Below are positions 1 to 64,000 of a stretch of DNA of 64,000 nt, in pieces. A program made the position numbers and the translations under genes. The notes beneath the pieces are model-generated. The model was not told where the DNA came from. It saw only the letters and a list, made by a program, of their open reading frames with translations, and ran no database searches. Positions within the stretch are counted from its first letter, which is position 1. Each line of letters starts with the position of its first letter. Source of the DNA: Pythium myriotylum (lineage: Eukaryota; Oomycota; Peronosporomycetes; Pythiales; Pythiaceae); contig JALJCQ010000013.1 of NCBI GenBank assembly GCA_023091665.1, positions 744,001 through 808,000 on the forward strand. Direction: 5' to 3'.

Positions 1-1
1 G

Positions 2-742
2 ATCTGCGAGCCTCTTGCTTTGAGCTTTCCGCTTTTGTTCTTCGACAACGAGTGGCTGGTAGTCTCACTCGTTCGTGTATGCGCTGCTTTGAAGGCTGGC
101 ATTCGAGAACTGACGGAACAGTGCCTGCAGCTTCATAAAAGCCGTCGAAAAGTGCCGAAGGCGGTTGCTTTGGCTCGGTTGAGATTCCCGTACCAAGACT
201 CAGTCGATGTCAACGGCGTAACTATTTCCCTCAAGTGTGTCGAAGTGTTCCACCGGTTCGTGTTTGTGGCAAAACTTGGAGATGGAAGTGAACGCGAAGT
301 GATCGTCAAGTTTGCCAAGCGATACGGCCACGCAGTCCATCAGCTTTGCTCGCACGCGGGCTTTGCTCCGGCGCTGCTCGGCTGTGAATCGTTGCCAAGT
401 GGCTGGAGCTTTGTCGTCATGGAGAAGCTTCGGTTGGTGTCTCTTGTGCGCGCGGAAACCGACCGAACGATTGTACGCGATCAACTGCGTAAGATCGAGG
501 GCACTTTTGCAGCTGCTGCTTTTGTCCACGGTGATCTTGGCGAGAGCAACGTGTTGTGGGATCCTGTGTAGAATCGCGTCGTGTTGATTGATTTCGACTG
601 GGCCAGAAAAGACGGAGCAGTTTTCTACCCACCGTTTATGACCACGGAGGTCGTGTGGCCTGCAGGGCAAACCGCTTCGAACTGCCTACGACACGCACAG
701 TACTGGCTTGATGTGATGAAACGCATGTTGAAAGTCGAGTGA
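2..742 (+). pseudogene. Crinkler-like kinase domain fragment, in-frame stop
   Basis: The frame is open from the window edge to a TAG at 569-571 and then continues in the same frame to a TGA at 740-742. A kinase catalytic-loop-like HGDL..SNVL motif lies just before the first stop. A DFDWA motif, a YP dipeptide and a W-P-A-G motif follow it. Known family: this order is typical of the C-terminal kinase-like (D2) domain of oomycete Crinkler (CRN) effectors, which act inside host cells, often in the nucleus. The N-terminal LFLAK region is not in the window, so the gene is either truncated by the edge or incomplete. The TAG between the catalytic loop and the DFD motif would remove the metal-binding Asp, so the copy is probably dead unless the base is a sequencing error. 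Confidence 0.6.
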
Positions 743-1106
743 CCTAGGTGCGTTTTGTCTCTTATGCTCGAAGTCCCCAAGTTTAAGAAACGTCTCGGGT
801 TCTGAGATGCCACGAGAGAAACGATGGATCGACTGGCCAAGTGCGTCGGGCTTGAAGCTATTTTAATAGATAGTGTTCCGTTTGTCTCATGCTACGTAAG
901 CCGAGTTGGTGAGTCTCAGGAAACTCGGAAGACGTGATCAAAGAATAAGTTGGCACCGTCACAGCAAACGTCCCAGGAACTCATTTTCGTTAATTAGGCT
1001 AGGCTAGCTTCTGACATGGGTACACCAGGGTTTACTCAGCGCGACGAATCTTTGGAGGCATCGCCAAAGGGGTAGGGGATGGTGACGTGGGGCGCAATGG
1101 ATGATT

Positions 1107-1137
1107 CTGGTCCTCGCGCATCATCCGCGAGAACCAG
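1107..1137. repeat. Short inverted repeat (12-bp arms)
   Basis: Arms 1107-1118 and 1126-1137 are reverse complements with one mismatch, around a 7-base loop. Confidence 0.6.
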
Positions 1138-1591
1138 TTACTTCAACCAGTCGTTTTTTTTGTTGTTGTTCTCCTCTCGAAATTGGTTCTCCTCCTGAAA
1201 ATTGACTCACTCGGAGGAGAGCGTCCGCCAGTCGACGCCTTTGACCAATTTGCTTGTCGCACGGAAGCCCCCATGCGCGGCCACCAACACACCAAACGAG
1301 AGCGTCGCGCTGCGAAACCCAGAGTGTTCTAGTCGGTGGTTCTTCCGTGTCGCAGAACGTTCTTTGCTGGTCGAACGCAACGCCACCCTCTCGCATCTTT
1401 CCTTCCACGGGAACCATGGATTACTTCTTGGTGCGCCAAAGAACCAATAATGGTCTCCTCCCCATCCGGATCTTTTCGGTTGGGGGGAGGAGAACAGTTC
1501 GTAACCGTGAGGACAAACGGTGAGGAAGACCTCGGAAGGAGCTCTCTGGCTGTCCTCCACCAGAACCCGAGGACCAGTCGTCTGGAATGCT

Positions 1592-1643
1592 TGGTGGGTG
1601 GCGAGTAATTGTAGTAATGGTGGGTGGCGAGTAATTGTAGTAA
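1592..1643. repeat. 26-bp perfect tandem duplication
   Basis: Two identical adjacent 26-base units (1592-1617 and 1618-1643), in noncoding sequence. Confidence 0.9.
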
Positions 1644-2405
1644 TATTCGTCCAGAACGGATCCGAGGAGAGGCGTCTGCGACGGAACTGATCCAGGGCCA
1701 GCCGCTCACGGTTCTTGCACTCGTTGAATTGGAACCATCCGTGTGGTCCGTCTCCACGAGGACCTACCTGTCAGATTCGATCTTTTATTAATTCCAGGTC
1801 CCACCATCTTTGAGGAAGCGGAGCAAGGTTGGCTCCATGAACCGGATATCTCCCACGGAACGTTTCGCAGCCAATCCCATCCAGAAGAAGAATACGGTAA
1901 ACTTCGACTGATAACTCGAAAGGAGGGCTAGGGGATCGAATTAGTATCCATGAGAAAGGGCAAGAGGGTACTGTACCCTCCGCCGGCCGCCGCCGCCGCC
2001 GCCGTCCCCAAATCGTAACCCATACACCCACCAAGTCATTTTCTCAACCCGAGTCCACCGGATCTGGTTCTGTGTGCCCAAACGGTTTATGGACCAATGA
2101 GGGGAAGGGCAAAGCGTCAATCAGGGGAGGGGGAACGCGCCGCCGGCTGGCCGTCGCCGCGGGGGGGCCACCGGACGGCTCGGGGCGCCTTCCGCGTCAT
2201 ACTTGAATCCGGGGAATCCGGCGTCCATCAACGCTCTCCGCGGACCTCGCGACGAGCTCCGTCGCACGCAGTCCCGGAAAAAGCGCCGCTCGCCGCTCGC
2301 CGTCGCGTGGGTATTTGCGCCCTCGCACCGTCGCACGCACGCCTCTCGCTCTTCCTCGCTCTCTTCTTCTCTCTTCTTCTTCTCGTCGCCACCACGCCGT
2401 TCGCC

Positions 2406-3470
2406 ATGGGCAGCGCCGCGAAAGCGAGAGCCGCGCGCGCGGCCGAGTCGGCGTCCGCGCGCCGCCTCGACGGCCAGAGCCTCATGCCCACGCACGTCAA
2501 GGCCTCGGGCGTGCTCCACAAGTCGGTGCGCGGCGTCGTCGCGGCCTTTGTGGCCTCGGCGCGCCCGCTCGGCTCGGCCGGCGCCGTCGTCGGGCTCGTC
2601 TGGGTCGCGCTCAAGATCGTCGACCGCTTCCAGCTCTGGATGACCGCCGCCGGCGTGCTCATGGTCGTGCTCAGCGTCGCGAGCGCGTTCCAGGAGGTCG
2701 CCAAGCAGCACGCAACGCGCGAGTTCCTCGACCAGCAGGATGTCGAGCAGTGCAAGATGATCACGATCCCGACGCCCGAGAAGGACGTCGCGCTCACCAT
2801 GACCGCCGAGACCAAGCCCGTCGACGTGCAGCTCAGCGTCGCGTCGCCCGCGCTCGTGGCGACCACCCCAGCCAAGGCCTCCCCCATTGCGGAGCCCGCG
2901 GCCAAGCCCGTGCGCCGCAACAGCAGCACCATCGAGCTCGGCGACAACGAACTGACCGTCGTCCACTGCGGCACGGTCATCGAGATCCAGGGCTCGCGTG
3001 GCCTCATCATGCCGCACAGCCTTGGTGAGAGCAAGACGACCGCCACCAAGCTCTCGGGCCGCTTCAACCGCCCGGCCTCGACCAAGCCCTCGGGCTCGCA
3101 GCTCGCCTCGCTCCAGCACAAGCTGCCTCTCGTGATCGCCTTCGAGATCTCCTCGGTCCTCGCCGTTCTCCGCCACCAGATCATGGTCGGCCAGACTGTC
3201 GAGTTCACGTTCCCAGGTGACGAGAACAGCCCCGAGACGGTCCACGCGACCAACGTGACGCCCGTGTCGCCCGACGCCGAGATCGTCAAGAGCCGCCACG
3301 CGCTGCAGACCTGCAAGCTCGCACGCGAGGAAACGTTCGCACGAGCGATGGGCAAAGTCACGATGATCTCGCCCCGGAACGAGCCCATCAAGCACCACGT
3401 CGACCTCATCAAGTACGCCGAGTTCCTCGACGACGACGACGCGGACCTGCCGCTCGACTGCTTCATCTAA
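2406..3470 (+). CDS. Hypothetical protein with N-terminal membrane segments
   Basis: A single-exon frame of 354 aa from the ATG at 2406, which sits in a GCCATGG context after a long pyrimidine-rich leader. The open frame extends further upstream to 2097, but that part is Arg/Pro-rich, low in complexity and looks like 5' leader. Two hydrophobic stretches lie at about residues 58-78 and 82-98, so the protein is probably membrane-anchored. A Pro/Ala/Thr-rich linker follows. The C-terminal half (about residues 175-340) is mixed alpha/beta-looking and ends in an acidic DDDDAD run. I do not recognise a family. The strong GC-rich codon use and long open frame support real coding. Its neighbour downstream is convergent. 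Confidence 0.7.
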   Translation: MGSAAKARAARAAESASARRLDGQSLMPTHVKASGVLHKSVRGVVAAFVASARPLGSAGAVVGLVWVALKIVDRFQLWMTAAGVLMVVLSVASAFQEVAKQHATREFLDQQDVEQCKMITIPTPEKDVALTMTAETKPVDVQLSVASPALVATTPAKASPIAEPAAKPVRRNSSTIELGDNELTVVHCGTVIEIQGSRGLIMPHSLGESKTTATKLSGRFNRPASTKPSGSQLASLQHKLPLVIAFEISSVLAVLRHQIMVGQTVEFTFPGDENSPETVHATNVTPVSPDAEIVKSRHALQTCKLAREETFARAMGKVTMISPRNEPIKHHVDLIKYAEFLDDDDADLPLDCFI

Positions 3471-3811
3471 ACCGAGCGTCCTGTATAACGAGATCGCGAT
3501 GATTTCCGTTGACCCCCGGCGACTCGTATTTACTACCCCGACTGCAGATAGTTTCCATTCCGACGCAGACCAGACGTCCAGAATCCATGACGAGAGCCAG
3601 TCACGACCAGACGCAGCCACCCGCGTGACCCGACACGACGATTGTAGTCGTGGGATCAACGGCCCGCGCGGTCTCAGCGATGTGTCTCTTCTTAACTTGC
3701 CTCTAAACTGGAAATCCCGACTTTGGAAATCGTTTATGGTATCCTCTTCTGCTTCCCTAGTTATCTAAGAACCCACCCGTCTGGAAGACGACTCGGTAAT
3801 CCTGCTTCAAA
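3471..3811. other. Convergent intergenic spacer
   Basis: 341 bp between two 3' ends; nothing beyond presumed 3' untranslated sequence is visible. Confidence 0.5.
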
Positions 3812-4892
3812 CTACTCAGTCTGGGTCTTGCCCTGCTTGAGGATCGCCTCCAGGGACGAAGAAGAAGCGGCTGCGAGTGGTGTCTCTCCGTCGTTGTCCT
3901 CAACGTCAACGAAGGCCCCGTGCTGGACGAGAAGCTGAGCCATCTCGTCGTCTTCACAGTTGACAGCGTAGTGCAATGGAGTCATACCCTCGGCATCCTA
4001 GCCATAGATACCCCGGTTAGAGAGTGAACGCTCCACTACGCTTCCACTAGTATATTACAAACTGACCTGGACATTCGGTGATGCCTTGTGCTTGAGTAGC
4101 AGCTCAGCAACATCGCTCTGCGATCGATCCACTGCCCAGTGAAGCATCGTGCGGCCTTCGTCGTCCTGTGCGTCGACGTCTCCCCCACGCGCCAACGCCT
4201 GCTCCACTTTGGCCAGGTCCCCCGTGCTGGCAAAGTGGAAAATGTCCTCCTTGACCTGCCACTCGGGCGCCGAGAGGTCGACCGTGGGCATGCTCTGCAC
4301 GCCACCCATGCCCGTGGCGCTGTCGTTACCCCCATCCTGGATCTTCTCAGCCAGTGGGTGCGGACCTCGCTTGTGGGCCTCGCCCGTCTCATCGAAATGC
4401 GGGAACAGCTCTTTGACCAGCCCAATGTACTGCTGCTTGGAGACTTCGCGCGGCATGTCGCCGAGCGCCATCCAGCTCTCCCACTTGGCGCGCGCAGCCA
4501 CGTCAATGGCCGACGGCTTGACACTCGCGTCGCATTTGCCGAGCACCGCTTGCTTGTAGAACGCGTAGAGCGTCAGTCGCTGGCCACGCACACACACAAA
4601 CCGGCACCAATAAGCTCCCCATTCATAACAGCATGCACCTTCCCTTGAGGACTCTCGATACCTGTTCATTCGAGAGCTTGGCGTTGGTTTGTGTGCCGAC
4701 AAAGTCGACGGCGACCTGGAACTTGGCGTCGGCCTCGCTCAGCCCCTGCTGGAGATATTCTTTCAGCGTCAGCGAGGCGAGCTTGCTGGCCTTTCGGAAC
4801 CGCTGGTCGAGCCATCGCTTGATCACGACGGGCACCACGACGCCCACGAGGATCGCCAGGAGCACCTGGAGGAGCTGCCAGTCCATCGCCAT
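3812..4892 (-). CDS. Acyl-CoA-binding domain/ankyrin protein, membrane-anchored (ACBD6-like)
   Basis: Three exons on the minus strand: 4662-4892, 4067-4579 and 3812-3997, with canonical GT..AG borders that keep the frame; about 309 aa. An N-terminal hydrophobic segment (about residues 7-24) can anchor it to a membrane. The second exon opens with an acyl-CoA-binding domain: the LYAFYKQA motif, then the KWESW helix and YIGLVKELFP, which match the ligand-binding helices of the ACBP fold. After a linker come ankyrin repeats (DEGRTMLHWAVDRS, then in exon 3 DAEGMTPLHYAVN). Known family: ACBP-plus-ankyrin proteins bind and deliver long-chain acyl-CoA at the ER. The added N-terminal anchor is also known from plant and fungal membrane ACBPs. 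It is transcribed divergently from the methyltransferase at 5112 across a 219-bp shared promoter. Confidence 0.85.
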
Positions 4893-5111
4893 TTTCCACT
4901 TTGTCTCTTGACCAGCTCATCGCACCGGTGCGGAAACCGGTATTTGGGGCTAGTTTGCGTGATGTGGACCACGTTGTCAAACTTCAACTGGTTCGACGTG
5001 GAGGTGAGAGCGACGACCTTGTCCCAGAGAGAGAACAACGGCCGAATCCGACCTGTGTTTGGCTCGCAGTCGCCACTTCTAGACTTGTCGATCCCCAGCA
5101 ACTTAAGCAGC
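4893..5111. promoter_or_regulatory. Bidirectional promoter interval
   Basis: 219 bp between the divergent starts of the ACBP/ankyrin gene (minus) and the first homocysteine S-methyltransferase (plus). No specific element was identified. Confidence 0.4.
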
Positions 5112-6080
5112 ATGGCCAAGCGGGACCTGGAGATCATCGTGGGCAGCTGCGCGGTCACGGAGGAGCTCTTCAAGCGCGGGCTTGTTAACGACCGCAACAT
5201 GCTCGGCGCCAGTGCGCTCGTGAACACCAAGAACCACGATCTCGTGGTCGAGACCCACAAAGCCTTTATCGAAGCCGAAGCTTCTGCGATCGTGACGAGC
5301 AATTATCAGGTCGTCCCGGGACTCGGCTTCACGCAAGAAGAGATCCGCGAGTACACTCGCCACGCTGGGCGTCTCGCTGTCGAGGCACGCCGAGAAGCGA
5401 ACAAAGCGGCGACCGTGAAGATCTGGGGCTCCATGCCTCCGCTGATGCCAGGGTACCGCGCTGACCGCACGATCGAGCGCGGTGAGGGCCACGATGTCTA
5501 CTTGCTGATTGGCGAAGCGCTGTGGCCCTTCGTCGACGCCTACGTAATCGAGTCCATGTCGTCGGCCAAAGAAGCGAAAATGGCGTACGAAGCGGTTTAC
5601 CACCTGAAGAAGCCCGTTATGGTCTCGTTTGCGTTGAACAGTACAGGTGAAGAGCTCCGCAGTGGTGAGCCGCTGCTGGAGGCTATTGAGAAGCTGCTCG
5701 ACTTCAGTGACAAACTCGCAACCGACAACAACGTTGACAACGTGCTCAAGTCGATCCTTTTCAACTGCTCGCAGCCCGAGGACATCACGAAGGCGCTCGC
5801 GCACATCAAGGACTCGGAGATCGCGCAGGAGATGCTCAATGGCCATAGCCTCGAGCTAGGCGCGTACGGCGACCGCATCTCGTCCACCTCGACGGCCGGT
5901 GTGCTGGAGGAGAAGCTCGTGGCCGGTGCGATGCAGTCGGCGCTGGACATGGAGATCTACACGCGCTTCGTGCAGCGTTGGATCGAGAGCGGCGCCTCGC
6001 TCGTCGGCGGTTGCTGCAGCATCCCGCCTTCGTACATCGCCCACCTTGCTCAGAATCTTGAGACAGGCGACATGCCATGA
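5112..6080 (+). CDS. Homocysteine S-methyltransferase family protein (copy 1)
   Basis: A single-exon gene of 322 aa from the ATG at 5112. Known family: Hcy-binding (pfam02574) enzymes are zinc-dependent TIM barrels that transfer a methyl group from S-methylmethionine or betaine to homocysteine. The zinc ligands are visible: Cys in the FNCSQPE strand motif (about residue 219) and the paired Cys in GGCCSIPP near the C terminus. The N terminus starts directly with the first barrel strand (IIVGSCAVTEELF), where most family members have the DGG(M/T)GT motif. Here it reads VGSCAVTEE, so the substrate site may differ. It is followed 144 bp downstream by a paralogue in the same orientation, clearly a tandem duplication. 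Length is normal for the family (about 300-330 aa). The exact methyl donor cannot be told from sequence. Confidence 0.88.
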   Translation: MAKRDLEIIVGSCAVTEELFKRGLVNDRNMLGASALVNTKNHDLVVETHKAFIEAEASAIVTSNYQVVPGLGFTQEEIREYTRHAGRLAVEARREANKAATVKIWGSMPPLMPGYRADRTIERGEGHDVYLLIGEALWPFVDAYVIESMSSAKEAKMAYEAVYHLKKPVMVSFALNSTGEELRSGEPLLEAIEKLLDFSDKLATDNNVDNVLKSILFNCSQPEDITKALAHIKDSEIAQEMLNGHSLELGAYGDRISSTSTAGVLEEKLVAGAMQSALDMEIYTRFVQRWIESGASLVGGCCSIPPSYIAHLAQNLETGDMP

Positions 6081-6224
6081 GCTCTTCGTCCATGTTGAAG
6101 TTGACTCCCTTAGTGCGGTTCGTATCGGTTCGTATCTGTTCATAAATTTCTACTTAACACGAAATATGCGTTAAGATGATCTCGCGTTCTGCTCGTCAAT
6201 GTTGCCCCCAGTCTCTCCTCGCCC

Positions 6225-7250
6225 ATGCGACAGCCGAGCCCTCTGCTCTCTCGTCGCTTCAACGGCCTCAAGCCCACGCGTACATCGCTCTCTTCAATGG
6301 CTGCGTCTCCACGGCAAGTCGAGCTGCTCGACGGCGGCACGGGCGAAGAGCTCTTCCGCCTTGGGATGCCCGACGACCGCAAGATCTGGTCGGCGGCTGC
6401 GCTGGTCCACGAGCAGCACCACGAGCTGCTCGTGCAAGTGCACAAGTCCTTTCTGCGCGCCGGCTCGGACTACATTACATGCAACAACTACGGGGTCACG
6501 CCAGGCGTTGGCTTCCACGAGCACGAGATCGTCAAGTACTGCGATCTTGCTGGTCAACTGGCGGTGCGCGCTCGCAAAGAGGCGGACAAGCCAGCTACCA
6601 AAGTGTGCGGCTCCTTGCCTCCACTGGTGGAGAGCTACCGCGCGGACCGCATCCCCGAGTTTGACGAAGGCGTCCGCTTGTACTCGGTGATCGGCAGCGC
6701 TCTGCTGCCCCACGTCGACTACTTCCTCGCGGAGACGCTGTCCACTGTTGACGAGGCCAAGATGGTTTTAACGGGTGTGCAGGACTACCAAAAGCCAGTC
6801 ATGATCTCGTTCACCCTAGGAACGAGTGGTAAATTGAGGAGTGGGCAAAGCGTTTGTGCCGCCGTGAACGAGTTGCTGCATTTCCGGACCTTCCACACAC
6901 CCTCCGTTCAACTAAGAGCCTTCCTGTTCAACTGCTCGCTGCCCGAGTCTGTGTCAAGGGCATTATCGGAGCTGGATTCAGACGACGATACAAAGACAGC
7001 GTTGCAGGACCATGCAGTTTGTCTTGGAGCGTACGCCAATCGACTGACAGTGATTCCAGATGACTGGGCTCTCGCAGAATCTGCTGAACCACAGGCTATG
7101 CGCACAGATATCGAAGAAGACCGTTACACGCAGTTCATGCTTGAGTGGGTCAAGCACGGAGCAAGCATCGTCGGTGGTTGCTGTGGGATCGGTCCCGAGT
7201 ACATTTCGTCAATGGACAAAGCGCTGCGAGAGAAAAAACTGCGAGAGTAA
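6225..7250 (+). CDS. Homocysteine S-methyltransferase family protein (copy 2)
   Basis: A single exon of 341 aa if the first ATG (6225) is used, or 317 aa from the ATG at 6297. The barrel begins with the canonical LLDGGTGEELF motif. The zinc cysteines are present in FNCSLPE and GGCCGIGPEY. The 24 extra residues before 6297 are rich in Arg, Ser and Leu without acidic residues, as in mitochondrial targeting peptides, so the two starts could give mitochondrial and cytosolic forms (inference). It is paralogous to the gene just upstream and keeps the DGGTGEE motif that copy 1 has lost. Its 3' end lies only 42 bp from the end of the convergent cytochrome-b5-like gene. Confidence 0.88.
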   Translation: MRQPSPLLSRRFNGLKPTRTSLSSMAASPRQVELLDGGTGEELFRLGMPDDRKIWSAAALVHEQHHELLVQVHKSFLRAGSDYITCNNYGVTPGVGFHEHEIVKYCDLAGQLAVRARKEADKPATKVCGSLPPLVESYRADRIPEFDEGVRLYSVIGSALLPHVDYFLAETLSTVDEAKMVLTGVQDYQKPVMISFTLGTSGKLRSGQSVCAAVNELLHFRTFHTPSVQLRAFLFNCSLPESVSRALSELDSDDDTKTALQDHAVCLGAYANRLTVIPDDWALAESAEPQAMRTDIEEDRYTQFMLEWVKHGASIVGGCCGIGPEYISSMDKALREKKLRE

Positions 7251-7292
7251 TTGAGACGGTAGTATAAGTTGTGAGCCTCATGTACTGTATTG

Positions 7293-8522
7293 TTAGCCAT
7301 GCCTGGACAACACATTAGCAATCTGTTCGTACTTGAAACGTCGAGCCATTTGCAGAGCTGTCTCATCGTCGTAGAGAGAAGCTGGCGCGTCCACGTCCGC
7401 ACCAGCGGCAACGAGCAATTCGACGAGATCGAGGCGGTTCTTCTCGACTGCTTTGTGCAGTGGGGTCATCGTAGTCCGGGGGCATATAGCATTCAGCAAC
7501 TCGCTTGTGGACGAGCCTGTCGAGGCAACTGCTTTTTGGATCTCCTCAAACTCAACGTCTTGATCGATGAGGCTGTGCAAGTCCACGACTCCGTGGGTCG
7601 AGACACCGCTTTCCGTCTCAGCACTGGTACTTGAAATAACTCGAAGCTCTTTTGCGAAAATGCGTCGGAAATGCTCCAACCTCAGCTGTTCTTCGTACGT
7701 GTACTCCCGCGTCGGCACGACATCCAGATCCGCCGGATTGCTTGACTGAGTCGCAAGAGCGAAAGTGATGTCGTGACCCACAAAGTGAACAAGTGCTCCC
7801 GCCGGGCTTTCAAACAGAGCCGAGCCGCGTACGTCGTACCGTCGTCCTTGGAAGCGGATCTCACGCAGGGTTTCAACGTCTTCATCAGCGACATCGACTT
7901 CTTCCTCCTCCACGGTCGATGAACCAAAGCCCAGTGGGCACTTGCCGCGCCGCTTCAAGGGCTTCCCGTCTCCGTCAACTGGCGGTGGCGGCGTCATTCG
8001 ATCTCGCAGCAAATCCCACGCCGACGCAGCGTAGAGATCCGACATCTGGCCGATCACTTCGTATCGCGAGTGGAAACGCGCGTACCATTCGTCGAGCGTC
8101 TGCTTCCGTCTCACAGCGACGTCTCCGCTCGCTGGATCCACATCGGCGACTGCGATCTCGCTATCGAGCAGCTGGGCCTCGGACTCGTTCGCGGGGCGGC
8201 CGTCGATCACGCCGCCGTACACGAGCAGCGCGGCGACGTCGTGGTGCATCCAGCTCGCGTAGATGCCGCCGGCGCTCGCGACGAAGAAAGGGTCGCCCGA
8301 GACGTCGAAGACCGTGCCGCAGAGCGCGACCCAGGGCTGCTCGCGCGCGCGCTGGAACTCGCGCAGCGTCTCGCGCGGCACGACTCGCCTCCGGCGCCGA
8401 TGCTGCGCCACGCGCCACCGGACGAAGCGGTCGGCCGCCTGCACGGCCGCGAGCGTCGCGACCGTCACGAGCGTCGCACACGCGAGCGCGATCGCCGCGT
8501 GGCGCGCCGCGGGGCTCCACAT
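7293..8522 (-). CDS. Membrane protein with two cytochrome-b5-like domains and ankyrin repeats
   Basis: A single-exon gene of 409 aa. An N-terminal hydrophobic segment (about residues 9-30) is followed by a basic stretch (HRRRRR), as in a signal anchor. Residues about 50-105 (LREFQ, WVALCGTVFDVSGDPFF, GGIYASWMHHDVA) match the cytochrome b5-like/MAPR steroid-binding fold. A second, more divergent copy (about 220-265) has IRFQGRRYDVRGSALF and VHFVGHDITFALA. The C terminus (about 335-409) has two ankyrin repeats (MTPLHKAVEKNRLDLVELLVAAGADVDAP). Known family: MAPR proteins bind heme or sterol at ER membranes. The ligand residues of each copy cannot be judged safely by eye. The domain combination with ankyrin repeats is unusual. 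Confidence 0.72.
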   Translation of the reverse strand: MWSPAARHAAIALACATLVTVATLAAVQAADRFVRWRVAQHRRRRRVVPRETLREFQRAREQPWVALCGTVFDVSGDPFFVASAGGIYASWMHHDVAALLVYGGVIDGRPANESEAQLLDSEIAVADVDPASGDVAVRRKQTLDEWYARFHSRYEVIGQMSDLYAASAWDLLRDRMTPPPPVDGDGKPLKRRGKCPLGFGSSTVEEEEVDVADEDVETLREIRFQGRRYDVRGSALFESPAGALVHFVGHDITFALATQSSNPADLDVVPTREYTYEEQLRLEHFRRIFAKELRVISSTSAETESGVSTHGVVDLHSLIDQDVEFEEIQKAVASTGSSTSELLNAICPRTTMTPLHKAVEKNRLDLVELLVAAGADVDAPASLYDDETALQMARRFKYEQIANVLSRHG

Positions 8523-8844
8523 GGCAGCACGGCGAGTCGAGCAATGTTGTCAAGGTCGGTGCATATCCGCCAAAGGTTCGACATGGGTGACGGAAAGCTC
8601 GGCTCGGCTTGGCTTGGCTTGTTTGGAATGGTCTCGAATGCGGTGATGATGATGACGTCGTAGGCTCAAAACGGCTCGGTTCGGCTCGATAGTGAGATGA
8701 ACTTGATCGGTTTGAACGGGGGTTTCCCTTTGCACGACGGAAGATGCAACGGCAAGCGACGGCAAAGCGAGGCGAGGGCAAGCGTACGTGGCGACGCATG
8801 GCGCCCAGGAGCTGTTCAACAAGGCAGCAGTGTATGGGAGTCGT
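8523..8844. other. Intergenic spacer with GGCTTG/GGCTCG microsatellite
   Basis: 322 bp between the start of the cytochrome-b5-like gene and the stop of the giant gene. A short degenerate run of CGGCT/TGGCT pentamers lies around 8596-8625. Nothing else is visible. Confidence 0.5.
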
Positions 8845-9288
8845 TTAACTAGTCGCGCTCATACGCGCGCGCTGCAGCTCGCGCACAGTCGCGCGCAGCG
8901 CCGCGAGCTCGGCCTCCAAGGCTGCGAGCTTGTCGCTGAGCTCGCGCTGGATCTCGTTGACGGACTGGACGAGGTAGGGCGTGAGCTTGGCGTACTCGAG
9001 CGACCGCCAGCCGTTGCCGTCGGTCGCCACGAGCTCGGGCAACACTTGCTCGACTTCGTCGGCGATGAAGCCCGCAAATCGCCCGGATGGGAAACGCCGA
9101 GCCGGAAACGCGTCTCGCCGCCACTCGTACGTGACCTACAGAGATCCACAAAGAGAAGAAGAAAGTCGGTGAATGAGCAGCATGAACAGCAGGATTGGGA
9201 GTGCGGATCCACTTACAGGTCGCAACCGCGCGAGCAATCGTGAGGCGTCGGTGAGGCTTTCCACGTTCAACTTCAGTCGGGAGTCCGA
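8845..9288 (-). other. S74-type intramolecular chaperone auto-processing domain (within giant gene)
   Basis: The last about 120 residues, split by an 81-bp intron (9136-9216). The motif S-D-S-R-L-K gives the predicted catalytic Ser and Lys, with cleavage expected immediately before the Ser. The conserved core (V-T-Y-E-W, G-F-I-A-D-E-V, L-P-E-L-V, Y-x-x-L-x-P-Y-L-V) and a C-terminal heptad-type helix (LAALEAELAALRATV) are all present. Confidence 0.8.
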
Positions 9289-12200
9289 AGGTGCGGGCGT
9301 GGCCTGCGCGTGAACACTACCCGATAGGTAGATGTCCCCGTCGATACCAACGCCTCCACTGACGACGAGCGCACCATCCGTGTACGCGGTGGAACTTGTC
9401 GTCGATGTTATCTTCAGGACTCCACTGATCGTTGCCGCCCCACTGATTGAAGCCGTACCCGAGACAACAGCGTTGCCAGTCACAGTCGCGTCACTCTGAA
9501 CAGAGAGGCCACCAGTTGTAACAGTGATACCGCCCGAATTCACGACGATATTATCTTGTACAACCAGATTCCCAGAAGCAACCGTGGCGCCTCCGGCAGT
9601 GACGGTGAGACCGGTGTCGACAACCTCGAAGCCGGAGCTGACAGCGGCGCCGCCGTTCATTGTTGCCTTGCCTGTGGTTGTGGACGTTCCGGATATCGCG
9701 ATGTTGCCTGTGATCGTGGTTGCACCAGTCACTGCAAGCCCACCTCCTGAGACCGTGATACCACTAGAGGAAGTGACTGTTCCTGCGATGGTCGCGCCGC
9801 CAGCGGTGATCGAGAGTCCTCCAGCGTTGATGGTCGTTCGTCCGGACGCTTCGACGGTGAACGCTGCGACGCTGTTGGCGGTCGCGGCGATGAGTTTGAA
9901 GTCGTTCGACGCTTGAGTGGCTCTAGAGGCTGTGAGTTTGAGCAGCGTGTCGGTGAACCCGGTGTTCGTGTTGGAGACAGCGAGAGTCGACACGGCGACC
10001 TGGTTGTCAGCGACGGTGGCCGCGCCTGCCGTCACTGTCAATCCGCCTGCTGTGACAGTAAGACCAGTATCGGCAACCTTGAGGCCTCCAGCAATCGTTG
10101 CTGCTCCGTTGAGAGTCGAACCACCACTGATAGTTGAGCCGCCAGTTATTGTTGCCCCACCAGCAATCGTGGCGCCTCCGGCAGTGACGGTGAGACCAGT
10201 GTCGACAACCTCGAAGCCCGAGCTGACGGCGGCGCCGCCGTTCATTGTTGCCTTGCCTGTGGTTGTGGACGTTCCGGATATCGCGATGTTGCCTGTGATC
10301 GTGGTTGCACCAGTCACTGCAAGCCCACCTCCTGAGACCGTGATACCACTAGAGGAAGTGACTGTTCCTGCGATGGTCGCGCCGCCAGCGGTGATCGAGA
10401 GTCCTCCAGCGTTGATGGTCGTTCGTCCGGACGCTTCGACGGTGAACGCTGCGACGCTGTTGGCGGTCGCGGCGATGAGTTTGAAGTCGTTCGACGCTTG
10501 AGTGGCTCTAGAGGCTGTGAGTTTGAGCAGCGTGTCGGTGAACCCGGTGTTCGTGTTGGAGACAGCGAGAGTCGACACGGCGACCTGGTTGTCAGCGACG
10601 GTGGCCGCGCCTGCCGTCACTGTCAATCCGCCTGCTGTGACAGTAAGACCAGTATCGGCAACCTTGAGGCCTCCAGCAATCGTTGCTGCTCCGTTGAGAG
10701 TCGAACCACCACTGATAGTTGAGCCGCCAGTTATTGTTGCCCCACCAGCAATCGTGGCGCCTCCGGCAGTGACGGTGAGACCAGTGTTGACAACCTCGAA
10801 GCCCGAGCTGACGGCGGCACCACCGTTCATCGTGGCTTTCCCGGTCATCGTCGTGGTGCCCGTGATCGTGGCCGTGCCACCAACCGAGAGCCCGCCAGCT
10901 GTGACGGTGAGACTTCCCGTGGTGACGACAAGGTTTCCGGCTGCGATCGCGGCGCCCCCAGTAGTGACGGTGAGACCGGTATCGGCGACCCTGAGCCCTC
11001 CAGTGACCGTGGCGCCTCCGGCAGTGACGGTGAGACCGGTGTCGACAACCTCGAAGCCGGAGCTGACAGCGGCGCCGCCGTTCATTGTTGCCTTGCCTGT
11101 GGTTGTGGACGTTCCGGATATCGCGATGTTGCCTGTGATCGTGGTTGCACCAGTCACTGCAAGCCCACCTCCTGAGACCGTGATACCACTAGAGGAAGTG
11201 ACTGTTCCTGCGATGGTCGCGCCGCCAGCGGTGATCGAGAGTCCTCCAGCGTTGATGGTCGTTCGTCCGGACGCTTCGACGGTGAACGCTGCGACGCTGT
11301 TGGCGGTCGCGGCGATGAGTTTGAAGTCGTTCGACGCTTGAGTGGCTCTAGAGGCTGTGAGTTTGAGCAGCGTGTCGGTGAACCCGGTGTTCGTGTTGGA
11401 GACAGCGAGAGTCGACACGGCGACCTGGTTGTCAGCGACGGTGGCCGCGCCTGCCGTCACTGTCAATCCGCCTGCTGTGACAGTAAGACCAGTATCGGCA
11501 ACCTTGAGGCCTCCAGCAATCGTTGCTGCTCCGTTGAGAGTCGAACCACCACTGATAGTTGAGCCGCCAGTTATTGTTGCCCCACCAGCAATCGTGGCGC
11601 CTCCGGCAGTGACGGTGAGACCAGTGTCGACAACCTCGAAGCCCGAGCTGACGGCGGCGCCGCCGTTCATTGTTGCCTTGCCTGTGGTTGTGGACGTTCC
11701 GGATATCGCGATGTTGCCTGTGATCGTGGTTGCACCAGTCACTGCAAGCCCACCTCCTGAGACCGTGATACCACTAGAGGAAGTGACTGTTCCTGCGATG
11801 GTCGCGCCGCCAGCGGTGATCGAGAGTCCTCCAGCGTTGATGGTCGTTCGTCCGGACGCTTCGACGGTGAACGCTGCGACGCTGTTGGCGGTCGCGGCGA
11901 TGAGTTTGAAGTCGTTCGACGCTTGAGTGGCTCTAGAGGCTGTGAGTTTGAGCAGCGTGTCGGTGAACCCGGTGTTCGTGTTGGAGACAGCGAGAGTCGA
12001 CACGGCGACCTGGTTGTCAGCGACGGTGGCCGCGCCTGCCGTCACTGTCAATCCGCCTGCTGTGACAGTAAGACCAGTATCGGCAACCTTGAGGCCTCCA
12101 GCAATCGTTGCTGCTCCGTTGAGAGTCGAACCACCACTGATAGTTGAGCCGCCAGTTATTGTTGCCCCACCAGCAATCGTGGCGCCTCCGGCAGTGACGG

Positions 12201-15200
12201 TGAGACCAGTGTCGACAACCTCGAAGCCCGAGCTGACGGCGGCGCCGCCGTTCATTGTTGCCTTGCCTGTGGTTGTGGACGTTCCGGATATCGCGATGTT
12301 GCCTGTGATCGTGGTTGCACCAGTCACTGCAAGCCCACCTCCTGAGACCGTGATACCACTAGAGGAAGTGACTGTTCCTGCGATGGTCGCGCCGCCAGCG
12401 GTGATCGAGAGTCCTCCAGCGTTGATGGTCGTTCGTCCGGACGCTTCGACGGTGAACGCTGCGACGCTGTTGGCGGTCGCGGCGATGAGTTTGAAGTCGT
12501 TCGACGCTTGAGTGGCTCTAGAGGCTGTGAGTTTGAGCAGCGTGTCGGTGAACCCGGTGTTCGTGTTGGAGACAGCGAGAGTCGACACGGCGACCTGGTT
12601 GTCAGCGACGGTGGCCGCGCCTGCCGTCACTGTCAATCCGCCTGCTGTGACAGTAAGACCAGTATCGGCAACCTTGAGGCCTCCAGCAATCGTTGCTGCT
12701 CCGTTGAGAGTCGAACCACCACTGATAGTTGAGCCGCCAGTTATTGTTGCCCCACCAGCAATCGTGGCGCCTCCGGCAGTGACGGTGAGACCAGTGTTGA
12801 CAACCTCGAAGCCCGAGCTGACGGCGGCACCACCGTTCATCGTGGCTTTCCCGGTCATCGTCGTGGTGCCCGTGATCGTGGCCGTGCCACCAACCGAGAG
12901 CCCGCCAGCTGTGACGGTGAGACTTCCCGTGGTGACGACAAGGTTTCCGGCTGCGATCGCGGCGCCCCCAGTAGTGACGGTGAGACCGGTATCGGCGACC
13001 CTGAGCCCTCCAGTGACCGTGGCGCCTCCGGCAGTGACGGTGAGACCGGTGTCGACAACCTCGAAGCCGGAGCTGACAGCGGCGCCGCCGTTCATTGTTG
13101 CCTTGCCTGTGGTTGTGGACGTTCCGGATATCGCGATGTTGCCTGTGATCGTGGTTGCACCAGTCACTGCAAGCCCACCTCCTGAGACCGTGATACCACT
13201 AGAGGAAGTGACTGTTCCTGCGATGGTCGCGCCGCCAGCGGTGATCGAGAGTCCTCCAGCGTTGATGGTCGTTCGTCCGGACGCTTCGACGGTGAACGCT
13301 GCGACGCTGTTGGCGGTCGCGGCGATGAGTTTGAAGTCGTTCGACGCTTGAGTGGCTCTAGAGGCTGTGAGTTTGAGCAGCGTGTCGGTGAACCCGGTGT
13401 TCGTGTTGGAGACAGCGAGAGTCGACACGGCGACCTGGTTGTCAGCGACGGTGGCCGCGCCTGCCGTCACTGTCAATCCGCCTGCTGTGACAGTAAGACC
13501 AGTATCGGCAACCTTGAGGCCTCCAGCAATCGTTGCTGCTCCGTTGAGAGTCGAACCACCACTGATAGTTGAGCCGCCAGTTATTGTTGCCCCACCAGCA
13601 ATCGTGGCGCCTCCGGCAGTGACGGTGAGACCAGTGTTGACAACCTCGAAGCCCGAGCTGACGGCGGCACCACCGTTCATCGTGGCTTTCCCGGTCATCG
13701 TCGTGGTGCCCGTGATCGTGGCCGTGCCACCAACCGAGAGCCCGCCAGCTGTGACGGTGAGACTTCCCGTGGTGACGACAAGGTTTCCGGCTGCGATCGC
13801 GGCGCCCCCAGTAGTGACGGTGAGACCGGTATCGGCGACCCTGAGCCCTCCAGTGACCGTGGCGCCTCCGGCAGTGACGGTGAGACCGGTGTCGACAACC
13901 TCGAAGCCGGAGCTGACAGCGGCGCCGCCGTTCATTGTTGCCTTGCCTGTGGTTGTGGACGTTCCGGATATCGCGATGTTGCCTGTGATCGTGGTTGCAC
14001 CAGTCACTGCAAGCCCACCTCCTGAGACCGTGATACCACTAGAGGAAGTGACTGTTCCTGCGATGGTCGCGCCGCCAGCGGTGATCGAGAGTCCTCCAGC
14101 GTTGATGGTCGTTCGTCCGGACGCTTCGACGGTGAACGCTGCGACGCTGTTGGCGGTCGCGGCGATGAGTTTGAAGTCGTTCGACGCTTGAGTGGCTCTA
14201 GAGGCTGTGAGTTTGAGCAGCGTGTCGGTGAACCCGGTGTTCGTGTTGGAGACAGCGAGAGTCGACACGGCGACCTGGTTGTCAGCGACGGTGGCCGCGC
14301 CTGCCGTCACTGTCAATCCGCCTGCTGTGACAGTAAGACCAGTATCGGCAACCTTGAGGCCTCCAGCAATCGTTGCTGCTCCGTTGAGAGTCGAACCACC
14401 ACTGATAGTTGAGCCGCCAGTTATTGTTGCCCCACCAGCAATCGTGGCGCCTCCGGCAGTGACGGTGAGACCGGTGTCGACAACCTCGAAGCCGGAGCTG
14501 ACAGCGGCGCCGCCGTTCATTGTTGCCTTGCCTGTGGTTGTGGACGTTCCGGATATCGCGATGTTGCCTGTGATCGTGGTTGCACCAGTCACTGCAAGCC
14601 CACCTCCTGAGACCGTGATACCACTAGAGGAAGTGACTGTTCCTGCGATGGTCGCGCCGCCAGCGGTGATCGAGAGTCCTCCAGCGTTGATGGTCGTTCG
14701 TCCGGACGCTTCGACGGTGAACGCTGCGACGCTGTTGGCGGTCGCGGCGATGAGTTTGAAGTCGTTCGACGCTTGAGTGGCTCTAGAGGCTGTGAGTTTG
14801 AGCAGCGTGTCGGTGAACCCGGTGTTCGTGTTGGAGACAGCGAGAGTCGACACGGCGACCTGGTTGTCAGCGACGGTGGCCGCGCCTGCCGTCACTGTCA
14901 ATCCGCCTGCTGTGACAGTAAGACCAGTATCGGCAACCTTGAGGCCTCCAGCAATCGTTGCTGCTCCGTTGAGAGTCGAACCACCACTGATAGTTGAGCC
15001 GCCAGTTATTGTTGCCCCACCAGCAATCGTGGCGCCTCCGGCAGTGACGGTGAGACCAGTGTTGACAACCTCGAAGCCCGAGCTGACGGCGGCACCACCG
15101 TTCATCGTGGCTTTCCCGGTCATCGTCGTGGTGCCCGTGATCGTGGCCGTGCCACCAACCGAGAGCCCGCCAGCTGTGACGGTGAGACTTCCCGTGGTGA

Positions 15201-18200
15201 CGACAAGGTTTCCGGCTGCGATCGCGGCGCCCCCAGTAGTGACGGTGAGACCGGTATCGGCGACCCTGAGCCCTCCAGTGACCGTGGCGCCTCCGGCAGT
15301 GACGGTGAGACCGGTGTCGACAACCTCGAAGCCGGAGCTGACAGCGGCGCCGCCGTTCATTGTTGCCTTGCCTGTGGTTGTGGACGTTCCGGATATCGCG
15401 ATGTTGCCTGTGATCGTGGTTGCACCAGTCACTGCAAGCCCACCTCCTGAGACCGTGATACCACTAGAGGAAGTGACTGTTCCTGCGATGGTCGCGCCGC
15501 CAGCGGTGATCGAGAGTCCTCCAGCGTTGATGGTCGTTCGTCCGGACGCTTCGACGGTGAACGCTGCGACGCTGTTGGCGGTCGCGGCGATGAGTTTGAA
15601 GTCGTTCGACGCTTGAGTGGCTCTAGAGGCTGTGAGTTTGAGCAGCGTGTCGGTGAACCCGGTGTTCGTGTTGGAGACAGCGAGAGTCGACACGGCGACC
15701 TGGTTGTCAGCGACGGTGGCCGCGCCTGCCGTCACTGTCAATCCGCCTGCTGTGACAGTAAGACCAGTATCGGCAACCTTGAGGCCTCCAGCAATCGTTG
15801 CTGCTCCGTTGAGAGTCGAACCACCACTGATAGTTGAGCCGCCAGTTATTGTTGCCCCACCAGCAATCGTGGCGCCTCCGGCAGTGACGGTGAGACCAGT
15901 GTTGACAACCTCGAAGCCCGAGCTGACGGCGGCACCACCGTTCATCGTGGCTTTCCCGGTCATCGTCGTGGTGCCCGTGATCGTGGCCGTGCCACCAACC
16001 GAGAGCCCGCCAGCTGTGACGGTGAGACTTCCCGTGGTGACGACAAGGTTTCCGGCTGCGATCGCGGCGCCCCCAGTAGTGACGGTGAGACCGGTATCGG
16101 CGACCCTGAGCCCTCCAGTGACCGTGGCGCCTCCGGCAGTGACGGTGAGACCGGTGTCGACAACCTCGAAGCCGGAGCTGACAGCGGCGCCGCCGTTCAT
16201 TGTTGCCTTGCCTGTGGTTGTGGACGTTCCGGATATCGCGATGTTGCCTGTGATCGTGGTTGCACCAGTCACTGCAAGCCCACCTCCTGAGACCGTGATA
16301 CCACTAGAGGAAGTGACTGTTCCTGCGATGGTCGCGCCGCCAGCGGTGATCGAGAGTCCTCCAGCGTTGATGGTCGTTCGTCCGGACGCTTCGACGGTGA
16401 ACGCTGCGACGCTGTTGGCGGTCGCGGCGATGAGTTTGAAGTCGTTCGACGCTTGAGTGGCTCTAGAGGCTGTGAGTTTGAGCAGCGTGTCGGTGAACCC
16501 GGTGTTCGTGTTGGAGACAGCGAGAGTCGACACGGCGACCTGGTTGTCAGCGACGGTGGCCGCGCCTGCCGTCACTGTCAATCCGCCTGCTGTGACAGTA
16601 AGACCAGTATCGGCAACCTTGAGGCCTCCAGCAATCGTTGCTGCTCCGTTGAGAGTCGAACCACCACTGATAGTTGAGCCGCCAGTTATTGTTGCCCCAC
16701 CAGCAATCGTGGCGCCTCCGGCAGTGACGGTGAGACCAGTGTCGACAACCTCGAAGCCGGAGCTGACAGCGGCGCCGCCGTTCATTGTTGCCTTGCCTGT
16801 GGTTGTGGACGTTCCGGATATCGCGATGTTGCCTGTGATCGTGGTTGCACCAGTCACTGCAAGCCCACCTCCTGAGACCGTGATACCACTAGAGGAAGTG
16901 ACTGTTCCTGCGATGGTCGCGCCGCCAGCGGTGACCGAGAGTCCTCCAGCGTTGATGGTCGTTCGCCCAGAAGCTGCAACCGTGAACGCCGTGATGGAGG
17001 TCGCTCCAACATTTGTTTGGATGAGGTTGAAGTCCGATGCGACTCCGAGCGACGAGGTTCCGGCTGTGAGTAAGAGCAAGGCAGACCCAGCGGTAATGCC
17101 AGTACCCGCATTCTTGATGGTCGTGACCGTGCCGCTGGTCGCGGAGTCTGCGATGACCGCGCCTCCTGATGTGACGGAGAGTCCTGCCGCGATGGTGGCA
17201 CCGTCTGCGTCGACTGTGAGCCCTCCGCTGTGAATGGTCGCGCCGCCAGCGGTGACCGAGAGTCCTCCAGCGTTGATGGTCGTTCGTCCAGAAGCTGCAA
17301 CCGTGAACGCCGTGATGGAGGTCGCTCCAACACTTGTTTGGATGAGGTTGAAGTCCGATGCAACTCCGAGCGACGAGGTTCCGGCTGTGAGTAAGAGCAA
17401 GGCAGACCCAGCGGTAATGCCAGTGCCCGCATTCTTGATGGTCGTGACCGTGCCGCTGGTCGCGGAGTCTGCGATGACCGCGCCTCCTGATGTGACGGAG
17501 AGTCCTGCCGCGATGGTGGCACCGTCTGCGTCGACTGTGAGCCCTCCGCTGTGAATGGTCGCGCCGCCAGCGGTGACCGAGAGTCCTCCAGCGTTGATGG
17601 TCGTTCGTCCAGAAGCTGCAACCGTGAACGCCGTGATGGAGGTCGCTCCAACACTTGTTTGGATGAGGTTGAAGTCCGATGCGACTCCGAGCGACGAGGT
17701 TCCGGCTGTGAGTAAGAGCAAGGCAGACCCAGCGGTAATGCCAGTACCCGCATTCTTGATGGTCGTGACCGTGCCGCTGGTCGCGGAGTCTGCGATGACC
17801 GCGCCTCCTGATGTGACGGAGAGTCCTGCCGCGATGGTGGCACCGTCTGCGTCGACTGTGAGCCCTCCGCTGTGAATGGTCGCGCCGCCAGCGGTGACCG
17901 AGAGTCCTCCAGCGTTGATGGTCGTTCGTCCAGAAGCTGCAACCGTGAACGCCGTGATGGAGGTCGCTCCAACATTTGTTTGGATGAGGTTGAAGTCCGA
18001 TGCGACTCCGAGCGACGAGGTTCCGGCTGTGAGTAAGAGCAAGGCAGACCCAGCGGTAATGCCAGTACCCGCATTCTTGATGGTCGTGACCGTGCCGCTG
18101 GTCGCGGAGTCTGCGATGACCGCGCCTCCTGATGTGACGGAGAGTCCTGCCGCGATGGTGGCACCGTCTGCGTCGACTGTGAGCCCTCCGCTGTGAATGG

Positions 18201-21200
18201 TCGCGCCGCCAGCGGTGACCGAGAGTCCTCCAGCGTTGATGGTCGTTCGTCCAGAAGCTGCAACCGTGAACGCCGTGATGGAGGTCGCTCCAACATTTGT
18301 TTGGATGAGGTTGAAGTCCGATGCGACTCCGAGCGACGAGGTTCCGGCTGTGAGTAAGAGCAAGGCAGACCCAGCGGTAATGCCAGTACCCGCATTCTTG
18401 ATGGTCGTGACCGTGCCGCTGGTCGCGGAGTCTGCGATGACCGCGCCTCCTGATGTGACGGAGAGTCCTGCCGCGATGGTGGCACCGTCTGCGTCGACTG
18501 TGAGCCCTCCGCTGTGAATGGTCGCGCCGCCAGCGGTGACCGAGAGTCCTCCAGCGTTGATGGTCGTTCGTCCAGAAGCTGCAACCGTGAACGCCGTGAT
18601 GGAGGTCGCTCCAACATTTGTTTGGATGAGGTTGAAGTCCGATGCGACTCCGAGCGACGAGGTTCCGGCTGTGAGTAAGAGCAAGGCAGACCCAGCGGTA
18701 ATGCCAGTACCCGCATTCTTGATGGTCGTGACCGTGCCGCTGGTCGCGGAGTCTGCGATGACCGCGCCTCCTGATGTGACGGAGAGTCCTGCCGCGATGG
18801 TGGCACCGTCTGCGTCGACTGTGAGCCCTCCGCTGTGAATGGTCGCGCCGCCAGCGGTGACCGAGAGTCCTCCAGCGTTGATGGTCGTTCGTCCAGAAGC
18901 TGCAACCGTGAACGCCGTGATGGAGGTCGCTCCAACACTTGTTTGGATGAGGTTGAAGTCCGATGCGACTCCGAGCGACGAGGTTCCGGCTGTGAGTAAG
19001 AGCAAGGCAGACCCAGCGGTAATGCCAGTACCCGCATTCTTGATGGTCGTGACCGTGCCGCTGGTCGCGGAGTCTGCGATGACCGCGCCTCCTGATGTGA
19101 CGGAGAGTCCTGCCGCGATGGTGGCACCGTCTGCGTCGACTGTGAGCCCTCCGCTGTGAATGGTCGCGCCGCCAGCGGTGACCGAGAGCCCCCCGTTGCT
19201 GATGGTCGTTCGTCCAGAAGCCTCGACCGTGAATGCCGTGACAAGGTTTGCCTTGGCCTCGATGAGCTTGAAGTCTGTCGCGCCTGGGTACAACGTGCCT
19301 CGAGCTGCGGTGATCTGCAGAACAGAGGAAGCAAACGCGCCAGTGCTATCGGTGTTGGATATCACAGCGGTGGGGGACGCAGTGGCTGAATCGGTGATGG
19401 TAGCTCCGTTGGCGTCGACTGTGAGCCCTCCGCTGTGAATGGTCGCGCCGCCAGCGGTGACCGAGAGCCCCCCGTTGCTGATGGTCGTTCGTCCAGAAGC
19501 CTCGACCGTGAATGCCGTGACAAGGTTTGCCTTGGCCTCGATGAGCTTGAAGTCTGTCGCGCCTGGGTACAACGTGCCTCGAGCTGCGGTGATCTGCAGA
19601 ACAGAGGAAGCAAACGCGCCAGTGCTATCGGTGTTGGATATCACAGCGGTGGGGGACGCAGTGGCTGAATCGGTGATGGTAGCTCCGTTGGCGTCGACTG
19701 TGAGCCCTCCGCTGTGAATGGTCGCGCCGCCAGCGGTGACCGAGAGCCCCCCGTTGCTGATGGTCGTTCGTCCAGAAGCCTCGACCGTGAATGCCGTGAC
19801 AAGGTTTGCCTTGGCCTCGATGAGCTTGAAGTCTGTCGCGCCTGGGTACAACGTGCCTCGAGCTGCGGTGATCTGCAGAACAGAGGAAGCAAACGCGCCA
19901 GTGCTATCGGTGTTGGATATCACAGCGGTGGGGGACGCAGTGGCTGAATCGGTGATGGTAGCTCCGTTGGCGTCGACTGTGAGCCCTCCGCTGTGAATGG
20001 TCGCGCCGCCAGCGGTGACCGAGAGCCCCCCGTTGCTGATGGTCGTTCGTCCAGAAGCCTCGACCGTGAATGCCGTGACAAGGTTTGCCTTGGCCTCGAT
20101 GAGCTTGAAGTCTGTCGCGCCTGGGTACAACGTGCCTCGAGCTGCGGTGATCTGCAGAACAGAGGAAGCAAACGCGCCAGTGCTATCGGTGTTGGATATC
20201 ACAGCGGTGGGGGACGCAGTGGCTGAATCGGTGATGGTAGCTCCGTTGGCGTCGACTGTGAGCCCTCCGCTGTGAATGGTCGCGCCGCCAGCGGTGACCG
20301 AGAGCCCCCCGTTGCTGATGGTCGTTCGTCCAGAAGCCTCGACCGTGAATGCCGTGACAAGGTTTGCCTTGGCCTCGATGAGCTTGAAGTCTGTCGCGCC
20401 TGGGTACAACGTGCCTCGAGCTGCGGTGATCTGCAGAACAGAGGAAGCAAACGCGCCAGTGCTATCGGTGTTGGATATCACAGCGGTGGGGGACGCAGTG
20501 GCTGAATCGGTGATGGTAGCTCCGTTGGCGTCGACTGTGAGCCCTCCGCTGTGAATGGTCGCGCCGCCAGCGGTGACCGAGAGCCCCCCGTTGCTGATGG
20601 TCGTTCGTCCAGAAGCCTCGACCGTGAATGCCGTGACAAGGTTTGCCTTGGCCTCGATGAGCTTGAAGTCTGTCGCGCCTGGGTACAACGTGCCTCGAGC
20701 TGCGGTGATCTGCAGAACAGAGGAAGCAAACGCGCCAGTGCTATCGGTGTTGGATATCACAGCGGTGGGGGACGCAGTGGCTGAATCGGTGATGGTGGCT
20801 CCGTTGGCGTCGACTGTGAGCCCTCCGCTGTGAATGGTCGCGCCGCCAGCGGTGACCGAGAGCCCCCCGTTGCTGATGGTCGTTCGTCCAGAAGCCTCGA
20901 CCGTGAATGCCGTGACAAGGTTTGCCTTGGCCTCGATGAGCTTGAAGTCTGTCGCGCCTGGGTACAACGTGCCTCGAGCTGCGGTGATCTGCAGAACAGA
21001 GGAAGCAAACGCGCCAGTGCTATCGGTGTTGGATATCACAGCGGTGGGGGACGCAGTGGCTGAATCGGTGATGGTAGCTCCGTTGGCGTCGACTGTGAGC
21101 CCTCCGCTGTGAATGGTCGCGCCGCCAGCGGTGACCGAGAGCCCCCCGTTGCTGATGGTCGTTCGTCCAGAAGCCTCGACCGTGAATGCCGTGACAAGGT

Positions 21201-24200
21201 TTGCCTTGGCCTCGATGAGCTTGAAGTCTGTCGCGCCTGGGTACAACGTGCCTCGAGCTGCGGTGATCTGCAGAACAGAGGAAGCAAACGCGCCAGTGCT
21301 ATCGGTGTTGGATATCACAGCGGTGGGGGACGCAGTGGCTGAATCGGTGATGGTAGCTCCGTTGGCGTCGACTGTGAGCCCTCCGCTGTGAATGGTCGCG
21401 CCGCCAGCGGTGACCGAGAGCCCCCCGTTGCTGATGGTCGTTCGTCCAGAAGCCTCGACCGTGAATGCCGTGACAAGGTTTGCCTTGGCCTCGATGAGCT
21501 TGAAGTCTGTCGCGCCTGGGTACAACGTGCCTCGAGCTGCGGTGATCTGCAGAACAGAGGAAGCAAACGCGCCAGTGCTATCGGTGTTGGATATCACAGC
21601 GGTGGGGGACGCAGTGGCTGAATCGGTGATGGTAGCTCCGTTGGCGTCGACTGTGAGCCCTCCGCTGTGAATGGTCGCGCCGCCAGCGGTGACCGAGAGC
21701 CCCCCGTTGCTGATGGTCGTTCGTCCAGAAGCCTCGACCGTGAATGCCGTGACAAGGTTTGCCTTGGCCTCGATGAGCTTGAAGTCTGTCGCGCCTGGGT
21801 ACAACGTGCCTCGAGCTGCGGTGATCTGCAGAACAGAGGAAGCAAACGCGCCAGTGCTATCGGTGTTGGATATCACAGCGGTGGGGGACGCAGTGGCTGA
21901 ATCGGTGATGGTGGCTCCGTTGGCGTCGACTGTGAGCCCTCCGCTGTGAATGGTCGCGCCGCCAGCGGTGACCGAGAGCCCCCCGTTGCTGATGGTCGTT
22001 CGTCCAGAAGCCTCGACCGTGAATGCCGTGACAAGGTTTGCCTTGGCCTCGATGAGCTTGAAGTCTGTCGCGCCTGGGTACAACGTGCCTCGAGCTGCGG
22101 TGATCTGCAGAACAGAGGAAGCAAACGCGCCAGTGCTATCGGTGTTGGATATCACAGCGGTGGGGGACGCAGTGGCTGAATCGGTGATGGTAGCTCCGTT
22201 GGCGTCGACTGTGAGCCCTCCGCTGTGAATGGTCGCGCCGCCAGCGGTGACCGAGAGCCCCCCGTTGCTGATGGTCGTTCGTCCAGAAGCCTCGACCGTG
22301 AATGCCGTGACAAGGTTTGCCTTGGCCTCGATGAGCTTGAAGTCTGTCGCGCCTGGGTACAACGTGCCTCGAGCTGCGGTGATCTGCAGAACAGAGGAAG
22401 CAAACGCGCCAGTGCTATCGGTGTTGGATATCACAGCGGTGGGGGACGCAGTGGCTGAATCGGTGATGGTAGCTCCGTTGGCGTCGACTGTGAGCCCTCC
22501 GCTGTGAATGGTCGCGCCGCCAGCGGTGACCGAGAGCCCCCCGTTGCTGATGGTCGTTCGTCCAGAAGCCTCGACCGTGAATGCCGTGACAAGGTTTGCC
22601 TTGGCCTCGATGAGCTTGAAGTCTGTCGCGCCTGGGTACAACGTGCCTCGAGCTGCGGTGATCTGCAGAACAGAGGAAGCAAACGCGCCAGTGCTATCGG
22701 TGTTGGATATCACAGCGGTGGGGGACGCAGTGGCTGAATCGGTGATGGTAGCTCCGTTGGCGTCGACTGTGAGCCCTCCGCTGTGAATGGTCGCGCCGCC
22801 AGCGGTGACCGAGAGCCCCCCGTTGCTGATGGTCGTTCGTCCAGAAGCCTCGACCGTGAATGCCGTGACAAGGTTTGCCTTGGCCTCGATGAGCTTGAAG
22901 TCTGTCGCGCCTGGGTACAACGTGCCTCGAGCTGCGGTGATCTGCAGAACAGAGGAAGCAAACGCGCCAGTGCTATCGGTGTTGGATATCACAGCGGTGG
23001 GGGACGCAGTGGCTGAATCGGTGATGGTGGCTCCGTTGGCGTCGACTGTGAGCCCTCCGCTGTGAATGGTCGCGCCGCCAGCGGTGACCGAGAGCCCCCC
23101 GTTGCTGATGGTCGTTCGTCCAGAAGCCTCGACCGTGAATGCCGTGACAAGGTTTGCCTTGGCCTCGATGAGCTTGAAGTCTGTCGCGCCTGGGTACAAC
23201 GTGCCTCGAGCTGCGGTGATCTGCAGAACAGAGGAAGCAAACGCGCCAGTGCTATCGGTGTTGGATATCACAGCGGTGGGGGACGCAGTGGCTGAATCGG
23301 TGATGGTAGCTCCGTTGGCGTCGACTGTGAGCCCTCCGCTGTGAATGGTCGCGCCGCCAGCGGTGACCGAGAGCCCCCCGTTGCTGATGGTCGTTCGTCC
23401 AGAAGCCTCGACCGTGAATGCCGTGACAAGGTTTGCCTTGGCCTCGATGAGCTTGAAGTCTGTCGCGCCTGGGTACAACGTGCCTCGAGCTGCGGTGATC
23501 TGCAGAACAGAGGAAGCAAACGCGCCAGTGCTATCGGTGTTGGATATCACAGCGGTGGGGGACGCAGTGGCTGAATCGGTGATGGTGGCTCCGTTGGCGT
23601 CGACTGTGAGCCCTCCGCTGTGAATGGTCGCGCCGCCAGCGGTGACCGAGAGCCCCCCGTTGCTGATGGTCGTTCGTCCAGAAGCCTCGACCGTGAATGC
23701 CGTGACAAGGTTTGCCTTGGCCTCGATGAGCTTGAAGTCTGTCGCGCCTGGGTACAACGTGCCTCGAGCTGCGGTGATCTGCAGAACAGAGGAAGCAAAC
23801 GCGCCAGTGCTATCGGTGTTGGATATCACAGCAACAGGCACTGTTGTTCTAGTGTCGACGATGGTCGCTCCACCGCTGAGAACATTTAGACCAAGTGTGA
23901 CAATAGTCACGCCGGCTTGGACCTTGAGATATCCGGTTGAGACCTCCATGTTGCCTTGCTGCAATTTGGTGTTTCCAAATGCATCCATTGTCATAATCGT
24001 GTAGGATCCGGACTCGATCAGGATGAATTGAAAGTCTGGGGCTGACAGTTTGGTAGTTTTCAAGTGCAAGACTGTTCCAGTGTATGTCTGGCCCTGGGGA
24101 TTTACTAAGAACCCGTCATTGTCGTCGATGTTATCTGGAACGTTTGAAGGCTGGTTGCAGTCTATGCCTTTGAAGTCTGCGTAGCAGAGGCAGAGTCCAG

Positions 24201-25450
24201 TGCCAAAGTCGCAAAGACCTCGATTCGAACAATAGGCGTGCTCTGCAGCCACCACCAATGAATTCAAAACCGTTCTATGGCAAAGCGATGTAACAGTCAC
24301 TCACCGATCACGTTCGTCGCCACGACATCTGTGATAACGCAAGTCGGACCAACAGTGTTGGCGTTCACAACGCCGCTAACGTCACACGTAAAGCTGGTGA
24401 GAGGCGGATTTCCCCAGTGGAAGAAAATATTGTTTTCCGTGTCTCCATGGTTCCATTCGCTGAAGACCACAGTGTACTGCGCTCCCTTGTTGGTGTCTGG
24501 GTTTGTGACAGTGCATGACGCTTGCCTCACGTTTGCCATGGCGCTAAAGGCGGCGCTACACGACGCGTCCGAGTTGCCACTAGAACTCGCATCCAATGAG
24601 GCCACTTGACCATTAAAGGCCACGCGAATAACCCCCGAGAGGACGCCGCCAGTCGCACCAGTCGTTACCTTGATCGTACGATATCCCTGACTCACCGTCA
24701 GTGGATCATCGTTCTTGGGACACATGCCTACAGAGACCAAGCCATTTCAGCCATAGCAAACCGTGATGAGGAGCACAACTGGCACTCACGCATCGAACAG
24801 TCGGGACCAGTGAATCCCATGTCGCAGTAACAAGCTGTCACGCTATCTTTCTCCCAGTTTGTGTAGGTGGGGCCGACACCGTTCCCGGCAATGTTAGGAG
24901 TCGAATCCGGTCCGTATTGAAGTGCAAGCTGCGCGAGTGAGTAGCAGATACCGTGGCCCGAACAGTCGTTCGGGCATCGCACTGGCCACGGCACACTCAG
25001 CTGAGAAATCTACCAAAACCAAAGAAGCAAAGCCGGCACTCACTGCGCTGGCAGGCGGCGCCTGTGTAGCCCGCGTAGCAGACGCACTCGCCCTTGGTGT
25101 AGTCGCAGATGCCTCGGTTCGAGCACTCGGTCGCCGCATGAGCCACGTTCGGAGCGGACGCCTTGTCGGACCATGCCGGGCCACTTGGGCACTTCCGTTG
25201 GGAACAGTCCGGCGCGCCCCATGCCGAGTCGCACGTGCACTTGCTGCAAGCAAGCCAAGACCAATGTGAGCGATCGATCCCGCTCATTACATGACGCGAG
25301 CACCGTCGCTGAGACCTACTTGGACGCGCCGCACTGGCCGTGGCCCGAGCAGAAATTCGGGCACGCGGCGTCGACACGCCACAGCGCCACTAGCGCCACC
25401 AGTGCCACAACCACGACCACGCTCGGCATGGCTCCCGACCGCCTCGTCAT
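8845..25450 (-). CDS. Giant secreted EGF/repeat protein with C-terminal S74 chaperone domain
   Basis: Six exons on the minus strand: 25320-25450, 25044-25243, 24790-24981, 24305-24727, 9217-24242 (15,026 bp) and 8845-9135, with canonical borders; total 16,263 nt, 5,420 aa. Residues 1-28 are a signal peptide (SVVVVVALVALVAL core). Three EGF-like modules follow (about 30-57, 58-109, 112-172; CSGHG/CSNRG cores), then a 140-residue Cys-containing domain, a fourth EGF-like module (about 319-344), about 4,900 residues of Gly/Thr/Ala/Val repeats, and from about residue 5301 an S74/intramolecular-chaperone domain. That domain shows SDSRLK at its start, then GFIADEVEQVLPELV, LEYAKLTPYLVQS and a terminal coiled coil. 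Known family: such domains trimerise phage tail fibres and MYRF, then cleave themselves off just before the Ser. Inference: a trimeric, fibrous cell-surface or secreted adhesin. The pre-repeat exons are evidently real because the EGF cysteine pattern runs across each splice. Confidence 0.85.
9560..16912 (-). repeat. 585/840-bp long tandem repeats (10 copies) in giant gene
   Basis: Identical anchor points recur at 9917, 10502, 11342, 11927, 12512, 13352, 14192, 14777, 15617 and 16457. Spacings are 585, 840, 585, 585, 840, 840, 585, 840 and 840 bp. The long form is the short form plus a 255-bp (85-aa) module. All lengths are multiples of three. Each unit encodes strings of GGLTVTAGGATI-type beta motifs. 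Confidence 0.95.
16913..19159 (-). repeat. 321-bp tandem repeats (7 copies) in giant gene
   Basis: Seven units of 321 bp (107 aa) at 16913, 17234, 17555, 17876, 18197, 18518 and 18839. They are almost identical; the main variants are Asn/Ser at one position (aacattt versus aacactt) and a few silent changes. Confidence 0.95.
19160..23858 (-). repeat. 279-bp tandem repeats (17 copies) in giant gene
   Basis: Units of exactly 279 bp (93 aa) begin at 19160 and recur to 23624; the seventeenth is partial at its outer end. Units are essentially identical, apart from one diagnostic A/G site (ggtagctcc or ggtggctcc) that recurs mostly every fourth unit. Confidence 0.95.
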
Positions 25451-25709
25451 TGTCTGCGAGGAGCTCGCCCTCTGTCTGTTGATGAGATATTGGATCTTCA
25501 AAGGACGCGGTCCGATGGTCCCGAATGGTCCCTCGTTGGGATCCAGGTTACGTCCCGAATTTCCCATCTGTACCCCCATCCCATGTCTCGCGACATGCCA
25601 CGGGTCGACGGGTTGTCATTTCCTCGGCAACCCGTTTCTCGCTCCGATGGAGAGAAAACCCGCCTGCCTGGGTTCACGGGGTCGGTCCGTGGAATCACTC
25701 GGAGAGAGT
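25451..25709. promoter_or_regulatory. Bidirectional promoter interval
   Basis: 259 bp between the divergent starts of the giant secreted protein (minus) and the GBP-like/PH gene (plus). No specific element was recognised. Confidence 0.4.
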
Positions 25710-28262
25710 ATGGAGCTGGGCGATCTCGTGCCGCTCTTGACGACCGCGGGCGCGCTGGGCGAGCTGCGGCTACGCGGCGCCGGCATCGACGTGCTCGAGA
25801 GCAGTCGCCACGCGTCGCGCAAGGTGGCGCTGGTCGCCGTGCTCCACGCCGACGCCGAGAACGACGCGACGCAAGAGCGCGGGCTCTTCCTCTCGCCCAA
25901 GTCGGTCAACGTGCAGGAACAGGACACGGCCGTGCTGCTCTGCACGCTGCGCGGCGTCGACATGCGCGCCGAGCCGGTCTGGGGCTCGCTGCTGCTGCTC
26001 GTGGCCTCGCACGCGTTCGTCGCGGCGAGCGGCGCGATCGGGCCCGAGAGCTTCCGCGCGCTGTCGTTTCTCGCCCACTTTCGCACGGCCTGGCGCGTCG
26101 TCGAAGGCGACGACGACCAGCAGAATAACACGCTGCTCAAGGAACTCGTGCCGCGCACGACCTGGGTCGCGATCGACCTCAAGATCAAAGAGATGGAAGG
26201 ACTCGAGACCCCGACCAAGTACTTTGAACACAAGCTCGCGAACCCGCCGGTCCACGGCGTGAGCGTCGAAGACGCCGAGCTGCAGATGCTCGCGAACGAA
26301 CTGCTGCCCCCGACGATGCGCGACTGCCTCAGCATCAAGTCGACGACGCTCACCACGCCCGCTGGGTTCACGACGCCGCAAGCGTTCACGTCGTCCAAGA
26401 TCTTCCCGCACGCACTCGACACGATCCAGGCCAAGGCTCTCTTTGGCAGATACCTGAGCGGCGGCGTCATGCTCCACTTGCTGCGTTCGCTCGCGCACAG
26501 CATCGCGTCGAACGCGACGATTGTGCTGCAGCGCGTCGTGTACAACGTGCAACTCAACTACTGGAAGTTGCTGCTCGAGAGTGCGTACGAGAAATACACG
26601 GACGAGATCCACGCGCGACTTAGTGTGTACGAGAAGATCGAGTTCAACGCTGACTACATCGTCACGATCACGGAGAACAAAATGCAGTCCGAAAAAGTGT
26701 CGGTCGTCAACGCGGGGCAAGGCCAGTTCTCAAGCTTTGACGAGTTTGGCAACTTAAAGCGATCAGTCTCGCAGGGTTCGAGCAGCCAAAATCTGCTGAA
26801 AGACGATGGCGTAGCTGAACGACCGACGCTCAACACGGGGATTTTTTCGTTCATCAAGAATCGCGCGGGAAGAGCATTCTCGAAACAGTTTTCAGGTCTT
26901 ACCTCGTCGTCCTCTACTACCTCCAACTCGTCTGCAGTAACCTCACTGAATCACATTCCCGAAGATGACGACGCAGAGAACGACGATCTTGCTCCGGTCA
27001 ACCTGGAGACCCCGGAGGATGTTCTCAACAAGTACAACGCCCGCATTGCAAGCTACCAGGTGCCAATGGAGTACATCAACACGCCGACGGAGGCAATGCC
27101 AGTTAGCGAGACGACGCTGGAATCGATCCATCAGAACGCACTCAACGAAGCCAAGAAACTGATTCTTCCGTTCATCTACGACTTGCGCTGCACCGAAGTC
27201 AAATATTCCGAGTTTACGAGTGCGGGACTCGACCTGTCGGTCGGGAAGCGCAACTTTTTGCGTCGTGTCGGCGAGGTTAAGATTCGCTTCGAGCTTGCTA
27301 ACGAGGCTGCATCGTCAATCTTTTGCTCTCAATTGGTTCAGTATCTTCATACCATTGTGCTGAAGAAGAACGAGAAAGATAACGAGGCACAGAAGAACTC
27401 GATACCCCGTGTGGCTCGGTCCACGTCTGCTGTGATCATGCCAGACTCTGGTGACAAGAACGCAGCACCACTGACGCGGTTGCCCATGGAGTTGCTCACA
27501 TACAAGAACAACCTTGAAGCCATGGTATCGCAGTACAACTTCGTGTCACGAGGTCCGATGGCGTCTCGTGTGCTCATCGGTTTCTACCAAGCCGTCGTGC
27601 GCAAGCGATTACTTGCGCTAGCACAGAGAGAGTACAACCGTTTCGGGGATGCTTGCGACGCGAAGGAGAGCAAACTCGCAGACATCGAAGACTCACTTGA
27701 GAATACACAGGAGCTGGTGCTACGCCACCAGAAGACTAACGAAGAGTACACCATCATGGAGGCAAAGTCAATCGCGGCAATCGAGCTCAAACATAAGGAC
27801 GAGATAGCAGGTCTTGAAGAGGCGATTCAGCGAGCAAACGAGAAGCTGGAGCAAGCGATGCGCGATCAGCGGGCTCTGTACCAGAGAACGATGCAAGCTA
27901 CACGCAAGACGATTAACACGATCGACAAAGTGGCTGAGAAGAACCGTGTGTTCATGGGCTATCTCGAGAGGTTTGAGAAAGGGCACCTGTTCTCCAAGAG
28001 CTGGCGCCAGTATTATTACGTGCTGGACCACTCAACACTCAAGTGTTATAAGTCGAAAGGTGCATTCGAGGAGCGAAGTCCTCCAATGGAGAAGCCGATT
28101 ACGTTAACAGGTTACAATGTCATCAAAAGCCGCACCGACGAGATGAAAATGAAGCTGATTCCTCCCGAAGCTGGGCAAATGCTGCGCTTCCGAGCACCAG
28201 CGAGCGTCGGGCGAGACACTTGGATGAAAAAGTTCATTGAGGCAGCGCAGCCCGGGAGATAA
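25710..28262 (+). CDS. GTPase-degenerate guanylate-binding-protein-like protein with PH domain
   Basis: A single exon of 850 aa from the ATG at 25710. The open frame continues upstream, but that overlaps the divergent gene and is low in coding character. Residues about 20-220 resemble the G domain of guanylate-binding proteins: ERGLFLSPKSV, a TAVLLCTLRGVD strand where functional GBPs have LLDTEG, then a helix and a TTWVAIDLKIKEME strand. No P-loop GxxxxGK(S/T) is present, so GTP hydrolysis is unlikely. A GBP-type helical region follows, then a Ser-rich linker (about 345-420) and a coiled coil (about 650-740; KEEHKD-type heptads). A PH domain closes the protein (about 750-850: GYLERFEKG, SWRQYYYVLD, TLKCYKSKGAF, WMKKFIEAA). 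Inference: a scaffold tied to phosphoinositide membranes. It ends 90 bp from the convergent CDK gene. Confidence 0.7.
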   Translation: MELGDLVPLLTTAGALGELRLRGAGIDVLESSRHASRKVALVAVLHADAENDATQERGLFLSPKSVNVQEQDTAVLLCTLRGVDMRAEPVWGSLLLLVASHAFVAASGAIGPESFRALSFLAHFRTAWRVVEGDDDQQNNTLLKELVPRTTWVAIDLKIKEMEGLETPTKYFEHKLANPPVHGVSVEDAELQMLANELLPPTMRDCLSIKSTTLTTPAGFTTPQAFTSSKIFPHALDTIQAKALFGRYLSGGVMLHLLRSLAHSIASNATIVLQRVVYNVQLNYWKLLLESAYEKYTDEIHARLSVYEKIEFNADYIVTITENKMQSEKVSVVNAGQGQFSSFDEFGNLKRSVSQGSSSQNLLKDDGVAERPTLNTGIFSFIKNRAGRAFSKQFSGLTSSSSTTSNSSAVTSLNHIPEDDDAENDDLAPVNLETPEDVLNKYNARIASYQVPMEYINTPTEAMPVSETTLESIHQNALNEAKKLILPFIYDLRCTEVKYSEFTSAGLDLSVGKRNFLRRVGEVKIRFELANEAASSIFCSQLVQYLHTIVLKKNEKDNEAQKNSIPRVARSTSAVIMPDSGDKNAAPLTRLPMELLTYKNNLEAMVSQYNFVSRGPMASRVLIGFYQAVVRKRLLALAQREYNRFGDACDAKESKLADIEDSLENTQELVLRHQKTNEEYTIMEAKSIAAIELKHKDEIAGLEEAIQRANEKLEQAMRDQRALYQRTMQATRKTINTIDKVAEKNRVFMGYLERFEKGHLFSKSWRQYYYVLDHSTLKCYKSKGAFEERSPPMEKPITLTGYNVIKSRTDEMKMKLIPPEAGQMLRFRAPASVGRDTWMKKFIEAAQPGR

Positions 28263-28352
28263 CGATTGCTGTAGCATTTTGCGATGGGTTTTCAGCGCAC
28301 TTGTATTCCGTGATTTGTCAAAGATCAGAGAAGTACCGTATAACATTTTTTT

Positions 28353-29603
28353 TCAAGCAATAGCAGGGTTCAGTGGTTTCCCCAACGATTCCAAGAATGC
28401 GTCACCGTGTTCTGCCGTGCCTCTTCCTTCGTGCTGTTTGTCTCGAGCAGATCCGAGTCTTCCGACGGGGATTTCGGACGCGACCAATCCGCTGAAAAAG
28501 AAAGGATGGTCAAGCGCCTGTGCGGCCGTCAGTCGCTTGGTCGGGTCGAGTACCAGCAGCTTGCTGAGGAGGTCTAACACGTCGTCGGACGCGTCCGGAA
28601 ACACACGGGACCAGGGCAGGGGCTCATACGATGGAAACTCGACCTTGTGGAAGTCGGGGAGTTTAGTGGCGTCCTGAATCAACACGTTAGCGTAGACCAA
28701 CGGAGAGTGTTCCAGTCTCGTACCGGCCATGACTTCTCCGGACTTCCGAGCACCTGGAAGATCCGCACGAGCTGGTCGATGTCGCTCTGCCCAGGGAACA
28801 CCGGTACGAGATGCAATAGCTCGGCCAGCACTGCCCCGACGGCCCACATATCCACGGCGAAGTCGTATTCACGCCCGCCGAGCAAGAGCTCTGGCGCGCG
28901 GTACCATCGCGTGGCGACCTGGTGCGAGTAAGTCTTGGACGCACCAACGTAGACGGTCGCGAGTCCAAAGTCGCTGAGCTTGAGTTCGCCCGAGGACGTC
29001 ACGAGCAGGTTCCCAGGCTTGATATCCTATCAAGAGCCATCGTGTCAGAAATGGACGACCCATATCAACGACAAAAAAAGTTCGAGACGCACCCTGTGGA
29101 TGATACAGTGTGCATGGCAGTACGCCACGGCCTGCAAGAGCATGAGCATGATACATCGAATCTCGACGTCCGAGAAGTCTCTCTTCCGCTGCCGCAAGAC
29201 CTAGGCAACCTTATGTGAGAAAGGCGGGTTGTCCCCTCCCCCCGTGAGCAGCTCCAGTTCTCACACTGAAGAGATCCGTCTCGACAAACTCCATGACCAG
29301 CGCCACGTTCGTGCCATCCGCACACACATCCAGCAGCTTGACGATCTACACAACCGCAGCTTCTTCCTTTCAGATCTCTTCCCAGCCTCAAGCAAAGCTC
29401 TCTCTCCCCACATGCACATGCTCGATCTGCCGCAGCGTCTCGATCTCCTGGAAGACCACGGCCGGCAGCACGCGCAGCCGGCCGTCGTCGGCCACGCGCA
29501 GCTTCTTGACGGCCACGAGCTCGCCGCTGGCCACGTGGCGCGCGCGGAAGACCTCGCCGAAGGCCCCGTTGCCAATACGCTCGAGCAGCTCGTAGGCCTC
29601 CAT
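28353..29603 (-). CDS. Cyclin-dependent kinase, CDK20/CCRK-like
   Basis: Five exons on the minus strand: 29412-29603, 29265-29345, 29093-29200, 28724-29026 and 28353-28673; 334 aa. All kinase motifs are visible: glycine loop [14 protein letters not shown] lysine, QEIETLRQ in the C-helix, HRDIKPGN catalytic loop (formed across an intron), DFGLA, the T-loop ending [14 protein letters not shown], and [13 protein letters not shown]. The C-terminal part ([32 protein letters not shown]) most resembles CDK20 (cell-cycle-related kinase). In animals and algae that kinase controls ciliary length and cell-cycle entry. This would fit an organism with flagellate zoospores (inference). Other CDK subfamilies such as CDK7 remain possible. 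Confidence 0.85.
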
Positions 29604-30011
29604 GGATCGATCGGTGACGCTTCGATGGACGCTTGATTAAGTACACTGCACGATGGACGCCGAATATTTAATCAGCTCATCCACCGGATTAATTCTCGCC
29701 TTCGCCCATCCTCCGCTTGCAGTTCCACTGTGGACTTGGGGAAGATGGAAATGGCAGACTCCTACTCCATCTCCTTTGCGCAACTGCAACGAGGAGAGGC
29801 ACGTCGGATCCATCATTGAAAGGCGAGGGTTCGGTTGTGTGTTTTGTTTTTTGTCTTCTTTTTATGCATGAGATTAGTCTCCGTAGTGACCTAATGGCTG
29901 AAGCTTGCTACGGCGAACAGGAATAGAGGCGCCTGTGGGATTACGAGGCGGATGCGAAAGGAAACAGAAGGCGGGAAGGATCGACGGAAGGCGAGAGGGA
30001 CAGTCGACTGG
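29604..30011. promoter_or_regulatory. Intergenic: CDK promoter side and CDC50 3' end
   Basis: 408 bp holding the presumed promoter of the CDK20-like gene and the 3' end of the CDC50 gene. No motif was assigned. Confidence 0.35.
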
Positions 30012-31418
30012 CTAGTGGTTGTTCTTCCACACGAGGTATCGCGTGTCGCCGAGTTTTCGAGGACTCAGCTTGTGCTTGGCGAAAAAGAGAATGGCCAGCA
30101 GCATGCAGAGCGAGCCCACGACGATGTAGGCGATGCCGAGGAACGGGTTGCGGCCGCCGAACCACGAGGTCGTCGAGATCACGAGCGACTTCTTACCATC
30201 GAAGGTCGAGACCAAGAAGTCTGCACAAAACATAAGAGCCATTTAGAATTCGAAAGACACCAGGAATAGATAGGCCCGTCGACGTACTGCTCGAAACGAG
30301 GAACTCGAGCTTGGTGCCCGGGGTGAGGTCCTTGTCGATGCGGCCGTAGAGCTTGCGGAAGCTCGGGAGACCGGCCGTTCGCATCCAGACGATAAAGTGC
30401 TCGTCCTGGACGCCAAAGGCAGTCGCGGGCTTGGTCCACGCAGTCTGGTTCGCGATGGCCGGCTGTCCCACGTACATGGGGATGATCCAGCGGTACTTGG
30501 CGTTCTGCCACAGGTACAAATCGTCGTCCGTGCGGTCGGCCTCCGGGATGTTCTTGAACTTGGTCTCGACATCGGACTTCCAGGCGATGTCCGACTGGTC
30601 CAACAGGTCCACGACCTTGGTGTTGGCGTCGTAGTCGTCTGTCTGGTACAGCGTCTTGCCACCGGTCGTGATACTGTTGACCCAGAAGATATCTATCGCA
30701 TACACAGCCACAGATGAGCGCTGCTCGTCGTATTCACAAGCTCCTCCGTCCCCACAAACTCACCGTTGAAAAGACTGTTGGCGATGAGTCCGCACGGGTT
30801 CACCGAGTAGTTGCCACTCGTGCTTAGCGGCGTCGAGGCTGTCGAGTTGTATTTGGCCACGTTCTCAACCCTCTTGAGCGGCGAGCAGTCCGAGATACTT
30901 GCCGAGGCGTCGCCGCGCAGCTGGGCATCGCTGCGCGACTGCACGTATCGACGGTGGTTCTGGTAAAAGTTGTCGAGCTGGTAGTAGACAAACACGGGCG
31001 CTTTCATCTCTTTTTCAATCTCAAACGTCACGAGACAGCCGCGCGTGGACACGTTGAACTGGTCGCGGTCGCTGTCGCTCTCGAGCAGGCAGCCATCGCC
31101 GAGCTTGACGATGTTGGCCGAGTCCTTGGTGTCCTTGCCGTCGTACTGGACCGAGTACTCGACCACGTTCTCCGACTCGGTGTGCAGCACGATGCCGATG
31201 GGGATGAAGATGAGCCCCACGACGGCGAACGTGCCGATGACCCAGTTGGGCGTCAGGATCGGCTGCCACGCCTTGAGCTTTTGCTGCTTGAACGGCGTGT
31301 CTGCTCACGAGCGCCATGCATGAGCTCCCCAGCAAAAGAAACAAAAAAAAGAAGCGAAAAAAAATAAAGAATGATCGCCACGACACATACCCTCGGGCTT
31401 CCTGGACTTCTCCTCCAT
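30012..31418 (-). CDS. CDC50/LEM3 family P4-ATPase (flippase) subunit
   Basis: Four exons on the minus strand: 31391-31418 (a 28-bp first exon), 30764-31300, 30288-30692 and 30012-30220; 392 aa. The two expected membrane segments are present: NWVIGTFAVVGLIFIPIGIVLH near the N terminus and FLGIAYIVVGSLCMLLAILFF near the C terminus. The large lumenal domain between them has the family signatures VYYQLDNFYQNHRRYVQSRSD, NPCGLIANSLFND and NSITTGGKTLYQ with several N-glycosylation sites. Known family: CDC50 proteins escort P4-ATPases from the ER and take part in phospholipid flipping that supports vesicle traffic. The length is typical. The very short first exon encodes only the cytosolic start (MEEKSRKPE). 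Confidence 0.92.
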
Positions 31419-31897
31419 GATCGCGATGGGGGCAACGGCGGGCGGCAGAGGAGCGCGGAAGGAAGGCGAGGCGGCGGCGGTGCTCCGAGGCCCAGTTCTT
31501 GTCCTTTGGGGAGGTCGAGGCTGTGCACTCGGGGCTGTTTTAGTTTTTTTTTTGTCTTTTGAGCAAGAACACGATGGTAATTTACGGTCGCACGCCGTTT
31601 CTTACGGGCTTGTGCGAACGTTGATTGGCTGAAAATCCGCTACAACGCGACAATCGCTGCGCCGAAGGGGTACGCTGTCGCCCGTAACTTCGCGGGACAC
31701 GACGTAACCTCGTCGGACGTGTCCCATCCCAAAACAGTAATCATGCCGAGCCAGCATCGCGTGCGTAATAAAACGTTGGTTTGATTCGAACCCAATCCAA
31801 CGTGCGTTTCATTGGGTTACGCGTAGTTGTAACCCGTACCCCCCCCGTGCCACACACACCCACGGACACTCCTCCGCCAAAGAGCTCCTGGGTGAAG
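31419..31897. promoter_or_regulatory. Bidirectional promoter interval
   Basis: 479 bp between the divergent CDC50 gene and the RRM/RGG gene. It includes a T-rich run near 31540-31560. No defined element was recognised. Confidence 0.4.
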
Positions 31898-32852
31898 ATG
31901 AGCGGACGTGACGCTCCTCGCGACCGCCGCGACTGGGACCGCGAGCGCGACCGCGGCGCGCGCTACGACGACCGCCGCGACCGCCGAGACGACTACGCTC
32001 GCCGAGACGACCGGCGCGACGACCGGCGCGACGACCGCCGAGAAGACCGGCGAGAAGATCGGCGCGACGAGCGCCGCGACGACAACCGCGATCGATCGCG
32101 CGACCGCCCGCGTGACCGCTCGCGCGACCGCCCGGACAACGGGAGAAGCAGCGGCGGCGCGCGCAACGAACCGTCCAGCAACGGCGACCGCTCGACGCAC
32201 GAGGACCGCTCGGCGCCGCGCCGCGACGAGGACGACCGCCCGCCGCCGCAGTCGTCCAGCAGCAGCAGCAGTGGCTGGGACGCCAAGAAAGAAGCCGAGA
32301 ACGACCCGACGTGGGCGCGCATCTACATCTCGAATCTGCCGTCGGATGTCACGAGCGACGAGCTGCAGGAGCTCTTCGGCTCGCTCGGCATCGTCGCGCG
32401 CGAGAAGCAGAAGCGCGGCTACAAGGACCAGTGGCCGTACAAGATCAAGATCTACACGGACGACAGCGGCCAGGCCAAGGGCGACGCCGTGCTCACCTAC
32501 GAAGACGCGAATGCCGCGCGCTCGGCGCCCAGCTTCTTTGACGGTGCGTTCTCTCTCACAACACAACACAACGAATCGTGCCATCTCATTTTTTTTGTTT
32601 TGTTTTGCTGCCTCGACAGGCCACGACATTCGCGGCAACAAGATCAAGGTCGAGCTCGCCGGCAAGCCCGAGCCTCCTGTCGGCGGCTGGGCCGGCGGCG
32701 GCGGCGGCGGAGGCCGTGGCGGTCGCGGCGGCGGCAGTCGATACGGCGGCGGCGGCGGCGGATCCCATTACGGCGGCGGCTCGCACTACGGCGGCGGCGG
32801 ACGCGACTACCGCGGCGGCGACCGCGGCGGCAACCGCCACCGCCCCTACTAG
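31898..32852 (+). CDS. RNA-binding protein: Arg/Asp-rich, RRM and RGG (FUS/TAF15-like)
   Basis: Two exons, 31898-32543 and 32620-32852, joined across a 76-bp intron; 292 aa. The N-terminal about 115 residues are a dense array of D-R-R-D/DRDR/DRSRDR repeats. An RRM follows (about residues 140-235; RNP2-like RIYISNLP, then GDAVLTYEDANAARSA in place of RNP1), interrupted by the intron, and ends in GNKIKVELA. The C terminus is a Gly-rich RGG/YGGG low-complexity tail. This order matches the FUS/EWS/TAF15 class of nuclear RNA-binding proteins, which act in transcription and splicing and form condensates. The charged repeats are encoded by GC-rich CGCGAC codons, which make shadow ORFs in other frames. 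Confidence 0.85.
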
Positions 32853-33243
32853 CTCTCCTCTCCTCTCGTTAGCGCTCGTTCCAAGTGTCCATATATCTCT
32901 CCTCTTGCCTTGTTCCCCTGTGCGCATCTTGTGGCGGGACTGCTCACACGTCGCAGAAAGGCAGAGAGCTATTCCCCTCGGCCAGTCGCAACACTTCTAG
33001 TAAAAAACCTCACGTCCAAAACGAAGAAAAACCTCGACGCACCGCGGGAACAAAATCCGCCATCTTGGGTGCAAGCCGAGGCGTGTGTTCAACGTCGCAG
33101 TCAGTAGTCGGCCGCCGCGCGCCGCCGCGTTCCGCCGCTTCTCCCGCGCCCCGCACGCCGCTCCACGCGCTCTCGAGCCGCCTGTCGCGTGCGCGCGCGT
33201 CTCCTCTTTCGATCGGTGGGTCGCCTGCCGCGTGAATCGCACG
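32853..33243. other. Intergenic spacer with promoter of PI4-kinase gene
   Basis: 391 bp between two genes on the same strand. It has a purine/pyrimidine-rich leader and a GC-rich block just before the ATG at 33244. No RNA gene was seen. Confidence 0.4.
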
Positions 33244-36200
33244 ATGGGCGTCTACAACGTCGTCGCGCTGACGGCCGAGCTCGCCGTGCTCGCCTGGTAC
33301 GTCGGCGTGCCGCTCTCGCACGGCGCCGGCGCGCTGCTCACGCGCGACTACCGCCACTTCTGGCGCTTCAAGCAATCGCTCTTCGCGACGGCCTTTCTCG
33401 CCGCGTGCCGCCTGCTGCTCTTCGTGCTCGTACGCCTCGCGAGCAAGCGCGCGCCGGCCACGAGGCTCTTTGTCTTCGCGGTCTTCCTCGTGCAGGGCGT
33501 GCTCTGCGCGCTCAGCTCGCTCCAGCCGCTCGTCTTCTGGCGCGACTCGCGCTCGTTCCACGACTACCGCGCGCTCGACTGGGGGCCGGCGTTCGTGCAC
33601 ACGCTCTGGGGGCTCGCGCTCGCCAGCACGACGCTCCAGCTCATCTACACGCTGCAGCTCAACAAGAGCCGCGGCCGGCTCGCCGACGCCGGGCTGCTGC
33701 GCGACGTGCTCAAGAACAAGCAGCAGGGCGACCCGAAGCTCGCGGTCTGGCGCAACAAGTGGTCGCAGCTCGTCAAGAACATCAAGCGACGACAGACCGA
33801 CCCGACGTTCGAGGCCGTCGTGCGCCTCTACGCGCAGCGCGACGGCGCTATCGACCGCCTCACGATGGTCTACGACCGCGACCCGGACGAGTTCGAGTTC
33901 TACCTGCCGCAGCTCTGCAGCTTCCTGCTGCTCGGCGCCAACGCGGAAAGCCCGCAGCTCTGCATCATCCTCTTGGACAAGTGCAGCGTGTACGTCACAC
34001 ACGCACTCCCTCAACCATGACTGGTGCTATGGATAGACTGACGGATCTTGTTTGGTTGTGGACAGGTCGCACGTGTTCGCCCACCGGATCCTCTGGTATC
34101 TTTCGTCCTACTGTAAGAACAACGAGGCATTCGCGTCTCCAGAGAGCCAGGGCCGCGTGCAAATGCTGATTGACGAGGTGTCTGCGCGTGGGGTCAAGCC
34201 CGCTCGCGCCATCGAGGCGGGCGACGGCGGACCTTCCTTTGGAGACCGAGATACCATTCTCACAGGCGCCAGTGAGGCAGAATCCGAGTCGCTACTTCCG
34301 ACCAAGGACGAACACTACTACACCTTCAGCAAGGCGCCGATCGATCTCGAGCTTGGCACAGTCTCGTCTGACCCGTTCCAAATGGAGACAGCGTTCCTTT
34401 CCGCCTTGGCGACTGTCTCATCGAATCTTCGATCTGTGCCTATCTCGCGGAGAAATGATATGGTACGTGCGTGGTTAAAGCGATGGACACTTGACAACCT
34501 TCTAATTGAGGTTTTGCGGTGCCGAATTTCAGCTCCGAACCTGGCTTGGCGACATTCAGACGCAGTTCCTACCGAGCAACTCCATCTACCTGCCGGTGAC
34601 AAACTCACACCACCGGCTGAAGAAAATCCACGTGACGGAGAGCTTCACCTTTTCAACGAGAGTGAGTGTTCTATGACTCACCTCTGTCTACCGAAAAGAT
34701 ATCTCATAGAAACGTTGTTGTAGGAGCGCGTGCCGTTCTTGTTGTGTGCCGAGGTCGTGGACTACGTTTCGCCTGCTGAGCAGAAGAAGCTAAACCGGAA
34801 GCGAAGCATGTTCCATGGACGGCGCTTTACGCTCAACCTCTGGGACAAGTCCGCGTTCAGCGTTGTGAACCACTCAAATGTGTCTTCGTCAGAGCGCCAC
34901 CTAGTATCTCCAGATTCTGCCAAACTTGGCTTTTGGAGCGAGCCCAAACCAATGCTAAGCCCACGCCGTCGATCTCTGTCCCAGCATCTAATCTCGCAAC
35001 CAGGGGAGCTGTTGACTGGGCTCATCGATACAATCGTCAAGAAGGCACCGCTTGTAAAACAAGGATCACTGGCTACGGCGTTCAAAGGCACAAGCCAGGA
35101 GGCTTTGCTGGGAGAAAATGCGAACAGCAACTCGAAGATCAGCGAGCCCGTTGCTTCCCACAGAAACGAGCGCTCTAGTCGATACTCGGGAGCCACAGAT
35201 ACTTCGAAGCACAGCCTCACGATCGAGACTTCGAGCGCTGACAAAGATGGTCGCTACCCTTCTCAACCGCAAGAGGATGTATGGTCACCACGCTCTGATG
35301 GCCCGCTTTCGCCGCATTCGCCTGGCTCGGCGTATTCACCTCCTTCGCTTGCTCGCTGCGACAGCACGGATATTTTCTTGCGCACCCTATCAGAACGAGA
35401 CTCGAAGCTGATCGATGACGACGACCGACCGCTTCCTCCCCTCTCTGTTGGTCGATCGGAAGCTCCAACAGTTATCTTCAAAGAGCGATGGGAAGAGAAA
35501 GAGAACCGCTTGCGGGTTTCGTCGCCGTGGGGGTCACGCCCTGGCTGGCGCCTGCTTCCTGTGATTGTCAAGAGTGACGACGATCTTCGCCAAGAGCAAT
35601 TGGCCTCTCAGATGATCCGACAGTTCTCCAAAGTGTTCAACGAAGCCAAGCTCCCGGTGTTCATTCGTCCGTACGATGTGATCGCTATCTCATCCTCTTC
35701 TGGGCTGGTAGAAGCTGTCGCCGATACCATCTCGATTGACTCGCTTAAGCGAAATGACCGTGAGTACACGACTTTGCTCGACTTCTTCTGCCGCCACTTC
35801 GGCGAAGAGTCGTCCTCTGAGTTCCGCGCCGCGCGCAACAACTTCGTGCGCAGCCTAGCGGCTTACTCGATCGTGTGCTACCTGCTCCAGATCAAGGACC
35901 GCCACAACGGGAATATCTTGTTGGATCACGAGGGCCACATTATCCACATCGACTTTGGGTTCATGCTGTCCAACAATCCTGGTAACGTCGCATTCGAGCA
36001 GGCACCGTTCAAGCTCACGGAAGAGTTTGTGGAGCTAATGGGGGGGCCACGCTCGGCCACATTCCGTCGCTTCCGCTCGCTTTGCGTGCGTTCGTTCCTT
36101 GTTGCCCGAAAGTACCGCCATCGCTTTACGTTGCTGCTCGAGATGATGATCAATGGCAATGAGAACCTGCCGTGCTTTGCCGGCGACCCGAAGGGCACGA

Positions 36201-36346
36201 TCGACCGTCTCGCGGGCCGCTTCCAGCCGGATATGGACATCAATGCGTGCGAGGACTTCGTGCACTCGCTGATCGACGCGTCGCTGGACAACTGGCGAAC
36301 GAAGTGGTACGACAAGTACCAGCGGTGGTGCGTTGGTGTCTTCTAG
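33244..36346 (+). CDS. Phosphatidylinositol 4-kinase with N-terminal membrane domain
   Basis: Four exons: 33244-33989, 34066-34462, 34533-34661 and 34724-36346; 964 aa. The N-terminal about 140 residues contain four hydrophobic segments (near residues 5-30, 42-65, 78-100 and 115-138). Next is a PIK helical (lipid kinase accessory) domain, about 165-285 (EAVVRLYAQRD, FEFYLPQLCSFLLL, HVFAHRILWYLSSYC). A Ser-rich linker leads to the catalytic domain (about 695-964): LLPVIVKSDDDLRQEQLA, DRHNGNILL catalytic loop (about 815) and IDFGF activation motif (about 834). Known reaction: ATP plus phosphatidylinositol gives PI4P. The helical domain plus kinase plan is that of PI4K beta/PIK1. The multi-pass N terminus is not part of the usual PI4K and is the odd feature here. 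No frame break is seen. Confidence 0.87.
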
Positions 36347-36619
36347 ACTCGTTCGGAGAGACACTGTTAGGATAGGATAACGCGTAGCTCGAAGCACGCG
36401 AATTTTGTACGTAACCATGATGAAACACACACAACTGAGCGAATTCGATGTTTGATGTCGACTTATCGAATGGAGGAAGCGCATGAAGAAGACGTCTACA
36501 CAGGTTCTACCGAGTTGGTTGTCGGGCAAAAATGCGGGCAGTCTACAATTATTATATAGGCGGCGCCACGCCGTGGCGGGCAGTTAGATTAAGGGGGTCT
36601 ATCAAGTCTACGACTCTTC

Positions 36620-39543
36620 TTAGGCAACCGACGCGATCTGGTGGGAGAACACTTGAGTCTCCAAAAAGCTGCGGTAAAATGGCATGTCTTCGATCGGCAC
36701 ACGTCGTAGGAACTCCAGTTTGTCGAAGACAACGCTGAAGTCAAAGTCATCCGAGAGCACGAAGCGGTACTCATCGAACGGGTGAAGAAGCTGGTGCATC
36801 GCCGCGCGGAAGCAGTCACGCACACGGCTCTCAGGGAACCGCCATGTCGACTGTGGCGACATTGGCAGGCACATGGGCACGAAGTCGCTAAAGTATACAC
36901 GTGGCTTGAGGAGCTGCTGTAAGTTGGCGATCAGCGGGAGGCGCAGATGGCTAGGCAGCGCAGGTCGCACGTGCGAGCTCATTGAGTTGGCGTCGAGATC
37001 AACGACAACAATATTGTCGCAGCTTCCTTCACGCTGGAGCATCTCCGCGAGCTGGGAACGGTAGCTCGAGTGAACGCCAAACAAGTACGGAGTCGGGCAC
37101 TGGAGAGCCTCGAGCATGCTCTGGGGAAGGATGGGGGCAAACACGTGGCTCCAGACGAGCGGGGACATGAGACTCTTGAGCGTCTCGCCAACACTTGTGA
37201 GGACGGAATATTTGGAGCTCACAAGAACGATCTGGCGTTCCAGCATCATGCACGTGACAAGGGAGACCACGTTCTCGATTGAGAGGCAGTTGAACAGTTC
37301 TTCCATCGAAAAGTCCACGTAGTCAGCGAGGTTTGTGAACGAGCCATTGACCGCGACCGAGAAGTCGAACGGCGAAAGCAGATCCTCCATTTGAGAGTCG
37401 GACGGCTTCCACGTCGAGCTCTCCAAATAGCTATCGTCGTCTTGCATCTCCACATGTAGGTTCTCAAGACGCTTCTTGAGCGTGTCGAGGATCGGGTACC
37501 GACTGACGATGCAGATGCCAACGGGAATAAATACTTCGAGACCCTCGGTTTCGCGCAGCACTTGCTCGAGCGGTCCTAGTTGAGACTCGTCGTCTTGAGG
37601 AACGTACCGTGTGAGGCAGGCACCGTAGAACGACTTGTCCGCGTTTCCAATCGTCATATGGAAAAGCTTGGGCTCCGGGCGCTCACGAGCGCGGATCACC
37701 TTGGCGCCAGACGGACAGAAAAATGACTCGACATGATCTGGGAGGGCATGATGATGTCGCATGTCGCTTGTCTTGGCCAAAGTATGGAGCATCTCTTTCA
37801 CGACCGTAGGAGATTCTTTGTTTGTCGTGTCCAGTCGGAAATTGAGCACGGCGCTAATCAGCGACGAGCGCTGAGACTCTCCTCGGAGTTGGTTTTGGAA
37901 GAGCTCCTTAAGGCTGAATTTCTTGCTGCGAATGCGCTGCGGCTGGTGCGAGGGAACATTCATGCAGTGGAACAATTCTTGCAGCGTTGTCATGCTATCA
38001 GACGAGTTGGACAAGCTGATCGCATCCTCTGGTGACTCGTTCTGGCGGGAAGAGCTGGATGGGCTTAAGAGACGGCTCTGGTACGACGATATCAGAGACT
38101 TGAACGAATCGCTACTCATGAAGCGCACGAAATCGTTCACTTGAAGGTTATACTCGATTACAGCGAGAACCTTGTGGATCGTTCGAGCCAGCGACTCGGC
38201 GTCGGCCACAGAGAAGCTTCCAGCGTCCATGCAGTTGGTGACATGGCGCTCAAACTCATGCAAGAGCTCCTGGTCGTGCTCGGCCACGAAGTTGAGTGGA
38301 CAGCTCGCGTCGATCGCTAGGTACTTGTCACAAAGCCGCGTGCCAATCACCAGAATCTGTTCAATCAGCTCGCCGGGCACTGGCGAGGTCACGTCCTCTT
38401 CCTCCGCCTCCTCTTGATCCTCCTCGTCCTCGCTATCAGCTCGCTCCTCGGCGCCGAGTTCCTCGTTCGCCGCAGTAATAAATGATTCCAGTACAGGCAG
38501 CAGTTGATACCGAATGTCCATCCACGCACTCAGCTGCTGATGAGAACGCTCTTTGAACAGGAACACCCAAAAGACACTGCAGAGTCGGCGGTTCGCGAGC
38601 ACGGTCGGCAGCGTGAGGTACGACTGCACGCGCGACGGCGACGGCGACGCCACGTCGCCGAGATCCGAGCCGTCGTCCGGTGACGTGAGCGCGTCGCTTT
38701 CGGGACTGGCCTGGTCCCCGGCGATGAGCGCGTAGCTGATGCGTGCGTTCGCGAGCAGCTCGCGGTACTGCTTGGTCATCTGGAAGCTCTCAAAGCTGGG
38801 CTGGAGCGCCTTCTTGACCGCGACTTCGGCGTCGCGGAAGAGGTCGACCTTGGACGAGAGCGCGGCGCACATCATGAGGTCGTTGCTGAGGAAGCTGCCA
38901 AAGCTCCAGACCGACTTGTTGAGGATCTTCATGTTCTCGCTCGCGATGTCGAGGAACGAGTCCTGGCTCATAAACTTGGCGATGATCTTGCTCGCGTACA
39001 TGCGGCGGTAGTGGAGCTTGTCCTCGACGGCCTCGTCGTCCTCGTTCTCGCTCGTCGTGCCGGTCTCGTCCTCGTTCTCGCGCACGCCCAGCAGCTTCTT
39101 GAACTCTTCCACGCTCACCCTATTTCACACACACATACAACAAAAAGTCAGTCTCCATTGCTCTTTTTCCCAAACTCGCGTTTTGTTTTGTTTTTCCCCT
39201 ACAGGAAGAGCAGCCGCGCAAAGCCCTTCTTGTCGTGGGCCGAGAGGTACTGCAGGAAGATCGAGTGCAGGTGCGAGTCCTTGACGAAGTCGTCGAGCGC
39301 GAGCTGCACGTCGCTCGCGAAGGACGCGCCGGCGTGGAGCGTCTTGCGGTGCGCCGACGACGGCGCCGAGCGCGGCTCGACGCGCTTGGCCACGCGCGAG
39401 CCGCTGCGCGCCACGGGCGAGCGCGCGAGAGACGGGACGCTGTGCGTGCGGCGCATACTGCTTCTGCTCGCGGGCGACGCCGCGGTCGCCGGCATGAGGG
39501 AGAGAAGGAATGCCGAATGGGGGCGCTTTCGCGCGAGGCGCAT
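36620..39543 (-). CDS. DENN-domain protein with N-terminal RGS-like domain
   Basis: Two exons, 39203-39543 and 36620-39119, with an 83-bp intron; 946 aa from the ATG at 39543 (in-frame ATGs at 39495 and 39456 are alternatives). Residues about 75-210 look like an RGS fold: FVKDSHLHSIFLQYL, then VSVEEFKKLL, then KIIAKFMSQDSFLDI. The intron falls inside this domain. Acidic linkers follow. The C-terminal 400 residues form a tripartite DENN module: SFYGACLTRYV and GICIVSRYPILDTL (upstream part), NVVSLVTCMMLERQIVLVSS and LMSPLVWSHVFAPILP with PYLFGVHSSYRS (core), and the FRAAMHQLL/FVLSDDFDFSVVFDKLEFL downstream part. Known function: DENN domains are exchange factors for Rab GTPases. Inference: it links heterotrimeric G-protein signals to membrane traffic. 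Confidence 0.82.
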
Positions 39544-40568
39544 TTTGTTCCTGCGACTTCATCGCGTTACTTTTGAGGAAGCCGCCACTCAGATTGCGAC
39601 GGAAGACTGTCGCTTTTTTTTTTGTTTTCGTTTTTTTTCTCAACGACACGACAGAGTGGTGGTCGCGCCGGCTGGGAGCCTGTCTCTCTTCGTGCACTGA
39701 CTCCTGGTGGTGTGAGAAATGGGGCGCACGGGTCGCCCCCCTGAGTCAGGACGAAAACGTGTAACGCGAAGTCACACTCATGGGTTTCGAGTTTTTAGAC
39801 CGGCGAGAAAATAGACCGGTATAAGACGTGGAGGTGTTGCGTGGACCGACGGGCGTTTGTGCTCGGGAGACGAGAACGCCGCGGCGTCATGTTTGGGACA
39901 CAGTGTTTGTGTACAGTGGGCAACCACGGCATCCCAGCCGGCTGCTGCGAGTCAGTGTGGACGCGCGAAAGCTTGAAGAACCGTCGAGGAAGCCACCGCA
40001 ATTGGCAGCGTCTAAAATTGGCCAAGGGACCAAAATTTAGACGCTTTGAACGGTGCCACCCGGATAGAGTGAACCCATCTCAAAAACCCGAGCGATAGGG
40101 CGAGAATCCAGCTAGCCATCCGAATCCACTGGATAGTCCCGGCTGGCTTTGCGGATCTTTCAGCGGGCCATTTGTGATTTGTGACACGACACAAAAATGT
40201 CGCCGGTCATATCGCACTCTTAATCGTGACATATTCGTCGAGGTATATCACGCCATGGATTACGCCCCCCCGCCGCCATCTCGCGAGTTGACGAGGCCGC
40301 GAGCCCACTGACATGCATCTACTACTCGCTCCAACGCGGCAGAGAGACCTCCCGCACACGGCAGCGCGCCGCTTGCCGTTGACGCCCCACGCGACAAGAA
40401 GGGCGCAATCCGACATATCACTCACTTCCGACATAAAATATGCGACTGCGAACCTAACGGCCGGAAACCGCACCTATTACTCAAGGAAACCACCTTCAAC
40501 ACGTTCGCGGCAACATGGGACCCTAGGGAAGATCTCGACGTCTCTCTCTCCCCTCTCTCTCTGTAGAC
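39544..40568. promoter_or_regulatory. Divergent intergenic region
   Basis: About 1 kb between the divergent DENN and RCC1/WW genes. It includes T-rich runs near 39620-39645. Small ORFs on both strands have no recognisable domain. A CTCTCT tract precedes the ATG at 40569. Nothing else is seen. Confidence 0.4.
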
Positions 40569-43500
40569 ATGATGGACGCCAAGACGCCGACCAAGCGCCG
40601 CGCCACGTCGCAGAAGCTCAACCCGGGGTGGCGGCCCGGGCGCAAGAAGCGGCGGCGCGCGCTGGCCGCGGCGCTCATCCAGCGCGCGTTCCGCTCGTTC
40701 CTGCTGCGGCAGGCCTTCAAGCAGACGCGGCGCGCCGTCAAGGACTCGTTCCAGGCGCTCGTGGCCTTCCACCGCGCGCGCGACCGCGGCCACTTCCGCC
40801 ACGTGGACCTCCACACGCTGTCGCGAGACGCGCTGCGGCTCATCGCGCTCTCGGTGAACCTGCCGTCGACCGGCAAGAAAGTGCTGCTTCTGGGCCGCCT
40901 CCAGCGCTGGATCGACCAGAACATCATCGTCAAGGACATCGCCGTGGACGCCGCGGCCAAGGCGCGCGAGAAGCAAGTGCGAGGTACGCCGTGTGTGCGG
41001 TAGGAGCGCGATAGACGCTGGGAACTCACGAGCCATTCACCAGCACAGGGCACGGTGTACTTTTGTGAGGCCATCCCGGGGCTCGCGCCGATCGAGATTC
41101 GACCGCTGAGAGGAAAGAGCATCTCCACGATCGCGGCGGTGGGCTCGAGAGTTTTGTCGAGTCGCGTGGGTTCATGAGGGGCTGACTCGCTCTCGTTCTA
41201 GGGCCATGAGAGCGACGCTGTGTACGCCGTCGACGGACGTGACGGCTCGCTGTGGCTGTGCAAGACGGGCGGACTATCATCGCAAGTCGGCCTCTGCAGC
41301 GAGATCTACCACAAAGATGTCTTCGACCATCCTCTGGAGAGCCGTTGGCTTGTTAACCCGGTCTTTGTCCACGCCCTGCGAACAGAACACGTGACGGATG
41401 TTCGAGTTGCTCGCTCTCACGCCGTCGCTCTTGCACGCGCAGGCGAGATTTTTTCGTGGGGAGAGAACCAACATGGTCAACTCGGGTTCCCAGCTCTCAC
41501 GCCAGACGAGGTTGCGCGGAATCGACCAAAAGTAGTATCAGCGATTGCCAATTACAAATGCGTTTCGATGGGCGTGGGCACACACCACACGGTTGCTGTG
41601 TGCGATCTTGTGGCTGGCCACGACGGCGTGCTCTTCACATGGGGAAGCAATGTCTACGGGCAACTGGGGACAGGCGCCGCGGCGACGTCGTCATCATCAC
41701 CATCTCCGCACAGGCAGTCTGTCAAACCGCCTTCTAAGAGCAGTGCGGTCCAGTTCCCAAAATCCTTCGTGCTTCACCGCGTTGACTCTTTGCGAGAAGT
41801 GAGGATTCGCAAAGTTGCCTGTGGTGCGTTGCATAGCATGGCGTTGTCGGATGACGGGAAGCTGTACACATGGGGCAGCAACGACGGTGGGCGGCTGGGG
41901 CTGGGTATATCTGTGAGCAAACAAGATCAACGAGTTTGCAGGCCGACCCAGGTAGTTGGGCCCTTGGCGCACTGTATCGTTCTCGAGATAGCATGTGGCG
42001 CATGGCATAGCGCATGTATTGCGATGGAAAACCAGAACCATGATGGTCGTCAAGCTCCTTTAAAAGGAGGTCGAGTTTTCACGTGGGGAACAGGCATTTA
42101 CGGTCAACTTGGCACAGATGAGCGAGACCAAGTCACTTACTATCCTAAGCCCGTTCGTATCCCAGCATCTCACGTTGTCGTCGAAGAGCTTGCGGTTCAA
42201 GTCGCGTGTGGGATGCACCATACTGCGGTGTTAACAGAAAAGAACAACGTGTACTCATGGGGCAGTATGCACTCTTTCAGCTCAAGGCCTTCACCTCTTC
42301 AACTATCGGATGGCACCCCATTCAACAAGATTGCCTCGATTGCGTGCGGTCGAACTTTTACAATCTTCAATACGCTCTCACTAACGTCTCAAAGCTACGA
42401 ACTCGAAGAGGCCTATAGATTGTGGCGAGTAAAGCAGACAGTGATTCCTAAGCTGAACTTTTCAACACTTCCGAAAGTACCTCTTTCGTCTTCGCTCCCG
42501 GGCATTGACTACCCGCTACCACTGCGTCTCGAGCCCGCTAAAGATCGAGAAATCCGAGTATCAAGAGAACTTGAAGAAAAGAAGCGCATTGATGCTATCG
42601 ACATCCATGCCATTGTTCATCCCTTATGTCGCGTCTGCTGGCGTTGTGATGGTTTCCATCCATCTCCGCTTAAGTTATGGATCTGTCGCCAGTGCTTCCA
42701 CGAGAAAGAACTTCATGGCGTTCGTCCTGAGGGGACGCCGTTGTCTGAATTCGAAGCCGTTCGCAAGATTCAGTGCTTATACCGAGCAAGAAGAGCTAAA
42801 CGTGTGCTTCAACACGCCCGTGAGAAGCACTACCAGCGTGTGTTTAGTATCAAGCACGATACGTTTTTCTATTACAATCTCTGGCGCAATACAACGTCAT
42901 GGGATCATCCAGAAGAAGTCCCCGAAGAAGTCGACATCCCGATACGCGATCCAGATGAGCTGCCCCACATCAGGCCACCGTTGACGAAAGAGGAGGCTGC
43001 AGTTGTGTTGCAGAAATATTGGCGAGCCCACATCGCACACCTTGAATGCAAGAACTTGCTGCGTCAAAAGTATGAGAAGCACTTCGATCTTAAGAACGAG
43101 CAACTGTACTATAAAGTCATTCAACCACCTCCATCACCTACACGCCCACTAGTGGAAGAGCGACTGATTCTATTCGAAGAACCAATGCTTCTCCGCCGTT
43201 TGTATGATCTCGGTGAGCCGATTGAGATCACTCGACTGAAGAAGTACGCGAATATGAGCCATGATGACGCCGCCCGGGTCGTCCAAAAGGTCTTTCGCGC
43301 CTATCGCGCCAGACAATTTGTGCGAAGATCAATTCAGGGACGATTTCGAAAGATCCGAGATGAAGCCTCTGGTGAATATTTTTACTACAACACCGTCACA
43401 AAGGTCTCAACGTGGGAGAAACCAAAAGTATTGGGAACTGAGCCGGAGGATGAAGTGGGTGAATCGAAAATTGAAGGAGCCCGGAAGGCATCAGTCGTTC

Positions 43501-44351
43501 AAATCGAGCCGAAGAAGAGGAAGAAACGGCCACCTCGCAAGGTTAAGTACGAAACCGAGAACGCTGCTGCATGCACAATCCAGGCTCTTTATCGGCGGTT
43601 TCGTAGTCGACAGAAATTTTTTGATTTGTTGCAACGTCGCTACGTGAAGATCTTGGATGAAGGCACGGCGAAGGCGTACTACTACGATCGCATTACGGGC
43701 ACGTCGTCGTGGCTCAAACCCGCAGTGTTTGGCGAGTTCGATTTGGATGTTCACGATCCAACTGATTCTTCTCAAACCCTCAACATTGCTGGATCCAGTT
43801 ACGTGGGCTTCATGCGCCGAACCAAGCGTAAGCCCGTGCCTGGGATCAGTGAGAAAGCTAGGATCAAGCGTGAGAAGCGACGGCTTCAGAAACTTCGACA
43901 ATTGCTAACCCCCAATGAAGCTGCCTGCTACATTCAACGGGCATGGCGTGTCTCCAGAGCAAGAATCGAGTTCAAACTCAGGCTGATTGCCGCTTATGAG
44001 AAAGTGTTCGATGACGCAACGGGTTGCTACTACTACTACAACAAGCGAACAGGCGTTGTCAGTTGGATGAAACCAGCTTTGCTCGCCGAAAGCGAAGTGA
44101 AAGTCGCTCGTGTCGTTAGACGACGTCGTGAATACACAATCACAGACAACATTGAGGCACAGACCGTACTGGTGGGCTTTGGAAAGCGCTGTCTCGCGAG
44201 AAAAGAGCTCCTACGACTGCTTCACGAACGCATCCAGAAAGTATTTGACCCCGAGACCAAACAATACTATTATTTCGACAAACTCACAGGGCAGTCTTCA
44301 TGGAAGAAGCCTCTCCTGTTGGGAGATCATGATTTACCGACTACGAACTAA
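40569..44351 (+). CDS. IQ/SAP/RCC1/WW-repeat protein
   Basis: Three exons, 40569-40983, 41044-41138 and 41202-44351; 1,219 aa. Exon 1 carries an IQ motif (ALIQRAFRSFLLRQAF) and a SAP-like helix pair (LSRDALRLIALSVNLPSTGKK). Residues about 165-570 form an RCC1-type beta-propeller with repeated (F/Y)(S/T)WG.N..GQLG signatures. A Cys-rich finger follows (CRVCWRC...CRQC). The last 450 residues alternate IQ motifs (AARVVQKVFRAYRARQF, AACTIQALYRRFRSRQKF, AACYIQRAWRVSRARIEF) with five WW-like modules (YFYYNTVTKVSTWEKP, AYYYDRITGTSSWLKP, CYYYYNKRTGVVSWMKP and others). Known roles: RCC1 repeats bind chromatin or GTPases, IQ motifs bind calmodulin, WW domains bind proline motifs. The overall function is unknown. 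The first-intron acceptor has an alternative 5 bases away. Confidence 0.82.
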
Positions 44352-47300
44352 ATAGCCGTCTTCTCTGGTAAACGCACCGCAGGCTGACATGAATAATGGA
44401 CAAGCGTGAGAGTCCCGCCAGCCTGTGGGAGCCGAACGAACGTGCCGACACCAAGCTTCTTGCCACACACATAGCAGCAGTGGGACGACCAGACTGTGAC
44501 CGACTCTTTGCGTTTGACAGTCAGCTTATCACGAACTTTGAAGTTCTCCATCTTGGCCAGTTGCATCTTGATTTGCCCGTTACGATACCTTTCAACCTGT
44601 CGCTCCATAACACGTCGAAAGAACCCTGCTAGGGCTGACACAGGCACGTCCGTAGGGAGCAGATCTAAGGCTGTTGCGACATCGATCCGTTCTGCGTATT
44701 TGTTGAGAATGTTGATCGCAGCCGAGACAGCTTCACTTGGGGACGCTGATAACACTCCTGCTGGCCCGACATTTCCTCCTCCTGTCGAAGTCGAAAGTTG
44801 GGCACTTGCAGACCGTTGCCACAAAGGTTTTGGGGGTGAAGATGACGGTACCACACCACTGGATGAGGTTGAACGAGTTGGACGCAGGTACAATCGAAGT
44901 AACGTCGAATAAATGGATGAGTCTACCTCCTTTGACTCGTAGCATTTGTTGCAATACGCCTCCGCAAGCGCAGCATCGCGAAGTTGGAGGGCATACAGTT
45001 GCAGCACCTCGTGGTGGCGGCCAAGCCTCGACAACAAAGCTGCGCGCTCGTCGACCATTTCGGGTGGTGTCCGACTGAGCATTCGCTCAGGATGGTACTG
45101 CGCACCAGGGTACTCGAGAAATTCCAACAGTTTCCGCCGTAACTGACCGAGAAGGCCCCGCTGCTGCGTAACTCGCCCAGCAAGACGAGATGACGAAGTG
45201 GACCCAGGTCCTTGTAGCTCCGTGTGGATGGCATCCAACAGTAGATAGACTGCATCATCGTGTAGCCGCACAGGAACCTTGACGCGATCGTGGAGGATCA
45301 CTTGGGTGATGTACTCAATCGCAAGGAAACGACTCTCGGACAAGGGGAGAGATGCAGTGCTCTCCGCTTCTGGTTCTTCATCGGAAGCGACTGTGATGTC
45401 CGGTTTGGGCTGGACGGGACAAGTTTTGAGATGGCTCAAAACGAGCACTGGGTCGATATCTTGGTCGCCGTCTTCAATCTCCTCTTCTCTATGTGTGAAG
45501 ATGGACAGTCCCAAGACCGGATCCGCATAAATAACGCGACGGGAAAACTCGAATACCAGCTCAGCTCTTTTCTGACCAAGACGCTTGAGATAGAGAGTCG
45601 TACGTTCGAGATAATCCGCCGGAGATCTAATTCCGTTCGAAAATTTGGGGGCTGCTGAAAGATTGGAAGCCGACATCGATGGTTGAGTTGCTGCTGCACT
45701 TCGCTCAAGATCTTCCAGCAACTCCAGTGCCTTGCGGTGTAACCTGCGCGATTCATAGAAGCTCAACAGCGTGTCGTATTGGTTATGAGCTCGCAAGAAG
45801 ACCTCCGTCTCGCCGACTTCGCACCAATTGGATGCACGCACGAGTTCGAAGAGTTGGTAGCTGATACGCGCGCGCTGCGGGTTGTTCGTTGGATCCTGGT
45901 GTTCTGAGATCAAAACGAGGCACTTCAGAAGAACTGTATCAAGAACTTGAAGTCGCTGCAGCTCCTGAGGCTGTTGACTTCGAGCTTCACCATGTGGAGC
46001 CAGTACCTCACGAGATTTCGTCAGGAAATCGATCAACGCCACCAAACTTCTGACCAGTTCTTCACCGTGGAGTGCTGGTGAAGCGACTGGCTTGGTCAAA
46101 AGCTTAGCAGAAGCGCTGTTGGATTCGCGCACAACAGACACCCGTGGAAGCAGATCCTTGGGATACAGTGACAGCACGTCGTGTACGTCGGTATGGGCAC
46201 GCAAAAAGTACTCCATGGACTTGCCAAACTGGTGTTGATCTCGAAATAAGTGCAGTGCGTAGTCTGCAAACAATGCATCTCGTTCTTCATCGTTCAGCGT
46301 TGCTTCGTCAGGACAGAGCTCCACCAGCGTCACGGCATCCTCTAAACGGCCTTCCACCACGTGCTGTTCTAGCAATTGCGGAATCGCTGCCATCTGCAGT
46401 AATTGAACGGTGAACGGAGCCGCAATGGTCAAGAAAGATATTGGGAGGCCTCGGCCAAGCAGCTCCCGAGTAAGAGTTGACGCTCCAGGTGGAATCGATG
46501 ACGGTAACGCTACAGTGACATCGCCACCATACATCGACTTGATCGGCAACCCACTGTGAACGGTCCTCATGCTACCGACGCTGTACACAGCGAGCTTGTC
46601 CTGCACGTCAAGGAGCACAAAAGGGTGGTGAACATACGCGTTCTTCGGCGGGACGTTGTACTCGAGCACGCGCTCGACCGCAACCTTGAAAGTATCACCG
46701 GCACTGTAGGTCGCACTGATCTGCGTCGAGACAATCGAGATGCGGATGGCAAAGTGCTTGCCTGCCACAAACGCATCGCGTGTTCTTGTAGGCACATTGG
46801 CAAAGCCGCTGCGCCCGTTTCGAGCTGCAGGTGGTGCCGGCGGCAGCACTGTCGAGCAGGCAATCGCATCGAGGTTGACTAGCGAACTCGCTGCGGACGA
46901 CGACGTGGCGACGAGCTCGACAATCTTGCCGCTATCGAGGTTCACGACGCACCACTCCTTCTTGAAAAGCAGCAGCACGTGGCTCTCTCCGAGCACGTGC
47001 ATCTTTTGCACGGGCAACGACGACGGCGAGAGCAGCTTGGTGGTCGCGATCATGGCAGGCAGTTCGTGCTGCACGCGCAGCTCAAGCGTGCGGTTCACGG
47101 TCCAGTCAAAGACCTTGAGCGTGTTCTGCTTGGTGAGGCAGCAGACGACTTTGGCCTGCTCGTGGGCCGCAAAGAGCACCGTGTTCTTGGTCTCTTCGAC
47201 CGCGACCATGGCGTCGCGCGCGCTGTTGTGCGCCATCGAGTTGCCTTCGAGGAACGAGTTCGACTGCAGCGGCAGCGCGTAGAGCGTGACCTTGGCGTCC

Positions 47301-47563
47301 AGCAGCGTCGCGTAGACGCCCCACGAGTCCAGGAACTGCGCGCACGCGTGGTAGGCGCGTCGGTAGGACGCATGGAAGCGCAGGAAGCCGAGCGAGGCCG
47401 CGGCCGGCGGCACGAAGCAGTGGAGCGAGCCGTCGCTCGTGCCGACGCTCACGAGCGGCGCCTGCTCGGCCCAGGGCACGGCGCTCGCGAGCACGCGCTC
47501 GATCTGCTGCGGCTTCTTGAGCGGCTTGTCGATCTCGACGTCGGCGATCGCGTAGCTCTCCAT
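44348..47563 (-). CDS. VPS39/VAM6-like HOPS complex subunit
   Basis: A single exon of 1,071 aa from the ATG at 47563; an earlier in-frame ATG at 47632 would add 23 residues without clear character. The N-terminal about 330 residues look like a citron-homology (CNH) propeller (LVSVGTSDGSLHCF, QNTLKVFDW, HVLLLFKKEWCVVNLDSG). The middle is alpha-solenoid with CLH-type repeats (YFLRAHTDVHDVLSLYPKDLL, YDTLLSFYESRRLHRKALELL, LSRLGRHHEVLQLYALQL). The C terminus has a VPS39-type Cys/His finger (CCYVCGKKLG...VHYSC). Known function: VPS39 tethers endosomes to vacuoles or lysosomes in HOPS and binds Rab7. Its stop codon overlaps that of the convergent RCC1/WW gene by three bases within a shared CTAA tetranucleotide. 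Confidence 0.85.
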   Translation of the reverse strand: MESYAIADVEIDKPLKKPQQIERVLASAVPWAEQAPLVSVGTSDGSLHCFVPPAAASLGFLRFHASYRRAYHACAQFLDSWGVYATLLDAKVTLYALPLQSNSFLEGNSMAHNSARDAMVAVEETKNTVLFAAHEQAKVVCCLTKQNTLKVFDWTVNRTLELRVQHELPAMIATTKLLSPSSLPVQKMHVLGESHVLLLFKKEWCVVNLDSGKIVELVATSSSAASSLVNLDAIACSTVLPPAPPAARNGRSGFANVPTRTRDAFVAGKHFAIRISIVSTQISATYSAGDTFKVAVERVLEYNVPPKNAYVHHPFVLLDVQDKLAVYSVGSMRTVHSGLPIKSMYGGDVTVALPSSIPPGASTLTRELLGRGLPISFLTIAAPFTVQLLQMAAIPQLLEQHVVEGRLEDAVTLVELCPDEATLNDEERDALFADYALHLFRDQHQFGKSMEYFLRAHTDVHDVLSLYPKDLLPRVSVVRESNSASAKLLTKPVASPALHGEELVRSLVALIDFLTKSREVLAPHGEARSQQPQELQRLQVLDTVLLKCLVLISEHQDPTNNPQRARISYQLFELVRASNWCEVGETEVFLRAHNQYDTLLSFYESRRLHRKALELLEDLERSAAATQPSMSASNLSAAPKFSNGIRSPADYLERTTLYLKRLGQKRAELVFEFSRRVIYADPVLGLSIFTHREEEIEDGDQDIDPVLVLSHLKTCPVQPKPDITVASDEEPEAESTASLPLSESRFLAIEYITQVILHDRVKVPVRLHDDAVYLLLDAIHTELQGPGSTSSSRLAGRVTQQRGLLGQLRRKLLEFLEYPGAQYHPERMLSRTPPEMVDERAALLSRLGRHHEVLQLYALQLRDAALAEAYCNKCYESKEVDSSIYSTLLRLYLRPTRSTSSSGVVPSSSPPKPLWQRSASAQLSTSTGGGNVGPAGVLSASPSEAVSAAINILNKYAERIDVATALDLLPTDVPVSALAGFFRRVMERQVERYRNGQIKMQLAKMENFKVRDKLTVKRKESVTVWSSHCCYVCGKKLGVGTFVRLPQAGGTLTLVHYSCQPAVRLPEKTAI

Positions 47564-47666
47564 TTGAGTGATATCCTTCGACGGATGTTGAGGAGCTCTC
47601 GACGAAAGGAAGAGACGACCAACACTCTGCACATGGGTCCGTGGGTTTGGAAAAATGGGACCCGGG

Positions 47667-48344
47667 TTACAAACCCACCCACCTGACCTGATTTGACCCG
47701 CGATTCGTGAGATCTACTGAGATAGAGTATTTCGAGGGGCATGCACATGAGGCGCGAGAATTCGCCAAGATGTGAGTAAATCCAGAAACGTTCGCCAAGA
47801 AGTGAAAACGCTCGCCAACGAGTGAGTACCAAAAAACAGATGACGAACTTACCGTGTAATTATACACCCAGGGTTGCAAATACACAAGGTGTAGATTTTG
47901 TATGCAAGGTGTAAATATAGTATGCGCGGCCAGGCGTGATGTTGGTATGAGTCTCAGAAGTCCGCGAGCACAGTGCCTATTCGCTGGAGTACAGTGTCTA
48001 CTCGTCCAACCGGCCCCCACACGTCTGTCTGCATTCACTGCACTCACGAGGCTTGGCAGCTCTGCAATTTGTTTCGTCGAGAGACGCAACGTAGACGAGC
48101 AGTCTCTGTGCTCAGAAACCACAGCGGATACGTACCACTCACCGGTTGGCTTCCTATCTTCCATCCGCTGGTATGCGGTGACTTTGAAAGGGCACTGCTC
48201 CCCCGTGCACATCAACGTTCTGTTGTTCCCACCTCGCTGCGACACCTTCACACTCTTCTTCACACTGGCGGCATGACTGCGGACATAAGCCACAGAGGCT
48301 TTTGCAGACGGGAACTCTTGTCCAACGTGAAGCTCCGTGCTCAT
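47667..48344 (-). pseudogene. MULE zinc-finger N-terminal fragment
   Basis: The frame opens at the ATG at 48344 and runs out through the left inverted repeat to a stop at 47667. The first about 110 residues resemble the FAR1/WRKY-GCM1-type finger at the start of Mutator-like transposases. A C-x4-C pair (CTGEQC), the QCPFKVTAYQR motif and an H-x2-C pair (HRDC) about 30 residues on give the zinc ligands. Beyond about residue 115 the sequence is inverted-repeat and linker translation and probably not protein. No DDE catalytic region follows. Confidence 0.55.
47756..47893 (+). repeat. Left terminal inverted repeat of MULE-like element
   Basis: 138 bp, almost perfectly complementary to 48449-48595. 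It contains three direct iterations of a TTCGCCAAG..GTGA motif at about 47761, 47792 and 47812, which may be transposase-binding sites. Confidence 0.85.
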
Positions 48345-48448
48345 TTCTTCGGCTCCGCCCAGCACGTTCACTGTCAGTTGTGCAATGGCATGGTCAGGTA
48401 GGTGCTTACAGTATGCCTCGCAGTATGCCTGGCAGTGTATTATTTTTT

Positions 48449-48595
48449 TACACCTTGTGTATTTGCACCCCTGGGTGTATAATTTTCACGGTAAGTTCGT
48501 CATCTGTTTTTGGTAGGTTCGCTACTCACTCGTTGGCGAGCGTTTTCACCTCTTGGCGAACGTTTCTGGATTTACTCACATCTTGGCGAATTCTC
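48449..48595 (-). repeat. Right terminal inverted repeat of MULE-like element
   Basis: 147 bp. It differs from the left repeat mainly by a short insertion (AGCGAACC on the complementary strand) and a few substitutions. Confidence 0.85.
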
Positions 48596-49703
48596 CATGA
48601 GGTGCGCTTTCTCCGTTTGGAAGGTCTTCTGGGAAGGCTGCCGAGACTGGAACGGTCAGTTGGGAAGCAATGGGCGCGTGGCGAGCCCACCGAGCTCAAG
48701 TGCTTCACAGGCGGAAATTGGGGCTCAAGAACTTGCGATAACACATGGACTCGGTCTGATCAAACCTATCACCTGAGCGTAAACAACGGCTTGAGACTGG
48801 CGAGCGCGGTGTTCAGGAGCAGGCTTCGCGCGTCGAGGCGGAGTAGAAGGCGCATGAATAGCCAATGGAGTGCGCATTGGAAGCGGGGCACGCGATCATC
48901 GCTATCAGCAATCTGGGACAGGATGGAGCGAGATCCCCCGGAATGCTCTTCGTCTAGACGAAGTAAAGACGCTTCCGCGCGACTCTTTATGCCACGAGGT
49001 TTGGGTGGTGCAATTGCGTTCTAAGGCGCAGTTGGCTGTCTGTTTGTGACGATACGAGATCGAGTCTTTGAATTCGCACGAGGCTTTGACAAGATAATCG
49101 CTGTGAACATCTCGTACGGAGCGATACTTGGAGAAGAACCATTTAGTCCCTACACAAACTACACGCGAGCGTCACCTCAACTGTTCAGTAGGGTGGCGTT
49201 TGGTGGCCAAACTCTTCCGACCGAATGTGTGGCGGGGTGCAATGCCCTGACAGATACCTTCGGATTGCAGCGTCGGGATTGGCTACCAAGGCAAGTGCAT
49301 CGGAAGGACAGAAGTGCACTACCGAAATGTTTGTCCATTTGAGATTTCAAGCATCTCAAAGTGTACGAGAACTCTTATATGCAGCGGTGCGGACATTGGC
49401 TGATACGCATTGTGGTCAGGGATTGAATCGGTCGAGGGCTTTGTTGTCCCTGATGAGTCCACTCATTGGCGTGAGTCGCGTGTCCACCTTGGTCAGAGGT
49501 TGCTTATTGGACCCGAGACACGTGCAGATTGCATGATGGAGCCGAGAACCACCCGTCGTTGCACACCACCCAAACCCATCTCTCTAGCGGGCGTTGGCGG
49601 ACACCCTTCAACAATTCGAGCACGAATACACAACTTCGTCCCTTACTACTCCATTCGCAAATCTTTCGCCTCCCAGCTAGTCCAGCTCAGGAAACCTCCG
49701 GTG
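48596..49703. other. Fragmentary region upstream of BT1 transporter
   Basis: About 1.1 kb without a convincing gene. Several overlapping frames are broken by stops: one with an EAGHAIIAISNLGQDGARSP stretch near 48870-48930 that ends at a TAG, and one at 49046-49342. They may be pieces of a decayed gene that I cannot name. The last part holds the promoter of the transporter at 49704. Confidence 0.35.
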
Positions 49704-51369
49704 ATGGACCAGGCCGCTCGCATCGAGCAGCAGCGGCTCTCAAGCACGGCCGGTATCACGTTGGAAGACAAGTTCATCGAAGCCAAGACGCCGGATGTAC
49801 CTGAGGGTGGAGCTCTGCGTCCTGGCGGCAAGCCGAACCTCTACAGCCGACAGAATATCGGACTGCTGGCCCAGTATGCAGCCATTGGCGTCGTCTACGG
49901 CTCGCTTTTGGGGTGTTAACTACCCGCTGCTCAACAACTATCTCCACATGACTGGTGTTGAGACAACGTCTGTGGGCGCATTGTTGGCTCTGCCGTGGAC
50001 GTGGAAGATGTTCTTCGGTATCATCTCGGACTGCTACCCGATCTTTGGCTTCCGCCGTCGACCATATATCGTCATTGGCTGGGTCATTGCCTTCGTTTCG
50101 TGTTTCCTCATGGCCATACTGCCGCTAGAGGATCCATATTACTCGGACCCGAGTCTGAGGTACGTGCCAGAGACTTCGCTCACGCCTGAACAATTGGCGA
50201 CGTTAAACAAGGACGCTCCTGGTGCCGGTGCGAAGTACGCATTTTTCCTCGCCTTCGCTAATCTCGGGTGCGTGATCGCCCTCACGGCCTCTGACGGCAT
50301 CCTGGTGGAACTCGCGCAGCGTGAACCAGAGAACGTGCGAGGCACGACTCAAGCCATGATCTGTGTTTCCCAAGATCTGTTTCAGTGCATCTCGGCGGCC
50401 ATGATTGGCTTCGGCCTCAATAGCAAGGACTATGGTGGCACGTGGGAATCGGGTTTGGGCTTCAATGCTCTCATGGGCGTGTGTTCAGCTGCTTCGCTCG
50501 CGATTATCCCAATCTCGTGGTTTTGCATCACCGAAGAGAAGACTCAACGCCAGTCGTCGCGAAATGTGTTTGCATCAATCTACGAGTTCATCCAGCAGCG
50601 TGTCGTCTACCAGATTCTGGCGTTCCGATTCTTCCGCAATTTGTTTGCGTGGTTCTCCGTGACCGCGCAATACCCGATTCAGAGCATTTGGGCCAAGGTC
50701 ACGCCACTCAATACCCAGACGGCGACTATCATTGGGTATCTGTTGTCCGCATTCGCTTGGTGGGCCACGAAGCAGTACGGCCTCCACTGGAACTGGCGGT
50801 GGATGATCATTATCACACAAGTGCTGGTTATCATTATCGATTCGATCCCGACTTTTCTCACAATCTGGGACGTTTATCGAGCACAGTGGTTCTGGCTCGG
50901 CGGTCCAGTGCTCGAGAGCCTGCCATCTAGTGTGGGGTACGTGGTCTCAACCTTCGCAGCCATGGAAATCATCGACGTCGGTAACGAGGCCTCTGTCTAC
51001 GGTCTGATCTCGTGTGTCTCCACTGTCGCCTCGCCATTCTCCACTGTTCTCACCAAGAATGTGGATGCCAACTTCGACATTGACTACGTGTCGCTGCAAA
51101 CCGACGATAGACACGTGCGCGAGCAGGTCACGTACGCGTACATCATTGCTTACGCGTTCAAGTTGTTCTCGCTGGTGTTCCTGGTGTGGCTGCCGCCACA
51201 GAAGAAGGAAACTCAGGAGCTCAAGGCCAAGGGCGGTCGCAGCAAGCTGTTTGGCATCCTCACGATCTTCTATCTGACATTTGCGTTCTGCTGGTCGCTG
51301 ATGACCAACGTGATGACATTTTCATCGAAGACGTCTTGTCTGAAGATTGCCGGTGGTGACGGGTGCTGA
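49704..51369 (+). pseudogene. Folate-biopterin transporter (BT1 family), one-base frameshift
   Basis: From the ATG at 49704 the frame encodes an N-terminal tail and the start of the first membrane helix (YAAIGVVYGSLLG), then hits a TAA at 49917-49919. The rest continues in the +1 frame from about 49905 to the stop at 51369, with no room for an intron. The two frames join at a GGGG run (49908-49911), so one extra G explains the break. The remainder has about eleven membrane helices and BT1 features (SVGALLALPWTWKMFFGIISD, FRRRPYIVIGWV). Known family: major-facilitator-like importers of folates and pterins, expanded in oomycetes. Either a recently broken gene or a homopolymer error; I lean slightly to the latter because the rest is intact over 480 codons. 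Confidence 0.75.
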
Positions 51370-52080
51370 GTGGTCGAAATCATGTGATGGAAGACTTGTA
51401 AGTTATGTGTAGAAGTGGATGCGTCTCAAGAATGGCGTTCCATGGGTTTTCGTATCCTTCCTGATTCTTCTGATTTGACGCCATGGTCGTCACACAATGG
51501 TAGTTGTTGTAACGGATGATACAAGCTGGTGCGGCATAAAAGTTGCTGAATGAGTGCATGATGCAGTATCCGTATCGCTGGATCTACACGAAAACATAGT
51601 GGTGCTGCATGACAAGGTAACGAGACGTGTGGCGATCATATCACGTCGTGACTTTGATCCACACATGAGTCGCACTTGAGTCGAGTCCACTAGCACTGCT
51701 GGTAATCAGTTGTCGCCTCGTTGCTGTCACTGTCGGAATATCCTTCGCGCGAGTCACGGCGGATGAGGCGGGGCTTCACGCAGGGCCTGGAAGAAATAAA
51801 TCAAATAAAAAATCCTGATAAATAAATACTCAGAAATTATTTATTTGTGGGGGATCAAATACCCGCCAATAATCGCCCTCTTTGGAATGGCGGGAAGTAC
51901 GTGGCCTGTGAGTGTAAACGAAGATACAATGCGCTCGTCAGGACTGAATGGCTGCGAGGCGTCTTTGAGAAGCTTCTAACGAAGTCGTGGCCCATGTGAA
52001 CGTGACCGAATTCGAGCACTTGGGCCAGACTCCGGCTGAAGCGCGCCTCCGAGGTAGGCTCTCACAATTCGATTCTCCAT
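51370..52080. other. Intergenic, AT-rich in part
   Basis: About 700 bp between the transporter and the hAT remnant. No credible gene. It includes an AT-rich stretch (51790-51860) with a block that recurs at 52783-52824. Confidence 0.4.
51815..51856 (+). repeat. AT-rich direct repeat, left copy
   Basis: A TGATAAATA...AATTATTTATTTGTG...GGATC block of about 42 bp, repeated in direct orientation at 52783-52824 on the other side of the hAT remnant. The TTATTTGTG part is close to self-complementary. Confidence 0.5.
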
Positions 52081-52084
52081 CTAG

Positions 52085-52785
52085 ACGAACAATGGCCGTA
52101 AGCGCTTCATGGAGATCAAGGGGAAAATCGACGCGTTGGACCCCAAGCTTGTTGAGTGCATCCCAACGCCACCGGAAGTGCTCGAGCTCGAGAAACTTTT
52201 GACAGAGCTGGAGCATTTGAACTCGGTGAGTCTGCGTCTACAGGCGGACGACAGCAATCCAGAGTTGAAGCAAGACAACAAGGCTGTGTCGCTCACGGGT
52301 GTGCGAAAGCTCTTCGATGGTGTCGTCAAGCGCCACCCTGCCACTGCCAAGTATCTCTCACCACGTGCCGACATCGTTCACTCGCCTGATTTCGACAATG
52401 CCGTGGTGAAGGTCATCTCAGGCAAAGAAAAGAAGCTTAGCAGGCCTGAAAGCGACGCGATCAGCAAGTTTCTGCGTGGTGGTAGCACCTCCACGTCGGA
52501 ACAGAACAAGTGTCGTTTGCTGACGAGTGCCTCCAAGAAGCACCGAAAGAACCTTCGAAGTACATTGATCTGCGCTGGATTCCGCCAACCTCGAACGAAG
52601 TGGAACGTCTGTTCTCGACTGCTGGTCACGTACTGACCGATTACCGTGAAGGAATGCATCCGACAACGCTTGAGACCTTACTCTTCCTCGAGTACAATCG
52701 CCCTCTGTGGGATGTTCACGTCGTGGCTACCGCTATGAATCGCATCAAGGCAAGTAAGAGGCAACGGGTGGAGTGTATTTGCTGA
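52085..52785 (+). pseudogene. hAT-family transposase C-terminal remnant, frameshifted
   Basis: The first frame (about 52100-52510) encodes hAT-like sequence (LEKLLTELEHLNSVSLRLQ, VRKLFDGVVKRHP, IVHSPDFDNAVVKV). The reading then shifts to another frame (52511-52785) with the clear hAT dimerisation motif: TSNEVERLFSTAGHVLTDYR, then LETLLFLEYNRPLWD. The BED finger and most of the catalytic region are absent. With the frameshift this is a dead copy. Confidence 0.75.
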
Positions 52786-53186
52786 TAAATACAGAAATAC
52801 ACAAATAATTTATTTGTGTGGATCTGGCTGACCAATAAATAAAATATTGTATTTTTCCAGGCCTTGGCTTCACGATCTCGAAGCCTCCGCCGCAGTTGCA
52901 TTGCTTATACTGGCCTGTCGGGGGAACATACACGACGCTTCCGTCTTGGCGGTGATGGAGGTGGGCGCGTCGTGTGATGCAATCTGCCCCCGCGAGGAGG
53001 GAGAAGGACACGAGAAGAGATCTCCACCAAGCTATAGGCATTGGTGTTATATTTCTTCTTGTGGGCCGCCGAATTGGGATCGAAGAACCGGTAGGCGACT
53101 ATTCCGAGAACAGCGAAGCATGCCACCAAAACCACGGCCACCGAGGAGACAAACAACCACCTGTTCCAGTATCCTCGTCTCGTCAT
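52745..53186 (-). pseudogene. Small membrane protein, CGGGFE family (copy A, broken)
   Basis: From the ATG at 53186 the frame encodes a membrane segment (WLFVSSVAVVLVACFAVLGIVAY). Similarity to copy B then shifts into another frame (ORF to 52745), which has the second hydrophobic segment, HLHHRQDGSVVYVPP and QYKQCNCGGGFE. So a frameshift lies near 53040. The Gly/Asp-rich tail of copies B and C is missing: similarity stops at about 52858, and hAT-side AT-rich sequence follows. The first bases upstream of the ATG (GGCTGATTGCC on the plus strand) match those of copy B, so the leader was duplicated too. Confidence 0.65.
52783..52824 (+). repeat. AT-rich direct repeat, right copy
   Basis: Direct repeat of 51815-51856. 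It lies between the hAT stop region and the truncated tail of the small membrane-protein gene. Confidence 0.5.
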
Positions 53187-53211
53187 GGCTGATTGCCAAA
53201 TGGTTGAGCCA

Positions 53212-53242
<31 letters not shown>
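53212..53242 (+). repeat. 31-base G homopolymer
   Basis: An uninterrupted run of 31 G, 25 bp upstream of the start codon of copy A (which lies on the minus strand, so the leader carries poly-C). It could form G-quadruplex DNA. The exact length is unreliable in most sequencing data. Confidence 0.9.
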
Positions 53243-53550
53243 CTAGTTGTTCAAATCCATCACTTTGCGTGAAGGGGAGTACTAAAGTTTAGTAACACCA
53301 GGTTCCCGAACTTGAAAGTGATGGTGTGAAGTGAAATTGAGAGATATCTAGCGATCCTGACTCAGGGAAAAGATGTGGACGCCCGAGCAAGCTCTCGTGC
53401 TCCATGAAGCCAGTTGCCTGGGCGTCCTTCAAACCCTCGCCAGGCGCTTCGTCAATACGGACTCGCCTGCCTACTATACGGATTTCTCGCATGGGAATTA
53501 CAAGGTCTCTTCCAGCGACCTACACCTCCCAGGTCGCCAGTTGTGACTGA

Positions 53551-54021
53551 CGCATCGCATGCAACCACCTACTATTCTTTGACGGCGGATCCCGGGGCAA
53601 TCCAGGCCCTGGGGGTGCAGGAGCAGTCATCGTCCGCATCAACCCACTCGATGGGGGTGCCGAGATTTTGTGGAGTGCGGCCATGAGCCATGCATCACGA
53701 AGCACTACCAACAATCAAGCCGAGTACCAAGGCCTTCTTGTTGGGTTGAGAGCTGCGACATCACTGAAGCTCAAGCGGCTCGAAGTAGTTGGTGACAGCG
53801 CACTTATCATTCGCCAACTACAGGATTATCGACCTCCTCGAAACAAAATCCTGGGTAACCTCTACACGCCCGCGCGGCGTCTAGCAGACCAACTTTGCAT
53901 CCGTCGCTGGACTCACCACGTCCGCGCGCACAACAAGATGGCTGATCTACCCGCCAATCTTGCGATGGACTCGCGATCTAGCTCGCAAGTTCTTCACCCA
54001 ACCCCGGGACGGTCACTCTGA
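53551..54021 (+). CDS. RNase H domain of a retroelement (fragment)
   Basis: An open frame of about 156 residues without an obvious start codon at its left end. It contains a complete RNase HI-type domain: FFDGGSRGNPGPGGAGAV (first catalytic Asp), STTNNQAEYQGLLVGLRAA (Glu), VVGDSALIIRQL (second Asp) and AHNKMADLPANLAMD (His and last Asp). Known role: degrading the RNA strand during reverse transcription. No reverse transcriptase or integrase lies beside it, so this is an orphan fragment, probably from an oomycete retrotransposon. A second, dead copy lies at 56125-56382. Confidence 0.7.
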   Translation, partial: RIACNHLLFFDGGSRGNPGPGGAGAVIVRINPLDGGAEILWSAAMSHASRSTTNNQAEYQGLLVGLRAATSLKLKRLEVVGDSALIIRQLQDYRPPRNKILGNLYTPARRLADQLCIRRWTHHVRAHNKMADLPANLAMDSRSSSQVLHPTPGRSL

Positions 54022-54562
54022 TCTCTCGGTGATGCTGTACAACGACCTACTTCCGTGGCTCGCAGCTTCCACCGCGAGTAGCGTTGAGCTTGAAACAGCC
54101 GAAACCCAGCGGAGCTAGTAGGATTCACTAGTTCAACTCAAGAGACTTTATCATCATCATCATCTAGCGATCCTGAACCCAACCAAATCTCGTTCGTTCC
54201 TAGTTTTCTTGTTTAAAATTTATTGCGCATTTGGTTACAGTATAGTCGACACAAACCTCTCGTTATCACACCCGGCGAAGACGCCGAGAGCCACTTGTTG
54301 AATGACCAAAGCTGGGGTGAGAACACTTCGTTCAGGGTCTCACTTCGTACCGTATCGAAGGTCCGAGATCCATCCTTCGACTGCATACGTATCACATTCC
54401 TCAACACAGATCCACCCGCAGGAATCCTTTCGCCCTTCCGCATGTCCTTGTCTCCTTCAGCGGCAGCGGCTGCAAACCCGCACCCCACACCCATGCATGG
54501 GTTAGAGTGCAAGACTCTGGGGAGCAAAACGTACTCCACTTTGACTCCCGCAGCAAACTAGA
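54022..54562. other. Intergenic, no gene seen
   Basis: 541 bp, with a short ATC microsatellite near 54150-54165. Overlapping short ORFs on both strands have no recognisable domain. Confidence 0.4.
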
Positions 54563-54964
54563 TTAGTCTCCTCCTCCGTCCCCTCCACCGTCGCCGTCGC
54601 CGCCTCCGTCTCCATCTCCTCCGCCATCCGCGTCACCATCCGTGGCGCCCCAAGGCACGGTTTCGAAGCCTCCGCCACAATCACAGTATTCGTACTGGTC
54701 GGCTGGGAAGATGTACACGATGCGGCCGTCCTCGTGACAGTGGCGGTGCGCGCGGCGCTTGACGCAGCGGCTCGTTATGATGTTGAACACAATAGATGTC
54801 AATATCCCAGCGATCACAGCGAAGCCAAAATTGCGCTCGTGGATCTTCTTATCAGCTGGCGAGGCGCCCTTGACGTAGGACTGGTAGACCACAACGTAGG
54901 TAGTGATGATCACGAGCAGCACGAACACGAGGCCGCAGCATTCTCGGTTCGTTGGCGTCACCAT
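54563..54964 (-). CDS. Small two-segment membrane protein, CGGGFE family (copy B)
   Basis: 133 aa from the ATG at 54964. A hydrophobic segment at about residues 10-30 (GLVFVLLVIITTYVVVYQ) and a second at about 48-67 (FAVIAGILTSIVFNII) frame a short Lys-rich loop. Then comes a His/Cys region (HRHCHEDGRIVYIFP, YEYCDCGGGFETV) and a low-complexity tail of Gly-Gly-Asp/Gly-Asp repeats. Neighbours on either side (52745-53186 and 55473-55757) share the same core and strand, so this is a local tandem family. I recognise no database family. The C-x-C-G-G-G-F-E motif and the acidic glycine tail could bind a metal ion (inference). Confidence 0.6.
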   Translation of the reverse strand: MVTPTNRECCGLVFVLLVIITTYVVVYQSYVKGASPADKKIHERNFGFAVIAGILTSIVFNIITSRCVKRRAHRHCHEDGRIVYIFPADQYEYCDCGGGFETVPWGATDGDADGGGDGDGGGDGDGGGDGGGD

Positions 54965-55472
54965 GGCTGATTGCCGAGTGACTGAGCCGGGCGAAGAGGG
55001 AGAAACGAACAATTGGTGGGGAGAGCTCATCTCCTCTGAAAAAATCGCAAGATTCAATTGTTGGGTTGACTGGCGTCACACGTTGATGGGTTCACTCGTA
55101 CTGGTCCAATTGACGGTCAACTGGTCCACCAAAAGGCAGCGTTGAAAGCGTGGTGTTTTGGTATTTTCCGGAGACTCTCGATTCGAACACATTATCGGGT
55201 TCCCTTCGTGCATTTGCGTTAATTGCCCCTCGCGCGTCCGTGGCGAATACCCTTACCACCCATTCTGCCATTACGTATTTACGTCAAGTCCAAAAGCCAG
55301 CGGAGATAAAGTGACGAGATTTGTCCGCGGTCTCGAGGCGACAGAAAGGCTGTTGGTTTTATCGAAGGCGTGCAGTTGAACCCTGACATCTTGACGCACA
55401 ATCCACGGAATCGCTTCTGTCGTCATGTTTGACCATTATTGAAAACAAAGGTTGGAAGAACCCGAAGCACTT
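54965..55472. other. Spacer between family copies B and C
   Basis: 508 bp; includes the upstream region of copy B. No gene was recognised. Confidence 0.4.
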
Positions 55473-55757
55473 CTAGTCCCCACCGCCTCCGTCCCCACCA
55501 CCGTCTCCTCCACCGTCTCCATCACCACAGTCCCCGCCACTGATATACTCAAAGCCACCGCCGCACTCGCACGCAGCGTAATCGTCGGTTGGATCCACGT
55601 ACACGACGACGCCGTCGCTGCCAACACGGCGGTGCATTTGCTTCTTACGAGGGGGGCAGCATACCAGCATGCAGAGGAAGTAGAGAGCGTAGACAGCCGC
55701 GTACCCGAGCAAGTAGTAACCTATCGACTCGAAGATTGTCGCGGCGTCGTTCGCCAT
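55473..55757 (-). CDS. Small membrane protein, CGGGFE family (copy C)
   Basis: 94 aa from the ATG at 55757. One hydrophobic segment (about 13-34, YYLLGYAAVYALYFLCMLVCC) is followed by MHRRVGSDGVVVYVDP, YAACECGGGFEYI and a Gly/Asp-repeat tail. It corresponds to the second half of copy B, with the first membrane segment missing. Same strand as copies A and B. Confidence 0.55.
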   Translation of the reverse strand: MANDAATIFESIGYYLLGYAAVYALYFLCMLVCCPPRKKQMHRRVGSDGVVVYVDPTDDYAACECGGGFEYISGGDCGDGDGGGDGGGDGGGGD

Positions 55758-56124
55758 AGTTATAGCGAGAGCCCAAACTCTGGAATGAGGCGGTCACCGG
55801 CTTGCAGGCAATCGTGAACCCACCATCGTTGGATCCATCAAGTAGGGTTGATTTTAACCCACGCAAATTAATGGGTCCAACGGCGCGTGAATGGTAAACT
55901 CAAAGACCAAGTCTTTGAGTTTACCTTTCACTCGCCGAGCGGAGCAAAAACGTACAGGAGTGTAACATTTGTTCTGAATGAGAATTTTCAAACAGAATAC
56001 AGTACAAAATGGAAATGATTGTAACAGAAGCCTTGAAGTGCTTGGGTTCAGGACGGTTGGGCAATGCGATTTAAGCGTGTCGGGTGGTCCCTCCTGGCTG
56101 ACCACGTTTTGCACTGTTGCGCCG
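55758..56124. other. Intergenic, no gene seen
   Basis: 367 bp. It contains a near 55900 inverted repeat in which AACTCAAAGACCAAG is followed by CTTTGAGTTTACC. No gene was recognised. Confidence 0.35.
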
Positions 56125-56382
56125 TCAGTGAGACGGAAGGAGCGAGCGGGCCGCCTGGAGGTTCGCGAATAGACCTTGTGATGCAGCTTGATTTGACGTC
56201 GTTGACGGGGAGTGTATGGTGATTGCTGTGCCCCAGACAATGGAGGCCTTCCCGGATGTTGGCGTGGCTCGCACAATGGCCGTGCCAGCTCCACCGGGCC
56301 CAGTGCTTCCACGCGCGCCTCCGGCGAATAAAAGAAGATGGGTCTCTGGTGCCGGCGAAATAATCAAGCCCATCTTGTCCAT
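56125..56382 (-). pseudogene. Degenerate RNase H fragment (second copy)
   Basis: A minus-strand frame with LLFAGGARGSTGPGGAGTAIV and STTSNQAASQGLFANLQAA, colinear with the domain at 53551. The first catalytic Asp is now Ala (FAGG) and the Glu is lost (NQAASQ), so it is inactive. The region after it is missing. Confidence 0.6.
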
Positions 56383-56712
56383 GAGCCGCGTAAGCCGCAG
56401 CGATGTTAATGTTTGTCTTGACCACAGCAGGATTTTGTGACGAGAAATCTCCCGCTATGCGCCATGTTTCTTGCATGGCCAGCAGTAGCATGAATTCTAC
56501 CCACAGGACTGGCGTGCCACTCAATTATGTTTTCGCAGACAACACATTAATTCGTCGACAATCCTCCTTTCCATAAACGGCAATGGCGACCACCACAACT
56601 CGAGTGGTGTGGTGGTGTGTGAAAGCGAGCACCTGAGCCCACCAAGCTTCGTGGGTTCAGAATTGAATATCTCTCAATGCGAGATATGAAGTTTTGGCCC
56701 CATCACCGGGTG
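56383..56712. other. Intergenic, no gene seen
   Basis: 330 bp with no recognisable gene, between the dead RNase H fragment and the large hairpin. Confidence 0.35.
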
Positions 56713-56777
56713 GCAAATATAGTTCTTGGAGCTGAGACTGATAAATTATCAGTCTCAGCTCCAAGAACTATATTTGC
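56713..56777. repeat. 65-bp perfect hairpin (32-bp arms, 1-base loop)
   Basis: 56713-56744 is the exact reverse complement of 56746-56777, with only base 56745 between them. The right arm is in frame with the PolB-like sequence that follows (SKNYICYLPDE); the left arm is its inverted copy. Confidence 0.95.
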
Positions 56778-57047
56778 TACTTGCCGGACGAATCTCACAA
56801 GGTGAAGATTTCGGCGAAAGGCGTACAACAATCTAGAGGTAAGAACTCACATGTTTTGAATCCTGAATGCTTCAAGGATGTTGTCTCAAATCGAGTATCT
56901 CTATCGGGTACTAACAAAGGATTTCGCTTCTGTAAGGAAAGCAAGTCGATTATCACTTATGAGCAGCACAAGACTACTTTAAATTATTATTACGACAAGA
57001 GAAAGGTTCTCGAAGATGGTATAAGTACAGAGGCGTTGGATATATAA
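56746..57047 (+). pseudogene. Protein-primed DNA polymerase B C-terminal fragment (Maverick/Polinton-like)
   Basis: From the centre of the hairpin an open frame runs to a TAA at 57045-57047. SKNYICYL and KVKISAKGVQQ resemble the K.Y.......K.KG motif near the end of type-B polymerases of Mavericks and relatives. The ending TTLNYYYDKRKVLEDGIST matches the usual C terminus (YDKR..L.DGI). The catalytic palm motifs lie upstream and are missing. Base composition is AT-rich, unlike the host genes. It is followed at once by an integrase fragment, as in Maverick-type elements. Confidence 0.55.
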
Positions 57048-57048
57048 C

Positions 57049-57432
57049 ATGAGTCAGGCTGAATTACTCAAGAAACTGTACTATGACCCTAAAACGGGTT
57101 ACATCAGCGCTCAGAAGCTATACAAGAAGGCTCGAGAATACAATCCTCTGATAACTTTGAAAACTGTAAGAGATTGGTATGCAAAGCAGCCAGATATTCA
57201 ACAATTTCAATCGCAATTGAAACAGTATGATGATTTCAAAATTGCTTCACGAAATCCAAACTCTTGGCAAATTGATCTACTGTTTTGGAAGAAGCAAACG
57301 GTACTTAGTTGTGTCAATATCAATTCGCGAGTAGGATATGCTAAGGTGCTCCCAAACAAGACCGCAGGCAAGTTAGTAGCGGCGTTGAAGGCTGTTATCA
57401 AGCTACACAAGGTAGATAATGTTACCTCCTAG
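57049..57432 (+). pseudogene. Retroviral-type integrase fragment (Maverick/Polinton-like)
   Basis: 127 aa from the ATG at 57049, one base after the PolB stop. LLKKLYYDPKTGYISAQKLYKKA and VRDWYAKQPDIQQF form the usual N-terminal region. NSWQIDLLFW supplies the first catalytic Asp and VNINSRVGYAKVLPNKTAGKL follows. The frame stops at VDNVTS, just where the second catalytic Asp region would be expected, so the DDE core is incomplete. AT-rich codons fit the preceding fragment. Confidence 0.65.
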
Positions 57433-57448
57433 GGTTTATGGTTAGGAT

Positions 57449-57604
57449 ATGATTGAACAGGTCTATCGCGAAGTCGTAGATTTCACCACCCATATTGATG
57501 ACGGTCCGACAGAGAAGGAGCTGAGGGAGTTCTACGCTGTTCATGAAGTTCGTGCGAAGTGCACGAATCTCGCTGAGAGATTTCAGAAGAAGATGAAGAT
57601 TTAG
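57449..57604 (+). pseudogene. Short ORF downstream of integrase fragment
   Basis: 51 aa from the ATG at 57449 (IEQVYREVVDFTTHIDDGP, then ELREFYAVHEVRAKC). The same AT-leaning composition as the integrase and PolB fragments. It could be another remnant of the same element. I do not recognise it. Confidence 0.3.
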
Positions 57605-57902
57605 CGGAAACCGACTGATGCTTTTGTTGATTGTGAGGAGAGGAAGTAGTCATTCGTTGCTGAGGTCTACTAAAGACGAAAATCTACGTATGCATACGCC
57701 GGCATGGACTGCACCAAGTGTTGCGCAAACTCCATACGCCTCGCCATGAGAAACTCTGGTTCCACCACATCGGCCATCAACTCGTATCGCTCCATCATCT
57801 CCGTCGCACCATCATCGGGCATCGGCAAGAAGTCATCAACCTTGAACTCGCCATCTCAAGTAATCATTTCGTGCAAACGACAACCATGCGAAAAATTTGG
57901 AG
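57605..57902. other. Spacer, no gene recognised
   Basis: 298 bp of mixed frames between the Maverick-like remnant and the stop of the Crinkler gene. Confidence 0.35.
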
Positions 57903-59621
57903 CTAATTTGAAAACCCGAGTATTTCGCTGACTGCATTAGTCAGACGATGAAGATTTTCTCCGTCGCCATAGTTGTCAATCAACGTCACCAGAGTCGGGT
58001 CCAGCTCGAACGTCGGAGAAACGCCGAGAATGGATCGTATGAGAATCTCAGCATCAACTCGCTTCAAAATGGGACTCGCTTCCCTGACTTCAATAAGATC
58101 AATCCAGAGACGTTTCTTCTCGTGAAGGATCACGTTTGGCACGCGAGGATCTCCATGGACCAAATCGTTCGCGTGAAGCTCCCATAGGAGGTCAAAGAGG
58201 TTTTGCAGTTCTTCCTGTGTCCTTGGTTGAGGCATAGGTGTCCCAACTGGAGACAGCAATAACGCCGCACTCTCCGGAGTTTCGATAAGCTCCCCCACAG
58301 GACTAATCGTCAAGCTTGTGCGCTGAGCATTCGCCAAGGCCTTCTCCTCTTGATGAAGACGTCCCACGAAAAATTTCTCCACGATTTTTAGCGCGAGTTC
58401 CTCCTTATTTGGCCGAGTGACCTTAAACACGCGTCCATACGCGCCACGGCCAAGAAATGCATCACCCTCCACCACATCAACGCCCAACGACGAGCAAGCA
58501 TGGCTCAAGGACGTCACCCATGGCGATATGTTAGCAGCAATGAAGTTCTCAAACAATGGTTTCGAGCCCTTGTTGGTCCACATTGAGGCTTGGACTTTGA
58601 CAACAATCGCTTTGTAGCTTTTGATCAACCAAAACGAGACAGGATCAAAGAGAATAGCACTTGCTGACCCGTCGGGACAAAGACTCTGGAAATATCGTAC
58701 CACTTGGCCAAACGCAGCCGGATTTATTTGGAGCTTGCTTTCGAACAAAATGAGGCAGTCAAATAATTCTTCCACTGCGACTCCAAATCGAAATCCATCC
58801 GGACGTGACACTCCATCTTTCGGTACTGGCTTGGCACGAAACATGCCGCGGTGGGTCGCAAATCCGTCCAGTTTGAGATCTGTACTCTTGGTCACATGTG
58901 TGGACTGGGACAGCAATTGATACCTCTCGCTATTGACGAATACCAGATCAAACCTGCTTAACATGGCGCTGAAAAATGGAGTAACAAAGGCGTCGAAGTC
59001 AGCCTCATTCCTAATCGCCTTGACTTCGCGCTGGATTTCGGCCGACCAGAACGCTTCTCCATCATCAGTTGGTGGGACATCAACGAAAAGTCCTTCTTTT
59101 TTCAATCGTTCCAGCTCAAGTTGACCCAGTACCCCATCAGTGTAGGACTTGGAGTTTTTGTGTGGCAAAGAGGCAGCAAGATGGTCTAATTGCATCTGCA
59201 TCCGCAATTGAAGAATTCTAGTTTCTCGAGCCAGCAATACTGACTCGTCAACTTGCGACTGTTTTCTCTGCGTCGGAACCACCACCAGCACGTTCACAGG
59301 GCCATTTCCTTCTGCTTCTTCTGCTTCCATGTCTTCATCCACTTTTACTTGCTCATCAGACAACCCAACACTTCGGAGCTTCGCTCGCGCAGCACTCAAA
59401 TGCTTCAAACCGTTGGTGTCAGCCCCTTGTTTCACCTCGTTTTCCGTCAACCACGCGCCGTCCTTCTTCGCGAGGAACAGTTCCAGCTCGCTCGCAGCAA
59501 AGTCATACTTCTGCTTCTCCGCAATCTTGTCCTTCAAGTCTCCCACAGACTCGCTCGCTTCGATGTCCACAGGGAATGCGTTCCCCTTCACACCGACCAC
59601 AGCGCAGAAGTGCTTCACCAT
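57903..59621 (-). CDS. Crinkler (CRN) effector with LFLAK domain and kinase-like C terminus
   Basis: 572 aa from the ATG at 59621, chosen because CRN proteins start M-V-K-x-x-C and this gives MVKHFCAVVGV; an earlier in-frame ATG at 59672 adds 17 unrelated residues. The N-terminal ubiquitin-like LFLAK domain (LFLAK at residues 48-52, followed by KDGAWL) carries the translocation signal. There is no classical signal peptide, as is common in CRNs. Residues about 388-572 form a kinase-like domain: GRGAYGRVF glycine loop, LALKIVEKF lysine, HGDPRVPNVI loop and IDLIEV in place of DFG. Known family: oomycete intracellular effectors, some of them host-nuclear and cell-death-inducing. A broken relative of the kinase part lies at 2-742. 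The frame is uninterrupted and there is no intron. Confidence 0.85.
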   Translation of the reverse strand: MVKHFCAVVGVKGNAFPVDIEASESVGDLKDKIAEKQKYDFAASELELFLAKKDGAWLTENEVKQGADTNGLKHLSAARAKLRSVGLSDEQVKVDEDMEAEEAEGNGPVNVLVVVPTQRKQSQVDESVLLARETRILQLRMQMQLDHLAASLPHKNSKSYTDGVLGQLELERLKKEGLFVDVPPTDDGEAFWSAEIQREVKAIRNEADFDAFVTPFFSAMLSRFDLVFVNSERYQLLSQSTHVTKSTDLKLDGFATHRGMFRAKPVPKDGVSRPDGFRFGVAVEELFDCLILFESKLQINPAAFGQVVRYFQSLCPDGSASAILFDPVSFWLIKSYKAIVVKVQASMWTNKGSKPLFENFIAANISPWVTSLSHACSSLGVDVVEGDAFLGRGAYGRVFKVTRPNKEELALKIVEKFFVGRLHQEEKALANAQRTSLTISPVGELIETPESAALLLSPVGTPMPQPRTQEELQNLFDLLWELHANDLVHGDPRVPNVILHEKKRLWIDLIEVREASPILKRVDAEILIRSILGVSPTFELDPTLVTLIDNYGDGENLHRLTNAVSEILGFSN

Positions 59622-60177
59622 GTTTCCTCTTGCTGATTGCACTTTCCCACCGTCTGCATTTTTTTCAGCCAATCAGCACTTGAGCAGACCTACGGATATA
59701 AGAGTTGGTACATGCATACCCACGAATGTGAACATAACTATGCCAGATTTTTATCGCTCTACGTACCCGCGTTGCTTGACAGTGCGCCTCGTCATGCCGC
59801 AGCTCAGAGTTGATTTCTCCAATATTGCGTTCCTTGGCCGCAACTTCGAAACACGTCAGACGAGACAAGCCATATGTTTAGATACCTAGCTGGACCACAT
59901 TACCGGTACTGTGGTCGTCACTTGCACCCGTCGCGCCTAACTCGGCGGTCTCGGACCCGCACAACCAACCGCGGCTCACGATCACGGCTGAAAATGTCGG
60001 CGCGTTTCTCCAGTCGCTCACGCTCACATTCGCGGGCAGCTTGAACGCCCTTGACTTTCTCCGCACGCAGCTGGTCGAGGTGGGCTACGACTAGATCTTC
60101 ACGCTCGCCTTCGTGAGTCCCAAGGAGCTCACGATGGCCGAAATCGCGTTCCCAAATGGCCAACACGCGATTCGCGC
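59622..60177. promoter_or_regulatory. Upstream region of the Crinkler gene
   Basis: 556 bp with mixed short frames on both strands, presumably including the CRN promoter. Nothing is assigned. Confidence 0.3.
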
Positions 60178-60705
60178 GTGTGCGCACCAAGAGTTCGTCG
60201 TGCGCCGCCCGCCGAGCCCGCCGGATCTCTACCTAATGGTGACTATGTCGAAATGGCTCATGCTCTGCGGCACCCCACTCCAAATGGCCACAGTCCAAAC
60301 GACAGCCGCGCGCTCATGGTCTTCCTCCCAGGCCATTATTACCTCTTCGAGTACCACTCCGAGCGAGTGCTCCAGCAGCAGCAGCACTACCAGCAGCAGT
60401 ATGCCACCTCGGCGGCGCCAAACTACGACATGTACTACAACACCGCGCCTGCCAGAACGGATGAATTCAACCCGACACTGCTGGATAACCTTGTGCCGGC
60501 GTGCTTCCCGATGTCTCCAGCCGTCCATGACATGCGCCAACACACGGCCGTGTACCAGCAAGCCCCCATGGGCGCCTCGGGCTTCTACACTCAGGCCGAG
60601 GCTGCTCTGACAGAAAGAATCGACTCGAGCCTCACGCAGCTCATGCATGACGGCACGGGCAATAATTCGTGGACCGACAGCGGGAGCTCATGGGTTGTGC
60701 GCTAG
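60178..60705 (+). CDS. Hypothetical protein, Gln-rich
   Basis: 175 aa from the ATG at 60178 (in-frame ATG at 60256 also possible). It has a short hydrophobic/aromatic stretch (MVFLPGHYYLFEYH), a Gln-rich segment (LQQQQHYQQQY) and Tyr/Pro-rich sequence. Such composition is common in transcription-factor activation regions, and the leucine-spaced sequence just upstream (59990-60090) could be the decayed N-terminal part. No domain is certain. It may be the last exon of a gene or a pseudogene. Confidence 0.35.
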   Translation: MCAPRVRRAPPAEPAGSLPNGDYVEMAHALRHPTPNGHSPNDSRALMVFLPGHYYLFEYHSERVLQQQQHYQQQYATSAAPNYDMYYNTAPARTDEFNPTLLDNLVPACFPMSPAVHDMRQHTAVYQQAPMGASGFYTQAEAALTERIDSSLTQLMHDGTGNNSWTDSGSSWVVR

Positions 60706-61335
60706 CTCCTCGGCCGTGTACTGCGCCAGCGAAGCAAACCGGCCGTTGGTGGCTGACCTGTCCACTGTCTTGCCTCCTCGACAAGGGGTGGTTTTGTCAT
60801 CCATGTTGACGGCTTCACACAACAGCCGAAACTCGTTATCTTGGAGCCGCCGCATGGGACACCACGGCTCGCAACAGTGAATAGCCGAGCTCATCAACCC
60901 GCTGTGGAAAGTAAAAGTGTCGCAGGACACACGCTGCAAGAACGGCACCAAGACTAGGAGCAAATCGCCTAGTGCCGGATAGGAGTCAGCAAGTACCAGC
61001 CGAATTCCAATTCCTCCAACTCCCTACTGCGATCTCGCTTTTGCACGGATTTCGGTGGCATGCGGCCCCATAGCCAGATGAAAGCCCGAGAATAGTCTGG
61101 CCAAAGCCACAGCTATGGGTATGATTGGGGAGCCACTGCGAGACAAAAGCTTGATGCAGCTCAAGAACGTCGCCAAGCTGAGCAACGAAACGAATGACCA
61201 CCGGTTCGTTTCTGCTTGAAGTGGAGAGGAACCGTTGTCAGCAGGCGGACGCGATCGTCGATGGCGTGAGCGCGATGACGCTGTCGCTTATGAGAAATCA
61301 ACTCTTATACTCTTTCTCTTTCTGTCTCTGTTCAG
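60706..61335. other. Region without a clear gene
   Basis: 630 bp. Possible upstream exons of the coiled-coil gene could lie near 61194-61300, ending in a pyrimidine-rich CTCTTTCTCTTTCTGTCTCTG acceptor-like tract at 61310-61335, but no model is convincing. Confidence 0.35.
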
Positions 61336-62251
61336 AACGCCCCTCGCCGAGACACCTTCCTGGACGCATGACGACCGCCAAGCACCCGCTCTCGAGGCCG
61401 AGATCCTCGCCGTCGTCAAGGCGACCAGGCCTCCTGTCCTCTCACTCTCTCTCTCCATGGACTCGGCGCTAGCGTCGTGATGTAGAGCGAGCAGCTCTCG
61501 ACGCAGGTCGAGTCGCTGCGCGTGCAGCTCGAGAGCCGCATCGAGAGCCAAAAGATCCAGCTCAAGGTAGGCCCGTTTGGGAACGAAAAAGGGAGAGAAG
61601 GAGCTTCCTCACGGCGGCGTCCGACAGGAACGCGATCTCCAGGTGATGCAGCTCCAGCGCCAGCTCAAGCACGCGGTGGACGAGGACGAGAACACGCGCC
61701 AGGAGCTCAAGACGCTCAGGCACGAGTTCGCGAACGAGAAGCTTCAGCTGCAGAAAAAATTCGTCGAGCTCGAGTCCAAGCTGCTGTTAGTTGAAAGCAG
61801 CTTCGACGACTGGCGGGAGAAGGTCAACGAGATGGAGAGCGAGCTGCGCGCCAAGGCGAGGCGATCCAAGCTTAAGGTACGAGGATTCGGGATCTTGTGG
61901 CCGAGACGTCGATCGACTGAACTAAATGTGTGTTGGTCAGATCGAGCAACTGAACGACGAGATCCAAAGCCTCAAAGGCCTCGCAGCACCGCCAACGCCG
62001 ATGGTGCGTTCCTCAGGATCAAGCTGTCAAGAGCTTATAACAACTGAGTGAACGATTTGTTTTCATCAGGAATGCTCGAGTCGAAAGTCATGCTGCTGGA
62101 GACGAGTCTTCGAGACAAAAAGATCGAAATCAACCTCGCAGATGAACGAATCCAGAACGTTAGCTTGGCACTTGAGTCGTCGAAGCATGTGCGCGCTCTG
62201 AACGAAAGGATAATCGAACTCGAGCCCCGGGAACGCAGACTGAGGCAGGAG
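61336..62251 (+). CDS. Coiled-coil protein, multi-exon, incomplete model
   Basis: Five candidate exons with compatible phases: 61336-61411 (or to 61420 with a GC donor), 61486-61566, 61628-61876, 61941-62003 and 62081-62251. The product is almost wholly charged heptad sequence: QLSTQVESLRVQLESRIESQ, LQVMQLQRQLKHAV, KKFVELESKLLLVESSFDDW, IEQLNDEIQSLKGL and ALESSKHVRALNERIIELE. It looks like a long parallel coiled coil of the cytoskeletal or centrosomal kind. The first and last exons are not identified, and the acceptor at 62080 was chosen to hold frame. No named family is recognised. Confidence 0.5.
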
Positions 62252-62574
62252 GTGCGTCTGGTGAGCAGAGTGAGTGATAAACGGAATGAGATGTCAAAGA
62301 ACGATACCAGTACATGCATACAAAAATATCAACTTTTCAAACACAGAGCTTGCACCAACACCAAACCGAAGCGGTTGTACGCAGTCGCTGTTTGCTCTAC
62401 CCACGCGCAATGCCCTATATCCACGACTTCAATCTCGAACCCATCACTGCACCATGAAAATGAAAGTACTCAAATCAAAAGTGCACGCGGATTACAATCC
62501 AAGTCGGCTACGCAACGTGCGTTGCACATTGTTTCCCTTATAGAGCAGCGTATTTCTTCGTCATCTTTGCAGCT

Positions 62575-63510
62575 TTAGACCTCCACTGTTGTAGCCGAAG
62601 TCTTGTAGTCTTGATTGGACTGACACGTTCCTTTGATCTCAAACTTGCGCACAAAGTAGACACGCCCAATCCATGTCATCTCATCGAGTGTTCCGACATT
62701 GTCGTCATAAGTAGTGTAGCTTCCGTCACGCAGTTCCAGCACAAAACCGTGGCCATAGTTTACAAAGTTGGCAGCACCAACCAAATACAATCCATCCTCC
62801 AATTGTAGCGCGCGGGCACCATCAATGCCGCGCAAGCTCTGACGGACGGGATTGTACTTGAGTGCCTTCAAGTGAATCGGAACTCCTTCACGCACAAGTC
62901 GCTTGGTAAATGCAAACAGGACTTTCCAGGTCGTCTTTGACTGCCGCGCACTGCAGAAAGGTGAGTCGCTCTCGAGAAACTCCTTCTGTACCAGCTCTGG
63001 GAAAGGTAATCCGAGGCGTTCACACGCTATACGAATTGCAAGAAACCCACATGAGGCATCGTCACTAGCTTCGACAGTACCCAATACCTTGACGCCTTCT
63101 TCGTCTGTTAACAGGAAGTCCTCAAATGTACCGACCTTACCACTGTCGATGTATCGATCGGCAAGTGCAATCAGTGGACCCACCTTGTCTTCTATCAACT
63201 TGACGGCAGGCTCCCACGTACGCGTCCGTCGCTTTGCGAGCCAGTGCACACGGTACTCGACAAGTCCGTTTTTAGAGAGATACATTACCATCCATTTCTC
63301 AGTCGTTGTTTTGAATGTGCTTGGTTTGCGCTTTTGCTTGCACCGTGAATTCAACGCCACTTTGGTTGAAGCGGACACAATTTTCTTGGATGGTCGTTGA
63401 GACTGATGACGTGGCTTATGAACACGAAGCGTGTCATGTTGCTTATTCTTGTAAGGCGCACACCGGCTCGCCTCGCGCTCTGGCACACGGTATATGGCCA
63501 CCTCTATCAT
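62575..63510 (-). CDS. Chromodomain protein with cysteine-protease-like C terminus
   Basis: An ORF of 311 aa. A basic, Lys/Arg-rich N terminus (about 1-70) precedes a chromodomain-like segment (WMVMYLSKNGLVEYRVHW, then TWEPAVKLIE; about 72-112). The remaining 190 residues have an SCGF motif (Cys followed by GF, about residue 152) and a late GHGFVLEL motif (His, about residue 256). This spacing resembles papain-fold/OTU- or Ulp1-like cysteine peptidases. Known context: oomycete Ty3-type elements carry a chromodomain at the end of Pol, so this may be the tail of a retroelement polyprotein or a domesticated derivative. No integrase is visible upstream. The start codon is uncertain. Confidence 0.5.
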   Translation of the reverse strand: MIEVAIYRVPEREASRCAPYKNKQHDTLRVHKPRHQSQRPSKKIVSASTKVALNSRCKQKRKPSTFKTTTEKWMVMYLSKNGLVEYRVHWLAKRRTRTWEPAVKLIEDKVGPLIALADRYIDSGKVGTFEDFLLTDEEGVKVLGTVEASDDASCGFLAIRIACERLGLPFPELVQKEFLESDSPFCSARQSKTTWKVLFAFTKRLVREGVPIHLKALKYNPVRQSLRGIDGARALQLEDGLYLVGAANFVNYGHGFVLELRDGSYTTYDDNVGTLDEMTWIGRVYFVRKFEIKGTCQSNQDYKTSATTVEV

Positions 63511-64000
63511 GTTGGCGCCTTCGGTTTGATTCTGGAGTGGCCAATAACAGTGGAGTCGATTTTGGTGGGACAGGGTTTAGCGAACGTCGGTTGGGTTGCA
63601 GGAACGAGGTTGTTGTTATGCGACGAGGTGCAGAAAAGCATCCATCACGCGAGTATCACTCTGCAAATGTGGTGGGAATAAGCAAGTACTTCAATGGTGA
63701 TGGGAGCAACGCCTTGACTACACACAACAAAGCAGCATGATTCTTCTTCGTTGGTGAGCGCGGATCGACGCCACATCAGCGCTTTCTCTTTTAGGACGGC
63801 ACTCAGGCTCTTGAGTTCGCAGATTCAACAGGAACCGTGTGGTTTGAATGCATATCACCGGACGCCTAATTGGCGCGCTCATTGGGGTCGCCGTGAACGT
63901 GGTTTTGCTTCAACCCTGCGCTCTACAGCATGGTGTATAAAATCATGTGCATCATCGGTGCACCCATTTCGTCGCGTCACAATCATCAATGTGGATCTGC
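63511..64000. other. Window end, no gene recognised
   Basis: 490 bp with short overlapping frames and no known domain. The chromodomain ORF's upstream sequence lies here. Confidence 0.35.

Follow-up and report, generated by a model that had tools for sequence, protein, structure and literature searches.

A predicted Pythium myriotylum gene joins EGF modules, a long repeat array, and a C-terminal Peptidase_S74 domain: a probable giant secreted fibre of oomycetes

Introduction

Published Peptidase_S74 chaperones come from phages, viruses of protists, certain bacteria, and transcription factors of the MYRF type (PMC3742443, PMC10769870, PMC12220804). The nearest working parallel to the gene analyzed here is the S74 subgroup of MAT fibres of Bdellovibrio bacteriovorus, which are likewise encoded by a cell, are long, and carry an S74 chaperone at their end, autoproteolytic in that case, and for which surface display and glycan binding were demonstrated; they differ in being bacterial and approximately 1,000 aa long, and the accessible text of that report does not mention EGF modules (PMC10769870). 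The nearest eukaryotic S74 is the ICA domain of MYRF/MrfA, membrane-bound transcription factors rather than secreted fibres (PMC3742443). Phage long tail fibres (S16, PDB ID: 6f45; PHROG families 8215, 5668, and 1699) are phage structural proteins that also have an S74 domain preceded by a stalk. Polinton-like viruses in protist genomes encode large modular fibre proteins with one C-terminal S74, in these cases as part of viral elements (PMC12220804). Stramenopile mastigoneme proteins, one example of which is 64 kDa, have a signal peptide, three to four EGF modules, and no transmembrane domain, with neither a fibre nor an S74 domain reported in the accessible text (PMC12223298). In the literature searched, no description of an architecture combining EGF modules, repeats, and S74 was found. 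Here we describe such a plan in a predicted gene of the oomycete Pythium myriotylum.

Results

The window, a 64,000-nucleotide stretch of a P. myriotylum contig, contained no N letters. The predicted gene occupied 8845–25450 on its minus strand, and splicing of six exons gave a translation of 5,420 aa, which reproduced the span and approximate length in the first-pass annotation. All five introns (76, 62, 62, 62, and 81 bp) had GT...AG ends. Exon 1 (25450–25320) contained the start codon at 25450, a signal-peptide-like segment recognized by its hydropathy peak, and the first half of EGF 1; exon 2 (25243–25044) contained the end of EGF 1 together with EGF 2, and exon 3 (24981–24790) EGF 3, as assigned from translation, Pfam, and splice sites. 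Exon 4 (24727–24305) encoded a cysteine-containing module starting from CPKNDDPLT (residues 177–315), which was conserved in Phytophthora capsici and showed a weak match to DUF7298 below the Pfam cut-off (E 0.008). Exon 5 (24242–9217; 15,026 bp) encoded EGF 4, a conserved spacer, all repeats, the stalk, and the first part of S74, and exon 6 (9135–8845) the remainder of S74 (to approximately 9028), a presumed coiled-coil tail, judged from a helix in the model of a shorter relative, and the stop codon. The protein therefore began with a signal-peptide-like segment followed by EGF modules, continued through 34 anchored repeat units, and ended in Peptidase_S74. In the spliced protein, EGF_Teneurin (E 2.1e-18, five stretches) and EGF_2 (E 8e-15, four stretches) both passed their Pfam cut-offs.

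Since the last EGF module, every repeat, and the S74 catalytic motif lie together in the 15,026-bp exon, the EGF end and the S74 end belong to one gene, as had been proposed. The 15-kb open frame is by itself weak evidence, because just 1,187 of 5,401 20-mers were distinct. The gene plan nevertheless exceeds chance, and this was confirmed by the two halves of S74 being joined solely across a canonical intron, by a P. capsici protein of the same plan, and by a relative on the same contig in which an EGF module and S74 lie within one uninterrupted 866-codon frame. The neighbours were ordinary host genes (DENN, Vps39, PI3/4-kinase, and RCC1); given these and the introns, the gene does not qualify as one encoded by a phage or virus.

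The first-pass annotation had assigned an S74 chaperone domain to a eukaryotic protein with EGF modules, and the Pfam profile detected it in the spliced protein (residues 5301–5360, E 7e-13, 49.1 bits against a curated cut-off of 22), across the exon 5/6 junction. The first part of the domain (9217–9288, minus strand) carried the catalytic-type SDSRLK motif and was separated from the rest by the 81-bp GT-AG intron (9136–9216). Ser5301 and Lys5306 were five residues apart within SDxRxK, the same spacing as in the catalytic pair S578/K583 of MYRF (PMC3742443), and S5301, D5302, R5304, and K5306 aligned with the phage S16 long tail fibre 6f45; this alignment (E 0.0016) and the other PDB sequence match of the giant protein (E 0.0042) fall outside the default limit of the tool, 0.001. 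The stalk (TSTTSSTAYTDGALVVSGGVGI..., 9319–9417, minus strand), which precedes S74, also resembled phage fibre families in profile matches, and PHROG tail-fibre families matched the last 167 aa of the protein with a best E of 4.7e-22. An AlphaFold2 monomer model of a member of the short family described below was weak overall (pLDDT 52.4), with a long helix following S74. Its best fold matches in the PDB were three MyRF ICA chains, the top one being 7dc3 (E 2.5e-4, probability 1.00, 28% identity), although the model is of a relative and not of the giant gene's own S74.

The repeat region, all on the minus strand, consisted of three arrays: A-type units of 93 aa (279 bp; 19117–23832; 16.9 copies, 99% matches), B-type units of 107 aa (321 bp; 16913–19241; 7.3 copies, 99% matches), and ten C-type units (9849–16974, located by combining the exon map with positions in the protein), of which five measured 195 aa and five 280 aa. 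The number of repeats depends on the assembly, because 16 A-units showed only two DNA versions. Silent differences between copies were favoured over replacing ones in the A-units (4:0) and the C195 units (8:1); the B-units, with four silent and five replacing differences, were counted against a fibre. Between unit types, pS was 0.46–0.75 and pN 0.23–0.35. Cysteine was absent past residue 350. The monomer structure prediction of two A-units was poor (pLDDT 51.7). Of the phage tail-spike architecture originally claimed, a resemblance to viral fibres was detected in S74 and its short preceding stalk and not in the shaft: a 216-aa repeat query gave zero matches among phages and viral contigs at the sensitivities used, and homology to phage shafts was not found. 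Because this query was unmatched, a fibre fold of the shaft is predicted from S74, composition, and spacing.

An annotated P. capsici protein of 4,865 aa, DVH05_022724, had the same plan and, judged by sequence, is likely the counterpart of the P. myriotylum gene. The two were identical at 264 of 438 positions (60%) in the N-terminal part and at 65 of 132 (49%) in S74, whereas their repeats had no 8-mers in common and the best local matches of single repeat units ranged from 37/73 to 79/192 identical. From these comparisons, both ends are constrained, while the shaft has diverged and been re-amplified between the two species. A shorter EGF-S74 family (P0006–P0025, approximately 780–1,370 aa) of the same architecture extended across oomycetes as far as Aphanomyces. 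These oomycete proteins (P0034; P0006–P0025) were hypothetical database entries with no function given, so the suspicion that undescribed homologues exist proved right, and the plan is not unique to the P. myriotylum genome. EGF-type matches in that genome comprised 34 stretches, five of them from the giant gene itself, and three such loci were examined. Direct identity with the hooked hairs of Saprolegnia cysts was not retained as the principal interpretation; among named homologues, the closest were from Pythium, Lagenidium, and Phytophthora. Sterol cyclase occurs in Saprolegniales and is not known from Peronosporales. A sterol-cyclase profile had no match in the genome, a weak negative given that its 14 controls, among them no named oomycete, gave matches in two prokaryotes.

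The N-terminus had a hydropathy peak of 2.44 at residues 5–23. In non-redundant sequence, N-glycosylation sequons numbered 0 in the whole P. myriotylum protein (11.9 expected) and 1 in that of P. capsici (12.1 expected); in the repeats alone there were none in either (6.6 and 7.3 expected). In none of these four tests did any of 500 shuffles give a count as low. Control motifs were close to expectation in the whole proteins; in the repeats alone, the reversed motif was also low in P. capsici (3 against 7.2 expected; 24/500 shuffles) and D-x-S/T in P. myriotylum (2 against 5.7; 19/500). The depletion was milder over 20 proteins of the short family (49 against 107.8 expected), and seven host neighbours showed a slight shortage (18 against 25.2). 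The near-absence of sequons in both giant proteins supports secretion independently of the signal peptide. Together with the N-terminal hydrophobic segment it indirectly suggested that the protein apparently enters the ER, in line with the secretion that the first-pass annotation had assumed. A clear membrane anchor was not found by a simple hydropathy scan (maximum 1.63 at residue 426, within the repeats), which leaves any retention on the cell without an evident basis.

Five of eight S74 places examined in the P. myriotylum genome were low-GC frames of viral appearance, putatively polinton-like in nature; two frames neighbouring them gave nothing significant by Pfam. For an S74 tree, an SDxRxK-type pattern was used to pull out 48 domains, of which 46 were kept as rows, 43 of them different; P0007 and P0023, without the second motif, and inputs lacking the pattern were left out. 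As the domains were chosen by it, the pattern in this set is no evidence. The P. myriotylum domain paired with that of P. capsici (support 92/76, below the tool's own mark of 95/80), and the four low-GC frames included formed a separate group (100/99); the tree did not settle a viral or bacterial source of the host domains.

The same genome also contained a 41,729-codon open frame (G000:C13:2696605-2821794; approximately 3.6 MDa) with two internal S74 domains. Its sequons were not depleted (59 against 53.4 expected), and depletion is thus not universal.

Discussion

We consider that the gene probably encodes a secreted, very long homotrimeric beta-fibre that is displayed on the surface or shed, and whose own S74 chaperone first folds it and afterwards cleaves it at Ser5301. 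The signal peptide would direct the chain to the ER, and the disulphide-rich EGF end would serve as a base or anchor facing other proteins of the cell surface or matrix. The shaft would be made up of the 34 repeat units, presumably a small knob plus short beta-strand stalks. The C-terminal S74 and coiled coil would gather three chains and then register and fold the shaft from the C-terminal end, and a self-cut before Ser5301 would leave a mature fibre of approximately 5,270 residues per chain and a free chaperone of 120 residues. With a rise per residue like that of Bd3182 (approximately 550 angstrom, cleavage site at residue 782; PMC10769870), the fibre would extend over roughly 0.3–0.4 micrometre. 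It may provide long-reach adhesion or spacing, either exposed at the surface of spores, cysts, or hyphae or released from it.

The N-terminus of the giant protein and the EGF-type relatives in the genome would also suit a component of the mastigoneme, or flagellar hair, or of its filaments, with the EGF end in the hair and the long fibre as the filament. We regard this as unlikely: the likeness is one of domain plan, and the main text of PMC12223298 does not mention S74 or endosialidase. Phytophthora is known to have large repetitive vesicle proteins. These resemble the present protein in size and repetition, and a storage or coat protein of zoospore vesicles, released at encystment and not a receptor-binding adhesin, would be compatible with the hydrophobic N-terminus and the sequon depletion; it appears somewhat less probable still, as an S74 chaperone seems costly for a bulk protein and both termini were conserved while the middle turned over.

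Capture of a viral fibre gene from a polinton-like or giant virus, either on its way in or as a relic, would suit the likeness of the stalk to viral fibres and the low-GC S74 frames, and polinton-like viruses bear S74 on fibre proteins of up to 3.9k aa (PMC12220804). It is very improbable, and a viral relic or contamination was rejected, on account of the introns and EGF exons, the host neighbours, the tree, in which the P. capsici pairing stands apart from the low-GC frames, and the spread of the plan over oomycete genera. Nothing except repetitiveness spoke for two adjacent genes or an assembly join, the least probable reading of all: EGF 4 and SDSRLK share the uninterrupted exon 5, on which two genes were rejected, and P. 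capsici and the single-frame relative repeat the arrangement.

More tentatively, giant extracellular fibres folded by S74 might form a class developed by oomycetes, with the present gene as the EGF-anchored branch and a second branch in which the 41,729-codon product is a self-cleaving polyprotein. Its two internal S74 domains would cut out trimeric fibres of approximately 1,700, 24,150, and 15,800 residues per chain. If so, this product would be among the largest proteins of any eukaryote and its fibres would be micrometres long, and the phage folding chaperone would give a eukaryotic cell a general means of folding very long secreted fibres and setting them free.

If the secreted beta-fibre is real, a half-megadalton eukaryotic protein of this kind would put S74 to a new use and add a new type to the extracellular proteins of eukaryotes. 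The plan, found across oomycete genera, predicts a trimer, a cut at Ser5301, and the absence of N-glycans. Conserved ends flanking a shaft that lacks sequons and is freely replaced may be a pattern by which other such fibres can be spotted from sequence alone.

Structure of the long gene and its S74 domain

The genome holding the window comprised 58.7 Mb in 55 contigs and gave 135 elicitin matches; the window lay at positions 744001-808000 of contig JALJCQ010000013.1 (C13). The long gene ran on the minus strand from 25450 to 8845 in six exons, with five introns of 62 to 81 bp that were all bounded by GT-AG, and its spliced translation gave 5,420 residues, in agreement with the length proposed in the first-pass annotation. 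From the N-terminus, the window protein consisted of a signal-peptide-like segment, EGF modules 1–3, a module beginning CPKNDDPLT at residue 177, EGF 4, a spacer starting at residue 356, repeats that span roughly residues 450-5250, and a C-terminal end with a short stalk, the S74 domain (a self-cutting folding chaperone of phage tail fibres) from Ser5301, and a presumed helical tail. Elsewhere in the window, 57903-59672 on the minus strand encoded a protein with a Crinkler effector N-terminal domain (E 4.1e-17). This protein, the elicitin matches, and the nearest named homologues (see below) identify the genome as that of an oomycete.

The S74 chaperone domain that had been claimed from sequence reading was recovered with the Pfam model at 49.1 bits (cut-off 22) in residues 5301-5360 of the spliced protein. 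Because an intron sits within this domain, the match also supports the splice model. Ser5301 and Lys5306 correspond to the catalytic Ser-Lys pair that PMC3742443 defines for MYRF and phage endosialidases. In the PDB, the sequence matched the long tail fibre of phage S16 at E 0.0016 and MYRF at E 0.0042, values slightly beyond the default limit of E 0.001. The last 167 residues, including the stalk ahead of S74, matched tail and fibre families of PHROGs (best 4.7e-22), and a phage tblastn search matched 251 records, all below 60% identity (best 20 of 251 listed). Profiles thus place the window protein in the S74 and EGF families.

Repeats and depletion of N-glycosylation sequons

Thirty-four ASGRTTI anchors delimited 33 complete intervals of 93 (16 copies), 107 (seven), 195 (five), and 280 (five) amino acids. 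The DNA of the copies was close to identical, and silent and replacing codon changes relative to the consensus numbered 4:0 for the 93-aa units, 4:5 for the 107-aa units, and 8:1 for the 195-aa units; the 280-aa units showed no differences. Between unit types, pS was 0.46–0.75 and pN 0.23–0.35, and this excess of pS points to constraint at the protein level. Hydropathy and Gly-Gly spacing recurred at 6–7, 12, and 14 residues.

In non-redundant sequence of the whole protein, N-x-S/T occurred 0 times in the window protein and once in its long Phytophthora capsici counterpart (DVH05_022724), against 11.9 and 12.1 expected from shuffling; the repeats alone had 0 in both (6.6 and 7.3 expected), and in each of the four tests all 500 shuffles gave higher counts. 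Whole-protein controls for window and P. capsici, respectively, were 11 and 12 for the reversed motif (11.6 and 12.1 expected), 12 and 12 for N-x-x-S/T (11.8 and 11.8), 11 and 16 for D-x-S/T (11.4 and 17.7), and 8 and 17 for N-S/T (12.4 and 12.5). Two subset controls were also low: the P. capsici repeats had 3 reversed motifs where 7.2 were expected, and the window repeats had 2 D-x-S/T motifs where 5.7 were expected. Since the N-terminal parts of the two long proteins are homologous, only the diverged repeats approach a second observation. The short EGF-S74 family was less depleted (49 sequons vs 107.8 expected in 20 proteins), seven host neighbours were slightly depleted (18 vs 25.2), and the 41,729-codon frame described below showed no depletion (59 vs 53.4). 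The lack of sequons suits passage through the ER and tight packing along the length of the protein.

Relatives in oomycetes

Queried against its own genome, the C-terminal 152 residues of the window protein gave three matches, two in the window gene and one at C13:3499419-3499811 (36% identity). The latter belonged to a shorter gene, whose single 866-codon frame runs from an EGF module through spacer and stalk to S74. Used as a query, this frame matched 27 proteins with E <= 0.001 among the 7,991 best candidates that were scored. Twenty of these formed the short family, all with S74 and 14 with the EGF model PF07974; named sources include Pythium oligandrum, P. insidiosum, P. brassicae, Lagenidium giganteum, two Globisporangium species, Aphanomyces invadans, and three Phytophthora species, and the nearest named homologues were in Pythium, Lagenidium, and Phytophthora. 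Aphanomyces is a member of the other main oomycete branch, and on this distribution the EGF-S74 plan is old.

When the region from EGF 4 to the spacer was searched against 563 candidates of about 1,870-5,950 aa, two matched: P. capsici DVH05_022724 (4,865 aa), bearing EGF and S74, and P. ramorum 'Tenascin' (2,270 aa), which had its N-terminus in common with the window protein and no S74 in the deposited model. The deposited sequence of the latter closes with arginine-rich residues that seem to be read in the wrong frame, and the model may be wrong. The short family and the P. capsici protein are homologues of the kind that the first-pass annotation said may exist unannotated. Identity between the window and P. 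capsici proteins was 264/438 aligned residues at the N-terminus and 65/132 in the S74 region. Their repeats had no 8-mer in common; single window units still aligned locally with 37/73, 43/101, and 79/192 identical residues at best, a distant likeness. The ends are thus conserved, and the shaft has diverged and been re-amplified separately in each lineage.

Origin of the S74 domains

The genome had 32 S74 places, the split domain of the window gene not among them; eight of the 32 were examined, two in the giant 41,729-codon frame, one in the short relative, and five in low-GC frames. In the S74 tree (46 rows), four sets each came out as one group: the long host proteins of the window and P. 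capsici (92/76), the short family (85/76), both giant-frame domains (100/97), and four low-GC virus-like frames of this genome (100/99). Support for the first two was below the tool's own mark of 95/80. Since the four low-GC frames grouped separately, the host domains were not recently captured from these elements. The five low-GC frames (0.37-0.40) were spread over several contigs, and a shared conserved gene adjoined four of them. They look like polinton-like virus insertions; a Pfam search of two neighbouring frames gave no confirmation.

The 41,729-codon frame

Two of the S74 places fell within a single open reading frame, 41,729 codons long (C13:2696605-2821794), and the 160 kb of sequence read here had no N. 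Read from Met26, it predicts 41,704 residues and 3.61 MDa; PKZILLA-1 has about 45,200 residues and titin about 36,000. It had a hydrophobic N-terminal segment and repeats rich in S, G, and V. Each of its two internal S74 domains was followed by a similar stretch and then new repeats. Because only 6,750 of 41,710 20-mers were distinct, the repetition accounts for much of its openness, but the initial 2,000 residues were all distinct and still open. Third codon positions took about twice the differences between sampled copies (252 vs 117 and 119), and codon changes were 146 silent and 167 replacing, in windows of different periods that overlap; in period 674, replacing exceeded silent changes (27 to 11). 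A similar 1,390-codon frame lay directly upstream, and an 11,741-codon frame with repeats of this kind was on contig C3 (about 599800-632600). About 8 kb past the giant frame, C13:2829720-2833507 held an EGF-module gene with the EGF-CPxGDDP plan of the window gene's N-terminus.

Discussion

The best-supported reading is that the window protein is likely secreted and likely assembles into a homotrimeric fibre, which its self-cleaving C-terminal S74 chaperone would fold and afterwards release. Support for secretion is good but indirect. The AF2 models were poor; for a short-family model, three MyRF ICA chains were the only PDB matches at E <= 0.001, and the S74 chaperones 3gw6 and 3gud ranked lower (E about 0.1-0.2). 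The mosaic adhesive trimer (MAT) fibres of Bdellovibrio provide a precedent for S74 fibres in cellular use: tagged MAT proteins were visible on the predator surface and a Ser-to-Ala change abolished S74 processing (PMC10769870).

As to function, the main rival is that the window protein is a component of flagellar hairs, and its EGF plan resembles that of mastigoneme proteins described in PMC12223298. Cyst or hyphal adhesion may be another role; the first-pass annotation had suggested zoospore or cyst adhesion, and an adhesion role is a guess. The oomycete literature found on Peptidase_S74 or endosialidase concerned polinton-like viruses (PMC12220804). In line with the annotation, which knew of none, no description of the EGF-repeats-S74 plan in oomycetes, nor of a Phytophthora peptidase S74, was found in the open-licence literature; an account elsewhere is possible. 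As far as that literature was searched, the plan of this secreted fibre candidate is undescribed; the window gene is real, and its plan is unusual and conserved across oomycetes.
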